A DNA stretch of 47,683 nucleotides. It comes from Rhodospirillales bacterium (GTDB lineage Bacteria > Pseudomonadota > Alphaproteobacteria > Rhodospirillales > Defluviicoccaceae). The notes under the pieces are model-generated. The model searched no databases. It was not told the origin of the DNA and was given only the letters and a program-made list of their open reading frames with translations. The translations under genes were made by a program, and so were the position numbers. The first letter of the stretch is position 1. Each line of letters opens with the position of its first letter. The stretch spans positions 1 to 47,683 of the forward strand of contig JAEULH010000076.1 in NCBI GenBank assembly GCA_016793925.1. Direction: 5' to 3'. This document shows, piece by piece, positions 1 through 47,683 of the stretch.

Positions 1-803
1 TCGCCGTCGTAAACGCCGACCTGGAGGTACGTTTCCTGCGTCGGCCGCACCTTGGCGCGGGCGCCCCAAACCGCGGTCGGGTAGGCCGTGATGCCATCGG
101 GAAGGTTGAAGAACGGCGCCGGCGGCTGGCCGCAGATGCCGTTGGTGATGAACTGGCAGTAGAGCGGTGAGGTGAGAAAGTCGTCGGTCGCCGCCAGTCG
201 GCCATAGGCCAGGTTCAACCGGTCGTCGTAGAGGGAGGTGATGAACTGCGCCTCCACCAGCCTTACCCGCTGACCGCCGCCGTAGAGCTGCTGCACGCTG
301 ATGGCGTTGCCGATGTCCTCGGCGCTCAGGCTGTTGCCGGTGCGCTGCGAACCGGCGATGCGAAAGATCGTATTCGGCACGCCCAGCAATTTTTGCAGAT
401 CCATGTCGGCGCGCAGCAAAACGTTGTGGACGTAGGTCTGACCCTGCTGCCGGCCGCCGACGGGATTGGCCATGAACTCCATGGCGTAGCCGCCGGTGAT
501 GTCGATCCCGCGGTTGTAAAGCCAAGTTCGCGCGCCGAACCAATCGCCGGTGATGTTGTGCGCGAAGTCGTAGGGCGGCGTCGCCTCGGAACTTTCCGGC
601 GGCAGGCCGGTGTCGGGGATCTCTTCTTCGTCCCCGGGCACATCCGCCTGCGCCAGGGCAAGCGCCGGAGCGCAGAGCGCAAGCAGGAACAGGGCCAGCG
701 CCAGCTTGGGGGAACAGCGTTCCGGCAGGCCGCAAAGCGGCCCCCGTCCCTGTTCAGCAGGCTTCTTCGCTCGCCATTGAAGGTCCGTTTCGATCGTTTT
801 CAA
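1..803 (-). CDS. Carbohydrate porin, OprB family (N-terminal part, gene runs off the window)
   Basis: This is an outer-membrane beta-barrel porin; the OprB family takes up sugars by passive diffusion. The frame starts with TTG at 803, preceded by a GGGAGG ribosome binding site. No ATG is usable in this frame, and the nearby ATG at 776 is out of frame and soon stopped. The N-terminus has a basic stretch, a hydrophobic signal segment (LALALFLLALCAPALALA) and a mature start near AQAD. The mature part shows OprB-like stretches such as NITGDWFGAR, LLRADMDLQKLLG and ETYLQVGVYDG. About 267 residues are visible; the C-terminal barrel lies beyond position 1. Assignment to the family is fairly sure from these stretches, but the substrate is unknown. 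Confidence 0.8.
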   Translation of the reverse strand, partial: MKTIETDLQWRAKKPAEQGRGPLCGLPERCSPKLALALFLLALCAPALALAQADVPGDEEEIPDTGLPPESSEATPPYDFAHNITGDWFGARTWLYNRGIDITGGYAMEFMANPVGGRQQGQTYVHNVLLRADMDLQKLLGVPNTIFRIAGSQRTGNSLSAEDIGNAISVQQLYGGGQRVRLVEAQFITSLYDDRLNLAYGRLAATDDFLTSPLYCQFITNGICGQPPAPFFNLPDGITAYPTAVWGARAKVRPTQETYLQVGVYDG

Positions 804-1003
804 GGTCGCCGCCCTCCCGCAGACTAGGGATTTTTTTTATGGCTAAGCGACGATGGCTCGATTTTACCGCGGCACAAGGTTCATAGGTTAATGCATGCTT
901 CCGCTTTTACGATTTTATCGCAGAGTGGCATCCGAAGGCGCGCGTCCGCCTCGCCCCGGGTCGCAGACCTTGGGCGGGAATGCCGCGCCGAACGGCATCA
1001 CGG

Positions 1004-2089
1004 TCAAGCGACGGGCATGTGGAAGCCGGGTGTCGACAGCGACAGCGCCGTCTCTTCTTCCGTCATATCCTCCTCGATCCCCTCGAACAGAGGCGAGGAC
1101 AGATAGCGTTCTCCCGTGTCCGGCAACATGCACAGAATGACCGATCCCGGCTCGGCCTTCTCGGCGATGTCCATGGCGACGGCAAAGGTCGCGCCGCCGG
1201 ACACCCCGGTGAAGATGCCTTCTTGCGCCGCCAGCTTCCGCGACCACTCCATGCCGCGCGCCCCGGACACCGGGATCAGCTCGTCGTAGTAGCGGTTCTC
1301 GATGGCTTCCTGCAGGACCAGCGGAATGAAATCCGGTGTCCAACCCTGGATCGGGTGGGGTTCGAACGCGGGGTGGCTTTCCGCCGGCGAACCGTCGGCG
1401 CGCCGCTTCTGGGCATGCCCGCTGCCCACGATCTGGGCGTTCGCCGGTTCGCTGAGGATGATTTTCGTCTCGGGCCGAACCTTGCGCAGCACGCGGCCGA
1501 CGCCGGCGACTGTCCCCCCCGTGCCGTAACCGGTGACGTAGTAGTCGAGCCGCTCGCCCGCAAAGTCCGCGAGGATCTCGCGCGCCGTCGTGTTCTCGTG
1601 GATCTTGGCGTTGGCGTCGGTTTCGAACTGGTGCGCCAGAAACCAGCCATTGGCCTCGGCCAGTTCCACCGCCTTCATGTACATGCCGTAGCCTTTTTCG
1701 GCCCGAGGGGTCAGCACCACCTTGGCGCCGAGGAAGCGCATCAGCTTGCGCCGCTCGATGGAGAAGCTGTCCGCCATGGTCACCACAAGCGGATAACCCT
1801 TGGCCGCGCAGACCATCGCCAGCCCGACCCCGGTGTTGCCGCTGGTCGCTTCGATTACGGTTTGTCCGGGCTTCAGCGCACCCTTTCGTTCAGCCTCCTC
1901 GATGATGCTGACGGCCAGGCGATCCTTTACCGAGCCCGCCGGGTTGAAGAATTCGGCCTTGACGTAAAGGCGCACGTGATCCGGCGCCAGCGTGTTGATC
2001 CGGATGCACGGCGTGTTGCCGATGGTTTCCATGACGTTGTCGTAAAGCCGTCCCCGTCCCTCCGTCGTCCGTCCGTCTTCTGCGGCCAT
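1004..2089 (-). CDS. cysK: Cysteine synthase (O-acetylserine sulfhydrylase)
   Basis: This is a PLP-dependent enzyme that makes cysteine from O-acetylserine and sulfide in the cytoplasm. The PLP lysine lies in NPAGSVKDR, followed by the substrate-binding loop EATSGNTGVGLA and the glycine-rich phosphate loop GYGTGGTVAGVGR. The start at 2089 (MAAEDG) is chosen because a GGAGG site lies 6 bases upstream; a longer frame from 2134 lacks such a site. At 361 aa it is longer than CysK of E. coli (about 320). There is an insert with QKRRADGSPAESH around residues 230-245 and a C-terminal tail (YLSSPLFEGIEEDMTEEE) like that in many alphaproteobacterial and plant-type enzymes. It is transcribed divergently from the aminotransferase at 2241. 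Confidence 0.88.
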   Translation of the reverse strand: MAAEDGRTTEGRGRLYDNVMETIGNTPCIRINTLAPDHVRLYVKAEFFNPAGSVKDRLAVSIIEEAERKGALKPGQTVIEATSGNTGVGLAMVCAAKGYPLVVTMADSFSIERRKLMRFLGAKVVLTPRAEKGYGMYMKAVELAEANGWFLAHQFETDANAKIHENTTAREILADFAGERLDYYVTGYGTGGTVAGVGRVLRKVRPETKIILSEPANAQIVGSGHAQKRRADGSPAESHPAFEPHPIQGWTPDFIPLVLQEAIENRYYDELIPVSGARGMEWSRKLAAQEGIFTGVSGGATFAVAMDIAEKAEPGSVILCMLPDTGERYLSSPLFEGIEEDMTEEETALSLSTPGFHMPVA

Positions 2090-2240
2090 GTTCGCCTCCA
2101 CTGCCCGTTCAGTTGCGATGGCTATCGCCGGCAAGTTTGCTCGCCCCGATCACGTTGACGTGATGGACCGCCGTCCGCAAGCGGCTTGCGCCGAAGGCCC
2201 GTTGCCGCCACGATCGATCGCTGTCCGGCAGAGGCAGACC

Positions 2241-3437
2241 ATGGCGGTCATTTCGGAGCGCATCCGCCGTGCGGACGCAGCGTTCGCGGCCGTCAAGGCG
2301 TTCTATTTCACGTCGCGCTACGGCCAGCGGCGCCGTGACCCCGCGATCTGCGACTTTACCTTCGGCAATCCGCAGGAAATGCCGCTTTCGGGCCTGGTCG
2401 CGGCTTTGCGCGAGCGGGCCATCCCGCACGACAAAGGCTGGTTCGCCTACAAGACCTCGGAAGAGGATCCGCGCGCCTTCCTCGCCGAGCGGCTGGCCGG
2501 CGAGCTCGCGCTACCTTTCGAGCCGGACGACATCGCGCTCACGACCGGCGCGTTCGCGGCCATCATGGTGGCCTTCCGCCTTGTCCTCGACGCCGGCGAC
2601 GAGGTGGTCTACTCGCAACCCGCCTGGTTTTGTTACGCGCCGATGCTGTTCGCCGCCGACGCCATCCCGCGCGCAGTCGCTCTGCGACGCCCCGCCTTCG
2701 ACCTCGACCTCGACGCCATCGACGCGGCGATCGGCCCGCGGACGCGGATGGTGATCATCAACTCCCCGCACAACCCGAGCGGACGGATTTACAGCCGCGA
2801 GACGCTCGAGGCCCTGGCCCGCCTGCTCGATCGCGCCTCCGACCGGATCGGACATCGCATCTTCCTTCTGTCCGACGAGCCTTACCGCCGCCTGCGCTTC
2901 GATGGCCGCGGCTTCACCAGCCCGGCTGCCGTCTATCCCTGGACCCTTGTCACCTACAGCTACGGCAAGATCCTGCTCGCTCCGGGCCAGCGACTGGGCT
3001 ACCTGGCGCTTTCGCCGCTGATGCCGCGCGCCGATCGACAGGCGCTCTGCGACGCCATGTTCGCGGCGCAGATGTCCCTCGGCTGGTGTTTCCCCAACGC
3101 GATCATGCAATACGCCGTTGCCGACCTCGACGGGCTGTCGATCGATCAGGACGCCTTGACCGGCCGGCGCGACCGTCTGAGCGCGGCGCTTTCCGCTTCA
3201 GGTTTTGAAGTCGTTCCGCCGGAGGGAACGTTCTACCTCATGGCGCGATGGCCGCAGGGGGAGCCGACGGCGCTCTGGAATGCCCTCGCCGACCGGAACG
3301 TCTTCGTGCTGCCCGGCAGCATCATGAATGCGCCGGAGTACCTGCGCATCTGCCTGACCGCATCGGACGCCATGGTCGACCGAGCGCTCCCCGCCTTTGC
3401 CGCCGTCGGCCGCGCGTCCACCGCCACGGCGCCTTGA
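2241..3437 (+). CDS. Aminotransferase, class I/II (PLP fold type I)
   Basis: This is a 398-residue PLP-dependent aminotransferase. Visible motifs are NSPHNPSGRIYSRETLEAL (the Asn that contacts the PLP ring), LLSDEPYRRL (the Asp that pairs with the pyridine nitrogen, then Tyr) and SYGKILLAPGQRLGY, where the Lys should form the Schiff base and the Arg should bind the cofactor phosphate. The C-terminal LRICLTAS carries the arginine expected to bind the substrate carboxylate. The start at 2241 follows GAGGCAGACC; an upstream in-frame extension to 2088 overlaps the divergent cysK and has no better site. The substrate cannot be inferred. Divergence from cysK hints at amino acid metabolism, but this is only context. 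Confidence 0.82.
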   Translation: MAVISERIRRADAAFAAVKAFYFTSRYGQRRRDPAICDFTFGNPQEMPLSGLVAALRERAIPHDKGWFAYKTSEEDPRAFLAERLAGELALPFEPDDIALTTGAFAAIMVAFRLVLDAGDEVVYSQPAWFCYAPMLFAADAIPRAVALRRPAFDLDLDAIDAAIGPRTRMVIINSPHNPSGRIYSRETLEALARLLDRASDRIGHRIFLLSDEPYRRLRFDGRGFTSPAAVYPWTLVTYSYGKILLAPGQRLGYLALSPLMPRADRQALCDAMFAAQMSLGWCFPNAIMQYAVADLDGLSIDQDALTGRRDRLSAALSASGFEVVPPEGTFYLMARWPQGEPTALWNALADRNVFVLPGSIMNAPEYLRICLTASDAMVDRALPAFAAVGRASTATAP

Positions 3438-3453
3438 CCGACGACCTTTCGCC

Positions 3454-4437
3454 TCAGCGGCCGAGATCGACGACCACCCGCCCGCGAACCTTGCCCGCGA
3501 GGACGTCCTTCGCCACCCGCGGGACCTCATCCAGGCCGACGGTCGCCGTCATGGTCTCGAGCTTGTCGACGTCAAGATCGTCGGCGAGACGGGCCCACGC
3601 CTCCAACCGCTTCGCCTTCGGCGCCAACACCGAGTCGATCCCGACCAGGGTGACGCCGCGGAGGATGAACGGCGCAACCGAGGCCGGCAGGTCCATGCCC
3701 TGCGCCAGACCGCAAGAGGCGACTGCGCCGAGATGGCGGGTCGCGGCCAGCACGTTGGCCAGCGTATGGCTGCCGACAGCGTCGACGCCGCCGGCCCAGC
3801 GCGTTTTGCCGAGCGGCCTGCCGGGTTCGGACAGCTCCTTGCGGTCGATGATCTCGGCCGCGCCCAGTCCTTTCAGATAGTCCGCCTCGGCGGCGCGGCC
3901 GGTCGAGGCCAGCACCCTGTAGCCGAGCTTGGCCAGAATGGCCACCGCGACGCTGCCGACGCCGCCGCTGGCGCCGGTGACGATCACGTCCCCGGCATCC
4001 GGCGTCACGCCATGGGCCTCGAGCGCAAGCACGGCAAGCATCGCGGTGTACCCGGCGGTGCCGATGGCCATGGCCTGCGCCGGCGTGAACGCCTGCGGCA
4101 GCGGCACCAGCCAGTCGCCGCGAACCCGCGCCTTGCCGGCATAGCCGCCCCAGTGCGATTCGCCGACACCCCAACCGTTGAGGACGACCGCGTCTCCCGG
4201 CTTGTAGTCCGGGTGACTGCTGGTCTCGACGGTCCCCGCGAAGTCGATGCCGGGCACCATCGGGTATTTGCGCACAATCGAGCCCTTGCCGGTCACGGCG
4301 AGGCCGTCCTTGTAGTTCACCGTCGAATGATCGACGACGACGGTAACGTCGCCCTCGGGCAGGTCGGCATCGTCAAGATCGCGAAGTGTCGCGGCGACGC
4401 CGCCGTCCGTCTTGTCGACAAGCAATGCCTTGAACAT
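3454..4437 (-). CDS. acuI: AcuI/YhdH-type acrylyl-CoA reductase (NADPH), MDR superfamily
   Basis: This is a zinc-independent medium-chain dehydrogenase/reductase of 327 residues, the usual length of AcuI. The family reduces acrylyl-CoA to propionyl-CoA, for example in DMSP and 3-hydroxypropionate metabolism, and detoxifies acrylate. Visible are the N-terminal [25 protein letters not shown], and the nucleotide-binding motif [16 protein letters not shown] near residue 152. The end, [11 protein letters not shown], is typical of the family. The start has a strong ribosome binding site, AGGGAGGAGGT. This site is complementary over 11 bases to the loop of the two anti-SD sRNAs in this window (5610-5724 and 33820-33934). 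It lies 56 bp downstream of the thioesterase gene, so the two probably form an operon. Confidence 0.85.
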
Positions 4438-4493
4438 GCGCCTTACCTCCTCCCTGACTGACGTGACCGTGTCACCGCGCCTTCGAAGGCGCG

Positions 4494-4976
4494 TTATCCT
4501 GGGTTGGTCGCCTCCGCGCTCACCGTCGGCCGCCGGACCTCGGCCAGTAGCCGCTCGGCCAGTTCAGGCGGGATCGGCACCGCTCTGCCGCCGGCGTCAA
4601 GATCAATCCAGACGATAACGGCCTCGCTGGTGGCAAAGCAAACCTCGTCCTTGAACAGGCCCTGGACGACGGTGCACGACGACCGGCCGACCCGCTCGAC
4701 CCGCGTGCCGACCGCGACGTCGCCCGGATAGTGCGCCTGGGCGCGAAAATTGACCGTCAGCGTCGCGATCACCCAGCCCGCGCCCTCGCCCGCCGTAGAG
4801 CCCGGCCACACGGCCTCGGCGAATTCGACCCGCCCCGTCTCGCAATAGGTGGCGACGGCGACGTTGTTGACGTGGCGATAGCGGTCGATGTCGGAGAAGC
4901 GGACCGTATCGCGGGTCCAGAAGGCGTAGGAGCGGGCATCCGTGCGCTCGAGCGTCCGATCGTTCAAAGTCTCCAT
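4494..4976 (-). CDS. Acyl-CoA thioesterase, hot-dog fold (4HBT type)
   Basis: This is a 160-residue single hot-dog domain protein. The family hydrolyses acyl-CoA thioesters in the cytoplasm. The catalytic-type motif is [23 protein letters not shown], where the Asp, the HVNN segment and the following Glu match 4-hydroxybenzoyl-CoA thioesterase/YbgC-like enzymes. A second conserved stretch is [22 protein letters not shown]. The start at 4976 (METLND) is set by AGGAGG 8 bases upstream; the frame is open 12 codons further upstream without a site. It is followed at 56 bp by the AcuI-type reductase on the same strand, so the pair may serve a CoA-ester pathway. The substrate is not identifiable. Confidence 0.82.
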
Positions 4977-5134
4977 GCCGGATTCCTCCTGAGGGCGGCG
5001 GTCCGACGCCACTGTTTGCAGACGTCCCGGCTTAGAGCGCGTTTACCGGCTGCTCAAGCGCAAATGAGCTGGCCGTCTTCGTCTCGCCCCCTCGCATGGC
5101 CGCCAAGCCCTGCAGGACGTTGACGCTCGCCCGG

Positions 5135-5548
5135 TCAGCCGATGGCGCTGCGGATCAGGTAATCGGCGACATCGACAGGCTTGATGCTGGGCTGCCTGGT
5201 TTGCTCGCCGGCCAGCGCCCTGCGGACAAGAACATGGTTTTCGACGTTGGCGATCTTGACCTTGAAGATGCCTTTGCCGCCTTTGATCTGCGGATAGTAC
5301 ACGGGATCGACGGCCATCTCCCTGCCGCCGACGCGCGCGAGAACCTGCGGCTCGTCGGTCGCCTCCACCGACTGCTTGCGCACAAGCTTCCAGTCGGCGC
5401 GCCCGGCGAACCCGCTCTCGTTGAGAGCGGCGACCGCCGCGTCGGCATCTTCGGTGGCGACGCCCAGTTTGTAGACGTGCTTCGTCAACCCCACGTCCGC
5501 GGCCCATGCCTGAAGGCTTCGGCTCATTGCGACAAACATGTCCGTCAT
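5135..5548 (-). CDS. Conserved hypothetical protein, 137 aa
   Basis: The product is not recognised. The frame from MTDMFVAMSRS gives a compact soluble alpha/beta-looking protein without signal peptide or membrane segment. It contains HVYKLGVATEDADAAVAALNE, then a basic segment and FKVKIANVENHVLVRRALAGE. The longer open frame to 5641 is rejected because it would run back through the transcription terminator of the sRNA at 5610-5724. The only ribosome binding site is weak (GCGGAG). The gene sits alone, downstream of the sRNA terminator and upstream of the thioesterase on the same strand. Confidence 0.6.
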   Translation of the reverse strand: MTDMFVAMSRSLQAWAADVGLTKHVYKLGVATEDADAAVAALNESGFAGRADWKLVRKQSVEATDEPQVLARVGGREMAVDPVYYPQIKGGKGIFKVKIANVENHVLVRRALAGEQTRQPSIKPVDVADYLIRSAIG

Positions 5549-5609
5549 CGGCGGCCGCTCCGCTGATCCCACCGCGTGCAGGATAAGCCGGAGAGTTTGC
5601 CACCGGCAC

Positions 5610-5724
5610 AAAAAAAGGCCGCCCCCGAGGGGGCGGCGCAAGTTTGGATAGGGAGGAGGTCAAAGGCAAACCGGAGATCGGGTCTCGACCCTACGTCCGG
5701 TTCGCCATGGACGCTCGCGGGACG
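5610..5724 (-). ncRNA. Anti-Shine-Dalgarno sRNA, copy 1 (cuckoo/CcsR/alpha-r14-like)
   Basis: A 120-bp segment (5605-5724) is repeated at 33815-33934 with two mismatches (5666, 5668). Read on the minus strand, each copy has its own promoter. The conserved sequence begins where the transcript should start and ends with a GCCGCCCC/GGGGCGGC hairpin (5618-5637) followed by seven T. The RNA has an early hairpin (CGUCC/GGACG), then UUUG/CAAA closing a loop with CCUCCUCCC, then the terminator. A CCUCCUCCC loop is the hallmark of the cuckoo family, which includes Rhodobacter CcsR RNAs and rhizobial alpha-r14 RNAs. These pair with ribosome binding sites. Family assignment is by motif and layout only. 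Confidence 0.78.
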
Positions 5725-5729
5725 TCGTC

Positions 5730-5758
5730 GCTATACCCGAATGGGGCACACGCAACAA
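5730..5758 (-). promoter_or_regulatory. Promoter of sRNA copy 1
   Basis: On the minus strand TTGTTG (5758-5753) and TATAGC (5735-5730) are separated by 17 bases. The predicted start, 6-7 bases on, coincides with position 5724, where identity with the second sRNA copy begins. The second copy has the same arrangement. Confidence 0.7.
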
Positions 5759-5851
5759 GCGTTTTTTGTAGGAAGATATGCAGCCTCCCCGCGTCTCCGC
5801 CTTAGGGAAAATCGCGCCAAAAGTTTCCATTTCTATTCGATACAACCACCA

Positions 5852-6511
5852 TCACGATGGGCGGTACTTGATCGAGCAGCCGTACGGGCGGCTGGACGAG
5901 ATTTCCACCGGCTGTCCGGCGGCGAGATCGGCCAGCGCCGCCGCGACGTAGTTGCGGGCGCTCTGGATATCGGCCGGCCTGGTCGTCGGCCGGTCGTCGA
6001 TCCCGCCCATGTAGACGAGGCGACCGTCGCGATCGATGACGTACATGTGCGGCGTTGTCTTCGCCGCGTAGGCGCGCCCCATCGTGCCGTCTGGATCGAG
6101 CAGGATTTCGCTCGGCGCGGCGCCCGCGGCGGCGGCGATCTGCTTCGCCTGGCCGCCGTCGGCATAGCCCTGCTCCCCGGGCGCCGAAGAGATCACCGTC
6201 AACCAGACCACGCCGCCCTCCGTCGCCCGTTTCTGGAGGGCCTGCATGTTGCCGGTGCCGTAGTGCTTGCGGACATACGGGCAGTCGCGGTTGGTCCACT
6301 CCAGGACGACGACCCTGCCGGCGTAGTCGGCAAGGCTCCGTTCCGCGCCGTCGGCGCTCCTGACGGTGAACGACGGCGCCGGTTCGCCGATGGCGGGCGC
6401 CGCCTCGGCGACACTTGCGGCAAGTCCGGCGAGGAGCAGCGCCACAGCAAAGAAGGCGGCCCCGGCATGACGGCGGAGACGCTGCGGGGCGCAGACGCGT
6501 GCTTTCATCAT
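5852..6511 (-). CDS. Thioredoxin-fold (AhpC/TSA-type redoxin) protein, exported
   Basis: This 219-residue protein starts ATGATGA at 6511, overlapping the stop codon of the DsbD-like gene by 4 bases, so the two should be translationally coupled. It has a signal peptide (hydrophobic AAFFAVALLLAGLAASVAEA) and a thioredoxin-fold domain: GEPAPSFTVRSADG, VVLEWTNRDCPYVRKHYG, LLDPDGTMGRAYAAKTTPHMYVID. The active-site region has one cysteine (CPYV) rather than CXXC, as in a family of redoxin-like proteins. A further Cys lies near the C-terminus (YGCSIKY). It probably acts in the periplasm and could receive electrons from the DsbD-like protein. A start at 6508 (second Met) is equally possible. Confidence 0.8.
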   Translation of the reverse strand: MMKARVCAPQRLRRHAGAAFFAVALLLAGLAASVAEAAPAIGEPAPSFTVRSADGAERSLADYAGRVVVLEWTNRDCPYVRKHYGTGNMQALQKRATEGGVVWLTVISSAPGEQGYADGGQAKQIAAAAGAAPSEILLDPDGTMGRAYAAKTTPHMYVIDRDGRLVYMGGIDDRPTTRPADIQSARNYVAAALADLAAGQPVEISSSRPYGCSIKYRPS

Positions 6512-8778
6512 CCGCTTCCTTTCCCTGCGCTCCCGTCCCGATTGACGAGAGGAAGGTTGTCGATCGCGTCGATGACGATGCCCTCGGTCAGCAGTTGCGG
6601 GAGGACGGTCGGCTCGTCTCCGCCCGGCTGGAAGACGAGATACAGCGGGACGCCGCTGCGGCCGAAGCTGTCGAGCAGGCGCGTGATCTCCGGATCGCGA
6701 TTGGTCCAGTCGCCCTTGAGATAGACGATCCCGCGGGCGCGGAACGCGTCGGCGATCCTGGGCGAGGACAGCGCCAGACGCTCGTTGACCTGGCAGGTAA
6801 TGCACCAGGCGGCGGTCAGGTTGACGAAGGTCGGCGTCCCTGCGGCCTGCAACGCCGCCAATCGTTCGGGCGAAAACGGCTCGAAGGCGGGCGCATCCGG
6901 GTCGCTTGCGTTCGACGCCGCCGTGACGAGGCCGCCGCGAACCAGCGGCGACGCCTCCGCCTGCGGCCAGATTGCGATCGCAAACGCGGCCACGCCGGCG
7001 GCGAGCGACGCCGCGCCGAGAAGGTGACGACGACCTCCGACGAGCCCGTAGCGGATCTCGAACAGCCACGCCGCAAGTGCGAGGAGGATCATGCCGACGA
7101 GCACGGCGAGAACCGCGTCGGCGCCGGCTTGCAGCGACAGAACCCAGACCAGCCAGGCCGCCGTCAGGTAGAGCGGGAAAGCAAGGAGCTGCTTTATCCG
7201 ATCCATCCACACCCCGGGACGCGGCAGGCGCGCCGCCAGCCTCGGGACGAGCGTCAGCGCGAGGTACGGCAGGGCAAGGCCGAGGCCGAGCGTCAGGAAC
7301 ACGCCGAGCGCGATCGGCCACCGCTGGGTGAGGGCGAAGCCCAACGCGACCCCCATGAACGGCGCCGTGCAGGGGGTCGCCACCAGCGCCGCGAGGGCGC
7401 CGGTGAGGAACGAGCCGAGCGGCCCGGTCCTGTTTGCACCAAGCCCGCCCCAGCCCATGGCCGCGGCGCCCAAGGTGAACACGCCCGAAAGGCTGAGGCC
7501 CAACGCAAAAACGATCAGCGCCATGGCGGCGACGAAGGTCGGTGACTGAAGCTGAAAACCCCAGCCGATCTGCTCGCCGGCGGCCTTCAGCCCGATCAGC
7601 AGGCCGGCGACGATCCCGACGAAAACGAGGATGCCCGCGGTGTAGCTGAGGCCGCTCAGCCGCAACGCGCGCCGGTCCGAGGCGTGACGGATGACGCCCA
7701 TCGCCTTCATCGACAAGATCGGGAACACGCACGGCATGACGTTGAGCAGAAGCCCGCCGACCAGAGCGAGCCCCAATGCGGCGAAAAGCCCGAAGCCGAC
7801 GCCGCGCCCGGCGGCGAGCGCGTGGCCGGCGCCGCCCACCGTGGCCGAACCGACGCCGGTCGAAGCGGCCCCCTGCCCCGGCCCGGTGGCTTCGTCGGCG
7901 CGCCTGGCGTCGATGGCGAAGGCACGGCGCTTCGGATCGCCGCGCGCGCTGTCCGGGTTGATGACCAGCACCCCGGACAGTGCGTCGCCCGGCGCCTCGC
8001 CACCGCTCGTCATCAGCAGCCTCACGCCGTCGCCGGCGCGTTCCAGACGTTGCGGCGCAACGGGATCGACCGCGCCCCAGGCATCGGGAAAGAAGTAGGC
8101 GCTCGTCGCGTCCCCGAACGGTGCGCCATCGGCGAACTGCAACGCCAACTCATCGGCCGACGCGCCGGCAGCGGCCGGTCGGACGACGAAGCGCGAACCC
8201 GGATCTGCGACCGGCAGTCGCGCCACGGCGGCGGCGATCTCCGCCGCCGCGGCCGGGTCGCCGCCGCCGCCGGCACGCACGGTAAGCGACAGATCGGCCT
8301 GCTCGGGAATGCAGATATCCTTGCAGACGAGCCAGCTCGCCGTCGCCTCGAGATCGAGCGGCCGATCCGCCGGCCAGTCGACCGGCACGCTCACCTCGCT
8401 CAGGAGAATGACGCGGCCGTGATAGCCGAAATTGACCAGCGGGCCGTACGGGATCCGCTGCGGCGCGGGCCAGACGATCCCGCTTGCCTCGACCCCGGGC
8501 GGGAGCCGCCAATCGATGTGCGTCGGTTCGCCGGAATCCCCGGGGTTGCGCCAGTAGGTATGCCAGCCGTCGGCGATGTCGAGGCGCAGGGCGACCCAGA
8601 ACGTCCGACCCGGCTGAACCGCCGCCGCATCGGCAAGCAATTCGGCCCTGACCCGCTCGGAACCGGCCGCCGCTGCCGCCTGTGCCGGGCGCAAGCCGGC
8701 AGCGGTCATGGCCAGCAGGAGGAACAGGCCCGCAGTTGCCAAGGCTGCCGACAGAAGGCGATAGCGTCCCCGAATCAT
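6508..8778 (-). CDS. DsbD/ScsB-like thiol:disulfide interchange protein
   Basis: This 756-residue inner-membrane protein moves electrons from the cytoplasm to periplasmic thiol proteins. It has an N-terminal signal segment and a periplasmic DsbD-alpha-like domain up to about residue 300 with a cysteine pair (SWLVCKDICIPEQ). The transmembrane DsbD-beta domain spans about residues 320-620 (VMPCVFPILSMKAMG and ATPCTAPFMGVALGFAL supply its two reactive cysteines). The C-terminal thioredoxin-like domain has the active site AAWCITCQVN. The start at 8778 follows AAGGACAACG. Length and domain order match the ScsB-like group, which has a larger N-terminal domain than E. coli DsbD. The next gene, overlapping by 4 bases, encodes a likely exported partner. 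Confidence 0.85.
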   Translation of the reverse strand: MIRGRYRLLSAALATAGLFLLLAMTAAGLRPAQAAAAAGSERVRAELLADAAAVQPGRTFWVALRLDIADGWHTYWRNPGDSGEPTHIDWRLPPGVEASGIVWPAPQRIPYGPLVNFGYHGRVILLSEVSVPVDWPADRPLDLEATASWLVCKDICIPEQADLSLTVRAGGGGDPAAAAEIAAAVARLPVADPGSRFVVRPAAAGASADELALQFADGAPFGDATSAYFFPDAWGAVDPVAPQRLERAGDGVRLLMTSGGEAPGDALSGVLVINPDSARGDPKRRAFAIDARRADEATGPGQGAASTGVGSATVGGAGHALAAGRGVGFGLFAALGLALVGGLLLNVMPCVFPILSMKAMGVIRHASDRRALRLSGLSYTAGILVFVGIVAGLLIGLKAAGEQIGWGFQLQSPTFVAAMALIVFALGLSLSGVFTLGAAAMGWGGLGANRTGPLGSFLTGALAALVATPCTAPFMGVALGFALTQRWPIALGVFLTLGLGLALPYLALTLVPRLAARLPRPGVWMDRIKQLLAFPLYLTAAWLVWVLSLQAGADAVLAVLVGMILLALAAWLFEIRYGLVGGRRHLLGAASLAAGVAAFAIAIWPQAEASPLVRGGLVTAASNASDPDAPAFEPFSPERLAALQAAGTPTFVNLTAAWCITCQVNERLALSSPRIADAFRARGIVYLKGDWTNRDPEITRLLDSFGRSGVPLYLVFQPGGDEPTVLPQLLTEGIVIDAIDNLPLVNRDGSAGKGSG

Positions 8779-9148
8779 CGTTGTCCTTGCAGTGCCGCCC
8801 GGGATCGCGCCGATTTCCTCAAGGCCGGATGTGGTTGGTCATGTCGAGCGCCGCCAGCATTGGCGGACGTCGCCTCGCGACCAGCAGCCGCCAGCGCGAA
8901 GCAGGCGCCGCTGCATGTTCTTCGCGCGGCGCTCCTGCCCAGCGAATCCTAGCACATGCAGCCCGATCCGTCGCGCCCGTAGCCGGGTTGGCGTTTGCGG
9001 GGAACCTAAGTCCGTCGCGGTTGTTTGACCATGGCGGCCGCGGCGCTTCCGCCGCCGTAGCCGCCAGCGACGAAGGTGGGTCGCCGCCCACACGGGCCGC
9101 CGGCGCAGCAACACATCGCACATGCACATGCTCGAGGAGGATCAGGCC
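8779..9148. other. Divergent intergenic region, no gene seen
   Basis: This 370-base stretch lies between the DsbD-like gene and the TPP enzyme, which point away from each other, so it must hold both promoters. The open frames here are high-GC shadows without ribosome binding sites. I see no convincing -35/-10 pair or repeat. Confidence 0.4.
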
Positions 9149-10942
9149 GTGGCCGAGATGGTTGGCGATTACATTTGGAAGCGACTGCACCAGTGGGGCA
9201 TCCAACGGGTCTACGGTTACCCGGGCGACGGCATCAACGGCATCATGGGCGCGCTCGACCGGGTCAAGGAGCAGTTCGAATACGTCCGCGTTCGCCACGA
9301 GGAAATGGCGGCGTTCATGGCCGGCGGCCACGCAAAGTTCACCGGACAGGTCGGCGTGTGCCTGGCGACGTCCGGTCCTGGCGCAATCCACCTCCTGAAC
9401 GGGCTCTACGACGCGCGCATGGACCACGTTCCGGTCGTCGCCATTGTCGGCCAGCAGGCGTCATCGTCGCTTGGCAGCGACTACCAGCAGGAGGTCGATC
9501 TCAAAACCCTGTTCAAGGATGTTGCCGGCGCCTGCGTCGAGACGATCGGCAATCCGGCGCAGGCGCGCCACGTTATCGATCGCGCCGTTCGCATCGCCGC
9601 CGCCGAGCGCACCGTCACCTGCATCATCGTCCCGAACGACGTGCAGGAGATGAGCGCGGTGGAAAGCCCGCCCCGTTCCCACGGCAACGTCTATTCGGGG
9701 ATCGGCTATGCCCAGCCGCACCCGGTCCCGACGGAAGAGGAGCTGAAGAACGCCGCTGCCGTCCTCAACGCCGGCCAGCGCGTCGCGATCCTGACCGGCG
9801 CCGGAGGGCTGCGCGCGCCTGACGAAATCATCGAAGTGGCCGACATCCTCGGCGCCGGCGTCGCCAAGGCGCTCCTCGGCAAGGCCGTACTGCCCGACGA
9901 ACTGCCCTTCGTCACCGGCTCGATCGGGCTGCTGGGGACACGGCCGAGCTGGGAGCTGATGCAGGGCTGCGACACGTTGCTGATGATCGGAACGACGTTC
10001 CCCTATTCCGAATTCCTGCCCAAGGACGGGCAGGCGCGCGCGGTCCAGATCGACATTCATCCGCGCAATGTCAGCATGCGCTATCCCACCGAGGTGAACC
10101 TGATCGGCGACAGCAGCGATACGCTCCGTCGGCTCATCCCCCATCTCGAGCGCAAGACCGATCGGAAGTGGCGCGAGCACATCGAGAGCGAGGTTGCGAA
10201 GTGGTGGCCGGAGGTCGAAGCGAAGGCCATGGAGAAGGCGGACCCGATCAATCCCCAGCGGATTTTCTGGGAGCTTTCGCAGCACCTGCCCGACCGTGCG
10301 ATCCTGTGCGGCGATAGCGGTTCCCACACCAACTGGTATGCGCGCGACGTCAAGATCCGCCGCGGCATGATGGCCTCTCTGTCAGGAAAGCTGGCGACAA
10401 TGGGAAGCGGCGTGCCGTACGCCATCGCCGCCAAGATGGCCTACCCCGACCGCCCCGTCCTCGCGATCGTCGGCGACGGCGCGATGCAGATGAACGGCAG
10501 CGCCGAGCTGGTGACGGCGAAGCAGTACTGGAAGAGCTGGTCGGACCCGCGCTTCGTGGTCATGGTCCTGGTTAACCACGACCTCAACCAGGTGACCTGG
10601 GAGCAGCGTGTGCTCGCCGGAGACCCGAAGTTCCCGGCGGCGCAGGACGTCATCGATTTCCCCTACGCCCGTTACGGCGAGCTGCTTGGCTTCAGGGGCA
10701 TTCGCGTGGAAAAGCCGGAGGACATCGCCGCAGGCTGGGCCGAGGCCTTCTCGGCCGACCGACCGGTGGTCATCGAGTTCCTGGCCGATCCAAACGTCCC
10801 ACCGCTACCGCCGCATATCACGTGGTCGCAGGCGAAAGGGTACATGAGCGCGCTGTTCAGCGGCGACCCGAACGAAGTCGGGATCGTAACCCAGAGCATC
10901 AAGCAGGTGGCGGACAGCCTCCTGCCGCACAGGAGCGACTGA
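9149..10942 (+). CDS. Thiamine pyrophosphate-requiring enzyme, pyruvate oxidase-like
   Basis: This 597-residue protein has the three-domain layout of the acetolactate synthase/pyruvate oxidase superfamily. Seen are an N-terminal pyrimidine domain with GYPGDGINGIMGAL and RHEEMAAFMA (the Glu that activates TPP), a central domain (RVAILTGAGGLRAPDEI), and a C-terminal pyrophosphate domain with VGDGAMQMNGSAELV and a following NHDLNQVTWEQ, the GDG-X-N metal/TPP signature. The start is GTG at 9149 because GAGGAGG lies 8 bases upstream; an in-frame ATG at 9122 has no site. Such proteins decarboxylate pyruvate or related 2-oxo acids, but substrate and electron acceptor cannot be told from sequence. 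A 30-residue C-terminal tail lacks the clear amphipathic membrane helix of PoxB. Confidence 0.82.
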   Translation: MAEMVGDYIWKRLHQWGIQRVYGYPGDGINGIMGALDRVKEQFEYVRVRHEEMAAFMAGGHAKFTGQVGVCLATSGPGAIHLLNGLYDARMDHVPVVAIVGQQASSSLGSDYQQEVDLKTLFKDVAGACVETIGNPAQARHVIDRAVRIAAAERTVTCIIVPNDVQEMSAVESPPRSHGNVYSGIGYAQPHPVPTEEELKNAAAVLNAGQRVAILTGAGGLRAPDEIIEVADILGAGVAKALLGKAVLPDELPFVTGSIGLLGTRPSWELMQGCDTLLMIGTTFPYSEFLPKDGQARAVQIDIHPRNVSMRYPTEVNLIGDSSDTLRRLIPHLERKTDRKWREHIESEVAKWWPEVEAKAMEKADPINPQRIFWELSQHLPDRAILCGDSGSHTNWYARDVKIRRGMMASLSGKLATMGSGVPYAIAAKMAYPDRPVLAIVGDGAMQMNGSAELVTAKQYWKSWSDPRFVVMVLVNHDLNQVTWEQRVLAGDPKFPAAQDVIDFPYARYGELLGFRGIRVEKPEDIAAGWAEAFSADRPVVIEFLADPNVPPLPPHITWSQAKGYMSALFSGDPNEVGIVTQSIKQVADSLLPHRSD

Positions 10943-10998
10943 GGCGGGCGCAGGCGCTCGCGCTCGCGGCGCGCCGATCGAACGCATGAGGCAAGGCA

Positions 10999-11029
10999 GG
11001 CTCCGGCGGACGATGGCGCCGCCGGAGCC
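10999..11029 (+). terminator. Hairpin after the TPP enzyme gene
   Basis: This is an 11-bp perfect inverted repeat (GGCTCCGGCGG / CCGCCGGAGCC) with a 9-base loop, 56 bases after the stop codon. It is not followed by a T-run on the plus strand, so it may only stabilise the mRNA end or help Rho-dependent termination. Confidence 0.5.
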
Positions 11030-11032
11030 TCA

Positions 11033-11069
11033 AAAATGCAAAGGCGCCGCTTCCCAAGGGAGCAGCGCC
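11033..11069 (-). terminator. Terminator of the cold shock gene
   Basis: On the minus strand an imperfect hairpin (GGCGCTGCTCCC / GGGAAGCGGCGCC) is followed by TTTGCATTTTT. It lies about 60 bases downstream of the cold shock stop codon, in position for Rho-independent termination. Confidence 0.7.
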
Positions 11070-11130
11070 ACGTCAGTTTTCAATTCATCGACTCTTTTCC
11101 GGGTCGATGTCGTTACGTGCCGTCAGGCGT

Positions 11131-11340
11131 CTAGTCGAGAACGACGAGGTTCTCGGCCGATGACTTGCCATTTCGACCCGGCACGAGTTCGTACTGCACC
11201 TTCTGACCCTCTCGAAGCGTGCTGAGACCGGCCCGCTCGAGAGCGGAAATGTGCACGAATGCGTCCTTCGAGCCATTATCGGGCGCGATGAAACCGTATC
11301 CTTTGGCGGGATTGAACCACTTGACTGTCCCGGTAACCAT
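11131..11340 (-). CDS. cspA: Cold shock protein, CspA family
   Basis: This is a 69-residue single cold shock domain, the normal length. RNP1 is KGYGFIAP and RNP2 is DAFVHIS, the two single-strand nucleic acid binding motifs. It acts as an RNA chaperone in the cytoplasm. The start at 11340 follows GAGGATCAGTGG. The upstream region is long (to 11691) and could encode the long 5' leader typical of the family, but no promoter is clear. A terminator hairpin lies at 11033-11069. Which Csp paralog this is cannot be decided. Confidence 0.93.
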   Translation of the reverse strand: MVTGTVKWFNPAKGYGFIAPDNGSKDAFVHISALERAGLSTLREGQKVQYELVPGRNGKSSAENLVVLD

Positions 11341-11691
11341 CCACTGATCCTCTTAGAAGCGTAAGTACGGCGCGGTGCCCATCAGGGTGCAACGCGACTG
11401 GTTGAGGTATCGCGATCTGAGGCGATTGCTAGACGGTGTCGGAACAGCGCCCTAGTCCGCCGACAACAACCTGTCCCACGAAATAATTCATCCCGCCGTG
11501 CAGGGCAAGGCCGGAAGCGGGTACCCCGCAGCCGACCCAGACCTCGCGCGAATCGCCTTCGACCCTGACTTGCCCGCCAGTTGTGCCACAAATGGCGAAA
11601 AGAAGAAAGCCGCGCCCCCTTGCGAAGGGCGCGGCTCCAAGAAAGGCCGCATCAGCGCCGGCAAGCGTGGACGCGGCGCAACACTGTCGCG
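11341..11691. other. Intergenic region upstream of cspA
   Basis: This region holds the leader of the cold shock gene and, at 11598-11635, the terminator of the next gene on the minus strand. The short plus-strand frames (from 11498 and 11581) run through that hairpin and have no ribosome binding site, so I do not call them genes. Confidence 0.5.
11598..11635 (-). terminator. Terminator of the hypothetical gene at 11692-12039
   Basis: On the minus strand GCCGCGCCC (11635-11627) pairs with GGGCGCGGC (11617-11609) and is followed by TTTCTTCTTTT. It is about 55 bases beyond the stop codon. Confidence 0.72.
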
Positions 11692-12039
11692 CTAGAGGAT
11701 CCGCTCGGCCAGCGCCTCCGCTTCCGCCTCACGATCGCGTTCCCGGCGGGACGGGCCGAGCCACACGTAGGCCAGATAGCCGCTGACGGTCGTCGTGCGC
11801 GGGCTCATCGCGCGGCGAACCATCCTCTGCATGGCGCCGCAGACGGCCAGCGCCGTCATCGGGCTGACGCTTCCCTGCTCGGCCAGGTGGAAGGCGCAGG
11901 CCCCGAGCGTCTCCTGGCAGGCGAGGCAGCCGATTACGGGCTGCAACATCGTCCCCTCGCCAACGCCGTTGTCCGTCGGTGCAGGCGAGGCGTGAACCGG
12001 CTCGTAGCCGGCGACTTCGAACGCACTGGTATCCAACAT
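11692..12039 (-). CDS. Hypothetical protein, 115 aa
   Basis: Not recognised. The start at 12039 (MLDTSAFEVAGYEP) is supported by AGAGGAAA eight to ten bases upstream; the frame is open another 59 codons but without a site. The protein has a central cysteine-containing segment (VIGCLACQETLGACAFH) and a second Cys region (ALAVCGAMQRMVRRAM), then a charged C-terminus (RRERDREAEAEALAERIL). It has no signal peptide. Four cysteines and a histidine could bind metal, which is speculation. A strong terminator follows, which supports a real single-gene unit. Confidence 0.6.
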   Translation of the reverse strand: MLDTSAFEVAGYEPVHASPAPTDNGVGEGTMLQPVIGCLACQETLGACAFHLAEQGSVSPMTALAVCGAMQRMVRRAMSPRTTTVSGYLAYVWLGPSRRERDREAEAEALAERIL

Positions 12040-12660
12040 CTGCTGTTTCCTCTGTCGTTCGTGCAGGCGCCGCCACCGCGAACGTCCTCGAAAGAGCGTC
12101 CTGGCATTGCGGGTGCGCGGCGCGGTCACCTCTTCGTCCCTGCGGTCTTCGTCCGTTCCCTCGGCTCCCATCGACCTGCGATCGACGGCGCAATGCCGCT
12201 TCGGCGCTTGGACCATCGACCCTCGTTTTCAGCAATGCTAATGATTGTTATGTACTCGCCGCATCTTAACAATATTTAATAATGTCGCGACATTACCGAA
12301 TATTATATTGTTTCGGTTGTATTTTGGATCGTACGGAGGATGGCGCCGCACATACTTAACCAGATGTTTCACATCATTCACCGTTACAACCTGCCGTCGC
12401 GCCCTCGACCCTGCGGATCCTGACGGTGTGCGGCCCGGTCGCGGCGCCGAAATGGGAGAAGACGAGCCGCAGCGCCGCCGCGTTCGACGGCCGGGCCGTT
12501 CTTCGGAACAGTTCCCATTGCGAATAGGCGCCGAAGCGGTATATGAATGGCAGAGACGCAATCGCACGTGCCAATGCCCCCATGTGGCGGGTAAGCGACG
12601 ACGTAACGCGTCCTTTTAGGTCGAGCCGGTCATCCCGTGGGCCGGTGCTCCTTAAGGGAG
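12040..12660. other. Long intergenic region with an AT-rich island
   Basis: No gene is convincing here. Positions 12238-12380 are much richer in A/T than the rest of the window and contain the palindrome AATGTCGCGACATT (12281-12294). The minus-strand frame ending at 12374 (its inner part contains FGAYSQWELFRRTARPS) looks somewhat protein-like but has no ribosome binding site; a small or decayed gene cannot be excluded. The right part leads into the polyamine operon leader. Confidence 0.4.
12281..12294. promoter_or_regulatory. 14-bp perfect palindrome, candidate operator
   Basis: AATGTCGCGACATT is perfectly palindromic and sits in an AT-rich stretch, as expected of a binding site for a dimeric regulator. 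No neighbouring regulator gene and no clear promoter link it to a target. Confidence 0.35.
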
Positions 12661-12780
12661 GTGGATATGGTTGACGCCCGGCACGGTGCGACAATCAAGC
12701 CCAACTTACTGCCCTAGACCGGACCCTCACTGTCGAGGGGCGACCGGCGCGACGCGCCGGGTACGGTCGTTCGCCCCTGT
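12618..12780 (+). promoter_or_regulatory. Structured leader of the polyamine operon (possible speF-type element)
   Basis: Several potential hairpins precede the first decarboxylase: GAGCCGG.../CCGGTGCTC at 12622-12651; CTCC/GGAG around 12649-12661, covering the ribosome binding site of the mini-ORF at 12667; and CCGGCGC/GCGCCGG at about 12745-12761. A structured RNA called speF is known upstream of ornithine decarboxylase genes in alphaproteobacteria. I cannot verify membership by eye. Confidence 0.4.
12667..12717 (+). CDS. Candidate leader peptide, 16 aa
   Basis: A 16-codon frame (MVDARHGATIKPNLLP) starts at 12667 behind the best ribosome binding site of the region (AAGGGAGGTGGAT). It ends 170 bases before the first decarboxylase. 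An upstream CTCC can pair with GGAG of this site, and further hairpins follow. This resembles leader-peptide control of ornithine decarboxylase operons, for example SpeFL in E. coli, but the peptide itself is not recognised and expression is inferred. Confidence 0.4.
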   Translation: MVDARHGATIKPNLLP

Positions 12781-12887
12781 TCAGCAGCGTGCGCCGCAGC
12801 TTCGAATTCGCGCTGCGTGCGCGCTTTCAAGGCTTCCGGAATCTCGGCGCTGCGCGCCGAGGTCGTCGCAGTATCGAGGGGTTGCTT

Positions 12888-14192
12888 ATGAACCAAGCCT
12901 CTCTTCGCCGCCCCGCAGCCCGTCCCTCGCGGCGAGCGAGCGTCGCGTCGGGCATGACCTGCCAGGTCGATCGCGTTGTCGCCGACAAGCGACCGGACGA
13001 TCCCCTGCACTGCCTTCGCCCCGTGGCCATCGGCGAGTCCGTTCGGGCCTTCGCCGCGGCGTTCCCCGGTCGGCTGCTCTATGCGGTCAAGTGCAACCCC
13101 GAGCCGAGGGTGCTGCGCGCCTTGTGGAGGGCCGGGATCCGCAACTTCGACTGCGCGTCGTCGGCGGAGGTCGGGCTGGTCCGGCAGATGTTCTCCAACC
13201 CCGGCATCCATTTCATGCATCCGGTCAAGTCGCGCGCGGCAATCGCCGAGGCCTACGACAGGCACGGCGTTCGCGACTTCGCTCTCGACAGCGATGACGA
13301 GCTGCGGAAGATCCTCGAGGTGGTGGCCGCCATCGCCGGGCGCCGACGGCGGGAGGCGGACCTTGGCTTGATCGTTCGCCTCGCCGTATCCAACTGCGGC
13401 GCGGCCTACAGCCTCTCCGGCAAGTTCGGCGCCGACGCTCAACGGGCGGCGGCGCTGCTTGCGGCCGCCCGGCCGTACGCACAGAGGCTGGGCGTGTCCT
13501 TCCACGTCGGCTCGCAGTGCCTGCGCCCCGAAGCCTATGCCGAGGCCATCCGAGTGGCGGCCCAAGCTGCCGAGCGCGCCCGCGTCGCCATCGACATCGT
13601 CGACGTCGGCGGCGGCTTCCCGGTGGCCTACACGCAAACGACGCCGCCTCCGCTCACCGCGTACACCGACGCGATCCGCGCGGCCGTGGCGGAGTCGTCC
13701 TTCGCCGATACGGTCGAGTTATGGGCCGAGCCCGGGCGCGCGCTGGTCGCGGCCGGCGCTTCGCTCGTGGTCCGCGTCATTCACCGGCGCGACCGGGATC
13801 TGTTCGTCAACGACGGGATCTACGGCAGCCTGTCGGACGCCGGCACGCCCGGGTTTCGCTTTCCGGTTCGCCTCATCCCGCGCGACGGTCGGCCGCCCGC
13901 GGCGCCGGGAGCTGCGTTTCGCCTGTTCGGACCGACCTGCGACGCCGCCGACCGGATGGACGGCCCGTTCGAGCTGCCGGAGGACGCCGCCGAGGGCGAC
14001 TGGATCGAGGTCGGCCAGCTCGGCGCGTACGGCTCGGCGCTTCGAACCGCCTTCAACGGGTTCGACCGCGCCCGTCTGATCGAGGTCAACGACCCGCCGC
14101 TTCTCGCCACGCCCGGATACGGACCGATCGCATCCGCCGCGCGCGCCACCGCTCCGGCCTGGGCCGCGGTCGCCGCATTCGCCGAATCCTGA
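12888..14192 (+). CDS. PLP-dependent (ornithine/lysine-type) decarboxylase, fold type III
   Basis: This is a 434-residue alanine-racemase-fold decarboxylase. The PLP lysine is in LYAVKCNPEPRVL. FDCASSAEV, FHVGSQC, IVDVGGGFP and WAEPGRALVAAG are cofactor-binding stretches. The active-site cysteine from the partner subunit is in FGPTCDAADRM. The start at 12888 follows GAGGGG; a further 33 open codons upstream lack a site. A basic, disordered-looking N-terminal extension (ASLRRPAARPSRRAS) precedes the domain. It leads the polyamine operon, 24 bp before homospermidine synthase, and is a diverged paralog of the decarboxylase at 15670. Ornithine is the likeliest substrate, but a carboxy-norspermidine or other diamine role is possible. 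Confidence 0.82.
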   Translation: MNQASLRRPAARPSRRASVASGMTCQVDRVVADKRPDDPLHCLRPVAIGESVRAFAAAFPGRLLYAVKCNPEPRVLRALWRAGIRNFDCASSAEVGLVRQMFSNPGIHFMHPVKSRAAIAEAYDRHGVRDFALDSDDELRKILEVVAAIAGRRRREADLGLIVRLAVSNCGAAYSLSGKFGADAQRAAALLAAARPYAQRLGVSFHVGSQCLRPEAYAEAIRVAAQAAERARVAIDIVDVGGGFPVAYTQTTPPPLTAYTDAIRAAVAESSFADTVELWAEPGRALVAAGASLVVRVIHRRDRDLFVNDGIYGSLSDAGTPGFRFPVRLIPRDGRPPAAPGAAFRLFGPTCDAADRMDGPFELPEDAAEGDWIEVGQLGAYGSALRTAFNGFDRARLIEVNDPPLLATPGYGPIASAARATAPAWAAVAAFAES

Positions 14193-14216
14193 CAACCATC
14201 GAGGGAGGCCCGCATC

Positions 14217-15644
14217 ATGGTTGCCGCCACCAGGCACGCGAAAGTTCCCGGCCGCATCGTCATGCTCGGCTTCGGCTCAATCGGTCAGGGCGTCCTGCCG
14301 TTGATCCTGCGTCACCTCGAGGTGGAGCCGGCGCAGATCACGATCGTCAGCGCCGAGGACCGGGGCCACGAGGTCGCCCAGGATTACGGCGTGCGGTTCC
14401 TCCGTCAGCCGATCACCCGCGACAACTATCGCGACGTTCTCGAACCGCTGCTGGGGCCAAACGATTTTCTCGTCAACGTCTCGGTCAATGTCTCGTCCGT
14501 CGCTCTCATAGAGATGTGCCGCACGCGCGGGACGCTCTACCTCGATACCTGCATCGAACCGTGGGCCGGCGCCTACTTCGACCCGGCCCTCAGCCCCTCG
14601 CAACGGTCCAACTACGCCTTGCGCGAGAGCGCTTTGGCGCTCAAGACGGCCGACAGCGCCCCGACCGCACTCATCACCCACGGCGCCAACCCGGGGCTCG
14701 TCTCCCACTTCGTCAAGGTCGCCCTGCTCGACATCGCCCGCGCGACCGGCCGCAGGGTCGACAACGGCGAACGGCCCTCGAGCCGCGCCGGCTGGGGCGC
14801 CCTGGCCCGCGAGCTGGGGGTCAAGGTCATCCACATCGCCGAGCGCGACACCCAGGCCGCGGCCCATGTCGCCAAGCGTCCGGGCGAATTCGTCAACACC
14901 TGGTCCATCGACGGCTTCGTCAGCGAAGGCTGCCAGCCGGCCGAGCTCGGCTGGGGCTCGCACGAGGTTGCGTTCCCGGAAGACGGCGCCCGCCACGACT
15001 TCGGCGGCGGCGCCGCGATCTACCTCAAGCGACCAGGCGCCGGCACGCGCGTGCGAACCTGGACGCCGCTGGAGGGCCCGTTTCACGGCTTCCTCGTCAC
15101 CCACAACGAGTCGATCTCCATTGCCGATTACCTGACCGTTCGCAACGGCGGCGGGGTCGCCTACCGGCCGACGGTGCACTACGCCTACCACCCGTGCGAC
15201 GACGCCGTGCTCTCGCTCCACGAACTCGCCGGCAAGAACTGGCGCATGCAGGACGAGCAGCGGCTGATGATGGACGAGATCACGGGCGGTATCGACGAAC
15301 TCGGCGTCCTGTTGATGGGCCACGAGAAGGGCGCCTACTGGTTCGGCTCGCGGTTGTCGATCGAAGAGGCGCGGCGGCTTGTCCCCCACAACAACGCCAC
15401 CAGCCTGCAGGTAACCGTCGCAGTCCTCGCCGGGATGGTCTGGGCCATTGAGAACCCGCGCGCAGGGCTCGTTGAGCCGGAAGACATCGATCACGAGCGG
15501 ATCATGGCGATCGCCATGCCCTATCTCGGCGATGTCGTCGGCGTCTACTCCGACTGGACCCCGCTCGTCGACCGGGGCGTGCTCTTCCCTGAAGCCCTCG
15601 AGCAGGATTGCCCCTGGCAATTCCGCAACTTCCGCGTTTCGTGA
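14217..15644 (+). CDS. hss: Homospermidine synthase
   Basis: This is a 475-residue NAD-dependent enzyme that makes sym-homospermidine from putrescine, the standard bacterial length. The N-terminal Rossmann motif is VMLGFGSIGQGVLPLIL. Further typical segments are TCIEPWAGAYFD, THGANPGLVSHFVKVAL, WSIDGFVSEGCQPAELGWG and HNESISIADYLTVR. The start at 14217 follows GAGGGAGGCCCGCATC. It lies 24 bp after one ornithine-type decarboxylase and 25 bp before another, so the three genes should be co-transcribed and supply putrescine directly to this enzyme. Confidence 0.93.
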   Translation: MVAATRHAKVPGRIVMLGFGSIGQGVLPLILRHLEVEPAQITIVSAEDRGHEVAQDYGVRFLRQPITRDNYRDVLEPLLGPNDFLVNVSVNVSSVALIEMCRTRGTLYLDTCIEPWAGAYFDPALSPSQRSNYALRESALALKTADSAPTALITHGANPGLVSHFVKVALLDIARATGRRVDNGERPSSRAGWGALARELGVKVIHIAERDTQAAAHVAKRPGEFVNTWSIDGFVSEGCQPAELGWGSHEVAFPEDGARHDFGGGAAIYLKRPGAGTRVRTWTPLEGPFHGFLVTHNESISIADYLTVRNGGGVAYRPTVHYAYHPCDDAVLSLHELAGKNWRMQDEQRLMMDEITGGIDELGVLLMGHEKGAYWFGSRLSIEEARRLVPHNNATSLQVTVAVLAGMVWAIENPRAGLVEPEDIDHERIMAIAMPYLGDVVGVYSDWTPLVDRGVLFPEALEQDCPWQFRNFRVS

Positions 15645-15669
15645 CGTTGCCGAAGGACGGTCCGCGCCG

Positions 15670-16797
15670 ATGACCCGCAAAATAAGCCGCTTTCTCGCTC
15701 AGCGACGGCCACAGACGCCTTGTCTCGTTCTCGATCTCGACATCGTCGCCCAGAACTACGCCAAGCTGCGTCAGGCCATGCCCGACGCCGAGATCTTCTA
15801 CGCGATGAAAGCGAACCCTGCGGCGGAAGTCCTGGCCCTGCTCGTTCGCCTCGGCTCATCCTTCGACGCCGCCTCGATCAACGAGATCGACCTGGTGCTC
15901 GCCGCCGGCGCCGAACCCGAACGGATCTCCTTCGGCAACACGATCAAGAAACAGGCCGACATCGCCGCCGCCTACGCTCGCGGCGTGCGACTGTTCGCCT
16001 TCGACGCCTGGGGCGAACTGGAAAAAATCGCCGCGGCCGCCCCGGGCAGCAAGGTCTTTTGCCGTATCGCGACCTCGGGCGCCGGCGCCGAGTGGCCGTT
16101 GTCGCGAAAGTTCGGTTGCGATCCGGCAACCGCCGGATCCTTGCTGCGTCTTGCGGCAGAGCTGGGGCTGCAGCCGTACGGGTTGTCGTTTCACGTCGGT
16201 TCGCAACAGCGCGATCCGGAGCAGTGGGACCACGCCGTCGGCGAAGCGGCGACGCTCTTTCGAATGCTCGCCGACGATGGCATCGAGCTCGAGATGCTGA
16301 ACATCGGCGGCGGCCTGCCGACCCGTTACCGCAACCGCATTCCCACGTTGTGCGCCTATGGCGCGGTCATTCGCCGGTCGCTGCGCCATCATTTCGGCAA
16401 CCGTCTGCCCAAGGTGATCATCGAGCCGGGGCGGCAGATGGTCGGCGACGCCGGGATCATCCAGACCGAAGTCGTCCTCATCGCCGACCGCGAGGACGTC
16501 GATTCCCGTCGCTGGGTCTACCTCGACATCGGCAAGTTCGGCGGCCTGGCGGAAACCATCGACGAGGCGATCAAGTACCCGATCCGCAGCCGCCGCCGCG
16601 GGCCGGCCGACCGCGTGGTCCTCGCCGGACCGACCTGCGACTCGGCGGACGTGCTGTATCAGGCGAGCGACTACCGACTTCCGCGCGATCTGCGGATTGG
16701 CGACAAGCTCGAGATCCGCTCAGCCGGCGCCTATACGACGACGTACGCCTCGATCGCCTTCAACGGCTTCGAGCCGCTGCGCTGCTACTGCATCTGA
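15670..16797 (+). CDS. Ornithine decarboxylase (fold type III)
   Basis: This 375-residue PLP decarboxylase has the length and motifs of alphaproteobacterial ornithine/lysine decarboxylases. They are FYAMKANPAAEVL (PLP lysine), SFDAASINEIDLVLAAG, FHVGSQQRDPEQW, MLNIGGGLPTRY, IIEPGRQMVGDAG and AGPTCDSADVLY (active-site cysteine). The start at 15670 (MTRKISRF) follows GAAGGACGG. It is the last gene of the polyamine cluster, 25 bp after homospermidine synthase. Compared with the paralog at 12888, this copy is closer to the usual enzyme and lacks the N-terminal extension. It most likely makes putrescine; lysine decarboxylation as a side activity is possible. Confidence 0.87.
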   Translation: MTRKISRFLAQRRPQTPCLVLDLDIVAQNYAKLRQAMPDAEIFYAMKANPAAEVLALLVRLGSSFDAASINEIDLVLAAGAEPERISFGNTIKKQADIAAAYARGVRLFAFDAWGELEKIAAAAPGSKVFCRIATSGAGAEWPLSRKFGCDPATAGSLLRLAAELGLQPYGLSFHVGSQQRDPEQWDHAVGEAATLFRMLADDGIELEMLNIGGGLPTRYRNRIPTLCAYGAVIRRSLRHHFGNRLPKVIIEPGRQMVGDAGIIQTEVVLIADREDVDSRRWVYLDIGKFGGLAETIDEAIKYPIRSRRRGPADRVVLAGPTCDSADVLYQASDYRLPRDLRIGDKLEIRSAGAYTTTYASIAFNGFEPLRCYCI

Positions 16798-16819
16798 GAG
16801 AGCGGCGGCGCGGCGAGCC

Positions 16820-17989
16820 TCATTGCGGCGCCGCTTTTGCGGGAGCGAGGCGGAGGATCGCGCCGTCCGCCTCGTCGGTCAGGACGTAGACCGCCCCGTC
16901 CGGCCCCTGACGGACGTTGCGGATGCGGGCGTCAAGGTCGATGCGCTCTTCGTGCGTGACCTTGTCGCCATCGAGAACGAGGCGGACGACGCCCTCGGAC
17001 GACAGCCCGCCGATCAGCAGGTTTCCCCGCCACGCGGGGATCAGAGCGCCGGTGTAGAACGTCATCCCCGAAGGCGAGATGACCGGGTTCCAGTGATAGA
17101 TCGCGTCGGCGAGATCCGGCCGGCTCGGTGGGTCGGGGATGTCGGCGCCGGAGTAATGCCGTCCCCAGCTGACGATGGGCCAGCCGTAGTTGCCGCCCGA
17201 TTTCGGGATGTTGAGTTCGTCGCCGCCGCGCGGGCCGAACTCGTCCGTCCACAGCGCGCCGGTCGCAGGGTTGATCGCGGCGCCCTGAACGTTGCGATGA
17301 CCGTAGGACCAGATCGCCGGCTGTGCGTCGCTCCGGCCGACGAACGGATTGTCCGGCGGCACCGATCCGTCGGGGTTGATGCGAAAGATCTTGCCGAGGC
17401 CGCTTTCCAGATCCTGCGCCGGCTCGAACTTGAAGCGTTCGCCGGTCGTGACGAACAGTTTGCCGTCGGGAGCGAAGGCGAGCCGGCAGCCGAAGTGGTT
17501 GCCGCCGCCGACCTTGGGCGTCTGCCGCAGGATGACCTTGAAGTCGTTCAGGCCGCGGGCTTCGGCATCGAGCCGGCCCCGCCCGGCGGCGGTCGAGGCG
17601 CCGCCTTCGCCGGGCTCGGCGTAGCAGAGATAAACGAGGCGGTTGGTCGCGAACTCGGGATCGAGCGCGACATCGAGCAGGCCGCCCTGGCCCTGGGTGA
17701 AGACCATGGGTACGCCGGAAAGCGGCTTCGAAAGCGCGCCGCCGGCGACGAGGCGAAGTCGCCCCGCTCGCTCGGTGACCAGCATGCGGCCGTCGGGGAG
17801 AAAGGTCAGGCCCCACGGATGGTCGAGGCCGCCGACGACGGTTTCAACGCCCAACTTGCCCGCCTCGGTGTCGACCTCGCGATCTGCCGCAGCGGCGCAC
17901 GCGACCGTCAGAGCGAACGCTGCCGATAGCGCCACTGCCGCCGCCAGCGCGCCGATACGGGACACCGTCGTCCGCCCGCGTTGCACCAT
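16820..17989 (-). CDS. PQQ-dependent aldose sugar dehydrogenase family protein (YliI-like)
   Basis: This 389-residue exported protein has the six-bladed propeller of soluble glucose/aldose dehydrogenases. It has a signal peptide (LAAAVALSAAFALTVACAAA), then GLDHPWGLTFLPDGRMLVTERAGRL, GQGGLLDVALDPEF, GGGNHFGCRLAFAPDGKLFVTTGER as separate conserved stretches, WSYGHRNVQG with the catalytic-type His region, and DEFGPRGGDELN for calcium/PQQ contact. It should act in the periplasm. The ATG at 17989 is preferred over a GTG two codons upstream because GAGG lies 5 bases before it. It stands alone, convergent with the polyamine operon. Confidence 0.85.
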   Translation of the reverse strand: MVQRGRTTVSRIGALAAAVALSAAFALTVACAAAADREVDTEAGKLGVETVVGGLDHPWGLTFLPDGRMLVTERAGRLRLVAGGALSKPLSGVPMVFTQGQGGLLDVALDPEFATNRLVYLCYAEPGEGGASTAAGRGRLDAEARGLNDFKVILRQTPKVGGGNHFGCRLAFAPDGKLFVTTGERFKFEPAQDLESGLGKIFRINPDGSVPPDNPFVGRSDAQPAIWSYGHRNVQGAAINPATGALWTDEFGPRGGDELNIPKSGGNYGWPIVSWGRHYSGADIPDPPSRPDLADAIYHWNPVISPSGMTFYTGALIPAWRGNLLIGGLSSEGVVRLVLDGDKVTHEERIDLDARIRNVRQGPDGAVYVLTDEADGAILRLAPAKAAPQ

Positions 17990-18086
17990 CGACACCTCGC
18001 CTGACCCACCCCATGACCACCGGGAAAGGCGCCCCGGTCCCTGTGCCTTAAAATATGGCGGGGCGCAGGCGATGCCAGCCGCGCGC

Positions 18087-19289
18087 TCAGCTCCGGTGCG
18101 GATCGACTGCCGGCGACGCCGGCTCGGGCCGCGGCGAGCGCGTGTTGCGGCGGCGGATAAACGCGTCGACCTCGGCGAACTCGCGGATCATGCTGTCGAG
18201 CGACAGATGTTCGTCGACGTAGCTGCGCATCGATTCGGCAAAATCCGTCCGCGGATCGGCATGCCGGGCGAGGAAGTCGCGCAGTGCCTTGAGCATCGCC
18301 TCGTCCGTGTACTCAGCAACGCGCACACCCGTGACGCCATCGACGACGTAGGTGATCTCCGGATGATGGTGCGGCCCGGCCGGCGTGCGGTCGTAGGCGA
18401 CAATCGGCACCCCGTAGCAAAGGGCGTGGTTGACGCCGAGGCCGGCGGCGCCGCTGAGTACGCTGAGATCGGCGGAGCCGTAGTAGGCGGCGATGCGCGA
18501 CTCTTCGTATTCGGCGCCGGGCATGAATATCCTGCGGCCGAGTTCGTCCCCGGCCGCGGCGCGAACGTTTTCGATGTCCGGACCGTCGCCCACGAGCGTC
18601 AGGGCGGCCTGCGGATAGTCCGCGAGCAGCGCGCGGAAGATGCGCATCAGGCGGGGGAAGTCTTTGTCAGCGGTGAGGCGGCCAACGGTGACGATGTGGG
18701 GCCTGCCCGGCGCCGACATGGGCGTCACCTGGCCGGCCTCGTTGCGCAGGGTTTCGGCGTCGAGGGTGTTCGGCGCGACGAACAGCCGCTCCTTGTCGAT
18801 GTACTGCCCGAGAAACTGGCGCCCCTCCTCGCTGTAGCAGACGTGGCCGTCGGCCATGCGGCACATCAGGGCGCGCGGCCTCTGAACCAGGCGCTGAAAC
18901 GGCGAGGCAAGGCCGCGGTCCATGTTGAAGCCGTGGGACCAGAAGAGCAGGGTCGGCGCCCCGCGGAGGCGGCGGATCGCGGGAAGCAGGTAGGTGGTGT
19001 TCATGTGCATTGAGAACTCGCAGATGACCGCGGTCGCCTGCGTATCCGCCAGGATCCGGCGTATTGGGATGTCGCAACGGTAGAGGTTGCTTTTCCACGG
19101 GAACTCGAAGCGATAGCGCTTGATGAAGGGCTCGTCGTCGTGGATGAGCCGATTGTACTTCAGCGGACCGTAATCGGGGACCTGATTGGTCGTAATGACG
19201 TTCCAGCCGAACTCGCGCCACAGCCGCTCGAACAGCGCGTAGCGGTAGTGGGGCACGACACGCTGAAGGATGATAACCTTGTGAGGCAT
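18087..19289 (-). CDS. Glycosyltransferase, GT-B fold (group 1/GT4-like)
   Basis: This 400-residue cytoplasmic or membrane-associated transferase probably builds a surface glycan. The C-terminal half has IVTVGRLTADKDFPRLMR, ALTLVGDGPDIENVRAAAG, and a nucleotide-sugar binding segment SDLSVLSGAAGLGVNHALCYGVPIVA. Here the usual EPFG.. is replaced by GLGVNHAL, as in some divergent GT4 proteins. The start is ATG 19289 (MPHKVIILQRVVPHYR), where the conserved domain begins; the ribosome binding site is weak. The sulfotransferase gene lies 290 bp upstream on the same strand, and the flippase at the window end suggests a capsule or EPS locus nearby. Sugar and acceptor are unknown. Confidence 0.8.
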   Translation of the reverse strand: MPHKVIILQRVVPHYRYALFERLWREFGWNVITTNQVPDYGPLKYNRLIHDDEPFIKRYRFEFPWKSNLYRCDIPIRRILADTQATAVICEFSMHMNTTYLLPAIRRLRGAPTLLFWSHGFNMDRGLASPFQRLVQRPRALMCRMADGHVCYSEEGRQFLGQYIDKERLFVAPNTLDAETLRNEAGQVTPMSAPGRPHIVTVGRLTADKDFPRLMRIFRALLADYPQAALTLVGDGPDIENVRAAAGDELGRRIFMPGAEYEESRIAAYYGSADLSVLSGAAGLGVNHALCYGVPIVAYDRTPAGPHHHPEITYVVDGVTGVRVAEYTDEAMLKALRDFLARHADPRTDFAESMRSYVDEHLSLDSMIREFAEVDAFIRRRNTRSPRPEPASPAVDPHRS

Positions 19290-19581
19290 GGCGGCGTCCA
19301 AGGCGTTTTGCTCCCAGGTTGGCAGCGCGCAGTCGGCGGCCGAGCTTGCTTCGTCAAGCGTCTGCCGCCAAGCTGATCGCATACCGCATAATGCGGCTTC
19401 AGGAAAAGAACAAGCACGCGGCGCCGTTTCGCCAAGCCGGCACCGGCCCCCCGCTTGACGGGCAAACTCCGGGACGGATGGTCAGGTTTCGCGACCGGCA
19501 GCAATCGGACGCCATGGGCGCGTTCCGGTTACGAACCGTCCCCGCCCGGTCCAGCCGCAGTCGCGGCCAGCCCCGGCCGGC

Positions 19582-20478
19582 CTAGCGCGCGTATCCGAAG
19601 CAGTCCAGCGCCGGGCCGAACCGCTCGTTCAGGACCTCAATCGTTTCGGGCTGCAGCTTGCGCCGATGATCGCCTGGAACAACCTGCCGACGCTTATGAT
19701 CCGGCCGCTGCCCGGCCGGCACAGAACCGGCGGACGTTTCGATCAATCGGGTTCGAGTCCTGTCGCTGATCTGCAGAGCGCAAAAACCGAGCAGGTCATC
19801 GAGCCAGCTCGGAAAGTCGGTGATCATGTCCTCGTACCGGGCGACATGAAGATTGTCCCGGCCGATCAGGTGCTTCATGTACCCGTCAAAAACCTCGGCA
19901 ACCCTGTCGCTGAAATCGACGACGAATTCTTCGATTGTCTTCTGCCGAACCTTCTCCCGGTTGCTCAGAAAAGCCTCTGCTTTGTCCGGATCGGCCGGGA
20001 GGGGGTGCGAATAGGCTTGAGAAAAATAATGCGAAGTCAGGATATCCCTTGGATCCCTGACGACAAGGATTTTCTTGTAGGTATCGAGATCCGGAATTCC
20101 CTCTACCATTCTCGCAAATACCGTGTAGCAATATCCGCGTGTACTGAAAACGCGCTTGTATGTCTCGAATTCTTCCCGGGACATCCTATCCATAAATGTG
20201 GTATTCGTCATCCACGCGAACTGATTGAACTGGACCGGCGTAAGAGAATTCTCTTCGGCGCAAAGCATCAGCACGTTGCGAACGTATTGGGTGGCCGCCT
20301 TGTTAATCGAAAAGTGAATGATGCTCGGATGGTCGGACTTTGCCTTGTGACGACCGCGAACAAGCTGCTTTTCGACGGGGAAACAGTAGGCCACGGCCAG
20401 CGAGCGTAGCGCCGGCCATTTGTAGAGATTTGCCCGGACATACTCCGCACCGGGAAGTTTCATCAGATCTGCAATCAT
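19582..20478 (-). CDS. Sulfotransferase domain protein
   Basis: This 298-residue protein resembles PAPS-dependent sulfotransferases. The 5'-phosphosulfate loop is IHFSINKAATQYVRNVL, a variant of PKSGTTW that keeps the central Lys. The 3'-phosphate binding motif is ILVVRDPRDILTSHYFSQ, with the conserved RDPRD and Ser. The segment RYEDMITDFPSWLDDLLGFC corresponds to the late conserved region. The C-terminus is basic (GQRPDHKRRQVVPGDHRRK), matching the RKG-type PAPS loop only loosely. The lower GC than in neighbouring genes suggests transfer. Together with the glycosyltransferase downstream it may sulfate a surface polysaccharide or lipid. Confidence 0.75.
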   Translation of the reverse strand: MIADLMKLPGAEYVRANLYKWPALRSLAVAYCFPVEKQLVRGRHKAKSDHPSIIHFSINKAATQYVRNVLMLCAEENSLTPVQFNQFAWMTNTTFMDRMSREEFETYKRVFSTRGYCYTVFARMVEGIPDLDTYKKILVVRDPRDILTSHYFSQAYSHPLPADPDKAEAFLSNREKVRQKTIEEFVVDFSDRVAEVFDGYMKHLIGRDNLHVARYEDMITDFPSWLDDLLGFCALQISDRTRTRLIETSAGSVPAGQRPDHKRRQVVPGDHRRKLQPETIEVLNERFGPALDCFGYAR

Positions 20479-20598
20479 TCTGCGTAGTCTCTCTCGCTGG
20501 GGTCAGGCGATCGGGCGCCGAGCCGACATCGCGGGCGGCATATTGCCTTGAAGTTGCCGAAGTGGGAACGACGACGTGCCTTCCGGGCGACGATGCTC

Positions 20599-21099
20599 TC
20601 ACTGGTCATGGAAAATGGGGTGGTCGACCCGTTGCCCGGCGCGAACACCGAGGCGCGCAGCCGTGCCGGCGTTCAGTTCGAGCACCGCGCGCACCAGGCC
20701 CGGCGGCCTAATCACATCCAGGGAAAGCGGCTTGGTGTTTGCGGCGACGGCGATGATGCGACCGTCGTTGTCGATAAAGAGCATGTCGAGCGGGATGTAG
20801 GTGTCCTTCATCCACATCGCGACGCTGCTTGACGGGCCGAAGTCGAAGAGCATCCCCGAATCTGCGGCGAGGGCGCGTCGCCCTTGCAGGCCGCGGGTGT
20901 GCTGTTGCGGCGTCAGTGCAAGCTCCACGGTGAAGTCGACCGGTCCACGATCGGTCTCGATCAGAAGCGACGAGAGCGCGCGCTCGTCGCCGGGCTTGGC
21001 CGGCGCATCCGCGCGCACCGCGAAGGCGACGGCGAGAAGAGCGAGGAAAACGACAAGGACGGCCGCCTGGGACAGCGCCTCCGTCCACGCCTGCGTCAT
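20599..21099 (-). CDS. DUF192 family protein, membrane-anchored or exported
   Basis: This protein of about 166 residues has an N-terminal hydrophobic segment (AAVLVVFLALLAVAFAV) and a DUF192 domain: VDFTVELALTPQQHTRGLQGR, MLFDFGPSSSVAMWMKDTYIPLDMLFID, VLELNAGTAARLGVRAGQ. These are the usual signature stretches of this small beta domain of unknown function. The start at 21099 is chosen because it puts the hydrophobic segment near the N-terminus; the frame is open to 21258 but the extra part is basic and low in similarity to anything. No strong ribosome binding site is visible. It is divergent from groESL. Confidence 0.78.
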   Translation of the reverse strand: MTQAWTEALSQAAVLVVFLALLAVAFAVRADAPAKPGDERALSSLLIETDRGPVDFTVELALTPQQHTRGLQGRRALAADSGMLFDFGPSSSVAMWMKDTYIPLDMLFIDNDGRIIAVAANTKPLSLDVIRPPGLVRAVLELNAGTAARLGVRAGQRVDHPIFHDQ

Positions 21100-21270
21100 C
21101 GCGCCGACCGGAACGCGCGCTTGCAGCGCCGAAGCCGGTCGAGCCAGCCTTGTTCGCACTCTCTTGCTCTCCGTCAAGGGCCCCTGCCGCGCCCGCAGCC
21201 GGCGCTCGTCCCCGCCGACCCAACGTCCGCGGGAACGCCCTTGGCCATTGCTGTTCACCCCAGCCGGCGC

Positions 21271-21299
21271 TTGACAAGGGCCGGCGTCAAGACTAGGTA
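21271..21299 (+). promoter_or_regulatory. groESL promoter
   Basis: TTGACA (21271-21276) and TAGGTA (21294-21299) are separated by 17 bases. The predicted start near 21306 falls inside the CIRCE operator, as expected for HrcA repression. Confidence 0.78.
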
Positions 21300-21300
21300 C

Positions 21301-21327
21301 CTGGCACTCAAGGAGCGCGAGTGCTAA
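21301..21327 (+). promoter_or_regulatory. CIRCE operator (HrcA site)
   Basis: CTGGCACTC - 9 bases - GAGTGCTAA matches the CIRCE consensus TTAGCACTC-N9-GAGTGCTAA except at positions 1 and 3 of the left arm. It lies 66 bases before the groES start. Confidence 0.92.
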
Positions 21328-21392
21328 CAGGCCGCTCGCAGCGCCCCGAGATAATAGCCTATTTTTGTTTCAGGTTTCGCGGAGGACAAGCG

Positions 21393-21683
21393 ATGAAATT
21401 CAAGCCACTGCACGATCGCGTGCTGGTCAAGCGGATCGAGCAGGAAGAGAAGACCAAGGGCGGGATCATCATTCCCGACACGGCCAAGGAAAAGCCCCAG
21501 GAGGGCGAGGTCATCGCCGTCGGGCCCGGCGGCCGCGGCGACGACGGCAACGTCATCCCCCTCGACGTCAAGGTCGGTGACCGGATCCTGTTTGGCAAGT
21601 GGTCGGGCTCGGAAGTCAAGATCGACGGCGACGAACTGCTCATCATGAAGGAGTCCGATCTCCTCGGCGTCCTCGAGGCTTAA
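21393..21683 (+). CDS. groES: Co-chaperonin GroES
   Basis: This is the 96-residue GroES (10 kDa chaperonin), which caps the GroEL ring in the cytoplasm. It starts [16 protein letters not shown] at 21393 behind GGAGGAC; the mobile loop is [17 protein letters not shown]. It is followed at 32 bp by groEL. A sigma70-type promoter and a CIRCE element upstream predict HrcA control. Confidence 0.97.
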
Positions 21684-21712
21684 CCGACATTCCTGAATAC
21701 GGAGATTAATGA

Positions 21713-23353
<1,641 letters not shown>

Positions 23354-23383
23354 GCCGACACCACCGGCGAGAGTTCACCAGAA

Positions 23384-23415
23384 GGGCCGCGGGCGCACCC
23401 CGCGGCCCTTCGTTT
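23384..23415 (+). terminator. Terminator of groESL
   Basis: GGGCCGCGGG pairs with CCCGCGGCCC, followed by TTCGTTT, starting 31 bases after the groEL stop codon. Confidence 0.82.
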
Positions 23416-23525
23416 ATCAGGCGGCCGTTCACGGTTTCCGGTGTCGCTCGCGAAGTCCAACCGGCGAACGCGAAAACCGGCGAGCGCGCCACCCGCCTCC
23501 ATACCCAGGCGGGGACGCGCGCCGA

Positions 23526-23906
23526 TCAGAAACGCGCTTCTTGGTCTGCGGGAACCGCGGCCCGCCGCGCCGCCGAGGCGCCCGCGGCGGAGCCGGTCAG
23601 CGCGGCATCGCCGCCGAGTTGGAGGAACTGCCTGACCTTGGCGAACTCCTTTTTCACCATGGTCGGGTGGAAGCCGTCCGCCACCAGCCGGACGGCGAGC
23701 GCCGCCATCTCACCGACGCGCTGTTCGTCCGTGCCGATCTGCCAGTGCCTGTAAGCTGCGCCGGTCTCGTATCTGTAGCCCGCGCGCGTGAGCTGCGCGG
23801 TCCGGACCGGATCCGTGGCCACGACCTTGATGACCTTGCCGTCCCCGTGCCACCAGATGTGCGCGTCACACGCCTGGATCTGAACGGACGTATCGCCGAT
23901 GAACAT
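23526..23906 (-). CDS. Hypothetical protein, 126 aa
   Basis: Not recognised. The frame starts at 23906 (MFIGDTSVQIQACDAHIWW) with a weak AGG-containing site and ends convergently with groEL. It contains GDGKVIKVVATDPVRTAQLTRAGYRYE, GEMAALAVRLVADGFHPTMVKKEFAKVRQF (helical) and an Ala-rich C-terminus. It has no signal peptide or membrane segment. It appears soluble, and the middle part has a composition like a real protein rather than a shadow frame. Confidence 0.55.
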   Translation of the reverse strand: MFIGDTSVQIQACDAHIWWHGDGKVIKVVATDPVRTAQLTRAGYRYETGAAYRHWQIGTDEQRVGEMAALAVRLVADGFHPTMVKKEFAKVRQFLQLGGDAALTGSAAGASAARRAAVPADQEARF

Positions 23907-24144
23907 TTGCCTGGGCCCTTCGCGCCGGTGCTGCCGAGGGCCAGACCTTACCCTAGAAAGGGTCTAATTACTACGTTTGGGTTAGTTATTGATCGCCGAC
24001 GGCGCGCGGCGACGCCCGATGGAACCTTCTGCGCATCCAACGCGGCTGCGATGGTCGCCCGCTGGACCGCCAGCAACGGGTTGTGCAATTTCTTCGATTG
24101 TACTACTCTGGCATGCGCATGTCCCGCCTCCTCAAGCCGCAACC

Positions 24145-25422
24145 ATGACGACCGTCGCAATCGCCGCCGCTCGCCATGCGCTTGGGGACATCCGCCGGGA
24201 GCGCGACCGCTTCGCCGCCCTGTCCTTTTGCTGGGCGGATGCCGTCTTCGAACTTGACCCGGCTGGGCGGGTTGTCTACTGCGCCGGAGCCTGCAAACAC
24301 TTGTTCGGCGTTGGCGACGACGCCCTGAACGGCGCGGCGTTGTCCGCGCTGCTGGCGCCCGCCGACCATGCCGCCTTGCAGGCGATGCTTGAGGAGGCGC
24401 CCGCTTCGGAACGCATCGCCAACGCGAAGGTGCGTCTGACGCGCGCCGACGGTCGGGAGCAGACCGCGACCTTGTGCGGTTTCCGGCTGAATGAACTGGA
24501 CGGTCACGTCTTCCTCGCCCTGCGCGCCGCGCCCCGCGGCGCCGCCGATCTGCTCGCCCACAGGCTCGAACCCGAGCCGGTTGCGGCGAGCGAGATGTCC
24601 GTCAGCACCTTCAAGGCCGTCACCGCGCAAGCGAATTTCGAGGCCGCTTTCCAGCCCGTCATCGATACCCACACCGGCGTCATTCACCATTACGAGGCGC
24701 TCGCGCGCTTCCCCGGCATCCGCGGCGCGGAAGGCCCGTACGAGCAGATCATTTTCGCGGAAGAAACGGGCCTGATCGCCGACTTCGACCTCGCCATGAC
24801 CAGAAAGGTTCTCGACTGGCTCTCCGGCGAGGCGCTCGACGGCAGCACCCGCGTTGCCGTCAACATCTCGGGACACTCGCTCGGCTCGTCCGCCTGCCTC
24901 ACCGCCCTCGACGCACTTCTGCGAGAGAATGCATGGGCCAGAGGCCGGCTGCTGTTCGAGATTACCGAGTCGGCGCACCTCGGCAACCTCGCCGCCGCGA
25001 ACGCCTCCGTCCAGCGGTTGCGCCGGCAGGGCTTCCCCGTCTGCCTCGACGACTTCGGCGCCGGCGCCGCCAACTTCGAGTACCTGTCCTCGCTCGAGAT
25101 CGACATCGTCAAGCTGGATGGCGCCGCCGTGCGCGGCGCCCGCAGCGCCCACAAAGGCGATGCTTTCCTCAAGGCGCTGGTGCGGCTCTGCCGGGATCTT
25201 GGGGTCGTCACGGTGGCCGAGATGATCGAGGACGAAGCGGCGCTGGAGTTTGTCCGCGGCTGCGGCGTCCACTTTGTCCAGGGCTACCTGTTCGGCAGGC
25301 CGGCGCACGATATCCGCGCATTCCGCCGCTCCATCCCGGCACACCTCTTTCCGGTCGCTCCCATTCGAACCGGCGGTGGCGCCCGCGGTGGTGCCCGTGT
25401 CGCCTCCGAACGCCGCTCCTGA
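24145..25422 (+). CDS. PAS-EAL protein, probably an active c-di-GMP phosphodiesterase
   Basis: This protein of about 425 residues has an N-terminal PAS-like domain (RDRFAALSFCWADAVFELDPAGRVVY) and a C-terminal EAL domain. All key EAL residues are present: YEALARF (Glu 184), VNISGHS, LFEITES, CLDDFGAG (Asp 302 and 303; Ala replaces the common Thr), DIVKLDG, VAEMIED and FVQGYLFG. It should therefore hydrolyse c-di-GMP in the cytoplasm. There is no GGDEF domain and no membrane segment. The start at 24145 (MTTVAIAAARHAL) fits the PAS start; the longer frame from 23989 has no good site. Its paralog follows at 25577. Confidence 0.8.
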   Translation: MTTVAIAAARHALGDIRRERDRFAALSFCWADAVFELDPAGRVVYCAGACKHLFGVGDDALNGAALSALLAPADHAALQAMLEEAPASERIANAKVRLTRADGREQTATLCGFRLNELDGHVFLALRAAPRGAADLLAHRLEPEPVAASEMSVSTFKAVTAQANFEAAFQPVIDTHTGVIHHYEALARFPGIRGAEGPYEQIIFAEETGLIADFDLAMTRKVLDWLSGEALDGSTRVAVNISGHSLGSSACLTALDALLRENAWARGRLLFEITESAHLGNLAAANASVQRLRRQGFPVCLDDFGAGAANFEYLSSLEIDIVKLDGAAVRGARSAHKGDAFLKALVRLCRDLGVVTVAEMIEDEAALEFVRGCGVHFVQGYLFGRPAHDIRAFRRSIPAHLFPVAPIRTGGGARGGARVASERRS

Positions 25423-25576
25423 TCGTCGTCGCTCGCGGCCGGTCGACGCGCTTGTCGTGATGGCCGTCACGGCATCGCCCGACCCGGCTTGTTACCTTCG
25501 CTCATTGCGGCTCTTTCGCCGAAGGGCGCGACAGCTTCCACAACCGCAACCCGCATCCGCAATCACCGGCGAGACC

Positions 25577-27289
25577 ATGATGTTGACAGCGGCCAACTCC
25601 TCTGCCCCCACCGCCCCGACGACGACTTCCCTGCGCCTCGAACGCGACCGGTTCGTCGCTCTGGCCTTCTGCTGGGGCGATCTGCTCTTCGAACTCGACG
25701 TCGACGGCCGCATCGTCTACGCAACGGGCGCCATCGAACCGTTTCTCGGGCTGCCGGCGGAAAATCTTGTCGAGAAGTCTCTGGAAAGCATCGTCGTTAC
25801 CGGCGAACGGGCGTCCGTGCGGACGCTGCTCGCGGGCGCATCGGGGCGCAAGCGGATCGAGACCTCGTCGCTGCAGTTGAACGGTGCGTCCGGGCCGACG
25901 CCGCCTCTTTCGGTGGCCGGCTACCAGCTCGAGGATCTGAACGGGCACTACTTTCTCGCCATGCACGCCTGTCCCCCGACGGTCAGGACCGCCGGCTTCG
26001 GCCGACGCTCGCGCGACGGAGCGACGGGGCTGTACGACGCACCCGCCTTCATCGACATGGTGACGAGCCAGCTCGCCAGCGATCGTCGGATCGAGGGCGA
26101 GCGGTGCGTCTCGCTGATCATGTTGCCGGGCTACGGAAATCTGCGCGAGCGGCTGCTTGCAACCGCCGAAAACGAACTGCTGTCGCGGATCGGCGCGAGC
26201 CTGCGCGCGGGTGCGATCGACGGGGCCTCGGCGGCTCGCATCGGTCCGGATCGCTACAGCCTGCTCCACCGCGCCGATCTCGATATCGACGGCCTGAAAG
26301 GGGAGATCGGCGATCTCACTCGAAGCGCCGATTCGCAGGCCATCGGCACGAATGTCGAGACGGCCACGGTCGAAATCGACGACGTCGGCGGCGGCGCCGT
26401 CGGGCAGAGCCTGACCTACGCCATAAGCCGCTTCCAGGCCATGGATGGGGACGTCGATGCGCTTGGATCATTCTCGACAAGCTTCTCCGCCGTCGCTCAG
26501 GAAGCCGTCAGCGCTCTCGGCGACATCGGAACGCTGATCGCCGAGGGCATGTTCCGCATCATGCTGCAGCCGATCCTCGACGCGCGCAGCGGCGCCGCCC
26601 ACGCCTACGCCGTCACCGTCCGCCTGCCGGCGCAGGGCGGCCGCGACACGACCGCCGAGCGCTTGGCGCTCGCCGAAAGCGCGGGCCTGATCGTCGATCT
26701 CGATCTGGCCGTTCTGCGCAAGGTTCTCGAATGGCTCAGGAAGAAAACGCCGGTGAACGCCGAACCGGTCATCGCCGTGCGGATCTCCGGGCAGACCGTC
26801 GACGCGCTTTCGGCGCTGGCGCAAATCGATCAGCTCATTCGCGACAACCCCTGGATCCGCGGCCGGCTCGTCTTCGAGATCACCCAGTCCAGCCGGATCG
26901 CCAACCCGACCACGGCCAACGCCGGCATTCAGCGTCTGCGCGAACAGGGCATTCGGGTCTGCCTCTGCGACTTCGCGACATCGGCGCACGGCTTCCAGTA
27001 TCTCGCCGATCTTGAGGTCGACGCGGTCAAGCTCGCCGCCGATGCGGTCGACCACGCCCGCGAGGCCCGACAGGGCAAGGCCTACGTCAAGGCGCTCATG
27101 GCCTTTTGCCGCGAGTTCGGGGTCGCGACCATGGCCGGCGGGATCGACGACGAAGCGACCTTGCGCCTGGCACGCGGCTGCGGTGTGCAGTTCGTTCAAG
27201 GCGCGCTTTTCGGACAGCCCTCGACCGATGCGCGGATCTTCGGCCGCCCCATACCCGCGCACCTGTTCAAGGATACCGCGCAGTGGTGA
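25577..27289 (+). CDS. PAS - degenerate GGDEF - degenerate EAL protein
   Basis: This 570-residue paralog of the preceding gene begins with the same kind of PAS-like segment (RDRFVALAFCWGDLLFELDVDGRIVY). A GGDEF-like middle follows (GLYDAPAFIDMV ... RIGPDRYSLLHR), where GGDEF has become GPDRY near residue 223. The C-terminal EAL domain has lost most catalytic residues: the EAL motif reads AVTVRLP, NIS reads RISGQ, the E.TE motif reads EITQS, DDFG reads CDFATS and AE.. reads AGGIDDE. Lys (VKLAAD) and QGALFG remain. It is probably a catalytically dead sensor or c-di-GMP effector. ATG 25577 lies 154 bp after the paralog's stop, so the two may be co-transcribed. Confidence 0.78.
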   Translation: MMLTAANSSAPTAPTTTSLRLERDRFVALAFCWGDLLFELDVDGRIVYATGAIEPFLGLPAENLVEKSLESIVVTGERASVRTLLAGASGRKRIETSSLQLNGASGPTPPLSVAGYQLEDLNGHYFLAMHACPPTVRTAGFGRRSRDGATGLYDAPAFIDMVTSQLASDRRIEGERCVSLIMLPGYGNLRERLLATAENELLSRIGASLRAGAIDGASAARIGPDRYSLLHRADLDIDGLKGEIGDLTRSADSQAIGTNVETATVEIDDVGGGAVGQSLTYAISRFQAMDGDVDALGSFSTSFSAVAQEAVSALGDIGTLIAEGMFRIMLQPILDARSGAAHAYAVTVRLPAQGGRDTTAERLALAESAGLIVDLDLAVLRKVLEWLRKKTPVNAEPVIAVRISGQTVDALSALAQIDQLIRDNPWIRGRLVFEITQSSRIANPTTANAGIQRLREQGIRVCLCDFATSAHGFQYLADLEVDAVKLAADAVDHAREARQGKAYVKALMAFCREFGVATMAGGIDDEATLRLARGCGVQFVQGALFGQPSTDARIFGRPIPAHLFKDTAQW

Positions 27290-27393
27290 CGAAGCCGCTT
27301 ATCCCGATCATCGTCCCGGCGTGAGGGCTCCGACCCCGGATCCCGGCCTTCGAGAGGTAGCGGCGGTAACGCCGCGGCGCGGCGATCGGACGC

Positions 27394-28296
27394 TCAGTCG
27401 GGCAGGACCAGCGTGCCGGCTCCGTGTTCGGTGAACAGCTCGAGGAGCAGCGCGTGCGGCACCCTGCCGTCGATGATGACGGCGCCCTCGACGCCCTTCT
27501 CCACCGCGTCGAGGCAGGTCTCGATCTTCGGGATCATCCCGCCGCCGATGGTTCCGTCGGCGATCAACTGTCGCGCATCGCCGGCGGTCATCTGCGCAAT
27601 CAGCTTGCCCTCGCGGTCGAACACGCCGTCGACGTCGGTCAGCATGAGCAGCCGCCGCGCGCCCACGGCCGCGGCAATGGCCCCCGCGGCCGTATCCGCG
27701 TTGATGTTCAAGGTCTCGCCGCCAACGCCAACGCCGATCGGGGCGATCACCGGAGTGATGTCGGAGCGGTCGTAGAAGTCGAGGACGTGCGGGTCGATCT
27801 CGGTCGGCTCGCCGACCAGGCCGAGGTCGAGGATGCGCTCGATATTCGAGCCCGGGTCGCGTTTGCTGCGGCGAAGGCGCTGGGCACGGATAAGGTTGCC
27901 GTCCTTGCCCGACAAGCCGACCGCAAAGCCGCCGGCCGTGTTGATCGCCGAGACGATCTCCTTGTTGATGGAACCGGCCAAGACCATTTCGACCACGTCG
28001 ACGGTTTCCTTGTCGGTGACGCGCAGTCCGTCGATGAATTCGCTCTTGATCTTCAACCTTTCCAGCATCCGCCCGATCTGAGGTCCGCCGCCGTGGACGA
28101 CGACCGGATTGATCCCGACCTGACGCAACAGGACGATGTCGCGAGCGAAAAGCTGGGCGAGCCCGCCGTCGCCCATGGCGTGGCCGCCGTACTTGATGAC
28201 GAAGGTGGCGCCCGCGTGCCGGCGCATGAAGGGAAGGGCTTCGGACAGCGTCCGGGCCCGGGCGAGAAGCTGATCTCTGCTCGGTTTTTCCTGCAT
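27394..28296 (-). CDS. argB: Acetylglutamate kinase
   Basis: This 300-residue enzyme phosphorylates N-acetylglutamate in arginine synthesis. Motifs are [54 protein letters not shown] (the nucleotide and substrate loops) and [14 protein letters not shown]. The start at 28296 ([11 protein letters not shown]) follows AGGGG. It is the last gene of the rpmH-rnpA-yidD-yidC-engB-argB run, an arrangement seen in alphaproteobacteria, with a 90-bp gap to engB. The end is convergent with the PAS-EAL gene pair. Confidence 0.95.
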
Positions 28297-28386
28297 GCTG
28301 CGCCCCTTAAAGCACCGACGCAGCGAGATCCAGTGCAATTTCCCGACGACAGCCGCGAAGCGTGTCGAACGGGCGAACCGCGGCCG

Positions 28387-29160
28387 TCACCTCGCCGGTG
28401 TCGAAATGTCTGACGTGTCTGCCGTCCACGTCGACAGCGCCGCCAGGCTGGCCCGCAGGATGTCGATGCCAGCCCCCGTTCTGACGCTGGTGGCGATCAC
28501 CTCGGGATGAGCCGCGGGTTGCGTGCGCAACTCGGCGTCGAGCGCGGACGTGCGCTCGACGAGCGCAGAGGCGGTGATCTTGTCGGCCTTGGTCAGCACC
28601 ACCTGATAGGCGACGGCGGCGCGGTTGAGCATAGCCATGATCCGCCGGTCGATGTCCTTGACGCCGTGCCGGCTGTCGATCAACAGCAGGGCCCGGCGCA
28701 ACGGCGGCCGCCCGGCGAGGTAGTCCTCGACGACCCGGCTCCAGGCTTCGACCCGCGCCTTCGGCGCGCGTGCGTAACCGTAGCCGGGCAGGTCAACCAG
28801 CATCAGCCGTCCGCCCAGGTCGAAAAAGTTGAGCTGCTGGGTCCGACCCGGCGTCACCGAGGTCTTCGCCAGGGTCCGCCGACCGGTCAGCGCATTGACC
28901 AGGCTCGATTTTCCGACATTGGAGCGGCCGGCGAAGGCAACCTCCGCCACGCCGCTGGCCGGGAGCTGCTCGATTCGCGCGGCCGACACCACGTAGGCGC
29001 AGGGTCCGGCGAAAAGAATGCGACCCCGCTCCAGCGCAGCGGACCCTTCTCCGGCGTCCCGGACCGTGTTCGGTTTCGCCTCGAGTTCGGCTTCTCCCCC
29101 GGGCTCGGGTCGGCCCTCGGGGTTCAGGCCTTCACCCCCATCCGGCGCATGATGACCCAT
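28387..29160 (-). CDS. engB: Ribosome biogenesis GTPase EngB/YihA
   Basis: This TRAFAC-class GTPase is needed for large ribosomal subunit assembly. G1 is GRSNVGKSSLVNAL, G2 region TPGRTQQLNFF, G3 DLPGYGYARA and G4 LTKADKI. The 257 residues include an acidic, Gly-rich N-terminal extension of about 45 residues beyond the usual 200-210 residue protein. The ATG at 29160 overlaps the yidC end by 37 bp and has no clear ribosome binding site, but no later start codon precedes the core domain. Confidence 0.9.
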   Translation of the reverse strand: MGHHAPDGGEGLNPEGRPEPGGEAELEAKPNTVRDAGEGSAALERGRILFAGPCAYVVSAARIEQLPASGVAEVAFAGRSNVGKSSLVNALTGRRTLAKTSVTPGRTQQLNFFDLGGRLMLVDLPGYGYARAPKARVEAWSRVVEDYLAGRPPLRRALLLIDSRHGVKDIDRRIMAMLNRAAVAYQVVLTKADKITASALVERTSALDAELRTQPAAHPEVIATSVRTGAGIDILRASLAALSTWTADTSDISTPAR

Positions 29161-30881
29161 TGCTGGATGACCGAGAGAATGTTGTTCCAGGTCCAGTAGA
29201 CGACGAGACCGGCCGGGAAGCGCGCCAGCATGAAAGTGAAAACCACCGGCAGGAACATGAATATCTTGGCCTGGATCGGGTCCGGCGGCTGCGGGTTGAG
29301 CCTTTGCTGCAGGAACATCGTCACGCCCATGATCAACGGCCAGGCGCCGATATGGAGGGCGGCCGGCAGGACCGTCGACGGATCCCAGGGGATCAGCCCG
29401 AACAGGTTGAAAACCGTCGTCGGATCCGGCGCGGACAGGTCCTGGATCCAGCCGAAAAACGGGGCATGGCGCATCTCGATGGTGACGAACAGCACCTTGT
29501 AGAGCGCAAAGAACACCGGGATCTGAACCACCATCGGCAGGCAGCCCGAGGCGGGGTTGACCTTTTCGCGCTTGTACAGCGCCATCATTTCCTGGTTGAG
29601 CCGGGCCTTGTCGTCGGCGAACCGCTCGCGCAGCTTGGTCATCTCCGGGCCGAGCTTGCGCATCTGGCTCATCGCCCGGTACGACTTGTTGGCCAACGGG
29701 AACATCGCCAGCTTGATGCAGACCGTGAGCAGGAGGATGGCGATGCCAAGGTTGCCGACCAACTCCTTGATATAGATCAGAAACAGGAAGATCGGCTTGG
29801 TCAGGAAGTAGAACCAGCCGAAGTCGATGGCCAGATCGAACCGCTTGATCCCGTATTCGTCCGCGTAGCGATCGAGGAGCCGAACCTGCTTTGCGCCGGC
29901 GAACAACCGGCTCTCCTGACTAACGGTGCCGCCGGGAGGAACGACCTCCGGGCTGCCGACGTAATCGGCCTGGTACTTGTCGACATCGCCGGCCAGGGTG
30001 TGGACGAACCGCGCCTCGACCCGCTGGTCTTGCACGGGGATCAGCGCGCCGAGCCAGAACTTGTCGGTGAAGCCGAGCCATCCGCCGGTCGTGCTGTACT
30101 TGATGACGCCCTGTTCGGCGAGATCCTTGTAGCTGAGATCTTTCAGCGTCCCGTCGATGACGGCGATGGGTCCTTCGTGGAGGATGAAATATTTGCTCAC
30201 CACCGGAGTGCCCCAGCGGGCGATCACGCTGTACGGATTGATGCTGATCGCCTCGGCACCCCTGTTTTCCACCTCCTGGGTGAGGGTGAACATGAAGTTT
30301 TCGTCGATCCGGTAGATGCGCTTGAAGATCAGGCCGCTGCCATTGTCCCACGTCAGGGTCAGCGGCTTCGCCGGGGTCAGCACGTCGGCGTCGGCCGTCC
30401 ATTGGGTATCCGGCCCAGGCACCGTCACTCCCGCCGGGGCTCCGACCCAGCCCATCTCGGCGAAGTAGGGATCGGTCGAGCCCGGCGGCGAGAAGAGCAC
30501 GATTTCCGGACTGTTCGGGTCGATCGTTTCGCGGAAATTGACGAGAGTGAGATCGTCGATCCGACCGCCGGTCAGCGAAATCGAGCCGTGCAACTCCGGC
30601 GTATTGATCCGCACCCTTTGACCGCCGGCGACGACCTCGGCGCGCGTGCGAACGGCCGGCGCAGTGCCGGCAGCCGGCGCGCTGGGCGCCGCAGGCTGGG
30701 TCACGTCCGCGCTCGGCGCCGCAGCGCCGCTTCCCGCCGTGGACGGCGCCGCGCTTTGGCTCGCGCCTTGTTGGGCCGGCGGCGGGGTCGTCGGCCGCAG
30801 CCGCCCGCCGATCAGTTGGAACCCGACCAGAATGACCACCGACAGCACGATAGCCAGGATCAGGTTCTTGTTTTCGATCAT
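29124..30881 (-). CDS. yidC: Membrane protein insertase YidC
   Basis: This 585-residue inner-membrane insertase handles proteins alone or with Sec. It has an N-terminal transmembrane segment (LILAIVLSVVILVGFQLIGG), an Ala/Pro-rich linker, a periplasmic beta-rich domain (about residues 80-340), and the conserved five-helix core from about 350 (FGWFYFLTKPIFLFLIYI, LAMFPLANKSYRAMSQM, GCLPMVVQIPVFFALYKVLF). Its start codon overlaps the yidD stop by one base (TGATG), which implies translational coupling. It is part of the rpmH operon. Confidence 0.96.
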   Translation of the reverse strand: MIENKNLILAIVLSVVILVGFQLIGGRLRPTTPPPAQQGASQSAAPSTAGSGAAAPSADVTQPAAPSAPAAGTAPAVRTRAEVVAGGQRVRINTPELHGSISLTGGRIDDLTLVNFRETIDPNSPEIVLFSPPGSTDPYFAEMGWVGAPAGVTVPGPDTQWTADADVLTPAKPLTLTWDNGSGLIFKRIYRIDENFMFTLTQEVENRGAEAISINPYSVIARWGTPVVSKYFILHEGPIAVIDGTLKDLSYKDLAEQGVIKYSTTGGWLGFTDKFWLGALIPVQDQRVEARFVHTLAGDVDKYQADYVGSPEVVPPGGTVSQESRLFAGAKQVRLLDRYADEYGIKRFDLAIDFGWFYFLTKPIFLFLIYIKELVGNLGIAILLLTVCIKLAMFPLANKSYRAMSQMRKLGPEMTKLRERFADDKARLNQEMMALYKREKVNPASGCLPMVVQIPVFFALYKVLFVTIEMRHAPFFGWIQDLSAPDPTTVFNLFGLIPWDPSTVLPAALHIGAWPLIMGVTMFLQQRLNPQPPDPIQAKIFMFLPVVFTFMLARFPAGLVVYWTWNNILSVIQQWVIMRRMGVKA

Positions 30882-31198
30882 CAGCCGCTTCTCACTCGAG
30901 TGGGATTGCCCCTAGTTCGGGCGGTATCGTGCGTATCGCAATGCCACCGTTTCCGGGGCGCCGGCGCGTCACCTTCGCCCTCGGGAACCGGATCGAAGCC
31001 CCAATCGCCCCAGGGATGGCAGCGGCACAGCCGACGCAGCGCAAGCAGAGCGCCTCGGCCCGCGCCGAACCGGCGCACGGCGTCGAGGGCATATGCGGAG
31101 CAGGTCGGCTGGAACCGGCAGTTTCCGGGCAGAAACGGCGAAATGCCCAGACGGTAGACGGTGATCAAAGCCGCCACACAGGTCCCGGCGGCGCTCAT
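30881..31198 (-). CDS. yidD: Membrane protein insertion efficiency factor YidD
   Basis: This 105-residue YidD has the family signature [20 protein letters not shown] followed by [10 protein letters not shown] and [13 protein letters not shown]. It is a small membrane-associated protein that assists YidC. It overlaps rnpA by 4 bases (ATGA) and yidC by one base. The C-terminal 25 residues ([18 protein letters not shown]) are longer than in many homologs. Confidence 0.94.
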
Positions 31199-31635
31199 CG
31201 CGCCGCTCCCGGACGTTCCGTGGCCGCACCCGAAGGGCGCGACCGTCGGCGCCGCGCGCCACCGTGCTCGCTCTCGCCACGACGAAGGCAGGTGAGCGCC
31301 GTTGCCAAGTCATCGAGAAGGGCTGCGAATGGTCGCGTCACAGTTTCGCTTCGTCCGATAATGACGTAGTCGCAACCGGCTTCGGCCTGTCGCGGCAGAA
31401 TCTCGCGGGCCGCCGCGCGCAGCCGCCGCCGAACCCGGTTGCGGACCACAGCCTTGCCGACCTTTCGGCTCGTCGTGAAGCCCACACGCACCACGCCCGC
31501 GGCCACGCTCGCCGCGTCGGCGTCCGCGCGGCGGCGCTTCTGGAGGATCAGACCCGGCGTAACCCACTTCCGCCCAACCCGCGCCGCCCGGAGAAAATCC
31601 GCGCGGCGCTTCAGCGTCGGAATGTCAGGTGTCAC
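31195..31635 (-). CDS. rnpA: Ribonuclease P protein component
   Basis: This 146-residue basic protein binds RNase P RNA for tRNA 5' maturation. It has the signature [24 protein letters not shown] (in two parts: [11 protein letters not shown] and RNRVRRRLR) and the later [10 protein letters not shown]. The C-terminus has an Arg-rich tail ([12 protein letters not shown]), longer than usual. It lies 24 bp after rpmH and overlaps yidD by 4 bases. Confidence 0.94.
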
Positions 31636-31659
31636 ACGACAGGCTCAAGCGGGAAGAGC

Positions 31660-31794
31660 TCAAGCGGAAAGGCGCTTGCGTCCTCGCCTGCGCCGCTCGG
31701 CCAGAATCCGCCGCCCGCCGACGGTCGCAGACCGCTTGCGAAAGCCGTGCCGCCGCTTGCGGATGATCTTGCTTGGTTGGAACGTCCGTTTCAA
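31660..31794 (-). CDS. rpmH: 50S ribosomal protein L34
   Basis: This 44-residue protein reads (L/M)[20 protein letters not shown] and ends RGRKRLSA, a complete L34. The start codon is TTG at 31794 with GGAG 7 bases upstream. No ATG lies nearby in frame at a sensible place. A promoter is visible at 31826-31854. It leads the operon with rnpA, yidD, yidC, engB and argB. Confidence 0.95.
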
Positions 31795-31825
31795 AAGCCT
31801 GCTCCGACGCCCGAATGGCAGCGTT

Positions 31826-31854
31826 CTCATAAGGGTTCGGCCGGCCCAAGTCAA
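31826..31854 (-). promoter_or_regulatory. rpmH operon promoter
   Basis: On the minus strand TTGACT (31854-31849) and TATGAG (31831-31826) are separated by 17 bases. The predicted start is about 25 bases before the rpmH TTG codon. Confidence 0.7.
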
Positions 31855-32177
31855 CGCCGAGCCGCTGTCACTCTTCTGCCGTCCGCGCTGCCACGCGCTG
31901 GCCAACGGCGGGCGCTGGTCAATCGGCGGCCAAGCCTCGACATTACAATGAAACCCGAGGCGTGAGCGGCAATCGTATTCGATTTTCCTTCGATGAGGGC
32001 GGCCTTGTGGGAAGCCGAACCGTGCGGCCGCCGCATTTCCGACTGGCGCCGATCACGACGAGGTGAACGCTCGTGACGCATTGAGCCTGGAAAGTGCGGC
32101 CTGCCGCGCTGATGTTCAGGCAGCGGGCGGCGCCACGCCGCACGAAGACCTTGCCGGCGACGCCAGACCTGCAGGAC
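31855..32177. other. Divergent intergenic region
   Basis: This is the region between the rpmH promoter and the TVP38-family gene. Open frames here are extensions of shadow frames. I see no RNA gene or repeat; a chromosomal origin-type cluster of DnaA boxes, which can lie near rpmH, is not apparent. Confidence 0.4.
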
Positions 32178-32942
32178 ATGAACCCTCGCGATTGCCGCGT
32201 TCCGAACTCGAAGGCCGATGCTGCGGCCCCTCGTTCCGTCTGGTGGCGGTTCGCGCCGGTCATCGTCGTTGCCCTCGGCTTTGCGGCCTTTTTCCTCTTC
32301 GACCTCGACCGGTACCTCAGCTTCGATTCCCTGAGCGCAAACCGGCAGGCGCTGCTGGCCTGGCGCGACGAAAACCGACTGCTGGCCGCGGTCACCTTCG
32401 TCGCCGTCTATGCGCTGGCCGTCGCCTTCTCGGTGCCCGGCGCGATCTGGATGACGATCGCCGGCGGCTTCCTCTTTGGAACGCTGGTGGGTTCGATCTA
32501 CGCGGTCGTCGCCGCGACCGTGGGCGCAACCGCCATCTTCCTTGCCGCCCGCTACGCCTTCAGCGGAATCTTGCGGGCCAAAGCGGGTCCCGCCATCCTC
32601 AAGATGAAGGCCGGATTCAGGAGAAACGCCCTGAGCTATCTCCTGGCGCTGCGGCTTGTGCCGATTTTCCCTTTCTGGCTGGTCAATCTGGTGCCGGCCT
32701 TCCTCGGCGTGTCCCTGCGCACCTACGTCCTTGGTACGTTCTTGGGCATCATCCCCGGGAGCGTCGTCTACACGCTCGTCGGCAACGGCCTCGGTGCGGT
32801 TGTCGACGCGGGCGGCGAGCCGGACCTGGACCTGATCTTCGCCCCCCAAATCCTCGCGCCGATCATCGGCCTTGCCCTCCTGTCTCTTCTGCCGGTCGCC
32901 TACAAGCGGTTCCGTCGGGATCAGGGTCGCGGCGCGCCCTAG
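32178..32942 (+). CDS. TVP38/TMEM64 family inner-membrane protein
   Basis: This 254-residue integral membrane protein carries a SNARE-associated (VTT/DedA-like) domain. The N-terminal transmembrane segment is FAPVIVVALGFAAFFLF. The family core follows: VTFVAVYALAVAFSVPGAIW, TIAGGFLFGTLVGSIYAVV, the loop with FRRNALSYLLALRLVPIFPFW, and PGSVVYTLVGNGLG. Relatives are implicated in lipid scrambling or membrane homeostasis; the substrate here is unknown. The start at 32178 (MNPRDCRV) follows GCAGGAC; the earlier frame start at 32094 lacks a site. Confidence 0.85.
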   Translation: MNPRDCRVPNSKADAAAPRSVWWRFAPVIVVALGFAAFFLFDLDRYLSFDSLSANRQALLAWRDENRLLAAVTFVAVYALAVAFSVPGAIWMTIAGGFLFGTLVGSIYAVVAATVGATAIFLAARYAFSGILRAKAGPAILKMKAGFRRNALSYLLALRLVPIFPFWLVNLVPAFLGVSLRTYVLGTFLGIIPGSVVYTLVGNGLGAVVDAGGEPDLDLIFAPQILAPIIGLALLSLLPVAYKRFRRDQGRGAP

Positions 32943-33046
32943 TCATGGTCGAATGCCTCACCGCGGCGAAAGCGCGCGATGCCCGGATCAAGCCGCTCTC
33001 GGACAGAAGGCAGCACAGGCGGCGCCCGTGCGCGAGAGTGGCCTGC

Positions 33047-33511
33047 TCAGCGCGCGGGGATGCAGACGGTCGTCAAGGAGACGACATCGGCGCCGACTTT
33101 CTCGCGCGGAACGACAACCCAGGCGACGCTCGGGCTGGTCGCCGCCGAACCCCGGATCACGGTCGCGCCGAGCTGCGGGGCAAGCACGCCCACCGCACCA
33201 TCGGCATCGACGGCCGCGCCAGACTGGACGCACGTGACTGCGCCTGAGGTGATACTCAGCGCCCTCAACGGTGCGGAAGAGCCGGTTACGATACTCGCCG
33301 GGACCATGCGCGCGCCGGCTGCGGGTTCGGACGCGGCGCGAGCGGCAACGGCGCCGGTCCCCAAGATGGCCAGGATCATGAGCGTGGCCGCTGCGCAGGC
33401 CCATCCGCCGCCGGCCCATGCCCGCGCCCCGGGCGCGCCCTGCTGTCTGCCGGGATCGCCGGCTGCCTCTCCGCATGCGATCCGACCGATCGTCCGCGGT
33501 GTCTTGTGCAT
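33047..33511 (-). CDS. Hypothetical exported or membrane-anchored protein, 154 aa
   Basis: Not recognised. The start at 33511 (MHKTPRTIGRIACG) follows GGGAGAAGGCAGGG. After about 35 residues there is one hydrophobic segment (GWACAAATLMILAILGTGAVAARA) that could be a signal peptide or anchor. The exported part is small and Ala/Val-rich (ASIVTGSSAPLRALSITSGAV; GVLAPQLGATVIRGSA), with two cysteines (VTCVQSG; TTVCIPAR) that could form a disulfide. It is convergent with the TVP38-family gene. Confidence 0.6.
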   Translation of the reverse strand: MHKTPRTIGRIACGEAAGDPGRQQGAPGARAWAGGGWACAAATLMILAILGTGAVAARAASEPAAGARMVPASIVTGSSAPLRALSITSGAVTCVQSGAAVDADGAVGVLAPQLGATVIRGSAATSPSVAWVVVPREKVGADVVSLTTVCIPAR

Positions 33512-33819
33512 CCCTGCCTTCTCCCTGTCCGCAGACTGCCGCCATCATGAAGCGACGAACGGACCCGAATTTGCGACAGGCACGACAACAGGTGCCGCGC
33601 CGCGGCTCCCTTATCACGGGTAATGACGAAAGAATAACGCGTTCAAGATGCTTTTAACAGAAGAAAAGACGTGAAGAGTCCACGGCGAAGACGAATGACA
33701 CGCGCAGGTGCCCCCCCGCCGAACGGAAGCCGACCCGAGCGGCGTCTGCGGGTCGAGCCCGACACCGACCGCGCGACCGTTCCTGTTCGGTTTGCCCGCT
33801 CTGCCCGCAAGAAAGGCAC

Positions 33820-33934
33820 AAAAAAAGGCCGCCCCCGAGGGGGCGGCGCAAGTTTGGATAGGGAGGAGGTCAAAGACGAACCGGAGATCGGGTCTCGACC
33901 CTACGTCCGGTTCGCCATGGACGCTCGCGGGACG
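33820..33934 (-). ncRNA. Anti-Shine-Dalgarno sRNA, copy 2 (cuckoo/CcsR/alpha-r14-like)
   Basis: This is the second copy of the repeat (33815-33934 against 5605-5724, 118 of 120 bases identical). It has an independent promoter, the same CCUCCUCCC loop closed by UUUG/CAAA, and the same GCCGCCCC/GGGGCGGC hairpin with seven T (33820-33847). The two differences (33876, 33878) fall in the stem 5' of the loop, changing an outer pair but leaving the inner stem and the loop unchanged. Sequence outside the transcript has diverged, so the conserved unit is the RNA and not a larger duplication. Confidence 0.78.
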
Positions 33935-33939
33935 CCCCT

Positions 33940-33968
33940 TATATACGAGAGATCGCCGCACGCATCAA
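33940..33968 (-). promoter_or_regulatory. Promoter of sRNA copy 2
   Basis: On the minus strand TTGATG (33968-33963) and TATATA (33945-33940) are separated by 17 bases, the same geometry as for copy 1 although the spacer sequences differ. Confidence 0.75.
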
Positions 33969-34297
33969 GCGATTTGTTTGCCATATTGATCTCCAAAAAA
34001 GAGTTCTCATTCCAGAGATAATGTGTCTAAAAGTTGTCTAGTGCATCATAATACACGCTCTATCGAAGATCTGGTCCCAGGGCGCACGGGCGGCGCCTCC
34101 ACGGCCGCCATACGACCGCTTGCGCAACCCGAAGGGACGTCACGCCCCTGTGGCTGAAATCATCCGAATGCGGAAGGTTCACGGCTACGAAACATGAGCC
34201 ATCCCGTCTGCGCCCGTTGGCGCGCCGACAGGCCGCTCCTGCGGCCTCTCCTCGGCTCCCGGCCGGCCCACGCTTGTTGCGCGCAACCCGGGTTGAT

Positions 34298-35209
34298 CTA
34301 GGTCGCGGCTGCGGACCGGCTGTGACGTCGGAGGAAGCGACGAACCTTCCGTCGCGCGTAGCGCAAGCCAAAATAAACGGGCGACGAAGCGAGTGCGACG
34401 TACTGGGCCGGCTTCATCGCTCTCGACAGGATCAGCTCGCGATACCTGGTGCGGGTGAAAAGGTGCTTCGGCTTCTTGATGGCCAGGGATTTCCCGGGAC
34501 GCGCCACATGATCGCTTGGACTGGCGCTTTGTGTCGCGATCATCGGGAACAGCGCGTAGGCGCCCGGTAGCCGTGCATAAGCGGAGTCGATCCCCCGCCC
34601 GCTGAGGCGGACCCGGGCGACGCCGGGAGTTCCGAAGGGGCGGTCGCGCAGCCAGGCCAGGAGCCACGGGCTGGCGATGTAGGCATGCGCGGCCGTCGAA
34701 GAAACCCTGAGAACATTGCGCCGCACCGGAATTGCCCACCGGGACATGTGACCCAGGTAAAAGATCATCCAGTCTTCCGGCAGCAACGCCAGAGCACGCC
34801 CGATGCTGCGGACCGTGCGCACGCGCAAATGGCGCGAGAAGATGCAGTCGTCTTCCAGGATCAGGACCGTGCGTCTTCCGGACGCCAAAGCATGCAGCGC
34901 GACGGCGCGGTGCGCCTCCCAGATCCCGGCGACCGGCCACGTCGGGTGCTTGACCGGGCGGTGGAACAGCGTTGTCCGGCAGAGGCCGACGCGGTGCAAC
35001 TGGGCTGCGGCATTGCGCGCGCGATCGGCCCTGTTCTGCAGCGAGATGCAATAGGCGCCGTCGATGAAAGACCAGTCGTAGCCGCTGCCGCTCGTTGCGG
35101 CGGCGCCGCCGCAATACGGGCAGGCGGGATCGGGGGGACACACGTGGAAATCCTGCTGAGAGCCAGCCGGGGCCGCTTCGCGCGTCCCGCCGATCCCCAT
35201 CCGAGCCAT
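34298..35209 (-). CDS. Glycosyltransferase family 25 (LPS biosynthesis type)
   Basis: This protein of about 303 residues has the GT25 start DGAYCISLQNRADRARNAAAQL-type motif (shown in part), then HRAVALHALASG and VLILEDDCIFSRHL with the conserved EDD metal/nucleotide motif, and WMIFYLGHMSRW. An N-terminal CPYCGG segment could bind metal. The C-terminus is very basic (RYARRKVRRFLRRHSR), suggesting membrane or polyanion contact. It probably transfers a sugar to lipooligosaccharide or another surface glycan. ATG 35209 is chosen over a TTG at 35224; neither has a strong ribosome binding site. Confidence 0.75.
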   Translation of the reverse strand: MARMGIGGTREAAPAGSQQDFHVCPPDPACPYCGGAAATSGSGYDWSFIDGAYCISLQNRADRARNAAAQLHRVGLCRTTLFHRPVKHPTWPVAGIWEAHRAVALHALASGRRTVLILEDDCIFSRHLRVRTVRSIGRALALLPEDWMIFYLGHMSRWAIPVRRNVLRVSSTAAHAYIASPWLLAWLRDRPFGTPGVARVRLSGRGIDSAYARLPGAYALFPMIATQSASPSDHVARPGKSLAIKKPKHLFTRTRYRELILSRAMKPAQYVALASSPVYFGLRYARRKVRRFLRRHSRSAAAT

Positions 35210-35405
35210 GCCGTCGTCTAACAAAGGATCGGTTAGCCTTTCTCACCACGCAGGAGCATTACGGCCGCCTCTGCACAGCGCACTGCGCTGCATTGCAACA
35301 ATCTTAACGCCTCGCATCTGCGGACGCAATCGGCGCCCCCGACCCGGTCTGCGGCAGGCACCGGCGTCGCCGGGGGCAGCCCGGACCGCTCCGTCGCATT
35401 GTGCA

Positions 35406-35978
35406 TCAGGAACCGCAGAATTCGCCAGCGCCCGCGAGCGGCGATCGTGCATCTCGTCCATGTGCTTCGGCTCCCCTCAACGGCGCCAAGCCGACAAGGG
35501 GAGCAAACTCTGTCGGCGCTGCCGGTCCCATCGCCTTTACGGCATCAACCAGGCGGCCTTCGCAGCCGAGGAGCGCGTCGCCCAGTTGAATCATAAGGCG
35601 GTTCGGCTGCGCGTGCGGCGCCGTCCGACGCAGCGACTGCGCCAGTTCCGCCTCTCGTCCGGGCTCGCGAGAAGCGGCCGTGATCAGCGCCATCGCCATC
35701 GATCGACTCACCCCGGCGACACAGTGGATCAGTACGGGGGCGTCGGCAGGCCAAGTCGCAACCTCGCCGAGGACGGCCTGGACGTGCTCGGTGCACGGCG
35801 CAATGGCGCCGGCGCAGGGCTCGCAGACGTCATGCACGTCGACGCGAACGTGCCGACCGGGAGGGAAGCCGGGCGGCGTCGGTGGCTGCTCTTCGGGAGT
35901 GACAAGGGAAACGAGCCCGTACGGCCGAAGCGCGCGTACGTGCGTCGGCATTTCGCGCAGACTGCAGACATAGATCAT
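35406..35978 (-). CDS. Dual-specificity/tyrosine protein phosphatase-like protein
   Basis: This 190-residue protein has the cysteine phosphatase P-loop HCVAGVSRS (HCXXGXSR; Cys as nucleophile, Arg for phosphate) near residue 85. The upstream general-acid region probably lies in VRVDVHDVCEP. Family members dephosphorylate tyrosine or serine/threonine residues, or other phosphates, in the cytoplasm. The start at 35978 (MIYVCSLREM) follows GAGGACGATACG. The C-terminal 50 residues are not part of the core. A TATAAT box about 80 bases upstream and a TGTGA-N6-TCACA palindrome suggest CRP-type activation. Confidence 0.78.
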   Translation of the reverse strand: MIYVCSLREMPTHVRALRPYGLVSLVTPEEQPPTPPGFPPGRHVRVDVHDVCEPCAGAIAPCTEHVQAVLGEVATWPADAPVLIHCVAGVSRSMAMALITAASREPGREAELAQSLRRTAPHAQPNRLMIQLGDALLGCEGRLVDAVKAMGPAAPTEFAPLVGLAPLRGAEAHGRDARSPLAGAGEFCGS

Positions 35979-36056
35979 CGTATCGTCCTCAGACAGCTCT
36001 CGGTGGCCGGCGCAACACTGGAACCACCGGAAGAACCGGCTGCTCCGCGTTCCCCG

Positions 36057-36136
36057 ATTATAGGCCGGGACGCGGTGGAACGGTCGTTACATTCCTTCAG
36101 GCCCAGTTCTCGCAGAGGCTGTGATGGCCATCACAG
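36057..36136 (-). promoter_or_regulatory. Phosphatase promoter with CRP/FNR-type operator
   Basis: On the minus strand a perfect TATAAT (36062-36057) has no good -35 element. The perfect 18-bp palindrome CTGTGATGGCCATCACAG (36119-36136) matches the CRP consensus TGTGA-N6-TCACA. Its centre is about 77 bases before the predicted start, a plausible upstream-activator position. Confidence 0.55.
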
Positions 36137-36362
36137 CACGTCCACCGCAAAATCCCTATAACAGGATCGTCGGGGGATCCCCCCACCCCTCGATCCCCGA
36201 ACGGGAAGAGCCCGGACGATCCTGATCCGGCCCTCCCGGTCGGCGGGTCGGCCGAAGTTCAGCCGCCGGACATCGCCCGAAAGAAACGACCAGCGTGATC
36301 CGCGAGCAGGATTGGCGCGCCGCATGGTTTCGCAACCTCGTGCGGGTTCCCGTCGCCTACGG
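36137..36362. other. Intergenic region between phosphatase promoter and cardiolipin synthase
   Basis: No gene is seen. The sequence is GC-rich with a GGGGGATCCCCCC palindrome near 36171-36183 that could be part of the end of the cardiolipin synthase transcript. Confidence 0.35.
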
Positions 36363-37796
36363 CTAGAGATAGGGAGAAAGAAGCCAGGCCGCACCGTCGC
36401 GCAGCTTGAAAAAGAGCGCCCGATCCTCGACCTCGCCCAGAAGCAACGGCCGGCTCGCCCTCTGTTTGGCGTCGATGATGGCGTTGAGGCGCTCGGTCTG
36501 CACCGGGTCGTAGCACTCGATGTTGAACTCGAAATTGAGCCGCAAGCTGCGCTGGTCCCAGTTCGCCGAGCCGATCAGGCTCCAGATGCCATCGACCGTC
36601 ATCAGCTTGGAGTGATCGAACGGCAACGGCGTTTGCCAGATGCGGCAACCGCGGCGCAGAAGCTGCCCGATTTTCGCGCGCGACGCCCACTGAACGAGCC
36701 TGAGGTTGTTGCTTCCCGGAATGAGGATATCGACGGCGACGCCCCGCATCGCCGCCACGGCCAGAGAGGTCATCAGCATCGGTTCGGGCACGAAATAGGG
36801 CGTCACGATGCGGATGCGTCGCTGCGCTTGGGACAGCGCGGCAAGGATTGCGAAGCGGATACGTTCGAAATCCTCATCGGGTCCCGCGGCGATCCCGCGA
36901 GCGACGGTTTCGCCGGCCGGCGCAAGACCGGGAAACCAGCCCTCGCCGGTGAGGCGTTCGCCGGTACAAAAGGCCCAGTCCTCGGCAAACGTCGTCGACA
37001 GATGGGCAACGACCGGGCCCGTGATGCGAAAGTGGGTGTCCGCTGTCGCTCGTTGACGATCGGCCGAGAGGAGGTAGGCGCGGCGCACGTTCATCCCCCC
37101 GGTGAAGCCGAGGCGGCCGTCCACCACCAGGATCTTGCGGTGGTTGCGCAGGTTGGCGTAGGCCATATGGATCGGAACGAAGGTCGGCAGGAACTCGGCG
37201 ACGGGAATGCGGCGTGCGCGCAGTTCGCCGAGCATCGTCGGGAATGAGTAGCGCGCGCCGACGCCGTCGATCAGAAGGCGCACGGAGGCGCCGCGGTCGA
37301 CGGCTTCTTCCAGTGCGTCGGCGAGGAGGTGGCCGGCGTGATCGTTGTCGAAGATGTAGGTCGACATGGCGACCGTGTGCTCGGCCGCGCCGATCGCTTC
37401 GATCATGGCCTGGAAGGCCTCCACGCCGGTCATCGGCTCGATGGCGTTGCCGGCAACGAGCGGGAAGGCTGCCATGGTGTCGACAAGCCGGGCGATGGCG
37501 GCAAGATGGCGGTCCGCAGCCGGCAGTTCGAGACCGACCGTCGGCGTCGTCGACCGGCCTTCGAGCGCTTCCCTCGCATGCGGCCGATGAAGGCGCAGTT
37601 CGCTCGCTCGCCGCTGGATCCTGTTGATGCCGAGCAGGCCATAGAGCGCCACGCCGACGAACGGCGCCAGCCAGAGCAGCCCGACCCACCCTATCGCCGC
37701 GCGAACATCGCGTTTGTGCAAGATGACGTGCGCGGAAGCCGTTGCGGCGATGATGATCGCGCAAACGCCAACGAGCAGTGGCCAGAGCGTCTCCAT
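36363..37796 (-). CDS. cls: Cardiolipin synthase (phospholipase D family)
   Basis: This 477-residue inner-membrane enzyme joins phosphatidylglycerol molecules to form cardiolipin. Two N-terminal hydrophobic segments (LLVGVCAIIIAATASAHVIL; GWVGLLWLAPFVGVALYGLLG) precede two phospholipase D motifs: NHRKILVVDGRLGFTGG and DHSKLMTVDGIWSLIGSANW, both of the HXK-X4-D form. Length and order match bacterial Cls. The start at 37796 (METLWPLL) puts the first hydrophobic segment at the N-terminus. It appears to be a single gene. Confidence 0.92.
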   Translation of the reverse strand: METLWPLLVGVCAIIIAATASAHVILHKRDVRAAIGWVGLLWLAPFVGVALYGLLGINRIQRRASELRLHRPHAREALEGRSTTPTVGLELPAADRHLAAIARLVDTMAAFPLVAGNAIEPMTGVEAFQAMIEAIGAAEHTVAMSTYIFDNDHAGHLLADALEEAVDRGASVRLLIDGVGARYSFPTMLGELRARRIPVAEFLPTFVPIHMAYANLRNHRKILVVDGRLGFTGGMNVRRAYLLSADRQRATADTHFRITGPVVAHLSTTFAEDWAFCTGERLTGEGWFPGLAPAGETVARGIAAGPDEDFERIRFAILAALSQAQRRIRIVTPYFVPEPMLMTSLAVAAMRGVAVDILIPGSNNLRLVQWASRAKIGQLLRRGCRIWQTPLPFDHSKLMTVDGIWSLIGSANWDQRSLRLNFEFNIECYDPVQTERLNAIIDAKQRASRPLLLGEVEDRALFFKLRDGAAWLLSPYL

Positions 37797-38122
37797 TCGG
37801 TCGTCGCGTCCGAAGCTTGCGGTTCAAGCGCCGCCGTCAAAGCCCGGATCGACCGCCGCGGGGCGCGGTCAACGTGCAGCCGCAGGCAGCCTTCCGTGCC
37901 GGCCCATGACGGTCGTCCCCGGCGCCGGCCATTCTGCCGTTAGACGGAGCGCTGGCAAGGGTCGGGAGCCCGGCCGCCGGTCGCAAGTCGGAGAAAGCGC
38001 GAAACTGTGTTGCGTTCGCCGACCCTTCCGCCGGCCGTCTCGCGTACTTTGCACGCGCGCGTCTTGCCGCTAAAGTCCGCGAAGACGGTATCATTGGCAG
38101 AAATCAGCATCGGGAGGCTGAC
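37797..38122. other. Divergent intergenic region
   Basis: This holds the upstream regions of cardiolipin synthase and the complex I subunit gene. A TATCAT at 38089-38094 is a possible -10 for the latter, without a well spaced -35. I see nothing else. Confidence 0.4.
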
Positions 38123-38419
38123 GTGAGCGTCGTCCGCATCTACAAGCCGAGCAAGACGGCCATGCAGTCGGGTCGGCGCAAGACCCACAAGTGGGTATTG
38201 GAGTTCGAGCCGGACTCACCAGAGGTTCCGGACCCGCTGATGGGCTGGATGGGATCGTCCGACACCCGTCGACAACTCCGGCTCCAGTTCGACACGCGCG
38301 AGGAGGCGATCGCATTCGCCGAGCGGAACGGCCTGCGCTACCGCCTCCGCTCCCCGCACCAGCCGGTCATTCGGCCCAAGAGTTACGCGGAGAACTTCAG
38401 CGCCAACAAGGTCGTTTGA
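38123..38419 (+). CDS. Respiratory complex I accessory subunit (NDUFS4-like)
   Basis: This 98-residue protein matches the ETC complex I subunit conserved region: VRIYKPSKTAMQSGRRKTHKWVLEFE-type N-terminus, then GWMGSSDTRRQLRLQFDTREEAIAFAERNG and KSYAENFSANKV. It is the homolog of mitochondrial NDUFS4 (18 kDa), found in alphaproteobacteria, and should bind the peripheral arm of NADH dehydrogenase. The start is GTG at 38123 with GGGAGG 5 bases upstream. It stands next to tRNA-Arg. Confidence 0.92.
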   Translation: MSVVRIYKPSKTAMQSGRRKTHKWVLEFEPDSPEVPDPLMGWMGSSDTRRQLRLQFDTREEAIAFAERNGLRYRLRSPHQPVIRPKSYAENFSANKVV

Positions 38420-38441
38420 GGAGCTCCACACCGACCGGCAT

Positions 38442-38518
38442 GCGCCCGTAGCTCAGCCGGACAGAGCAACTGCCTTCTAAGCAGTGGGTCGCAGGTTCAA
38501 GTCCTGCCGGGCGCACCA
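38442..38518 (+). tRNA. tRNA-Arg (anticodon TCT)
   Basis: This is a 77-base cloverleaf with encoded CCA. The acceptor stem is GCGCCCG/CGGGCGC, the D arm contains GCTCAGCCGGACAGAGC, the anticodon stem-loop is ACTGC-CTTCTAA-GCAGT with anticodon TCT, and the T arm has GGTTCAAGTCC. It decodes AGA. The accessory region with the DGR-type target genes begins after it. Confidence 0.97.
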
Positions 38519-38949
38519 TCTTTTCAATGGGTTACGGCATGGCCGGCAAGACCACCGCGGAGCGGGTAAGCAGGGGGTAAGCATCGCGGCGACTTTTGCG
38601 CTCCGTGGCGATGGCTTACGCTCAGCGCGGAGCCCGGTATGCGAGCCGCCAGACATATTGCCACCAGCGCTTTTTCCTGAAGAGAGTCTGTCAGCGTCAC
38701 AGCGTCATCGCCGGATGAACGGCAAGCACGACCAACAGCTTATGCATGACGCTGGTTGCGTCACGGACCCGTCACAAAAGGGAGCGGCAGCGTCACGGCA
38801 ACGGGACCAGCGTAGCAGCGGTCGATGATTGTCGGCTGATCGGATTGAACTGGGGCGAGTACGCCCCTGCCGAGCCCCACCCCCTGGAGCAACCGTGAGA
38901 TTGCGCGCGGGCAATCTCATCCGCATACTTTTCTCGAACAGGGGGGGCA
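38519..38949. other. Region between tRNA-Arg and the SEFIR-NACHT gene
   Basis: No gene is supported in these 431 bases. Several CGTCAC hexamers occur at 38694-38800. Near the right end are a GGGGCG-AGTA-CGCCCC hairpin (38852-38867), a TGAGATTGC inverted repeat (38896-38919) and a possible promoter. No integrase remnant and no repeat of the tRNA 3' end could be recognised. Confidence 0.45.
38896..38932 (+). promoter_or_regulatory. Candidate promoter and operator of the SEFIR-NACHT gene
   Basis: A perfect inverted repeat TGAGATTGC-N6-GCAATCTCA (38896-38919) overlaps a possible promoter TTGCGC (38901-38906)-N17-CATACT (38924-38929). The start codon at 38950 follows a G-rich ribosome binding site. 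A dimeric repressor binding the repeat would block the promoter. Confidence 0.45.
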
Positions 38950-41900
38950 ATGGTGGCGGACCCGCCGAAGGTCTTCATCAGCTACAGCCATGATGACGAG
39001 CGGCACGAAGAGCGTGTGCTCGAACTCGCCAATCGCCTGCGCCTGGACGGGATCGATGCGGAGATCGATCAGTACATCCACTCGCCGCCCGAGGGATGGC
39101 CGCTCTGGTGCGAGCAGAAGATCGAAGAGGCCGGCTTTGTGCTGCTGGTCTGTACGCAGACCTATCACCGCCGGGTCGCCAACAAGGAAGAAGCCGGTGT
39201 AGGCCACGGTGTGGTGTGGGAGGCGCGGATCATCCGCCAGCTTCTCTACGATGCCGGTTCGGTGAGCGAGAAGTTTATTCCTGTCCTCTTTTCCGATGGC
39301 AACGCCGAGCACATTCCAAGGCCGGTAAAGGGCGCGACCCGGTACAAGGTGGATACCGCATCCGACTACGAGCGCCTCTGCCGCCACCTCACCAGCCAAC
39401 CGATGGTCGTCAAGCCCGCACTTGGCGCACCCAGAGCGCTCCCGCCCAGGACGCCCAAAACCCGGGCCGCTGCCGGGGCGCGACCGGAAATGCACGCGGC
39501 AGCGTCTCCAACAGCTTCACCGCCGGTGAAGGCCAACGCTGGGCATGGGCCACACCACCCCGCGATACCGCCGGCCGTTCCGGCCGTGAAACCCCGTTCA
39601 GGTGATAGATTGGCACCGGACGCCATCCGCTGGCTGCATCTCTCCGACCTGCACATGGGCTGCAGAGGAGCGGAGATCTGGTGGCAGGTGCGAAGCGAAT
39701 TCAAAGACAGCATCAAGCAGTGCTTTCGGCCGATCGACATGATCCTGTTGACGGGCGACTTGACGTTTTCGGCACAACCGGCCCAGTTCGAACTCGTCGA
39801 CAGATTTCTCGAGGATCTCCTCGGCTGGTTGCGCGAGGCCGGCCAGGAGAGCGACCCCTTGGTGATTCCGGTTCCCGGAAACCACGACGTGCTGCACCTC
39901 GACGATCTTGATATCGCCTCCTTCTACAATCTCGACAATTTCTGGAAGGATCCGGAACACCCGTTTATCGAGTCCCTGCGCAAGCGCCTTTGGGAAGGAC
40001 GAAACGCAGCCTATTTTGGGCCGCTCTTCGGCAACTATGTCGGCTGGCTGGAAAGAAGCATCCTCCCGCCCTTGGCCGGTCGCCAGGGCGTTGTCGTACA
40101 CCGGTCACACTTCCCCGGCGATATCGGCGTCCGTGTGCGTCTCGGCGATCGGCCGCCGGCGACGATCGTCGGACTAAATTCCGCGTGGGTTCAGTACAAT
40201 AAAGGGGATTTTGACCGTCGGATCGAGCTCTTCACGCAGCAGCTTCATTGTGCGCTGGGGAACGACGCGGCAGTCTCGCCCTTCGATGGGCTGGCCGGCT
40301 GTCTCAATCTGCTTCTGATGCATCATCCCCCGGCGTGGTTGTCGGCGAAGGCCAGCCAGCGCTTCAGGGAGGAAGTCTATCCGCCCGACCGCTTCCTTCT
40401 GTGCCTGCACGGGCACATGCACGAAGGCCGCTCCGAGGCGATATCCTGCTCGGGTGGCAAACTCCGCTATTTCTTTCAGGCGCCCTCTCTTTTCGGAGTG
40501 GAGCACTACGGCCAATCGAACGAGACGCGGTCGATGGGCTACGCCTGGGGAGAAATGGACGCGACCGGCACCGTCCGGGTTTTCCCGCTCAAGCGGGGGT
40601 CCCAGGGCGGTCGGCAGGTGTTCTTGTGGGATAGCGAATTCGAGCCGGACCCGGCCGGCCGTCAAATCCGCCCCCTCATTGTTGATCCCAGCACCGTCAT
40701 TGCTGCGCCGGACCTCACCCCATGGCTGGAAGCACTCCTGGAGCGCATCGGCTACGTCGAAATCAGCGGCATCGGCAGTGGCGTCGGGCGGACACGTGAT
40801 GCGACGCGCTATCCGATCGAACAGCTCTACACAACGCTGCGCAGCCAGGATGCGACCGAGGGACTGACCGGTCGTGCCGAACCAGTTGCGCTGGCCGAAC
40901 TCGCCTCGCGTCATCCGCTGCTGCTTATCGAAGGTCAGCCAGGCGCCGGCAAAACCACGTTCCTGCGCTTGGCAGCGACGATGCTCGCCAAGGACTTCCT
41001 CCGCATGCCCTGCCCCAGCGCGCCGTCCTGGCGCGAAAAATACCTGGGGATGTCCGGTCGAGAGAAGGCGCCGGCACCAATCTTTCTGCGGCTCTCCAAG
41101 CTCGCGACCCTTCTGACCGAGCTCGGCGACACGTCGCTGCCGGATGATCACCAGCGCCTTCTCGACCTCCTGGCTCGTAGCAGCGGTAAGACCAGCGACG
41201 CTTGGCGCAGGCACTGGGAAAGGCTTCTTGAGCGCGGGGAAGCCGTTCTGCTCCTCGATGGCATGGATGAGGTTGCGGACGACTGCATGCGAGAACGCAT
41301 TTTCGCGATTTTCCGCGACGCCCGCCTGCACTGGGACAAGGCCAGGGTTGTGGTGACGAGCCGCCCGTTCGGTGTCGAGGCCATTCGCGAGATGGGCTTT
41401 CACCACGCAAAGATTGAGGACTTCGGTAAGAAGGAGATCAGAGAATTCGTCGAGCGCTGGGTGGCGGCGCTTCACAACCTTCCGATCGGCGAACGGCCGG
41501 AGGGAGCGGCGGGCGAGAAGGCCGACGGGATCATCCAGGATGTCCTGCGCCGCCGCGGGTTGCGACGGATGGCCGCCAATCCGGTTATGCTGACCTGTCT
41601 GTGCGTCGTTCACTGGAACGAGGGCGACCTGCCGGAGGGCCGGGCAAGGCTCTACCGGGCGGTGTTGCGCTGGCTGATCGCCGCGCGCTCGCCTCAGCGG
41701 AATGACTTGACGTTCACCGACCGGTTTGCCCTCGAGGCCTTCGCGGCGGTGGCCTTCGCCATGATGGTTGGAGCGGTCGGGGAAAAGTCCGCGGACCTCG
41801 ATTTCGGGGAAAGCGCCGAGGCGATTGTCTCCGTGGCGGAGCGTCACTTTCCGATCGACATTGGTATCCGCCGAGCGCGGGAGTGGCTTCGCTTTGAATG

Positions 41901-43056
41901 TTTGTGGAGTGGCATCATCGAGGAGGAGTCGGCTGGAAGGGTCCGCTTCTGGCACCTGACCTTCCAGGAGTACCTGGCCGCCCAGGAACTCGCCTGGCGC
42001 CGGGACAGGGATGGCGCCGAGGATTGGTGGCCAGCGGTCAAGGGGCGACTGGACGATCCCCAGTGGCGGGAAACAGTGGATCTCCTGCCGGGCGTTCTGT
42101 TCGATGAAGGCGGCCGTGGGCGGGTCGACCTGCTGCTACGAAGAGTGATCGCCCTCCGGGAGGGACCTGCTTCGTTGGCTACGGATGCCCGCGTTTTTGG
42201 CATCCTGGGTCGCATCCTCAGATCGATGACCGCCTATCAGTACAAGCCGACGCGGGAGATCGAGGCGGTATACAACGATCTTGAAGAGCGCATCCTGGCC
42301 ATCTTCTCCCTCGACGGCGCCGTCAAGGTTCCGGTCAAAACGCGCATCGAAGCGGCGGAAGCGCTCGGGCGGTCGGGAGACCCCAGGCTCGATCGAGACT
42401 GCTTCATCGAGGTTCCCGACACGAGCGGGGTGAGCCTCGGCAAGTATCCGGTCACGGTTCAGGACTACCAGGCGTTCGTCGACGCCGATGGTTACAAGAC
42501 CGATCAGTACTGGGACGACGAGGGCTGGCGGTCAAGAAGCGAGGGTCGCTGGGTCGAACCTGATGGGTGGGACGCGCAGCTTGAGCACCCCAACCGCCCG
42601 GTGACGGGCGTATCGTGGTATGAAGCGTCGGCCTTTTGCCGGTGGCGGAGCAGTGACAGCGACTGGACGTTTCGCTTGCCGAACGAGGCAGAATGGTTGG
42701 CTGCGTCTGCCCCGGACGGGCGGACGTATCCGTGGGGAGCCGAGGAGCCGGATCCCAAGCGAGCCAACTTCAATCGCAACGTCGGTGCGCCAACGCCTGT
42801 CGGCGTCTATCCCGCGAGCGATGGCCCCTACGGCCACTGCGATCTCGCTGGGAACGTATGGGAGTGGATGAACGATGATTTGGAAGAAACCAAGTCTGAA
42901 GACCATGAAGGAATACAATCCTCTCGCAACCGCGTCCTCCGCGGCGGCTCCTGGTACGTCAATCCGGGGATCCTCCGTTCGGCGTTCCGCTACAGGTACG
43001 TGCCCGTTAATCGGGTCAGCGTTCTCGGGTTCCGGGTTGCTCGGACGCTTGATTAG
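38950..43056 (+). CDS. SEFIR - metallophosphoesterase - NACHT - FGE protein, DGR-type variable protein 1
   Basis: This 1368-residue multidomain protein is probably an immune-type sensor/effector. A SEFIR (TIR-like) domain at about residues 6-155 reads KVFISYSHDDERHEERV. A Pro/Ala-rich linker follows. A calcineurin-like phosphoesterase has HLSDLHMG (230), GDLTFS (269), GNHD (310), HHPP (458) and HGHMHEG (487), so all metal ligands appear present. A NACHT NTPase has Walker A GQPGAGKT (662) and Walker B LLLDGMDEV (767), followed by a helical region. A C-terminal formylglycine-generating-enzyme/C-type-lectin-like domain (about 1155-1366) has GKYPVTVQDYQAFV, FRLPNEAEWLAAS, GNVWEWMND and RVLRGGSW. 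Residues 1330-1358 lie in a variable repeat shared with the next gene. The start follows GGGGGGG. Confidence 0.85.
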   Translation: MVADPPKVFISYSHDDERHEERVLELANRLRLDGIDAEIDQYIHSPPEGWPLWCEQKIEEAGFVLLVCTQTYHRRVANKEEAGVGHGVVWEARIIRQLLYDAGSVSEKFIPVLFSDGNAEHIPRPVKGATRYKVDTASDYERLCRHLTSQPMVVKPALGAPRALPPRTPKTRAAAGARPEMHAAASPTASPPVKANAGHGPHHPAIPPAVPAVKPRSGDRLAPDAIRWLHLSDLHMGCRGAEIWWQVRSEFKDSIKQCFRPIDMILLTGDLTFSAQPAQFELVDRFLEDLLGWLREAGQESDPLVIPVPGNHDVLHLDDLDIASFYNLDNFWKDPEHPFIESLRKRLWEGRNAAYFGPLFGNYVGWLERSILPPLAGRQGVVVHRSHFPGDIGVRVRLGDRPPATIVGLNSAWVQYNKGDFDRRIELFTQQLHCALGNDAAVSPFDGLAGCLNLLLMHHPPAWLSAKASQRFREEVYPPDRFLLCLHGHMHEGRSEAISCSGGKLRYFFQAPSLFGVEHYGQSNETRSMGYAWGEMDATGTVRVFPLKRGSQGGRQVFLWDSEFEPDPAGRQIRPLIVDPSTVIAAPDLTPWLEALLERIGYVEISGIGSGVGRTRDATRYPIEQLYTTLRSQDATEGLTGRAEPVALAELASRHPLLLIEGQPGAGKTTFLRLAATMLAKDFLRMPCPSAPSWREKYLGMSGREKAPAPIFLRLSKLATLLTELGDTSLPDDHQRLLDLLARSSGKTSDAWRRHWERLLERGEAVLLLDGMDEVADDCMRERIFAIFRDARLHWDKARVVVTSRPFGVEAIREMGFHHAKIEDFGKKEIREFVERWVAALHNLPIGERPEGAAGEKADGIIQDVLRRRGLRRMAANPVMLTCLCVVHWNEGDLPEGRARLYRAVLRWLIAARSPQRNDLTFTDRFALEAFAAVAFAMMVGAVGEKSADLDFGESAEAIVSVAERHFPIDIGIRRAREWLRFECLWSGIIEEESAGRVRFWHLTFQEYLAAQELAWRRDRDGAEDWWPAVKGRLDDPQWRETVDLLPGVLFDEGGRGRVDLLLRRVIALREGPASLATDARVFGILGRILRSMTAYQYKPTREIEAVYNDLEERILAIFSLDGAVKVPVKTRIEAAEALGRSGDPRLDRDCFIEVPDTSGVSLGKYPVTVQDYQAFVDADGYKTDQYWDDEGWRSRSEGRWVEPDGWDAQLEHPNRPVTGVSWYEASAFCRWRSSDSDWTFRLPNEAEWLAASAPDGRTYPWGAEEPDPKRANFNRNVGAPTPVGVYPASDGPYGHCDLAGNVWEWMNDDLEETKSEDHEGIQSSRNRVLRGGSWYVNPGILRSAFRYRYVPVNRVSVLGFRVARTLD

Positions 43057-43117
43057 GACTTGAATCTTTACTCCTTTAGCTCTTGGGTCCAGGGCGAAGC
43101 CCTGGTCGATTTTTTTT
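42907..43117 (+). repeat. DGR-type variable repeat 1 with 3' flank
   Basis: This segment is homologous to 44668-44878. The first 30 bases are identical. The core 42937-43023 differs at 20 of 87 positions in 13 codons, all changing the amino acid. The next 94 bases differ at 3 positions although 61 of them are non-coding. In 12 of the 13 variable codons only positions 1 and/or 2 differ. Fourteen of the 20 mismatches have A in one copy, and all are compatible with a template carrying A. Confidence 0.85.
43089..43117 (+). other. GAA-loop hairpin after variable repeat 1
   Basis: CCAGGGC-GAA-GCCCTGG forms a 7-bp stem with a 3-base loop, 32 bases after the stop codon, then TCGA and eight T. Position and size fit the stem-loop that follows the variable repeat in DGRs and stimulates retrohoming. 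The T-run means it may equally act as a terminator. Confidence 0.6.
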
Positions 43118-43134
43118 CTAACCTCAGCCCTCGG

Positions 43135-43236
43135 ATGACCGACAACAGCAAGCACACCGGCGTGGCTCTCGAGAAAGCCTACCAGTTCATCGTATGGCTG
43201 GTGCCGACGGTCGAGAAGTTTCCGCGCACGCCCCAG
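43135..43236 (+). pseudogene. avd: Truncated Avd-like gene (DGR accessory protein), remnant
   Basis: The frame MTDNSKHTGVALEKAYQFI continues to VWLVPTVEKFPRT and then loses similarity at about residue 33. Helix 1 of Avd proteins has this pattern, with a Trp-Leu-X-Pro segment and the EKFPR motif before the loop to helix 2. The remaining frame is Arg/Gly-rich and stops at 43332. The ribosome binding site is poor. DGRs usually have avd between the variable repeat and the template repeat/RT gene, exactly where this lies. The identification rests on one helix, so it is probable and not certain. Confidence 0.55.
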
Positions 43237-43437
43237 ACCGGCCGGAGCCGGGGCGTCCATGGACGCTCCGGGCGCGCACGAGGGCGTCCAGGACCGGCCA
43301 TGATGAGCGCGTACGCCCGGCGTCCGTCCTGACCCCTTGTGGGTGACGGGCGCCGGGCAGATGCGAAAAGCTTCATCCCTCCAAAGCCTTGCGATAGTAC
43401 TACGGCGACAGGGTACGGGGGCGGAGATTGGCTGGCT
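43237..43437. other. Degenerate stretch between the avd remnant and the second target gene
   Basis: No gene is visible. There is a GCGTCCATGGACGC palindrome (43253-43266). A template repeat (a third copy of the variable repeat with AAC-rich codons) is not present here. Confidence 0.45.
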
Positions 43438-44817
43438 ATGGCTGCACGACTGAGTGAAACGAGGCCGGTCAGCCTGTTCTACTCGTACTCGCATCAGGAT
43501 GAAGCGCTGCGGAAACGGCTTGAGGACCACCTCGCCGGTCTACGCTGGAGCGGCTTGGTGTCCGAATGGCATGATCGCAACATCGACGTTGGCGAAGAGT
43601 GGGCGAAGGAGATTGACCGCAACCTGGATTCCGCTGACATCATCCTTTTGTTGGTCAGCGCCAGCTTTATCGCTTCGAGGTATTGCTGGAGCGTCGAGAT
43701 GACGCGTGCTCTGGAGCGGCACGACAAACAGGAAGCGAAAGTCATCCCCGTGATCTTGCGTCCCTGTCGATGGGGAATTACGCCTTTCGCGAAGCTGCAA
43801 GCGGCACCAAAGGATGCAAAGCCGGTGACATCCTGGCTGGACCAAGATGCGGCTTTTGACGATGTCGCTGGCAAGATCGAACGCGTCGTCATGGATCTGC
43901 GGGAGCAGCGTGCTGCGGTGGCGGCTGCCAGCGAAAATGTAGGGCCTTCCGCGGCAGGGGAGCCAGTCGCGAAGGACAATGGACCGGCCGATCAGGTCAC
44001 CAGTCCCATCCACGACTTCATGGTGTTCCGCGATCCGAGGCCTGACAAAGGTGTCGGGCCCGAACTTGTCGTTATTCCCGCCGGGTCGTTCTTGATGGGC
44101 TCGCCGGAGAGCGAAAAGGATCGCTTCAAATGGGAAGACCCGCAGCATGCCGTGACGATTGCCCGGCGGTTTGGACTTGGCCGCTATCCGGTAACGGTCG
44201 GCGAATACCGGGCGTTCGTTGAGGCGACCGGTCACCGGCACGGGGGCGGGATCCATGACTGGACCGGGTCCGAGTGGAAGCAGGATGTGGCGAGGAGTTG
44301 GCGAGATCCCGGATTCTCGCAGACGGACCGTCATCCCGTGGTGGGTGCCAGCTGGCGGGACGCGGTGGCGTATTGCGCATGGCTGAGCGAGCAGACGAAC
44401 AAGCTCTACCGGTTGCCGTCGGAGGCGGAGTGGGAGTATGCGTGCCGGGCCGGGACGACGACACGCTATTCGGTCGGCGACGCGATCACGGCGAACGACG
44501 CAAACTTCGACAAGAACGTCGGCAAGACGACGGAGGTGGGGTCCTATCCGCCGCCGAACCCGTGGGGTCTGTACGATATGCACGGGAACGTCTGGGAGTG
44601 GGTCGAGGACGTCTGGCATGACGACTACACGGGAGCGCCTGCGGACGGCTCGGCCTGGACGGATGGGGAAGGAATACAATCCTCTCGCAACCGCGTCGGC
44701 CGCGGCGGCTCCTGGATCAACATTCCGAGGTACCTCCGTTCGGCGATCCGCTACTGGCTCGCTCCCGTTAATCGGTACGGCATTCTCGGGTTCCGGGTTG
44801 CCCGGACGCTTGATTAG
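43438..44817 (+). CDS. TIR - FGE protein, DGR-type variable protein 2
   Basis: This 459-residue protein has an N-terminal TIR domain (about 11-165): VSLFYSYSHQDEALRKRLEDH-type start, SADIILLLVSASFIASRYC, and YCWSVEM, where Glu 87 is in the place of the catalytic glutamate of NAD-cleaving TIR domains. The linker is Ala-rich. The C-terminal domain (about 199-457) is FGE/C-type-lectin-like: ELVVIPAGSFLMGSPESE, LGRYPVTVGEYRAFVE, YRLPSEAEWEYACRAGT, GNVWEWVEDVW and GRGGSWINIP. Residues 421-449 are the variable segment. The FGE catalytic cysteine pattern is not retained there, so a binding role fits better than an enzyme. The start at 43438 follows GGAG; it lies 382 bp after the SEFIR-NACHT gene. 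Confidence 0.85.
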   Translation: MAARLSETRPVSLFYSYSHQDEALRKRLEDHLAGLRWSGLVSEWHDRNIDVGEEWAKEIDRNLDSADIILLLVSASFIASRYCWSVEMTRALERHDKQEAKVIPVILRPCRWGITPFAKLQAAPKDAKPVTSWLDQDAAFDDVAGKIERVVMDLREQRAAVAAASENVGPSAAGEPVAKDNGPADQVTSPIHDFMVFRDPRPDKGVGPELVVIPAGSFLMGSPESEKDRFKWEDPQHAVTIARRFGLGRYPVTVGEYRAFVEATGHRHGGGIHDWTGSEWKQDVARSWRDPGFSQTDRHPVVGASWRDAVAYCAWLSEQTNKLYRLPSEAEWEYACRAGTTTRYSVGDAITANDANFDKNVGKTTEVGSYPPPNPWGLYDMHGNVWEWVEDVWHDDYTGAPADGSAWTDGEGIQSSRNRVGRGGSWINIPRYLRSAIRYWLAPVNRYGILGFRVARTLD

Positions 44818-44878
44818 GACTTGAATCTTTACTCCTTTACCTCTTGGGTCCAGGGCGAAGCCCTGGACGATTTTTTTT
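44668..44878 (+). repeat. DGR-type variable repeat 2 with 3' flank
   Basis: This is the second copy of the segment at 42907-43117. The variable core is 44698-44784. Codon pairs (copy 1/copy 2) include CTC/GGC, TAC/ATC, GTC/AAC, ATC/TAC, TTC/ATC, TAC/CTC and GTC/TAC, all of the NNC type expected from AAC codons in a template. The 3' flank including the hairpin is nearly identical to copy 1. Confidence 0.85.
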
Positions 44879-44879
44879 T
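44849..44879 (+). other. GAA-loop hairpin after variable repeat 2
   Basis: TCCAGGGC-GAA-GCCCTGGA forms an 8-bp stem, then CGA and nine T. It is the counterpart of the hairpin at 43089-43117, one base pair longer. Between the T-run and cutA (44880-45021) no gene is supported; a frame with TTLDALVARAEL faintly resembles the second helix of Avd. Confidence 0.6.
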
Positions 44880-45021
44880 ACAAAGTGGCGGCGACGGGCA
44901 GGAGGACCACGCTGGACGCCCTCGTCGCACGCGCAGAGCTGGTCTTTATCGGGTGCTTGCCGCAGCGGTGCGCCGCGGCGAGCATTCCATGGCCACGCAT
45001 CGCAACCGAACCTGGTCGCCG

Positions 45022-45348
45022 TCATGCCGGCGTTTCCCTGCATTCTTCGTCGATCCACTGCAGGAACGCCGGATTTCCCCCGGCAATAGGCAGCGCGATC
45101 ACGCAGGGACAGGCGTACTCGTGCAGCGCCCTGATCCGCTCGCCGAGCGCATCAACCAGATCCTCACGCGTCTTGACGAGGAAGGCGACTTCGCTCTCCT
45201 CGCAGACGTCCCCCTGCCAGCGATAGACGGACGTGATCGGCCCAAGGATATTGACGCAGGCGGCGAGCCGCTCGTTGACGACGGCCCGCGCGATGGCCAG
45301 GGCCTGGTCGGGCGAAGCGGCGGTAACGTAGACGAGCACCTCGGCCAT
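45022..45348 (-). CDS. cutA: Divalent-cation tolerance protein CutA
   Basis: This is the 108-residue trimeric cytoplasmic protein CutA1. It has VLVYVTAASPDQALAIARAVVNERLAACVNI-type N-terminus (shown here as VYVTAASPDQA and ERLAACVNI), SVYRWQGDVCEESEVAFLVKT and HEYACPCVIALPI near the C-terminus. Its precise role is debated (copper or divalent metal tolerance). The start at 45348 follows GGGAGGGCGATC. A terminator-like hairpin at 45380-45410 just upstream may control it. Confidence 0.93.
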   Translation of the reverse strand: MAEVLVYVTAASPDQALAIARAVVNERLAACVNILGPITSVYRWQGDVCEESEVAFLVKTREDLVDALGERIRALHEYACPCVIALPIAGGNPAFLQWIDEECRETPA

Positions 45349-45379
45349 GATCGCCCTCCCGGAAAGGCGGCAGAAGTCG

Positions 45380-45410
45380 AAAAAAAAAGGGTCCGCTTTC
45401 GCAGCGGACC
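45380..45410 (-). terminator. Terminator/attenuator upstream of cutA
   Basis: On the minus strand GGGTCCGCT (45410-45402) pairs with AGCGGACCC (45396-45388) and is followed by eight T. It ends 31 bases before the cutA start. It can therefore end an upstream RNA or attenuate cutA. An upstream GACCC (45431-45427) can pair with GGGTC (45410-45406), giving a competing structure. Confidence 0.7.
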
Positions 45411-45612
45411 CCGTATAAGTTGTTCCGGGTCTCTGAGGGGGCAACACATCGGCCCGTCGAAAAATCGACATCGGGCTGAGGGCGGGGAAAACCCTGGTTG
45501 CCGCCAAACTCTTTGCAAGGCGGATGCCAAAGCGGCGCCAAGGTCGCTTTGGCCGCCTGCAGTGAAGCCCCGTGGCGCCCGCTTCCCTTTCGATGCAGCA
45601 TTCTGCATCGGG
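45411..45612 (-). ncRNA. Candidate structured leader or small RNA upstream of cutA
   Basis: Read on the minus strand this stretch carries several strong inverted repeats: GATGCAG/CTGCATC (45609-45592), GCCAAAGCG/CGCTTTGGC (45553-45526), a bulged GCCC..GTCGA/TCGAC..GGGC hairpin (45476-45452), and then the terminator at 45410-45380. Open frames through it lack ribosome binding sites. I do not recognise a known riboswitch or 6S RNA. Boundaries and promoter are not determined. Confidence 0.4.
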
Positions 45613-45761
45613 CGCAAGCGCAACGCGCGCACTCGGCCCACCCGCTTTCGCCGGACGCGCACGGACCGTGTCTCCTCGATGCGCAGCGCTGCATGCAAAT
45701 TAAGCAAAAGGGGCTGTCGCCGGAAACATGTGCAAGATCACCCGACGCCGCAGCCCTGCCG
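45613..45761. other. Intergenic region, nothing further seen
   Basis: This is the region between the structured stretch upstream of cutA and the end of the secreted protein gene. A minus-strand frame rich in Cys and Arg passes through but has no start signal. Confidence 0.4.
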
Positions 45762-46313
45762 TCAGTCGGCAACGCGCGTCAACTGCGCCCTGACTTCCGC
45801 CACCTGCTGCCGGTCGATCCAGCGCGAAAAGACAAGGTCGAGCCCGTTCTCGCCGAGGGTGCGATCATAGATCTGAAGATCGTAGCCGCCGTCGTCCGAA
45901 ATGATCAGCGCGAAGACGGACAGCGTGCTCCCGGACAGCCGTGCCCAGAAGAAGGGATCGCCGGAAAACGGGTCGAGCGGCACCCGCTCGCCGAAGACAT
46001 TGGCGCGCATCGCCGAGCGATAGACCCCCGGGCGCTGCGTCGGTCGAAACGCGATCGTGTAGCTTTTCGCAGTCTCTCGCCCTTCCGCGCCGCGCGCGAT
46101 CGTCGTCCAGCTGACAACAAAGCCGCTGTCGGCCGCCGGCTCTATGGTCACGCTCAGGTCGCGCGGCGCAGCGCGGGTGTCGGCGCCGGCCGGCGCGTGG
46201 CCACGGTATGTGCCGAAAAAAGCGTCAATGCCCGCGTTGGCCCCCGGAGCGGCGCCCGCCCAGGCGGAGGCCTGGGTGAGGAACATGGCAAGCATGAGGG
46301 CGAGTAGCGGCAT
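45762..46313 (-). CDS. Hypothetical secreted protein, 183 aa
   Basis: Not recognised by name. A signal peptide (MPLLALMLAMFLTQASAWAGA) starts at 46313. The mature part is beta-rich: GIDAFFGTYRGHA, RDLSVTIEPAADSGFVVSWTTIARG, SYTIAFRPTQRPGVYRSAM, SGDPFFWARLSGSTLSVFALIISDDGGYDLQIYDRTL-like stretches, ending LVFSRWIDRQQVAEVRAQL. It should be periplasmic. It lies 73 bp after the flippase gene on the same strand, perhaps co-transcribed. Confidence 0.7.
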   Translation of the reverse strand: MPLLALMLAMFLTQASAWAGAAPGANAGIDAFFGTYRGHAPAGADTRAAPRDLSVTIEPAADSGFVVSWTTIARGAEGRETAKSYTIAFRPTQRPGVYRSAMRANVFGERVPLDPFSGDPFFWARLSGSTLSVFALIISDDGGYDLQIYDRTLGENGLDLVFSRWIDRQQVAEVRAQLTRVAD

Positions 46314-46386
46314 TCAGGCGCGTCCGTCCGTCCGTGTCGCCATCCTGCGCGGAAGAACAAGCATCTGGCAATGCCTGTTTCCTGGC

Positions 46387-47682
46387 CTAGACGGGCGCGG
46401 TAACCCGAAGCCGGTCCTGCCGCCACAGCCAGAGAACGCATCCCCAGTTTGTCGCAGCGTAGCACGCCTGCGAGACGACCATGCCGATCGCAGCCCCGGT
46501 CAAGCCGCCGAAGTAGATCAGCGGAGCGCAAAAGACCAGCGCCAGCACGGTTGAGGAGAATTGGCTGAAAAATCGCAGGTTGGCCTGCTTGCGCGACGTC
46601 AGGATGAGACCCGCCGCCATGGGGAGGCCGCGGAAGATCGGGATGAAGGCCAATATCCAGAGAAGAGGAACGGCCTCTCTCATCTTTTCCCCAAAGAGCT
46701 GAACGAGAAAGAACTCGCCGCCGAAATAGACCAGGGCCGAGTAGGCTGCGGAAACGACGCTGAATACGGCACCTGTGCGGAAGGCCAGTTGTTTCTGCTG
46801 GGATACCGTCATGTTGTCGGCATTGCGCGACGCCATCGGCACCAGCATGAGCTGCATTCCGATGACAATCTGCGCGAAGGGCGCGATGAAGACTTCGGCC
46901 GCCTTCAGCAGCCCGGCCGCCTCCTGGGAGATGAAGAAGCCGACGATGGCGAAGAACCCCTGATAGGTGAGGATGCCGAACGGCACGGAAAGCAGAATCC
47001 ACTTGCCGAAGGACCAGTGGTCCTGCCAGTAGCTCCGCACTTCGCCCGGCTTTGTCCTGGCCATCGCGCTCCAGAAACGACCGCCCTGAACGACGCAGAC
47101 AAGCAGGCTGCAGGCCGACAACAACGTGTAGATGTCTACCACGCTGAGGCCCTCGACCTGCCACAGCGCGGCCAGCCCCGCCATGACCAGGAGCAGGTAC
47201 GAGATCGACTGAATGCTGGCCAGAAACTGTCGATGGTCGACATAGAATTGACGGCGCAAGAAGAACTGAAAGCATAAGAAATTGATATAAATGCAGCTTG
47301 CGAGCATCACGTGGAACAGATCGCGGGCGATTAGATCGAAGGCGTACGCCACGCCCGAGCCGGCGGCGAAGAGTACGCTGAATGCGAAGACGGACACTCC
47401 CTCGAGACCGACAAGGAAGCCGAAGTACCGCGGGTACTCTTCTGCCGGGCGTCTTGGGCCGAAAACCGCCATCGGCTCCAGAACGATGCTGTTCTGCAGA
47501 GACCGGACAAGCAGAATGAACACGTTGGTAATCGCAAAAAGACCCAGCGCCTCAACACCGAGATGCCGGCCAATGAATATGCTGACTGCGAAGTTGATGG
47601 CCGCTGCGGCGCCCTGATCGGCGATGCTGGCCATTCCGCGGCTGCTCATCGACGCGAGCTTCCTGACACGGATGTTCTTCAC
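46387..47682 (-). CDS. Polysaccharide biosynthesis flippase (Wzx/MATE-like), 5' end uncertain
   Basis: This protein of 431 visible residues is rich in transmembrane helices, as in the oligosaccharide flippase (MOP) superfamily that moves lipid-linked glycans across the inner membrane. The N-terminus has GMASIADQGAAAAINFAVSI, typical of these transporters, followed by repeated hydrophobic segments (LLSVPFGILTYQGFFAIVGF; GAVFSVVSAAYSALVYFGG; GAAIGMVVSQACYAATNWG). The frame reaches the window edge: GTG at 47682 is the last possible codon, and ATG at 47649 is an internal alternative. It may belong to a surface-polysaccharide locus continuing beyond the window. Confidence 0.75.
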   Translation of the reverse strand: MKNIRVRKLASMSSRGMASIADQGAAAAINFAVSIFIGRHLGVEALGLFAITNVFILLVRSLQNSIVLEPMAVFGPRRPAEEYPRYFGFLVGLEGVSVFAFSVLFAAGSGVAYAFDLIARDLFHVMLASCIYINFLCFQFFLRRQFYVDHRQFLASIQSISYLLLVMAGLAALWQVEGLSVVDIYTLLSACSLLVCVVQGGRFWSAMARTKPGEVRSYWQDHWSFGKWILLSVPFGILTYQGFFAIVGFFISQEAAGLLKAAEVFIAPFAQIVIGMQLMLVPMASRNADNMTVSQQKQLAFRTGAVFSVVSAAYSALVYFGGEFFLVQLFGEKMREAVPLLWILAFIPIFRGLPMAAGLILTSRKQANLRFFSQFSSTVLALVFCAPLIYFGGLTGAAIGMVVSQACYAATNWGCVLWLWRQDRLRVTAPV

Positions 47683-47683
47683 C

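Follow-up and report, generated by a model that had tools for sequence, protein, structure and literature searches.

In Treponema denticola strains in which neither a reverse transcriptase (RT) nor a template repeat (TR) was identified, target genes have variable repeats (VRs) that differ from known templates mostly at adenine; in the cited passages, the authors read such targets as leftovers of the loss of a diversity-generating retroelement (DGR) (PMC4891356). The sections cited here on Thiohalocapsa PB-PSB1 describe DGR targets that combine C-terminal CLec VRs with NACHT, TIR, and metallophosphoesterase domains, loci without RT or TR, and strains that vary in whether they retain the core (PMC10907252). 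In predicted conflict systems, a C-terminal FGE-type (FGS) domain is diversified by DGRs, according to the relevant passages (PMC7159879), and in the part of the Bordetella phage BPP-1 work used here, the target gene carries its VR 3'-terminally, with a GC-rich hairpin downstream (PMC3240598). DGR targets that outlive the loss of their DGR have thus already been published for T. denticola and Thiohalocapsa, and what the locus described here adds is a readable scar. It lies in a 47,683-nucleotide stretch of a Rhodospirillales bacterium (contig JAEULH010000076.1, assembly GCA_016793925.1), which we refer to as the window; the repeats, hairpins, target genes, and scar elements described below are on the forward strand.

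Results

A repeat search of the window identified a 211-nt direct repeat whose copies are 89% identical (42907-43117 and 44668-44878), each consisting of a head, a VR (VR1 and VR2, respectively), and a tail with a hairpin and a T run. Compared base by base, the copies differ at 23 positions, 20 of which fall within an 87-nt (29-codon) core and are spread over 13 codons. All 13 of these codons change the amino acid, with a third-base difference in only 1, and A is present in one copy at 14 of the 20 core differences. There is no difference in the 30 nt 5' of the core, and there are three in the 94 nt 3' of it. These counts for sites, codons, flanks, and adenines had been given by a first-pass annotation of the same DNA, and all hold on recount. 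Its description of the two genes as having unrelated N-terminal architectures was right only in part: the DNA directly 5' of the repeat is indeed unrelated (in an ungapped comparison, 31 of 101 bases agree), but each protein has a whole FGE-sulfatase domain and, at the N terminus, SEFIR or TIR.

Target gene 1 (38950-43056) encodes a 1368-aa SEFIR-calcineurin-like phosphoesterase-NACHT-FGE-sulfatase protein with VR1 at its end (Pfam: SEFIR, 9.3e-14; Metallophos, 3.2e-7; NACHT, 7.7e-10; FGE-sulfatase, 1.8e-45; PADLOC: bSEFIR, 3.7e-49). Target gene 2 (43438-44817) encodes a TIR-FGE-sulfatase protein of 459 aa, counted from the ATG at 43438 in a reading frame already open from 43339, with VR2 at its end (Pfam: TIR_2, 1.7e-14; FGE-sulfatase, 1.4e-63; PADLOC: ThsB-type TIR, 3.9e-59; PDB matches include TvpA, 2y3c, 4.4e-15). 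PADLOC assigned both proteins an N-terminal effector domain, as in bSEFIR or Thoeris-type TIR proteins, and both VRs, judged by sequence only, sit in the C-type-lectin/FGE-fold domain. The two genes are predicted to be phage-defence sensors, in which the FGE (C-type-lectin-fold) ends would bind ligands and trigger the SEFIR-NACHT and TIR effectors, and the VR residues would form the binding surface. A tRNA-Arg gene (38442-38518) precedes target gene 1; an island test did not detect its 3' end duplicated at any other place in the window. The tRNA-Arg stands next to the same phospholipase-D-type gene in two of the seven relatives scanned, and the stretches fetched around it in those two gave no match to the target genes or CutA.

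A relative from the same family, G005, carries an intact VR-avd-RT-TR cassette (bAvd, 1.1e-16; RT by RVT_1, 1.7e-18) with an AAC-rich TR, and 18 of its 19 TR/VR mismatches lie at template A. Aligned to this template, the VR cores span 117 nt (VR1, 42928-43044; VR2, 44689-44805). VR1 and VR2 differ at 11, 8, and 2 first, second, and third codon positions, and 17 of these 21 differences fall on A columns of the template (30 A among 117 columns; p 3.5e-9). When a third VR from the same genome (VR3, below) was included, 28 of 36 variable columns were at A (p 1.4e-17). A second template, that of the relative G011, pointed in the same direction (16/21 for VR1/VR2 and 25/36 for the three VRs). On the other side, 3 of the 20 core differences are not at an A of G005's template, which is a relative's and not the window's own, and at 13 of its 87 non-A columns this template disagrees with all three VRs. 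Both copies of the 211-bp repeat are VRs of a DGR. The first-pass annotation had proposed adenine-directed retrohoming as their origin, and the real template in G005 supports this: retrohoming of this kind likely rewrote both VR1 and VR2.

The same annotation had argued that ordinary paralogue divergence or gene conversion, without a retroelement, does not explain the pattern. Retrohoming need not copy the VR tail, so the whole module, head and tail, must at some time have been copied between the genes, which speaks for such an account. Its probability is nevertheless close to nil, given the clustering of the differences on template-A columns and their skew over codon positions, the mere 3 differences among 94 tail sites, and an avd stub that adjoins the repeats; the G005 template in substance refutes it.

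Both VRs are followed by a hairpin, with a GC-rich 7-bp stem and a GAA loop at VR1 (43089-43105) and a 9-bp stem, when extended, at VR2 (44850-44866). The VR1 fold shows a modest excess of stability (z -2.03; 8/200 shuffles as stable); its stem was equalled in 3/200 shuffles and that of VR2 in 0/200. A GC-rich hairpin is also present 3' of the VRs of G005 and of another relative, G010, and no clear one was found at VR3. The hairpins start 42-44 nt behind the VR core and have 3-nt loops (GAA in the window, GGA in G005, and TAA in G010 VRa). A search with the VR tail gave no match in viral contigs and five stretches in genome contigs, three of them in the same family.

Between the two target genes lies an avd stub (43135-43227), in which 31 codons from the start of this accessory gene are left, as judged by identity to G005 Avd (81% over 31 residues; 78% over 32 in another alignment). 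A Pfam scan recognized no family in it, as expected because 31 codons are too short. The stub abuts DNA (43225-43308) whose counterpart in relatives directly follows the TR, with the avd-side and TR-side alignments overlapping at 43225-43231. This template flank aligns to G005 with 79% identity over 136 columns, reaching 43356, and its part 43241-43308 shows 78-81% identity to what comes straight after the TR in G011, G067, and G054:C168. A leader 5' of the TIR-FGE gene (43306-43391) also precedes the VRa gene of G010 (84% over 86 nt). By G005's measure, about 1.49 kb is absent between the two genes, namely, the rest of avd, the RT gene, and the TR. An avd stub followed by template-flank sequence therefore points to a former cassette, of which the fused stub and flank are a physical remnant. 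Transposons or MITE-like arrays were not seen between the two target genes. The first-pass annotation caught both VRs and missed the avd stub and the cassette loss.

We consider it highly probable that a DGR wrote both VRs and that its core is now missing, most likely through one deletion; with the core gone from between them, both sensor genes have probably become frozen. Between these genes, a cassette with the layout of G005 would once have stood and written both VRs, a single deletion of the size given above would have removed the rest of avd, the RT, and the template, and no second cassette would be working in trans. Given an overlap of only ~7 bases between the two sides, the join is unlikely to be purely an artefact of assembly. 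We also think it distinctly unlikely that the population is mixed, with some cells retaining the cassette and the assembly representing the deleted form: the cited Thiohalocapsa passages report that at DGR 7 and DGR 3, strains carrying RT/TR coexist with strains that lack them (PMC10907252), but a long form is not evidenced in the assembly data here.

The first-pass annotation had predicted a template copy beside an RT gene in the same genome, which is available as a draft (G000; 123 contigs, 95.76% complete, 3.31 Mb). This prediction failed. The third genomic copy (C83, 16176-16367) is VR3, in a third TIR-FGE gene, and was rejected as the template. No RT was found in the draft by the Pfam RVT_1 model, which found RT in 25 of the 60 genomes of the relatives set, and none with G005's RT as the query, a direct search that argues against an RT overlooked by the model. 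The first G005-RT search did give three matches, all of them VR DNA, because the RT frame of G005 continues through its TR; none was left without the TR part. Likewise, the draft yielded no template repeat, only the three VRs, and no whole Avd above the cut-off, only the 31-codon stub (a weak sub-cut-off bAvd match of 18 bits lies on C109). Thus, among the parts of a complete active DGR, the draft genome has A-signature VRs, and no TR, DGR-type RT, or whole Avd was found in it; A-signature VRs without RT or TR make this, at 95.76% completeness, an orphan DGR target locus. The failure of the template prediction has a visible cause at the locus itself, in the scar that the deletion left between the target genes.

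VR1-VR3 might still be rewritten in trans by another DGR of this lineage that escaped assembly, in which case the scar would be real but the genes not frozen. Rewriting in trans has been inferred in Thiohalocapsa, in the passages cited (PMC10907252), and VR1 and VR2 are still near-identical outside A-type sites. Because the genome is a draft and cassettes tend to lie on short contigs, an unbinned cassette could act in this way. Yet neither RT nor TR was found in 3.31 Mb, and the family does include VRs that lack a matching template: in the single-contig genome of G010, 17-29 non-A mismatches separate VRa and VRb from each of the two recognized templates, so that supply in trans by those two was rejected. 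Overall, we regard continued rewriting as rather unlikely and favor loss of the core with frozen genes.

We found 17 avd loci in the lineage: avd is accompanied by RT in 5 and cut in 11, and 1 is unresolved. The count covers this lineage; for 10 other Avd matches, of 26-34% identity, and 7 weak ones, stubs would be undetectable. The cut fraction may be inflated, because intact cassettes, seen on contigs of 11.0, 3.3, and 3.6 kb, may be under-binned when on short contigs. A stub protein search gave 10 matches resembling Avd starts, many from short contigs, and no count was taken from it because its length limit favors short proteins. The cuts at other loci, as independent events, speak for a deletion in the window as well, and in one same-genus pair the states before and after a clean deletion, at a 14-bp repeat, can be compared directly.

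The left ends of the cuts fall at avd codons ~20-59 in 8 of the 11 cut loci. We do not claim a break hot spot, because stubs of fewer than ~20 codons cannot be detected and the erosion of old stubs would yield the same range. These ends, together with the position of some stubs directly downstream of a VR, could also be taken to mean that the stub is a retained element, for instance one belonging to the target site or to the 3' region of the target gene. This is very improbable, as the window stub runs into the template flank of a former cassette, other stubs run into unrelated sequence and one continues into RT, three show no VR within the DNA read around them, and intact loci keep the whole avd.

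Discussion

Targeted mutators are usually judged by their capability, and this locus shows what remains after the mutator is lost. Since the point at which the mutator stopped is recorded in the scar, loci of this kind allow one to ask whether diversified bacterial immune sensors persist once they are unable to change and whether mutator loss is neutral decay or selected. A bolder reading, in which DGRs of this alphaproteobacterial lineage would be hit-and-run maturation devices whose core, once a defence sensor is written, is repeatedly cut out via a preferred zone in the 5' part of avd, thereby fixing the receptor repertoire, is in our opinion unlikely; if true, the window would hold a committed locus with two receptors, like a lymphocyte ending receptor editing. 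That only 5 of the 17 lineage loci have avd plus RT suggests that RT-keyed searches may miss many DGR-made genes.

The window resembles BPP-1 in that its target genes end in VRs and a GC-rich hairpin follows. For phage DGRs, however, the cited passages give a 4-nt GRNA loop at a distance of 4-34 bp (PMC3240598), whereas the window has a 3-nt GAA loop 42-44 nt behind the VR core. With the FGS conflict systems, it shares a DGR-diversified C-terminal FGE-type domain; the passages concerned deal with vWA-MoxR ternary systems (PMC7159879). Thiohalocapsa resembles the window in its NACHT, TIR, and metallophosphoesterase target domains, C-terminal VRs, and incomplete loci. In that organism, transposons and MITE-like arrays are linked to the missing parts, and none of these was seen between the window genes; the text of the paper does not use the term avd (PMC10907252), and the window has an avd stub. 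T. denticola, as far as the cited passages go, likewise has targets with A-type VRs in the absence of RT and TR, but it belongs to a different phylum, and the window targets carry defence-type domains. Loss in T. denticola was inferred from strain comparison (PMC4891356), whereas in the window an avd stub and a template flank mark the site itself.

Variable repeats of DGR origin

Both plus-strand target genes, one encoding a SEFIR-phosphoesterase-NACHT-FGE-sulfatase protein (38950..43056) and the other a TIR-FGE-sulfatase protein (43438..44817), terminate in copies of a 211-bp direct repeat identified by a repeat search of the window (42907-43117 and 44668-44878, respectively). Compared base by base, the two modules agree over their first 30 bases, differ at 20 sites in the next 87 nt (the core) and at 3 in the 94-nt tail, and every count in the first-pass annotation, which had called these repeats variable repeats (VRs) of a diversity-generating retroelement (DGR) from sequence alone, proved correct. 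The tail extends beyond the stop codon, across a hairpin (43089-43105 behind VR1 and 44850-44866 behind VR2), and then into a T run. A comparable tail lies behind the VRs of two relatives from the window's family, an uncultured Rhodospirillales bacterium (G005, contig CAKZLS010000101) and Defluviicoccus sp. SSA4 (G010, CP058705).

That annotation had also predicted a template (TR) beside a reverse transcriptase (RT) gene in the same genome. The whole draft (3.31 Mb, 123 contigs, 95.76% complete) contains one further copy of the repeat, 79% identical, but this copy sits in a third TIR-FGE gene on contig C83 and is a third VR (VR3), with no RT or TR found. DNA similar to the repeat is present in 10 of 60 genomes (a set that includes the window's own), and G005 carries a complete cassette: a TIR-FGE gene with its VR, a hairpin, avd (bAvd, 1.1e-16), RT (RVT_1, 1.7e-18) and an AAC-rich template. 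In intact cassettes, the RT reading frame continues across the template in another frame (L051 2849-4102 in G005, L062 1650-2897 in G011, L109 1665-2867 in G067), as does RT homology; the template and the RT 3' end therefore overlap. Near VR3, two short frames (L003 860-1415) resemble, by eye, a MazEF-type toxin-antitoxin system.

Our adenine test covered 117 aligned bases, 30 of which are A in the G005 template. G005's own VR differs from this template at 19 sites, 18 of them at A. VR1 and VR2 differ at 21 positions, 17 on template A columns (p 3.5e-9), and inclusion of VR3 gave 36 variable columns, 28 of them at a template A (p 1.4e-17). When the G011 template was used instead, the values were 16/21 (p 1.4e-7) and 25/36 (p 1.0e-11). 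Against this, 3 of the 20 core differences lie off the G005 template A's, and 13 of its 87 non-A columns differ from each of the three VRs, as expected between genera. We consider it close to certain that the repeats are of DGR origin.

PADLOC models matched target gene 1 (bSEFIR, 3.7e-49) and target gene 2 (ThsB-type TIR, 3.9e-59), supporting a predicted role in defense. TvpA, a DGR variable protein, was among the PDB matches, yet the best was PvdO (5.2e-50). A leader of ~86 nt precedes both the window's TIR-FGE gene and the G010 VRa gene (43306-43391 versus L054 7003-7086, 84% identical); shared by TIR-FGE genes of two family members, it is possibly a common regulatory element. A tRNA-Arg (TCT) gene, whose 3' end has no second copy in the rest of the window, lies ~430 bp upstream of target gene 1 (38442-38518).

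A probable deletion scar between the target genes

In the window's draft genome, searches with the RT and TR of G005 returned neither, a profile search returned no RVT_1 match (found in 25/60 genomes of the relatives set), and a bAvd family search returned no Avd above cut-off, with one sub-threshold match on contig C109. Between the two target genes, however, lies the leftover 5' part of avd (43135-43227), a stub whose 31 encoded residues match the N-terminus of G005 Avd at 81% identity. From 43225 on, the sequence matches G005 starting at the last bases of its template (79%, 136 columns), and 43241-43308 matches the DNA that directly follows the template in G011, G067 and G054 (contig C168; 78-81%). 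In G005, the avd-side half maps to 2507-2602 and the template-side half to 4090-4221, with 7 bases shared between the two alignments; by G005's measure, therefore, ~1.49 kb is absent, a stretch that includes the RT, the template and the part of avd beyond the stub. The core was very likely deleted in place. Both target genes are likely now "frozen", a grade we keep at likely because the genome is a draft.

Cut cassettes in relatives

Among 317 genomes from the order searched for Avd, 21 gave a match, 11 of which were assigned to the window's avd lineage (at least 48% Avd identity; the longer BLAST match of G083, which spans a gap, is 40%). avd and RT are intact in three of these 11 loci (G005, G011, G067) and partly missing, or cut, in eight, the window included. 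The stub of G060 runs up to VPTVEK and is followed by unrelated DNA, and that of G286 ends at WLVPTV, with other, distant RTs on separate contigs. G260 and G083 have an avd with internal gaps and without adjoining RT, and G019 has a lone avd fragment of 29-34 residues. In G054 (C168), avd is fused to RT residue 271 and the template is retained (another RT lies on C84), while in G230 a whole avd is followed by ~500 bp of other sequence and then RT residues 4-55.

In a class-wide profile search (385 genomes, a few of them also in the order set), 14 genomes matched, comprising the window, seven weak matches left out of the lineage count, and six of the window's lineage. Among these six, avd and RT are present in G501 and G677, the RT of G349 is reduced to residues 6-91, G402 and G601 have stubs, and G327, with avd and no RT in the adjoining 1.5 kb, was counted neither intact nor cut. 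The lineage total of 17 thus comprises 5 loci with avd and RT, 11 cut and G327. No VR lies by the stubs of G601, G083 or G019 within the stretch read.

G054 and G067, of one genus, are 95-96% identical on either side of the missing piece, and the G054 join lies within a 14-bp stretch common to avd and RT. Viewed as a before/after pair (L109, G067:C374; L111, G054:C168), ~1 kb of avd and RT is gone at this 14-bp repeat. In the single contig of G010, an RT C-terminal piece (80% over 59 residues) lies directly behind another VR (L113, G010:C1 781605-781986); this is a further cut cassette and belongs to a different DGR lineage. VR-type FGE ends occur at least six times in the G060 genome, which also has one avd stub (L104-L108) and gives no RT match at 1e-5.

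Model and comparison with known systems

We propose that a G005-like cassette wrote VR1 and VR2: template RNA would have been copied to cDNA with errors at A, and the cDNA would then have replaced the VR adjoining the hairpin-bearing tail. The tail and the 30-bp head common to both target genes indicate an earlier copying of the whole module from one to the other, and the core would have been deleted after the VRs were written. In the predicted mode of action, ligand sensing falls to the FGE ends and the response to the SEFIR-NACHT and TIR portions.

Our literature search found no publication on DGRs in Defluviicoccus and, in a literature that omits most subscription journals, no account of avd stubs. 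Target genes persisting after loss of RT and TR have already been described in Treponema denticola (PMC4891356), Thiohalocapsa has incomplete loci whose targets carry NACHT and TIR domains, together with strains that differ in whether the core is present (PMC10907252), and DGR-linked FGE-type domains are known from conflict systems (PMC7159879). The phage DGR hairpin rule specifies a 7-10 bp stem and a 4-nt GRNA loop, 4-34 bp away (PMC3240598), whereas the window hairpins have a 3-nt loop and start 44 nt past the VR1 core and 42 nt past the VR2 core (the VR2 stem is longer). Orphaned DGR targets are thus a known kind of locus, to which the window adds an example with an unusually legible scar.
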